Shown here: positions 1 through 12,540 of the stretch, one piece after another
How the letters are laid out: each line of letters opens with the position of its first letter
Position numbering within the stretch: the stretch's first letter is position 1
NCBI GenBank assembly: GCA_903927685.1
Contig: CAIYOB010000323.1
Coordinates: 1-12,540 of the forward strand
Direction: 5' to 3'
Source of the DNA: an uncultured Planctomycetaceae bacterium
GTDB taxonomy: Bacteria > Planctomycetota > Planctomycetia > Pirellulales > Pirellulaceae
DNA length: 12,540 bases
Made by a program: the position numbers and the translations under genes
The notes under the pieces: model-generated
Databases searched by the model: none
What the model saw: the letters and a program-made list of their open reading frames with translations, nothing else
What the model was told of the DNA's origin: nothing

Positions 1-8
1 CTTCATAG

Positions 9-59
9 TCTTCCCCGTTCCCCAGCGGCGGCGAAGCCGCCGCTGGGGAACGGGGAAGA
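9..59. repeat. Perfect 24-bp inverted repeat with a 3-base loop
   Basis: Bases 9-32 are the exact reverse complement of 36-59, with loop GAA at 33-35. The arms are very GC-rich and contain CCCCGTTCCCC and AGCGGCGG. It lies about 120 bases beyond the stop of the P-II gene, which is transcribed toward it, so it could end that transcript. However, no T-run follows the stem on either strand, so it is not a classical intrinsic terminator. The length and perfection fit a mobile palindromic element (REP/MITE-like) or an attenuating hairpin equally well. The repeat itself is certain; its role is inference. Confidence 0.9.
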
Positions 60-100
60 GGGTGTGAGGAGCGTTCGTGTGTAGCCACGAGCGTAACCAT

Positions 101-160
101 CCCACGGGCAAGCCGTGGGCATTCGCTCATGCTGGCGGTGACTGCATTTCGCAAGAATGC
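101..160. repeat. Two further small hairpins downstream of the P-II gene
   Basis: A 7-bp perfect stem CCCACGG/CCGTGGG (101-107 with 113-119, loop GCAAG) lies inside a longer imperfect palindrome: CCACGAGCG at about 85-93 resembles the complement of CGCTCATGCTGG at 124-135. A third hairpin, GCATT/AATGC (144-148 with 156-160, loop TCGCAAG), follows. With the 9-59 repeat this gives three palindromes in a row between the P-II stop and the window edge. They may form a composite transcript end or be remnants of repeated intergenic elements. Confidence 0.6.
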
Positions 161-179
161 GATCAAGGCCGCCGACGGG

Positions 180-572
180 CTACCTGGTCTTGCCCTTGCG
201 AGCCGGACTGCGGCGGGCCTGCTTGTCGTCCTCCGCGGGGTCCGACTCCGAGGCTCCGATGTCGATGACGGTCTCGTAGGACTCGCCGGGCAGGATGAAG
301 ATTTTGCCATCGCCCATGCGGCCGGTGCGGGCCACTTCGACCACGCGGCGGACGACTTCCTCGACCCGCGAGTCGTCGACCCACATGGTGATCTCGACTT
401 TCGGCAGAAAGGCGGAACTGTACTCGGTCCGCCCGTATTCCTCCAGGTAGCTCTTCTGCCGCCCGTAGCCTTGGACTTCGCGAACGCACAGCGATTCGAG
501 GGGCGCTCGCTTGAGGCCCTCCAAGACTTTCTCGGCCAGGAACGGTTTGAAGACGGCGACGACTTGTTTCAC
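180..572 (-). CDS. P-II family nitrogen regulatory protein (GlnB/GlnK-like)
   Basis: A 130-residue cytoplasmic P-II protein. The family senses 2-oxoglutarate and ATP/ADP and controls glutamine synthetase, ammonium channels or enzymes by trimer contacts. Conserved landmarks align without gaps to E. coli GlnB: GYGRQK (35-40, Q39), a T-loop of normal length, Tyr51 in RTEY (the usual uridylylation site), FLPK with Lys58, and the B-loop TGRMGDGK (83-90). The C-terminal segment diverges: the two arginines that contact ATP phosphates in GlnB (R101, R103) have no counterpart in TVIDIGASES, and residues 110-130 form a charged tail ending in basic residues. The start is GTG at 572. An in-frame stop lies about 45 bases upstream with no ATG between, and no clear ribosome site is seen. 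No ammonium transporter or glnA is adjacent, so the partner is unknown. Family assignment is firm; GlnB versus GlnK cannot be decided. Confidence 0.93.
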   Translation of the reverse strand: MKQVVAVFKPFLAEKVLEGLKRAPLESLCVREVQGYGRQKSYLEEYGRTEYSSAFLPKVEITMWVDDSRVEEVVRRVVEVARTGRMGDGKIFILPGESYETVIDIGASESDPAEDDKQARRSPARKGKTR

Positions 573-653
573 GCGGGCACGCTCGAATGAGAAAGCGGTA
601 TTCGGTCCGTGAACATCTTAGCGTGCCCGGGCGGCGAAATCCAGCGGCTTCGT

Positions 654-776
654 GGGGTGCCTGGCCCAACGGGGTGCCTGGCTCAACGGGGTGCCTGGGG
701 TCGAGCGCAGCGAGCCCCCAGAGTCATCAGGCCGGGGGCTCGTCACTCTTACCTCATGGCTCGCCTCCAGGCACCC
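654..776. repeat. Intergenic repeat cluster: 17-bp tandem units and nested inverted repeats
   Basis: GGGGTGCCTGGCCCAAC at 654-670 is repeated at 671-687 with one change (CTC for CCC), and a partial third copy is at 688-700. The motif returns inverted at 767-776 (CCAGGCACCC). Inside it is a perfect 9-bp stem CGAGCCCCC/GGGGGCTCG (711-719 with 734-742, 14-base loop). The cluster fills most of the gap between the methyltransferase stop (805) and the P-II start (572), so on the leftward transcript it could end the upstream operon or sit in the P-II leader. No protein-coding sense is visible. It looks like a repeated intergenic element; copies elsewhere in the genome would settle this. Confidence 0.8.
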
Positions 777-804
777 AGCCCCAGTTCCTAGCCTGGACGA
801 AGTA

Positions 805-1818
805 CTAGCGTTTCTTGAGCGACACGCTCATCCCGCCGCCCTCCATGTAGAACAACGTTTCGAGGTCGGGATTGGTCGTGATCGCCTTGACAAAGTCCCC
901 GCTGGCCTGGCGGGCATTCATGTTGTGCGCGCAGATCACACCGCCCGGGCGGACCAGTGGCAGCGTTTTCTGCAAGTAGTCCAAGTAGCCTTCCTTGTCA
1001 GCATCAATGAACACCAGGTCGATGGGGCCTTTCAACTCGGCCGCCTTCTCGTGCCCGTCGCCTTCGACCACGGTGATCCACTCGGCGACGCCCGCTTGGG
1101 CAAAGTTCTTGCGCGCCAGGGTGGCCGTCTCGGGATCGATCTCGTGGGTGAACAACTTACCGCCGGTCTTTCGCAGAGCCAGCGACATCCAGATGCCGGA
1201 GATGCCGTTGGACGTGCCGAATTCGACGACCGTTTTCGCGTCCAGGGATTCCGCCAGCGTCCGCAGCAGCCGGCCATCGGCCTCCGGTACGTTCATGCGC
1301 CGGCCTTGCTTCTGCTGGATGTCAGCCAGCGCCGCGAGGATCGCTCGTTCGCCGTCATCCTTGGGCTGCGTCTGGGCGGTGAACATCGTTGCGGAACCCT
1401 CGGCCGCGGGAGGCGGACCACCCGGGCCACCGAATCCGCCAGGGCCAGGGCCTTGTCCCGGTCCGCGGCCCGGGGCCCCTCCGGGGCCGCCTCGCCCGCC
1501 GAACGCCGGGGCCAGTTCCTCGCGTCCCAGCGTGCCGTCGCCGCTCTTGTCGAGCTTGCTCAACGCCTGGGAGGCTCCGGCGATCTCTGCGGCGGACAAT
1601 TCGCCATCGCCGTTGGCATCCAGGGCCGTCATGAGGGGCAGCCGGAACGGGCCGAACGCGCCGGGCGGGACCTTTTGGCCCTCGGCACCGCCACGGCCGT
1701 CTCGAGAACCGTCAGGCCCCCGCTCGCGCCCCGGCGGCTGGGCCAGGACAACGAGCGAAGCGACCAGAAAGATCATGATGCTGACCGAAGCGATCACCTG
1801 TGGTTTCGTCTGTTTCAT
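805..1818 (-). CDS. Exported EF-hand / class I SAM-dependent O-methyltransferase fusion
   Basis: A 337-residue protein in four parts. Residues 1-27 are a signal peptide or N-terminal anchor (hydrophobic core [14 protein letters not shown]). Residues 60-103 hold two EF-hand loops with the expected acidic positions (D67 [11 protein letters not shown] and D90 [11 protein letters not shown]), predicted to bind calcium. Residues 106-138 are a Gly/Pro-rich linker. Residues 155-337 are a Rossmann methyltransferase of the catechol/caffeoyl-CoA O-methyltransferase type: motif [10 protein letters not shown] (197-205), acidic HEID (225-228), IDADK (271-275) and [12 protein letters not shown] (288-299). 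In that family the last motif usually ends in Asp-Asn, where Asp is a metal ligand; here it is His298-Asn299. The start at 1818 follows AGGGAA at seven bases. It is the last gene of the sigma-factor operon. An exported SAM enzyme is unusual because SAM is cytoplasmic, so the domain may be inactive or the N-terminus only an anchor. The substrate is unknown. Confidence 0.88.
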
Positions 1819-1882
1819 GACGTCGTTCCCTGGAACTGAGTGTTATTGGAGCGCCCCCGGGCGGGGCAAACATGCCATCGCT

Positions 1883-1898
1883 GTTCCAACTGTGGAAC
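1883..1898. repeat. Small perfect hairpin between operon genes
   Basis: GTTCCA and TGGAAC flank ACTG, giving a 6-bp perfect stem with a 4-base loop. It lies between the stop of the Gly/Pro-rich gene (1929) and the start of the EF-hand methyltransferase (1818). There is no T-run on the leftward strand. It may be an operator-sized dyad or a processing or attenuation hairpin in a 110-base intergenic gap; chance is also possible. Confidence 0.4.
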
Positions 1899-1928
1899 TT
1901 GGCGGCGTGTGACTGGAGAGGCTGTTCG

Positions 1929-3230
1929 TCACTGAATCCCCTCTGCGGCAGCCTCCGAACCTGGCGGCGGACCACCTCGATCCGGTCCGGCTTGCGGTCC
2001 GCGAGGCGGTCCGTCCGGGCCAGGTTGATCCTGCGGACCCCGGGCTCCACGCGGCAGCTCGCTACCGCGCCCCGCCGCTTCGCGCGGCGGACCTCGACGC
2101 CCCTCCGGTCCACGAGGGCGGTCCGAGCCACGTGCCTCGGGCTCGCCTGGCGGAGGTCCCTGCGGACCAGCTTCCGCGTCCGGCGTCCGGCCGTTTCGAT
2201 CGGGCCGGGCTTGCGGTCGGCGAGGTGGGCCGACGGGCTGCGGCTGGTCCTGAGCGCCCCGCGGTCCGTGCGGCTGGTCGACGTCAGGTCCGGGTGCCCC
2301 CGGGCGAGGGCCTTGGCGTCCATCCGGCCCATGGCCGCCAGCCATGTTGCGTCCATTAGGTCCGCCCGGCGGCGGGCCCTGGCGTCCGGCTTCGGTGCCG
2401 GCCTGGGGTCCGCCCCAATCCGGCCGGAACTGCGGTCCGCGAGGCGGTCCGAAGGACTGCGGCTGGTCCGGCGCGCCCCACGGCCCACGCGGTTGGTCGA
2501 CGTCGCGTCCGGGTGCTCCCGGCGGCGGGCCTTGGCGCCCTTCCGGTCCACCACGCCCGCCAGCCATGTTGCGTCCCTCATTGCGGTCACGTTCCACAGC
2601 CCAGGGCGGCGGTCCCATGTGGTCTCGCGGACCCCGGCGATGTTCAAGGGCGGGGCCTTCGGGTCGCCACTGCGGCGGACCCGGCGGGCCAGCCTGCGGG
2701 CCGCGCGGAGCGCCGTCCCAGCCCCAGGGGCCGTGTGGACCGCGAGCCATGACGGGTCGCTGCGGACGATCTTGCGGGCCCCGGGGGCCGCTGGGCCGAT
2801 CCCACGTTGGTCCCGACATCAGCGGCGGCGGCCCCATCCGGTGCTGGGGACCCCCGCGATGCTCAAAGGCCGGCCCGGCACTTTGCCACGCTGGCGGCCC
2901 CAACGGTCCCGCCCCAGGAGTGCGACCCGCCCCGTCCCAAGTTCCGCGAGGTCCCCAGGGTGGGCCGAACGAAGGCGGCTGGTCCTGCGGGCCGCGGGGC
3001 CCACGGGGCCGATCGGAATCCTGTCCCGGCATTCCCGGGGGTGGTCCCGGAGGGGTGTCCCAGTCGCCCCAACTGCGATCGCCGAAAGCGGCAGGCGGCC
3101 CCGCACCAAAACCATCGTGGGCGGCCACCGCGCTGCCGGCCGAGGTGGCCACACAGCAGGCGGCCAGGGCGGCCACTGGCATCGCCTGCCACAGCCACCG
3201 CATGTCGCACTTCAAGATACCTGTACGCAT
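1929..3230 (-). CDS. Exported Gly/Pro/Arg-rich repeat protein, function unknown
   Basis: A 433-residue protein. A signal peptide (hydrophobic core around residues 12-36, likely cut after GSAVA) is followed by an almost entirely low-complexity chain rich in Gly, Pro, Arg, Gln and Asp. The chain consists of degenerate units of about 73 residues. Recurring phrases are QDQPxxxGPPRGPQ, QGPPPGxPxGRN(M), RQGPxPGAPGxDVDQP, and in the N-terminal part EHR(G/R)GPxxxMGPPP. The repeats are also visible in the DNA. The chain is not a true collagen Gly-X-Y repeat and has no recognisable enzyme domain. The start at 3230 is chosen because AGGAG lies nine bases upstream and the signal peptide begins there; an in-frame ATG exists upstream at 3305. 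The gene lies between two other exported proteins in the sigma operon. It is probably a disordered envelope or matrix protein. Long open frames on the opposite strand reflect this repetitive composition. Confidence 0.75.
   Translation of the reverse strand: MRTGILKCDMRWLWQAMPVAALAACCVATSAGSAVAAHDGFGAGPPAAFGDRSWGDWDTPPGPPPGMPGQDSDRPRGPRGPQDQPPSFGPPWGPRGTWDGAGRTPGAGPLGPPAWQSAGPAFEHRGGPQHRMGPPPLMSGPTWDRPSGPRGPQDRPQRPVMARGPHGPWGWDGAPRGPQAGPPGPPQWRPEGPALEHRRGPRDHMGPPPWAVERDRNEGRNMAGGRGGPEGRQGPPPGAPGRDVDQPRGPWGAPDQPQSFGPPRGPQFRPDWGGPQAGTEAGRQGPPPGGPNGRNMAGGHGPDGRQGPRPGAPGPDVDQPHGPRGAQDQPQPVGPPRRPQARPDRNGRTPDAEAGPQGPPPGEPEARGSDRPRGPEGRRGPPREAAGRGSELPRGARGPQDQPGPDGPPRGPQAGPDRGGPPPGSEAAAEGIQ
1985..2576. 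repeat. 219-bp in-frame tandem repeats within the Gly/Pro-rich gene
   Basis: TGCGGTC(C/G)GCGAGG begins at 1993, 2212 and 2431, an exact 219-base period (73 codons). The best-conserved stretch is 2238-2354 against 2457-2576, which share GGTCGACGTC, GTCCGGGTGC, GGGCCTTGGCG and AGCCATGTTGCGTCC, with a single-codon length difference. More diverged copies continue to about 3050. The pattern indicates expansion by recent unequal recombination or slippage at the 3' end of the gene, while older copies near the 5' end have decayed. Confidence 0.85.
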
Positions 3231-3330
3231 CGTTCGTAACTCCTGTAACCAAGGACAGCGCGCACCGCGACCGCTCTGCACACTGCCAGCGTGTCGCCAA
3301 TGCACAGTTCTAGTTCGGGGAAATGCTCAC

Positions 3331-4161
3331 TTAGAACTGGGTGTCGTCTTCCAACCCCAGCAACTCAGAGACCCGGCGCTGGATGATCTGAGCCTGTGCT
3401 TCCTTCCGCTTGTCGATCGACTCGCGGAGCCGCTTCAGCTCTTCTTCCAGACGCTGGAGTTCAAGCAACCGCCGCTGCTGGCGGGCTTCGAAGTGCTCGG
3501 TAATCGTCTTCTCCAGCTTCTGCTTGATCGCCTCGCGTTGATCCTGCGGGGCCTGCCGGTACTGGACGGCCAGTTCCTGACTCTGGATGGCTAGGTTGAA
3601 ATCCGCCTGCAGCAGCTTGTGCATCTCCGGATCATTCTGTTCCATGGACTGCCAGTCGCCGTGCGGCCAGCGGGGCGGGCCGGACATCGGGCCAAAGCCG
3701 GGCATCATTCCCGGGGTCATTCCAGGCGTCATCCCCGGACCCGCTCCCGGACTCATTCCCGGTCCCGGCATGCCGCCAGCCCCCTCGCCGGGCCGAAAAC
3801 CGCCGCGCTCAAACGGCCCTGCTCCGGGGCCGCCGGCTCCCGGGCCGCCTTCGCCGGGTTGTCCGCCCGGCCGGTCGCCGGATTTGCCGCGCGGATGAAA
3901 GTGCGGCGATTGGTCGGGCCCCTGGCCGGGAAATCCGCCGGGACGCCCGAACTCCTTCGGCCCGCCTGGCCCGCGATCGGCCGGCTTGTCCCCGGGAGAA
4001 CCGGGCCGGAAATCGTCGCCCACCTCGACAGACGCCTCCCGCTTGGGCTGCACGTCCGGCTTCATTTTAGGTCCCGCGTCCTGGGCGCTGGCCCAACTGC
4101 AAACCAACAGATACGCTGCCAGGCTCAGCGAGCCACGGCACATCCAGTTTCGGTTGACCAT
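3331..4161 (-). CDS. Exported Met/Gly/Pro-rich coiled-coil protein, function unknown
   Basis: A 276-residue protein. It has a signal peptide (residues 1-26, ending ASA before Gln27), a Gly/Pro-rich region with a His patch (HFHP, 87-90), and a Met-rich segment (131-163) with repeated PGM steps. A highly charged helical domain (about 177-270) follows; its LEELKRLRESIDKRKEA-type heptads predict a coiled coil. This order is reminiscent of periplasmic metal-linked helical proteins such as Spy, CpxP, ZraP and CnrX, but no family signature is clear, so that is a resemblance only. The start at 4161 is favoured: AGGAG lies eight bases upstream and gives a clean signal peptide. An in-frame ATG at 4191 overlaps the previous gene's stop as ATGA, but would put ten polar residues before the signal peptide. 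It lies immediately downstream of the sigma/anti-sigma pair. Confidence 0.78.
   Translation of the reverse strand: MVNRNWMCRGSLSLAAYLLVCSWASAQDAGPKMKPDVQPKREASVEVGDDFRPGSPGDKPADRGPGGPKEFGRPGGFPGQGPDQSPHFHPRGKSGDRPGGQPGEGGPGAGGPGAGPFERGGFRPGEGAGGMPGPGMSPGAGPGMTPGMTPGMMPGFGPMSGPPRWPHGDWQSMEQNDPEMHKLLQADFNLAIQSQELAVQYRQAPQDQREAIKQKLEKTITEHFEARQQRRLLELQRLEEELKRLRESIDKRKEAQAQIIQRRVSELLGLEDDTQF
3673..3771 (-). repeat. PGM-type methionine repeat segment
   Basis: Codons 131-163 of the coiled-coil protein encode a run of Pro-Gly-Met or Gly-Pro-Met steps (PGMSPGAGPGMTPGMTPGM and onward), seen as repeated CGGGxxCAT units on the plus strand. Methionine clusters of this kind occur in copper-handling exported proteins. 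Copper binding here is an inference from composition only. Confidence 0.7.
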
Positions 4162-4187
4162 GATTCTATCTCCTAACCCAACAGGGT

Positions 4188-4799
4188 TCATAAAGTACCG
4201 TCTTCGATATCTTTCTTGACCTCATCCAGGGCCTGTCCCAACGCGTTCAACTTGCCCGCCTGGGCGTACCAGTCTTCGTGGACCAGGGCCGTGGCCTGAG
4301 CCAACGTGGTGATCTGGGCGTCGAGCGTGTCGTCCCACTCGAATCCGTCCGATCCGGCCGCAAGTTGCGTGTCCGGGCGGGCTTCGGCCGCCGGCGCCGC
4401 CACGGTTGCCGGCGTCGGTTCCACGACAGTGGCCGGCGTCGGCTCCGCGACAGTGGCCGGCGTGTGGGCGTCCCGAGCGATGGCCGGCGAATTCGGCCGC
4501 ACGCCGTCCCCGCCATTCTGCAGCCGATAGGCCACGGCCAAGCCAGCGACGATCAACAGCGAAGCCGCCACAGCGAGCGCCCAGCGAATCGGCCGCCAGT
4601 GCCGCGTTGGACGCGGCGTGACCAGCCAGTTCTCCCACGGTTCGCTCGTCCCCGACTGGGCGTCTGTCAGCAGCTTGCTCAAGGCCAACCAACCCTCGCG
4701 CAGGGCCGCGGTCTCGGCGTCCAGGTCCTCCGGCAATGCGTCGCCGGGAGCCGTCGCTCGTTCCAGCATCTCCTGCAATCGCTTCGTGTCGTCGTTCAC
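4188..4799 (-). CDS. Single-pass membrane protein, probable anti-sigma factor
   Basis: A 203-residue protein. It has a cytoplasmic N-terminal segment (1-68) with acidic helices, one membrane helix (about 72-92, WALAVAASLLIVAGLAVAY), a Pro/Thr/Ala linker with three ATV-x-EPTP-like repeats (115-136), and a C-terminal helical domain (about 153-203) outside the membrane. Its place directly after an ECF sigma gene, with a four-base GTGA overlap (4799-4796), and its topology fit an anti-sigma factor that receives an envelope signal. It has no cysteines and no zinc anti-sigma (HxxxCxxC) motif, so the sigma-binding fold would be another type. The start is GTG at 4799, with GGAG eight bases upstream inside the sigma gene. 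An ATG exists at 4850, but it would overlap the sigma gene deeply. Function is inferred from context. Confidence 0.75.
   Translation of the reverse strand: MNDDTKRLQEMLERATAPGDALPEDLDAETAALREGWLALSKLLTDAQSGTSEPWENWLVTPRPTRHWRPIRWALAVAASLLIVAGLAVAYRLQNGGDGVRPNSPAIARDAHTPATVAEPTPATVVEPTPATVAAPAAEARPDTQLAAGSDGFEWDDTLDAQITTLAQATALVHEDWYAQAGKLNALGQALDEVKKDIEDGTL
4392..4466 (-). repeat. Ala-Thr-Val-Glu-Pro-Thr-Pro linker repeat
   Basis: Three imperfect 24-base units, each containing GTGGCCGGCGTCGG or a close variant on the plus strand, encode PATVAEPT, PATVVEPT and PATVAAPA in the extracytoplasmic linker of the probable anti-sigma factor. This is likely a flexible spacer that varies in copy number. 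Confidence 0.75.
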
Positions 4800-5329
4800 G
4801 GCTTGATCTCCGCGAGTTGTTTGCGCAACATTTCCAGTCCCCGTCGGCAATGGCTCAGGGCAGTGCTCAGCGGACAGCCCAGCGTCTGGGCAATCTCGTC
4901 AAACGTCAGCTGGCCATAGAACCGCAACAGCAGAACTCGCCGCTGGACAGGCGTGAGTTGATCGAGCGCCTCGGCCAGCCGTCCCGCAGCCTCCACCGCC
5001 ATTGCCTTGGTCACAGGATCCCCCTCGTCGCTTCTGGGCTCGTTGAGGCGCCAGCCTTCCTCGCTCAAGGTCTCGACCGGCTTCTTGCGCCGCAGGCGAT
5101 CACAGGCCAAGCGGTCAGCGATCCGCAGCAGATACGTCCTCGCATAGCCTTGTTCCTGGTAGCGTTGACGGCCCTGCCAGGCTCGGCAAAACACCTCCTG
5201 GGCCAGATCGTCGGCCTCGTCGGCGCGGCGCACGATCCCCAGCAAATACCCGCGGACGGCGGGTCCGTGCTCCCGGACCCACTCGGTCATACGCTCGGCA
5301 TCGGGTGATTGTCGACTGCTGGCTGTCAT
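4796..5329 (-). CDS. ECF-type RNA polymerase sigma-70 family factor
   Basis: A 177-residue sigma factor with only regions 2 and 4, as in ECF sigmas that direct RNA polymerase to stress or envelope promoters. Region 2 spans about 17-83, with the region 2.2 core DEADDLAQEVFCRAW (37-51) and a basic end LRRKK. Region 4 spans about 117-172, LTPVQRRVLLLRFYGQLTFDEIA leading into a helix-turn-helix (141-166) and ending LEMLRKQL. The start at 5329 (ATG) fits the usual family length; the frame stays open upstream to 5455 but carries no sigma homology there. The ribosome site is weak. It is the first gene of a five-gene leftward run and overlaps the probable anti-sigma gene by four bases, suggesting translational coupling and an autoregulated unit. 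The ECF subgroup was not determined. Confidence 0.93.
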   Translation of the reverse strand: MTASSRQSPDAERMTEWVREHGPAVRGYLLGIVRRADEADDLAQEVFCRAWQGRQRYQEQGYARTYLLRIADRLACDRLRRKKPVETLSEEGWRLNEPRSDEGDPVTKAMAVEAAGRLAEALDQLTPVQRRVLLLRFYGQLTFDEIAQTLGCPLSTALSHCRRGLEMLRKQLAEIKP

Positions 5330-5400
5330 CACTACCAGGATAAACGGTTGCCGCAGGGATTTATTGCGGGTTGTAGAAAAAGGCGGGAGGACGGGCTCGG

Positions 5401-5442
5401 ATGTTCTGACCCATCGGCTTGCTTCTCCAGCCGACAGAACGT
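5401..5442. promoter_or_regulatory. Bulged dyad in the divergent intergenic region
   Basis: ATGTTCTG (5401-5408) pairs with CAGAACGT (5435-5442, one G-T wobble), and TCGGCT (5414-5419) pairs with AGCCGA (5429-5434). The result is a two-tier hairpin with a five-base bulge on one side and a nine-base loop. It sits between the starts of the sigma gene (5329) and the isomerase gene (5490), so it could be an operator serving both directions or a leader hairpin. A poor sigma-70-like pair for the plus strand (TTGCTT at 5419, TACCGT at 5442, 17 bases apart) overlaps it; I do not rely on that. Confidence 0.45.
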
Positions 5443-5489
5443 ACCGTGATAGCACCCCATGACCTTATGTCTTCCCAAGGAGAACCTGA

Positions 5490-6332
5490 ATGATCATCGG
5501 ATGTTTCGCATTGGTCGAGCCGTTTACGCCGGTCCGGCGGCAGTTTCAGCTGATTCGCGAGATGGGAATCGACTACGTCGACCTGACCGACAGTCACGAC
5601 GGAGCTTCCCTGGGCTCCGAGGCGGGTTTCGTGGCTTCGTTGAGTCTGGACAGCCACCCGGCCAAGATCCGGCAGATGGTCGAAGAATTCCGGCTGACCA
5701 TGACCAGCGTTTGTGCCCACGCGAATCTGCTCGACCCGACGTCACCCGATCGCTACGGCACGGCCGAGATCATCAAAGCCATCCGCCTGGCCGACCTGCT
5801 GGATGTGAAACAAGTCATCACGACCGAACTGGAGCCGAAGACTGACTTCGGCCGCAATTTATCCCATTCCGAAAAGTTGTTCTCGATCCGTGAAAAGCTG
5901 TACGAGCCGGTACTGTGGGCGGAAGAACTGGAAATCGAGTTGCTGCTCGAACCACACGGCGAGCTGACGGACACCGTCGACGGCATGGCCGCGATCCTGG
6001 AGGCTCTCGGTCACGAAGCCACGGTTGGCGTCAACTTGGACACGGGCAACTCGTGGCTGGGCGGCGGCGATCCGCATGAGTTTGTCAAGGCGTTCGGGCC
6101 GCGGATCAAGCATGTGCACTGGAAGGACATGCCCGCCGAGTGGGAATCGCAACGCGGGACGCGATTCGGCTGCGGCATGGGGACCATCCCGCTGGGCGAC
6201 GGCGTCGTCGGCATCCAGCAGCTCGTCGCCGAGTTGAAAGAGATCGGCTTCGCCGGCCCGACGACCCTGGAAGTCGCGGGCGTCGAGAACGTCAAGAAGT
6301 CCGTCGAACGATTGCGGCAGTGGAGCAGGTAA
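5490..6332 (+). CDS. Sugar phosphate isomerase/epimerase-like TIM-barrel protein
   Basis: A 280-residue cytoplasmic protein of the xylose isomerase-like (AP endonuclease 2-type) TIM-barrel family, which isomerises or epimerises sugars, keto-acids or inositol derivatives using a divalent metal. Putative metal ligands occur in the expected order: Glu154 in LLLEPHGE, Asp184 in GVNLDTGN, His208 or His210 in KHVHWKD, and Glu261 in TLEVAG. A GTIPLGDGVV segment (231-240) matches the typical loop before the last strand. The start is firm: AAGGAG lies seven bases before ATG 5490. It is the only plus-strand gene here, diverges from the sigma operon and has no pathway neighbours, so the substrate cannot be named. 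The length is normal for the family. Confidence 0.9.
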   Translation: MIIGCFALVEPFTPVRRQFQLIREMGIDYVDLTDSHDGASLGSEAGFVASLSLDSHPAKIRQMVEEFRLTMTSVCAHANLLDPTSPDRYGTAEIIKAIRLADLLDVKQVITTELEPKTDFGRNLSHSEKLFSIREKLYEPVLWAEELEIELLLEPHGELTDTVDGMAAILEALGHEATVGVNLDTGNSWLGGGDPHEFVKAFGPRIKHVHWKDMPAEWESQRGTRFGCGMGTIPLGDGVVGIQQLVAELKEIGFAGPTTLEVAGVENVKKSVERLRQWSR

Positions 6333-6692
6333 TGGGCTGCCGTGGCTGGGCATCCTGCGGTGGTCCCACCGGTGACCTGGTAGCCGCCGCCACCCACGGC
6401 AAGCTCCGTTTTCAGAACGTGGCGGCTCGCGGAGTCCGATTGGGCCGTGACCGACGTTCCGCCCTGAGGCGTATGGATGACTGTGACGGCAGGCAGGCCG
6501 GGTTCGCCCGCGTCCTGGCTCGCATCCGATCTCGCCGGCCGAGTTCGACCGGACCGTGCAGACCACGACTGCGTCCGTCGCACGGCCTGGGGACTGCGAT
6601 GACGCGGTCGATCTCATCCCCAACCCAATGCGTCTATTCTCGGGGAGAAATCGGCACGACATTTCCGCTCTGTGTGCAGCGCATTGGTTACG
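6333..6692. other. Intergenic stretch between convergent genes, no convincing gene
   Basis: This 360-base stretch separates the plus-strand isomerase from the minus-strand DUF6624-like gene. A perfect 6-bp hairpin CGGTGG/CCACCG (6358-6363 with 6366-6371, two-base centre) lies 25 bases after the isomerase stop and could help end transcription, although no T-run follows. A 7-bp outer pair GCCGTGG/CCACGGC (6339-6345 with 6394-6400) encloses it. Open frames cross on both strands but show no recognisable domain, signal peptide or ribosome site. Base composition shifts toward AT from about 6600. Confidence 0.6.
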
Positions 6693-7373
6693 TCAGTCGT
6701 CAGCATCGGGTGTGTCTGTCTCTATTCCGGTGATTCCAATTCTGATGGTAGATTGCGTGCCGTACTTCTGTGGTTTGCCAATCGACAACTGCCACCGATC
6801 ATATGCCGCTCTTGAGAGCCCCTCAGCCTTTACGACTCCAGCTTCAAAGGCTGACCTCGCCAAGTGGTGGGCGGATTCAAAATCCCCGCTCGAGTTTCCG
6901 TGCTGCAAGATCATTGCCGCATGATACATTGCTTCGCCACTCAACGAGTCGGCGTTCAGGCGGATGATCTCGCGTGCTCTGGAAAGCCGAGCCTTATCGC
7001 GGCCGGGCAGGAGGAGGAATCGTCCACTGTATCGATCCGATTGATCCACGTCGTACATGCACTTGAGCTCCCGCTCAACGGACACCCCGTTTTCGCGCTC
7101 CCAGCCAGGACGGGTTGAGAGAAGAATGCCCAAAATGCCGCTGGCCGCGAACGCACCTAGCAACAACGGCACGAACACCAGTGCTCTTACTGGTTTCCAA
7201 CGCAAGACGCGAAAATGGGTAAGTATGCCCCATGCGAAATAGACTAATCCACCGGCCATCAGTAACCAGCACGAAATCATCAAGAGGCCCAGCGATAGAA
7301 GCCCTGCGATGTCCGTCGCGCATCCCAAGATGAGAAAAAGCAGGCAGGCAGAGATCAGGTATTTCGGCTTCAT
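6693..7373 (-). CDS. Membrane protein with DUF6624-like C-terminal domain
   Basis: A 226-residue protein. The N-terminal third is hydrophobic, with about three membrane helices (roughly 5-22, 24-50 and 63-86). The C-terminal part (about 125-206) matches the pattern I know from DUF6624: a charged N-terminal helix, then AMYHAAMILQHG (148-159), a HLARSAFEAGV helix (170-180), and the closing YDRWQLSIGKPQKYGTQ (191-207). The family's function is not known to me. The start at 7373 is chosen because the first membrane helix begins directly after MKPKY. A GTG at 7439 overlaps the upstream stop as GTGA and would add 22 residues; neither has a good ribosome site. The gene is visibly less GC-rich than its neighbours, which may indicate transfer. 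Confidence 0.75.
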   Translation of the reverse strand: MKPKYLISACLLFLILGCATDIAGLLSLGLLMISCWLLMAGGLVYFAWGILTHFRVLRWKPVRALVFVPLLLGAFAASGILGILLSTRPGWERENGVSVERELKCMYDVDQSDRYSGRFLLLPGRDKARLSRAREIIRLNADSLSGEAMYHAAMILQHGNSSGDFESAHHLARSAFEAGVVKAEGLSRAAYDRWQLSIGKPQKYGTQSTIRIGITGIETDTPDADD

Positions 7374-7435
7374 GCATGCAATTCGACGCGACAGGCCTTT
7401 TCTTGGAAAAACCTCTGCCGACGTGACGACCGGCG

Positions 7436-7663
7436 TCACCGAGCCGCGCCGATGACGCTCACCATTTTCCAAGATCCGATCGCGACTCCGCTACACGCCT
7501 TGGCTCGCCGGTCGCGGTGAGACTGACTGCGAACGATGGCGCCAATCCGCTCCCATCGCCACGCGACGGCCAGGACGACCAGTACGACGCCCGTCGGAAT
7601 CAGGTGCAGCAGCAGGCCCAGAATCCACGGCGTCCAGGTCAAACAGGGTTTCATCTTTTGCAT
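7436..7663 (-). CDS. Small single-pass membrane protein, hypothetical
   Basis: About 75 residues. One strong membrane helix (WILGLLLHLIPTGVVLVVLAVAW, roughly residues 12-34) follows a short basic N-terminus and precedes an Arg-rich tail. No family is recognised. The start is uncertain: ATG 7663 is listed, but ATG 7654 or GTG 7672 (with AAGGA about ten bases upstream) are possible, and the frame is open to a GTG at 7720. Support for a real gene is the clear membrane segment, its position on the coding strand between two genes, and its stop overlapping a possible GTG start of the next gene (GTGA, 7439-7436). It is too short for certainty. Confidence 0.45.
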   Translation of the reverse strand: MQKMKPCLTWTPWILGLLLHLIPTGVVLVVLAVAWRWERIGAIVRSQSHRDRRAKACSGVAIGSWKMVSVIGAAR

Positions 7664-7750
7664 TCGGAGCACGGTTTCCACGTCCTTCTGAAACTGCCAT
7701 TCTCGCCCCCCCTCGCGCACGGGTCGGCACTCGAGCGAGAGCGGGCACGG

Positions 7751-9454
7751 TCACGGGCGGTTCGGCGAATCGACGCGGTCGGCCGGCATACCGTTTCGGG
7801 TCCGGAAGGCCACGACGACAGGCGGCAGAGGGACGCCGTCCTGGCTCCGGAACCCTTGGAACCGGTCGGAGTTGAGCATGAACCGATAACTCCAGTTCGG
7901 CTTCAGCTTGACCGACACGGTCCAAGCGGTCCGTGCGGTATCGTACCGCGGCTGGCCCACGAGTTCCGGGAATTCCTGTCCGCCGCCGACCAGTGACCAG
8001 GACTCACCGGCCATCGGCCGGTCGAACACCACGCGGATGTTCTTCAGCCCCGGGTTGACGTCCGTCGCGCCGTTGGCCGGGGAGATCGAGACGACCTGGG
8101 GGCGGGCAGCGTCCGCAACGGACTGCTGGAACAGCTTCCGTCCGAACTCGGGCAGACCGGCCGCCCATCCGGGCGCCTGCTGGCGTTGCCGCTCGGCGAA
8201 CTGGTCGGCAGAGGAGTTGAAGAACTCGACAATCCGCGGAAAGTACGCGTCAAGATCGGCGTACTTGTCTCGCTGGACCTCATACTCACCGAGCAGCTCC
8301 GACAGCTCTCCGATCCACAAGAACTGCCTCGCTTTCTCGGAGTCGATCGCTCGCCGAGCGGCTTCCGGGCCGAGGTGGGTGTGGGTGTAGCGGACCACGC
8401 ACGCGCGGACCAGGGACTCGTACATCATGGTCTTCCACTGTCCGTAGGCCTGCCTCCGCATGGCCTGCTCGACGTGCGGAAAGAGCTTGTTGCCCGCGGC
8501 CTCCAGTTCGTCGGCATGCCGGTCGATGACGGGGTTGGTGTACGAGTGGCAGAATTCGTGGACGACGGTGCCGAGCATCTCCGGTTCGAACAGCGGCATT
8601 CCTTCGGCGTCCGTCTTCCAGACGCCGAGAATACAATACAGCTCCTGCCGACCGTCCGCAGTGCGGCAGCGCGTCCCGTAGTTCGAGCCGCCGTTGAGCG
8701 GCGCGAGCATGAACTTGAAGACCGCTTCCGTCCGTTGCCCGAAGAAATCGTCGAACCACTCGAGATGCGCATGCTTGTCGAGCACGTCCTGCATCCGCGA
8801 CTCGGCCAGTTCATACAACGGGCGATGCTCCTGAATGAACTGGCGAAACGAAGTCTCGTCGACGAACCGCCCGGCTTGTTCCAGGAAGCGGCCGGCTCCT
8901 TCGACGCCCCACCGCGAGTCGAGATCGGCGGGCAAGGGATCGAACGGGACCTTGGCCTGCGGCGCGTACGCGTCGCTCAGGTGCACCGCCATGCTCATGC
9001 AGGCGTCATAAGACACGCCTCGCGTCCGCCGCAGTTCGGCCGCGCACTGCACGGCCGGATGGTCGCGAAACCGGCCAAAGTGCCTTTCCACGTCCTCCAC
9101 GTACGATTCCACTCGTCCTTGCTGATACTCTGGATTGCCCGCGAGTCGAAAAATGATGCTCAAGAGTTCCACGCGAGGGTCAATCCGGACGGTCACCTGG
9201 CGCCCGGAAGCACCGCGCTCGGATTGTCCGAAGGCCGGATCGATGGGCGTCCCGGCAAGCACGCACGCCAGCACCCAGGGGAGGCGTCCGTACCAGGCAC
9301 CAGCGTCTTCACGCGCAACGCCGACGCGCCGGGCGCCGACCGAGGGGACGGGCTTCCCAGGTGGTTCGGAAAGACCCGGGAAAGCCGTTCCGCTGCCGTG
9401 GCGGCGGCTGGCCGCATTCCGTCGCATCACACTGACCATCGCAGTTTCTGACAT
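7751..9454 (-). CDS. Exported DUF4932-type putative metallopeptidase with C-terminal Ig-like domain
   Basis: A 567-residue protein. After a long N-terminal leader whose hydrophobic core is at about 58-76 (LPWVLACVLAGTP), a DUF4932-like region begins with VELLSIIFRLAGNPEY (95-110) and YVEDVERHFGRFRDHPAV. It continues to a zinc-protease-like motif, VVHEFCHSYTNP, with HEFCH at 299-303. Glu346 in MYESLVRACVVRY is a plausible third ligand, as in gluzincins. Residues about 451-553 resemble a Big_5 (SbsA-type) Ig-like domain: PQVVSISPANGATDVNPGLKNIRVVFDRPM. Catalysis is predicted from the motif; the substrate is unknown. The start at 9454 has GGTGA just upstream; ATGs at 9439 and 9427 would shorten the unusually long leader. 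It follows the WD40 gene by 58 bases on the same strand and may be co-transcribed with it. It probably acts outside the inner membrane. Confidence 0.85.
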   Translation of the reverse strand: MSETAMVSVMRRNAASRRHGSGTAFPGLSEPPGKPVPSVGARRVGVAREDAGAWYGRLPWVLACVLAGTPIDPAFGQSERGASGRQVTVRIDPRVELLSIIFRLAGNPEYQQGRVESYVEDVERHFGRFRDHPAVQCAAELRRTRGVSYDACMSMAVHLSDAYAPQAKVPFDPLPADLDSRWGVEGAGRFLEQAGRFVDETSFRQFIQEHRPLYELAESRMQDVLDKHAHLEWFDDFFGQRTEAVFKFMLAPLNGGSNYGTRCRTADGRQELYCILGVWKTDAEGMPLFEPEMLGTVVHEFCHSYTNPVIDRHADELEAAGNKLFPHVEQAMRRQAYGQWKTMMYESLVRACVVRYTHTHLGPEAARRAIDSEKARQFLWIGELSELLGEYEVQRDKYADLDAYFPRIVEFFNSSADQFAERQRQQAPGWAAGLPEFGRKLFQQSVADAARPQVVSISPANGATDVNPGLKNIRVVFDRPMAGESWSLVGGGQEFPELVGQPRYDTARTAWTVSVKLKPNWSYRFMLNSDRFQGFRSQDGVPLPPVVVAFRTRNGMPADRVDSPNRP

Positions 9455-9512
9455 GGTTCACCAGGGGCCCATTTTCCACTCTTGGGGGACGAGGAACGGC
9501 CGTTCGAACGGT

Positions 9513-11930
9513 TCAGGTCGAGCCGGCGGTGTCCGGCAGCCGGAGCACCGTCAGGGTCTGGCCGGCGGCACTGGGGATCGCCGCCAGCAACCGGCCGTCG
9601 GGCGAGATCGCCAGCGTTTGAATGTACAGCACGCCGCCCAGGTCGATGGTAGCCAGCGAACGAGCCGTTTCCAGGTCCCAGACGCTGGCCTTGCCGCGCC
9701 CCCCGGAGATCAGCCAGCGCCCGCCGGGATGAAAGCGAACCGACCACTGGATCTCGCCGGCCTCTTGGGCCAGCGTCTGAATCTGGCGGCCCGTGGCCGT
9801 GTCCCACATGCACAATTCGCGACCCGTGCTGATCACGAGTTGCCCTCCGTCGTTCGAGAACGCCGCCGCGTGAGCGCTGGCGCGGGCGATCGGCTGGGAC
9901 TGCAAGACCTCGGCGGCGCGGAGATCGAAACGCAGCAGCGTGCGGCCGTCGGTGGCCAACGCGTCGAATTCCGCGGCCGGCAAGTGCACCGCCAGCACGC
10001 TGCGATCGAGTGCCTTGAGCGTGCGCACGCTCGCCGTTTCCCGGTCATAGGTCTGCCAGGTCAGCGTCCCGTCTGCGGCGCCGCTGAGCACGAACGGGGA
10101 GGCCATGCTGGGCGACAACACGCGTGCCGACCGGGCATGGCGGTACAACGCTACGGCCGCGCCCAACTGGCCGCCTGGCTGGAAGGGCCAGACTTGCGTG
10201 GCACCGCTGCTTCCGCCTGCAAACAGATGCTCGCCGTCGGGCGCAAAGGCAACACACTCGATTTGTCCCAACTCGCCCAAGTCCGTCGCCCCGGCGATCC
10301 GGCTGCCCGTTTCCAGGTCGAAGATCAGAATCGTCTGATCCATCTTGCCGGCGGCCAGCCAGCGGGAATCGGCGGAAAACGCCAGCGATTGGACTTGCCA
10401 ACCCAGCTCAGGAAACCGGTGGACGACCTGGATCTCGAGTTCATTCTCCACCGCCGGGACGCCGACCGGCTCCCTCGTCATGCCGCGGGGCGGGCGCAAA
10501 TTCGTTTCGGCCACCGCGGCTGCGGGCTCCTCTCCCGGGGGCGCGGACGACAACGGAGACCGGCTCGGCAGCATCCCGTGCGTTTCCTCCAGCTCCAACA
10601 CACGGTCCTTCGTGGTGGTGCCGGTCTCGTCCTTCATCGGATCAGGGGTGGGCTCGGCCTCCGTGGACGCGAGCGGAGCAGCGGTCTGGCGAGGATCCGG
10701 CTTGGGCCAGCTGTCCTGCGCGAACTGCTGCTCGGCGCTTTCGCCTGCGGAGTCGATGTCGCGTTCCGCGGCCGGGAAGAACGCGACGAGCGAGTCACGC
10801 TCGACGCGCTGAAAGGCTGCGCGTTGCTCCTCGTCCGACGCGACGCGGCCCATCATGACGGCGCCGTACAGCATCGAACCGCGCAGGCCGACCGCCAGCT
10901 GGTCCCCGGGCCGCAGCGAATCCTCGACCGTCTGCTGAGCGACCTGCCAAGCGATGGTCGCCAGCGCCTCCTTGGCCTCGGCAGCGAAATCGCGATAAGC
11001 CGGCACATGGACGATGAACGCGCAGCGGTCCCGGTGCAACTCGCAGTGCACGATGAACTGGCCGTCGGTCAACTGGAATACCCGGTCGCGATCGGCGGTG
11101 AACAGTGCCTCGCGCATCGTCTTCAGCGATTGCGAATACTCTGCGGCCAGTTGCCGGGCGGCGGGCGTGTTGCCGAAGGCCGGACCTTCCGAGCCGGCAG
11201 TCAGCGTGCCGAGTTCCGCGGCGTGCAGCCGGTCGGACGCCGTGTCCGCGGACGGCCTTGCGCGACCGTCGAGCGTACTCGCCGAGCCGTTGGTGCGGTC
11301 TTCTTTGGCCTGCTCCCACCCGCGCCGAAAAGATGTCGCGATGAATGCCACTCCCCCCACCGAAACCGCCAGCAGCAGGTAGCCGAAGACCAATCCGGTG
11401 AGCGCTTGCCCGCTCCCGCCGACCCGACCGCCGCTCGTCTTGATCTCCCGGCGGGCTAGGTGGCCCGTAATGATCGCAATCGACGAAGTGACCAGCGACA
11501 ACCCGCAGAGGAACAGGAACAGGGGCGACAGCAATCCGGAAATCAGGCTCGTGATCGCCAGCGACGAAGTCCTGGGCGCCCTCGGCAGCAGCGGCGCGGA
11601 GCCGGGTTTCCCTCCCTCCGCGCCCGACACCTCGTGCCACGGGGGCGCCGCCGGCGATGATCGCGTCCCGTTGCGGTCGTCCGCCAACGCCGCCACGATC
11701 GGTTCGTCTTCGGCTGATCGCTCGAAGACTTGGGGCGAGAAGCGGCACAAGCACCCCTGGCACTCCAACTGTTCGCCGAGTTGCCCCAGCGGAATGACGG
11801 GCAGGAAGTACAGCGTGAACCAACGCCGATAGGTCACGTGCCGAGAGACCTGGGGCGTGCGGCAGTGAGGACAGACGAACGTCCCCGAGCCGGTGGTCGA
11901 TTCGCGAGTCCGCCAGCCGAAGATGATCAT
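9513..11930 (-). CDS. Zinc-ribbon / DUF4190-like membrane / WD40-propeller protein
   Basis: An 805-residue multidomain membrane protein. The N-terminus has a zinc-ribbon pattern, CPHC at 20-23 with CQGC at 57-60 and an extra Cys62, around the hydrophobic stretch WFTLYFLPVIPLG. Residues 120-200 form a DUF4190-like pair of membrane helices, with GHLARREIK then SGQALTGLVFGYLLLAVSVGG. Residues about 255-390 are a helical or mixed region of unknown type, and 395-495 are low-complexity. Residues about 499-798 hold around seven WD40-like blades, for example VQSLAFSADSRWLAAGKMDQ, IECVAFAPDGEHLFAGG and VRFHPGGRWLISGG, each with a terminal W- or F-containing strand, enough for one propeller. The role is probably as a membrane-anchored interaction scaffold. 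The start at 11930 follows AGGA at six bases, and that AGGA overlaps the nuoD stop codon (TAGGA), so translation is likely coupled to nuoD. Confidence 0.88.
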   Translation of the reverse strand: MIIFGWRTRESTTGSGTFVCPHCRTPQVSRHVTYRRWFTLYFLPVIPLGQLGEQLECQGCLCRFSPQVFERSAEDEPIVAALADDRNGTRSSPAAPPWHEVSGAEGGKPGSAPLLPRAPRTSSLAITSLISGLLSPLFLFLCGLSLVTSSIAIITGHLARREIKTSGGRVGGSGQALTGLVFGYLLLAVSVGGVAFIATSFRRGWEQAKEDRTNGSASTLDGRARPSADTASDRLHAAELGTLTAGSEGPAFGNTPAARQLAAEYSQSLKTMREALFTADRDRVFQLTDGQFIVHCELHRDRCAFIVHVPAYRDFAAEAKEALATIAWQVAQQTVEDSLRPGDQLAVGLRGSMLYGAVMMGRVASDEEQRAAFQRVERDSLVAFFPAAERDIDSAGESAEQQFAQDSWPKPDPRQTAAPLASTEAEPTPDPMKDETGTTTKDRVLELEETHGMLPSRSPLSSAPPGEEPAAAVAETNLRPPRGMTREPVGVPAVENELEIQVVHRFPELGWQVQSLAFSADSRWLAAGKMDQTILIFDLETGSRIAGATDLGELGQIECVAFAPDGEHLFAGGSSGATQVWPFQPGGQLGAAVALYRHARSARVLSPSMASPFVLSGAADGTLTWQTYDRETASVRTLKALDRSVLAVHLPAAEFDALATDGRTLLRFDLRAAEVLQSQPIARASAHAAAFSNDGGQLVISTGRELCMWDTATGRQIQTLAQEAGEIQWSVRFHPGGRWLISGGRGKASVWDLETARSLATIDLGGVLYIQTLAISPDGRLLAAIPSAAGQTLTVLRLPDTAGST

Positions 11931-11938
11931 GGCCGGTC

Positions 11939-12540
11939 CTAGCGGTCGATTTCACCCATGACGATATCCAACGAACCAACGATCGCGGGGATGTCGGCGA
12001 TCAGGCAGCCGCGGCACAGTTCGGGAGTGACGGACAGATTGCAGAAACAGCTGCTGCGAGCCCTCGCTCGCCAGGGAATCGCCGTCCCATCGCCGACCAG
12101 GTAGAACCCCATCTGGCCCTTGGGGCATTCGGTTTCCAGATACACCTCGCCGACGGGCAGCTTCTGGATCAGCTTGATCGGCGTCCCGCAGTCGCCCTCC
12201 GCGGCGTGATAGAATTCAATCCCTTGCCGGATCAAGCCCATGGACTGGACAACCTCCAGCATCCGCACGTAGAAGCGATGCCAGCAGTCACCCAGCACGG
12301 CTTCCGGGGGAACGGGCGGATAGTCGTGGTCCTGCGGATAGTGGCCGTTGGTTTCCGCGATCACCTCGAACTTGTAGCCCTCATGCATCCGCGTATAGAT
12401 CGGATCCCCGTCGCGGCGCAAGTCCCAATTCACACCGCTGCCGCGGAGCACGGGGCCCGTGCAACCGTAACTGATCGCCATCTCGGCGGGCAGGACGCCG
12501 ATGCCGGCCGTCCGCTTGATGAACACGGCATTGCTGGTCA
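11939..12540 (-). CDS. nuoD: NADH-quinone oxidoreductase subunit D (NuoD), C-terminal part
   Basis: The gene is cut by the right edge of the window; the frame is open to base 12540, so only about 200 C-terminal residues are visible. NuoD is the 49-kDa-type subunit of complex I and helps form the quinone pocket at the peripheral arm. Diagnostic stretches are KRTAGIGVLPAEMAISYGCTGPVLRGSG at the left of the fragment (given in part: GPVLRGSGVNWDLR), GEVYLETECPKGQMGFYLVGDG (in part: PKGQMGFYLVGDG), and the ending GSLDIVMGEIDR. The fragment is unusual. About 25 extra residues (TNGHYPQDHDYPPVPPEAVL region) precede the DCWHRFYVRM helix, and there is a cluster of cysteines CFC-x8-CRGC near the C-terminus where most NuoD proteins have none or one. 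The stop at 11939 is followed after eight bases by the WD40 gene, so the two are likely one transcript. Confidence 0.93.
   Translation of the reverse strand, partial: TSNAVFIKRTAGIGVLPAEMAISYGCTGPVLRGSGVNWDLRRDGDPIYTRMHEGYKFEVIAETNGHYPQDHDYPPVPPEAVLGDCWHRFYVRMLEVVQSMGLIRQGIEFYHAAEGDCGTPIKLIQKLPVGEVYLETECPKGQMGFYLVGDGTAIPWRARARSSCFCNLSVTPELCRGCLIADIPAIVGSLDIVMGEIDR

Follow-up and report, generated by a model that had tools for sequence, protein, structure and literature searches.

The window, a stretch of 12,540 nucleotides from an uncultured Planctomycetaceae bacterium, carries a three-gene arrangement (genes 1 to 3) that probably acts as an envelope-signalling switch conserved in Pirellulales and kin, with 2 further genes (genes 4 and 5) as its proposed cargo. 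The 5 leftward genes of the preliminary description were verified as open reading frames (ORFs) on the minus strand; all 5 are genuine, yet conservation does not extend to the set of 5 as a unit. Three genes make up the conserved core: one for an ECF sigma factor, one for a protein that spans the membrane once and has the topology of an anti-sigma factor, and one for an exported coiled-coil protein rich in Gly and Pro. Genes 4 and 5 encode accessory exported proteins, which this lineage appears to have added to the switch. Export signals (genes 3 to 5) and the membrane span (gene 2) were assigned by eye and from structure models. The features are as follows:

5343..5368, minus strand: predicted autoregulatory ECF promoter (pattern shared by sigma loci)
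4796..5329, minus strand: gene 1, ECF sigma factor with regions 2 and 4, 177 aa (Pfam, NCBIfam, PDB relatives)
4188..4799, minus strand: gene 2, presumed anti-sigma factor, 203 aa (homologues, conserved blocks, low-confidence model)
3331..4161, minus strand: gene 3, exported Gly/Pro/Met-rich protein with a helical hairpin and a C-terminal Phe, 276 aa (homologues, alignment, model)
1929..3230, minus strand: gene 4, accessory exported Gly/Pro/Arg-rich repeat protein, 433 aa (repeats, homologues)
805..1818, minus strand: gene 5, accessory exported EF-hand/catechol-type O-methyltransferase fusion, 337 aa (Pfam, PDB)

The gene 1 protein matches the Pfam families PF04542 (E 9e-18, residues 18–83) and PF08281 (E 1.3e-12, residues 117–168), scores above the cut-off of the NCBIfam sigma70-ECF superfamily model, and has SigW, SigK and RpoE as relatives in the PDB. 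It consists of regions 2 and 4 alone, joined by a short linker within 177 residues, which is the ECF arrangement. Gene 2 starts with a GTG that overlaps the stop codon of gene 1 (GTGA). Its product is composed of N-terminal helices, one hydrophobic helix, a Pro/Ala-rich linker and a C-terminal helix; the model, read against the four-helix N-terminal domain of class I anti-sigma factors, places helices at residues 3–15, 28–49, 55–58 and 69–95, the last being the hydrophobic one, with low confidence (pLDDT 62). At least 83 database proteins, including the window's own, belong to this group, and an alignment of 32 of them revealed conserved N-terminal and C-terminal blocks.

Gene 2 was not assigned to a known family: (i) the window protein had no Pfam family above the cut-off and none in NCBIfam; (ii) no known family recurred among the 32 members scanned; (iii) no sequence match in the PDB was found to the regulators of the RpoE-RseA-RseB and AlgU-MucA-MucB systems; and (iv) the Hx3Cx2C zinc signature was absent from the window protein. 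This signature is confined to some groups of the class I anti-sigma domains (ASDI), according to the accessible part of PMC7406223, so its absence does not bar gene 2 from that class. From its position and topology, gene 2 is presumed to encode the anti-sigma factor. Of the sigma/anti-sigma-like pair described earlier, the sigma-70 regions 2 and 4 and the GTGA overlap stood, and a known anti-sigma family for the partner did not emerge.

Ahead of the sigma gene, 38 of the 39 loci that contain one (the window among them) have a bipartite element, usually 8–20 nt before the start codon and mostly of the form YGCAATA(A)-N14/15-CGTT; on both strands of the same 39 loci (958,590 bases) the pattern matched 56 times, the 38 included. 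In the window, the element comprises CGCAATAA (5368–5361), a 14-nt spacer and CGTT (5346–5343), and the sigma ATG follows 13 nt further on. It is the sole 13-of-13 match there, the next best scoring 11 and lying inside gene 4. The CGTT and an AAT 16–17 nt before it resemble AAC/CGT, given as the ECF promoter hallmark in an excerpt of PMC8103513, with AAT in place of AAC. The element is best read as a predicted autoregulatory ECF promoter. The preliminary description contained neither this promoter-like element (5368–5343) nor the conserved C-terminal Phe of gene 3 described below.

The sigma gene and the coiled-coil gene lie on one strand, sigma first, in 39 of the 40 loci that have both (window included), separated by 52–2095 nt, and an anti-sigma profile match (E up to 0.01) was found in 35 of these 40. 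By contrast, the five-gene order, proposed earlier as a candidate response unit, was absent from the 43 other gene-3 loci. None of these contained a full methyltransferase gene, with at least 2.7 kb of downstream sequence in 40 of them and less in L003, L006 and L059; in L008, a partial match 3.9 kb downstream fell within an EF-hand/Gly-Pro-rich protein whose shown sequence was without the methyltransferase domain. In the 9 gene-3-bearing genomes examined, methyltransferase homologues were located among other genes on other contigs, and in 2 further genomes they were likewise among other genes. A conserved five-gene unit was therefore rejected, and the unit that stands is that of the sigma factor, membrane partner and exported protein, which is supported by conserved gene order in planctomycetes and by a promoter element in common. 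A search for closer relatives in the same family found at least 3 of 241 genomes, namely the known one and 2 distant ones (this count and those of gene-2 and gene-4 homologues and of genomes with a gene-3 match are lower bounds).

Gene 3 is represented by 37 database proteins including the window's own, 30 of which were aligned. As described before, it is a Met/Gly/Pro-rich coiled-coil protein: a Gly/Pro/Met-rich stretch is followed by a predicted helical hairpin, in which the ten-residue mean pLDDT exceeds 90 over about residues 171–270. An alternative in-frame start at 4191, upstream, is possible. The window protein matched no Pfam or NCBIfam family, PF13801 (Metal_resist) and PF07813 (LTXXQ) included; neither of these appears in the list of 25 families that the 30 members gave (E up to 1), no known family recurred in the 30 scanned, and no PDB fold matched at E 0.001 or better. 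The last residue is Phe in 43 of 44 loci, compared with 18 of 278 among the long coding-like ORFs in these loci, where the 278 include gene-3 ORFs. The tail consists of acidic residues and then Phe; two positions ahead of this Phe, 28 of 43 loci have a hydrophobic residue, and the window has Thr. Judged by its sequence, from which the idea is drawn, this tail recalls the PDZ-ligand tails, of the form hydrophobic-x-Phe in MucE and OMPs, that trigger anti-sigma proteolysis.

The accessory genes agree with their earlier description as a 73-residue-repeat protein and an EF-hand methyltransferase. Gene 4 contains a 219-nt (73-residue) repeat, of which 3 copies keep this spacing and a fourth is offset; with one copy as reference, the 3 others show 67, 82 and 70% identity to it. 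Its database matches, at least 3, are a near-identical fragment and the proteins P0122 and P0123, encoded on contigs equal in size to contigs with relatives of genes 2 and 3; a Gly/Pro-rich gene follows the triad in 8 of 44 loci. Gene 5 has 2 EF-hand stretches (Pfam) and an O-methyltransferase domain (PF01596, Methyltransf_3; E 7.8e-25, 87.8 bits against a cut-off of 22), and its PDB relatives are O-methyltransferases including COMT. In an alignment of 33 of the 35 methyltransferase loci, all but L104 and L110, most sequences have His where these enzymes usually carry the Asp of their Asp-Asn metal pair. Neither gene has its own copy of the promoter element, and the gaps ahead of them (100 nt between genes 3 and 4, 110 nt between genes 4 and 5) leave room for further promoters. 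Searches for sigma-70 promoters, terminators and Rfam families found none, or matches at shuffle level.

Elsewhere in the genomes, the element points to a small predicted regulon. In 31 genomes that have a gene-3 locus, the strict pattern TGCAATAA-N14/15-CGTTW matched 22 times, including 10 times at sigma genes. As controls, the same genomes gave 6 matches at wrong spacing and 6 with the pattern reversed, and 31 genomes lacking a gene-3 match gave 5, one of these 29 nt before a lipoprotein-like ORF. Of the 12 non-sigma matches, 4 lie ahead of single genes or pairs of genes whose products are exported EF-hand, Gly/Pro-rich or O-methyltransferase proteins; because the other 8 look like chance (6 inside longer ORFs, 2 before other genes), the excess over the controls is about 6 matches. 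The wider pattern GCAATAW-N14/15-CGTTW gave a weaker contrast (44 matches in 12 genomes against 25 reversed), and the loose pattern GCAATW-N15/16-CGTT was discarded as too unspecific, with 16–99 matches per genome. Scores of 12 or 13 of 13 were found upstream of the methyltransferase in 3 of 14 loci in gene-3 genomes (G008, which contains L009, counted among them) and in 0 of 21 others; the remaining 11 of the 14 were without the element, and 2 of the 3 promoters are probably not independent since the element occupies the same position in both genomes. In 2 genomes, the element lies 53 and 49 nt upstream of the same dioxygenase and EF-hand pair. The dioxygenase, which is present in 115 of 296 genomes, was rejected as a general member of the regulon: in 30 loci scanned, a perfect element occurred only at the query's own locus and its nearest relative, with 12 of 13 in G111. 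In L172, a predicted target elsewhere matches LTXXQ above the cut-off. Further perfect matches precede protease-like, lipoprotein-like and other genes. The earlier tie between exported EF-hand or Gly/Pro-rich proteins and this sigma factor thus has limited support, from elements before such genes elsewhere in a few relatives.

The triad could be an ordinary ECF sigma/anti-sigma operon beside unrelated neighbours, with genes 4 and 5 under promoters of their own and the EF-hand promoter matches due to chance. We regard this as possible, though somewhat improbable. The missing five-gene order and the scattered methyltransferase homologues agree with it, as do the chance-like majority of non-sigma matches, the less than twofold excess of the wider pattern over its reversed control, and our uncounted impression that exported Gly/Pro-rich and EF-hand proteins are common in these genomes; it does not account well for the equal contig sizes of P0122 and P0123 and of gene-2 and gene-3 relatives, or for the element before the dioxygenase and EF-hand pair in 2 genomes and before methyltransferase homologues in 3. 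Nor is it more than a tentative alternative that gene 3 is itself the main effector, a Spy/CpxP-like envelope chaperone or structural protein made on demand, whose Phe serves folding or assembly. The high-confidence hairpin and the LTXXQ match of the L172 target (LTXXQ being, we assume, the Spy/CpxP family) would suit such a role, but LTXXQ and Metal_resist are missing from the families listed for the 30 members, no PDB fold matched at E 0.001 or better, and co-occurrence with sigma and anti-sigma suits a circuit component at least equally.

The original proposal, now very improbable, was a surface system that responds to metal or calcium and senses the ion through Met-rich, His and EF-hand elements. 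The 2 EF-hand stretches of gene 5, the Met-rich stretch of gene 3 and the EF-hand proteins among predicted targets are in keeping with it. However, the Met-rich stretch, said to recur across the set, is missing from many of the 30 aligned gene-3 homologues and occurs in only a part of them, no conserved metal-ligand pattern was noticed in that alignment, no metal-sensor family matched, and EF-hands occur in the proposed outputs and not in the conserved regulators.

Our preferred model, a three-gene switch with cargo, starts from the observed gene content, synteny, promoter element and tail conservation. The co-encoded single-pass anti-sigma protein would bind the ECF sigma factor and keep it at the membrane; once the anti-sigma protein is inactivated, putatively by proteolysis, the sigma factor would use the YGCAATA(A)-N14/15-CGTT promoter to transcribe the operon that encodes it, and the mRNA would be almost leaderless. 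Gene 3, being exported and co-encoded, would most likely be the extracytoplasmic arm of the switch, and its acidic-then-Phe tail may be offered to an HtrA-type protease with a PDZ domain, or else to the anti-sigma protein itself, as in MucE/AlgW. Genes 4 and 5 would be lineage-specific exported cargo behind the triad, reached by presumed read-through, and in a few relatives a promoter copy elsewhere may serve an EF-hand O-methyltransferase, a dioxygenase with an EF-hand protein, or a Gly/Pro-rich LTXXQ protein. A bolder version, which we consider unlikely, is a self-ligating ECF circuit: the constant third gene would be the operon's own Phe-tailed exported activator, feeding forward the activation of the anti-sigma protease, and the regulon would consist of exported EF-hand-associated catechol-modifying enzymes (the O-methyltransferase here, an intradiol dioxygenase beside an EF-hand protein in 2 relatives), behind the operon or expressed from the same leaderless-type promoter elsewhere.

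Planctomycetes carry many ECF sigma factors, and no planctomycete ECF sigma factor with a worked-out promoter or regulon was found among literature titles and abstract openings. The conserved promoter element, the three-gene switch defined here and found in dozens of genomes, and the few predicted targets make this regulon open to direct testing. Should the Phe tail work in the suggested way, the envelope-stress circuit would have its own protease ligand in the core operon.

Among known systems, the RpoE-RseA-RseB and AlgU-MucA-MucB circuits are triggered by Phe-ended peptides with DegS/AlgW, as stated in excerpts of PMC8103513 and PMC8545111. Here, genes 2 and 3 are without Pfam matches to those regulators, the Phe-ended protein is the third gene product itself, and the -35 box differs. 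MucE is a small protein whose gene is not known to adjoin the sigma gene. In Pseudomonas aeruginosa, it activates AlgW via its C-terminal tail, according to the part of PMC8545111 available. Like MucE, the gene 3 product is an exported protein with a Phe end after charged residues; unlike MucE, it combines a region rich in Gly and Pro with a long helical hairpin, and its PDZ binding is putative. In CnrYXH-type metal-responsive ECF systems, a sigma factor, a membrane anti-sigma factor and a periplasmic helical protein are encoded together. A sigma factor, a membrane protein and an exported helical protein are likewise encoded together here, whereas the gene-3 members differ in having neither PF13801 among their listed families nor a noticed metal-ligand pattern (CnrY is named in the accessible part of PMC7406223). 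The gene 5 domain matches the family (PF01596) and PDB members of the catechol and caffeoyl-CoA O-methyltransferases, from which gene 5 is set apart by its export, its EF-hand fusion and, in most homologues, the His in place of the metal-pair Asp.

The five minus-strand open reading frames proposed in the preliminary description are present at the positions assigned to them, and signal peptides were assigned by eye. The features discussed here are as follows.

Features of the window
180–572, minus: P-II-like nitrogen regulatory protein (PF00543, E 9.5e-17)
805–1818, minus: gene 5, two EF-hand loops fused to an O-methyltransferase (domain matches)
1929–3230, minus: gene 4, Gly/Pro/Arg-rich repeat protein (repeat analysis)
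3331–4161, minus: gene 3, exported Gly/Pro/Met-rich protein (structure model)
4188–4799, minus: gene 2, presumed anti-sigma factor; GTG start, GTGA overlap with the sigma stop
4796–5329, minus: gene 1, ECF sigma factor; regions 2 and 4 present
5343–5368, minus: promoter-like element CGCAATAA-N14-CGTT, 13 nt 5' of the sigma ATG
7751–9454, minus: DUF4932 protein with a C-terminal Big_5 domain (domain match)

Sequence comparison with Pfam, NCBIfam and PDB gave no family name for gene 2, which is modeled, at low confidence, with helices at the N terminus, a single hydrophobic helix and a conserved helix at the C terminus. The final 100 residues of gene 3, a coiled-coil protein, are modeled confidently as a helical hairpin, except for the extreme tail. 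In gene 4, a 219-nt unit occurs three times at regular intervals and once more at an offset. The P-II-like protein, with a charged C-terminal extension, adjoins the five genes on the downstream side.

Relatives of gene 3 were found at 12 loci in genome contigs, 10 of them in MAGs named Planctomycetaceae, Thermoguttaceae, Pirellulaceae, Planctomycetia, Pirellulales or Planctomycetales. One of the other 2 is from Candidatus Anammoximicrobium, a planctomycete, and one (L008) is named Candidatus Nealsonbacteria and bears a typical planctomycete triad of genes 1–3; it is probably a misbinned contig. When 296 genomes were drawn evenly from the order of G001, the genome carrying locus L001, the gene-3 profile was matched by at least 61 genomes at E 0.001 and, among the matches listed, by at least 37 at E 1e-20 or better. 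The window, the 12 contig loci and 31 further loci gave a synteny set of 44 loci, which share kinship and are not independent events (G043 and G233 contribute two each). The sigma and coiled-coil genes were both detected in 40 of these, and in 39 of the 40 the sigma gene came first, with the coiled-coil gene on the same strand 52–2095 nt away; 35 of the 40 also had an anti-sigma profile match (E up to 0.01). The sole exception to this order, L083, lacks the triad and carries two distant gene-3-like proteins in tandem (6165–7604). The better-scoring of the two has no Phe tail of the kind described below, and both lie on the opposite strand from the single sigma match. No sigma match was found in L011, L058, L064 and L070, three of which are cut by a contig end; L058 has an anti-sigma match alone, near the contig end. 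A full methyltransferase match was found in none of the 43 other gene-3 loci, 40 of which extend at least 2.7 kb downstream. The five-gene unit of the preliminary description is thus not conserved as such; gene order marks genes 1–3 as the conserved core and genes 4 and 5 as accessory.

A bipartite pattern ([TC]GCAAT or TGCATT, then A/T, 11–20 nt and CGTT) lies 5' of the sigma gene in 38 of 39 loci; the 39th, L078, has AGCAATAA and CGTT. The pattern occurs 56 times in the 958,590 bases of these loci on both strands, the 38 sigma-linked matches included. Its most frequent form is YGCAATA(A)-N14/15-CGTT, with a YGCAATT variant in six loci (L054, L057, L066, L068, L073 and L076). The distance to the sigma start codon is usually 8–20 nt, and a few loci (for example, L059, L071 and L075) showed no sigma start at such close range. 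A review (PMC8103513) gives AAC at −35 and CGT at −10 as the ECF hallmark and describes positive autoregulation as common. The element is predicted to be the promoter of the sigma gene itself, and the mRNA would be nearly leaderless.

Phe is the last residue of gene 3 in 43 of 44 loci and of 34 of its 37 database proteins; P0033 extends beyond the Phe, and P0031 and P0034, which have other ends, appear to be truncated. For comparison, 18 of 278 long coding-like ORFs from these loci are Phe-ended, in a set that includes the gene-3 ORFs. Acidic residues stand 3–5 positions ahead of the terminal Phe in 41 of 43 cases, and a hydrophobic residue occupies the position two ahead of it in 28 of 43; the window has Thr there. 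According to PMC8545111, the PDZ domains of AlgW and DegS bind Phe-ended peptides from OMPs or from periplasmic MucE, which activates anti-sigma cleavage. Because gene 3 is Phe-ended, exported and encoded in the sigma core operon, this precedent makes its product a candidate PDZ ligand.

In 8 of 44 loci, the window included, the start of a same-strand Gly/Pro-rich ORF (at least 90 aa, with G+P above 0.28) lies no more than 1.2 kb from the gene-3 stop; L006, with 135 nt beyond gene 3, is uninformative. In L007, L054 and L061 this protein is likewise Phe-ended. Gene 4 has at least 3 sequence relatives: a near-identical fragment, P0122 and P0123. The contig of P0122 (95,791) equals in size that of the anti-sigma relative P0076, and the contig of P0123 (186,727) that of the gene-3 relative P0007; therefore, the triad is probably accompanied by gene 4 in the nearest relatives.

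Methyltransferase homologues (E 0.001) occur in 8 of 10 gene-3-bearing genomes. In 9 gene-3-bearing genomes and 2 others, the methyltransferase is surrounded by other genes, and in the nine it lies on a different contig from the triad. In L008, a partial match of EF-hand type lies 3.9 kb downstream of gene 3. At E 1e-40, at least 26 of 296 genomes have the enzyme, including 7 of the 37 with strong gene-3 matches (about 3 expected if independent). Among the drawn genomes that were aligned, 9 have EF-hand-fused forms, and 5 of these 9 bear gene 3 (kinship uncorrected). These planctomycetes have a family of exported O-methyltransferases (window 805–1818; L013–L022 and L090–L114). The usual metal pair of such enzymes is Asp-Asn; at this position, most aligned rows have His-Asn and a few His-Asp, and several proteins terminate in KKR. 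A methyltransferase outside the cytoplasm raises the question of the source of its methyl donor.

A regulon beyond the sigma operon is partly supported by motif searches. TGCAATAA-N14/15-CGTTW has 22 matches in 31 gene-3-bearing genomes, 10 of them associated with sigma genes, compared with 6 for wrong spacing (N18/19), 6 for the reversed pattern and 5 in 31 genomes without a gene-3 profile match. A wider pattern discriminates less (44 matches in 12 genomes versus 25 reversed). Four of the 12 non-sigma matches precede exported proteins of kinds found in the window, 6 lie within longer ORFs (two of them weak) and 2 precede other genes; control matches lie within ORFs in 5 of 6 and 4 of 5 cases, and one sits 29 nt before a lipoprotein-like ORF. 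The element precedes a Gly/Pro-rich LTXXQ-matching protein in G001 (18 nt to the longest open frame, 87 nt to a likelier ATG), a gene-5 homologue in G193, likewise an EF-hand O-methyltransferase (185 nt), and, in G043 (53 nt) and G217 (49 nt), an intradiol dioxygenase with an EF-hand Gly/Pro-rich protein behind it. Such a pair lies at L197 595–1972 and on the reverse complement of L179. The dioxygenase (PF00775) has a signal that is Tat-like by eye, and at E 1e-40 the enzyme is encoded by 115 of the 296 drawn genomes.

Elements scoring 12 or 13 of 13 lie upstream of the methyltransferase in 3 of 14 loci from gene-3-bearing genomes (G005, G091 and G193) and in 0 of 21 others; those of G091 and G193, at the same position, are probably not independent. 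Among 30 dioxygenase loci scanned upstream, a perfect element was found in 2 of 5 from triad-examined genomes, one being the query, and the other 25, five with only weak gene-3 matches, gave one 12-of-13 match (G111). As background, the 701,846 bases of the scanned loci gave 9 matches of at least 12 at the correct spacing, the reported ones among them; two incorrect spacings gave 2 and 4. The window scan found no separate element for genes 4 and 5, so their expression would depend on read-through. In G009 (L155, reverse complement), GCAATAA-N15-CGTTA lies upstream of an exported protein that by eye has a trypsin-type protease-like region, EF-hand-like repeats and a PEP-CTERM-like end. In G026, one element-like sequence recurs at 10–34 of two contigs and 728–752 of a third (C28, C37 and C38), which suggests a repeat element.

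Most likely, envelope stress would lead to proteolysis or release of gene 2, and the freed sigma factor would transcribe its own operon and perhaps also a few genes for exported proteins. Gene 3 would act as an extracytoplasmic sensor or amplifier, with the Phe tail as its most suggestive feature. Both enzymes, the O-methyltransferase and the dioxygenase, come from families that act on catechols and are each linked to an EF-hand module, which can be taken as no more than a lead. In the literature searched, judged by titles and abstract openings, no description of the triad or its promoter was found, and earlier planctomycete ECF classifications may include this sigma group. Switches of this type, in which an ECF sigma factor works with an extra periplasmic component, are already known; among the families tested, none is matched by the present one.
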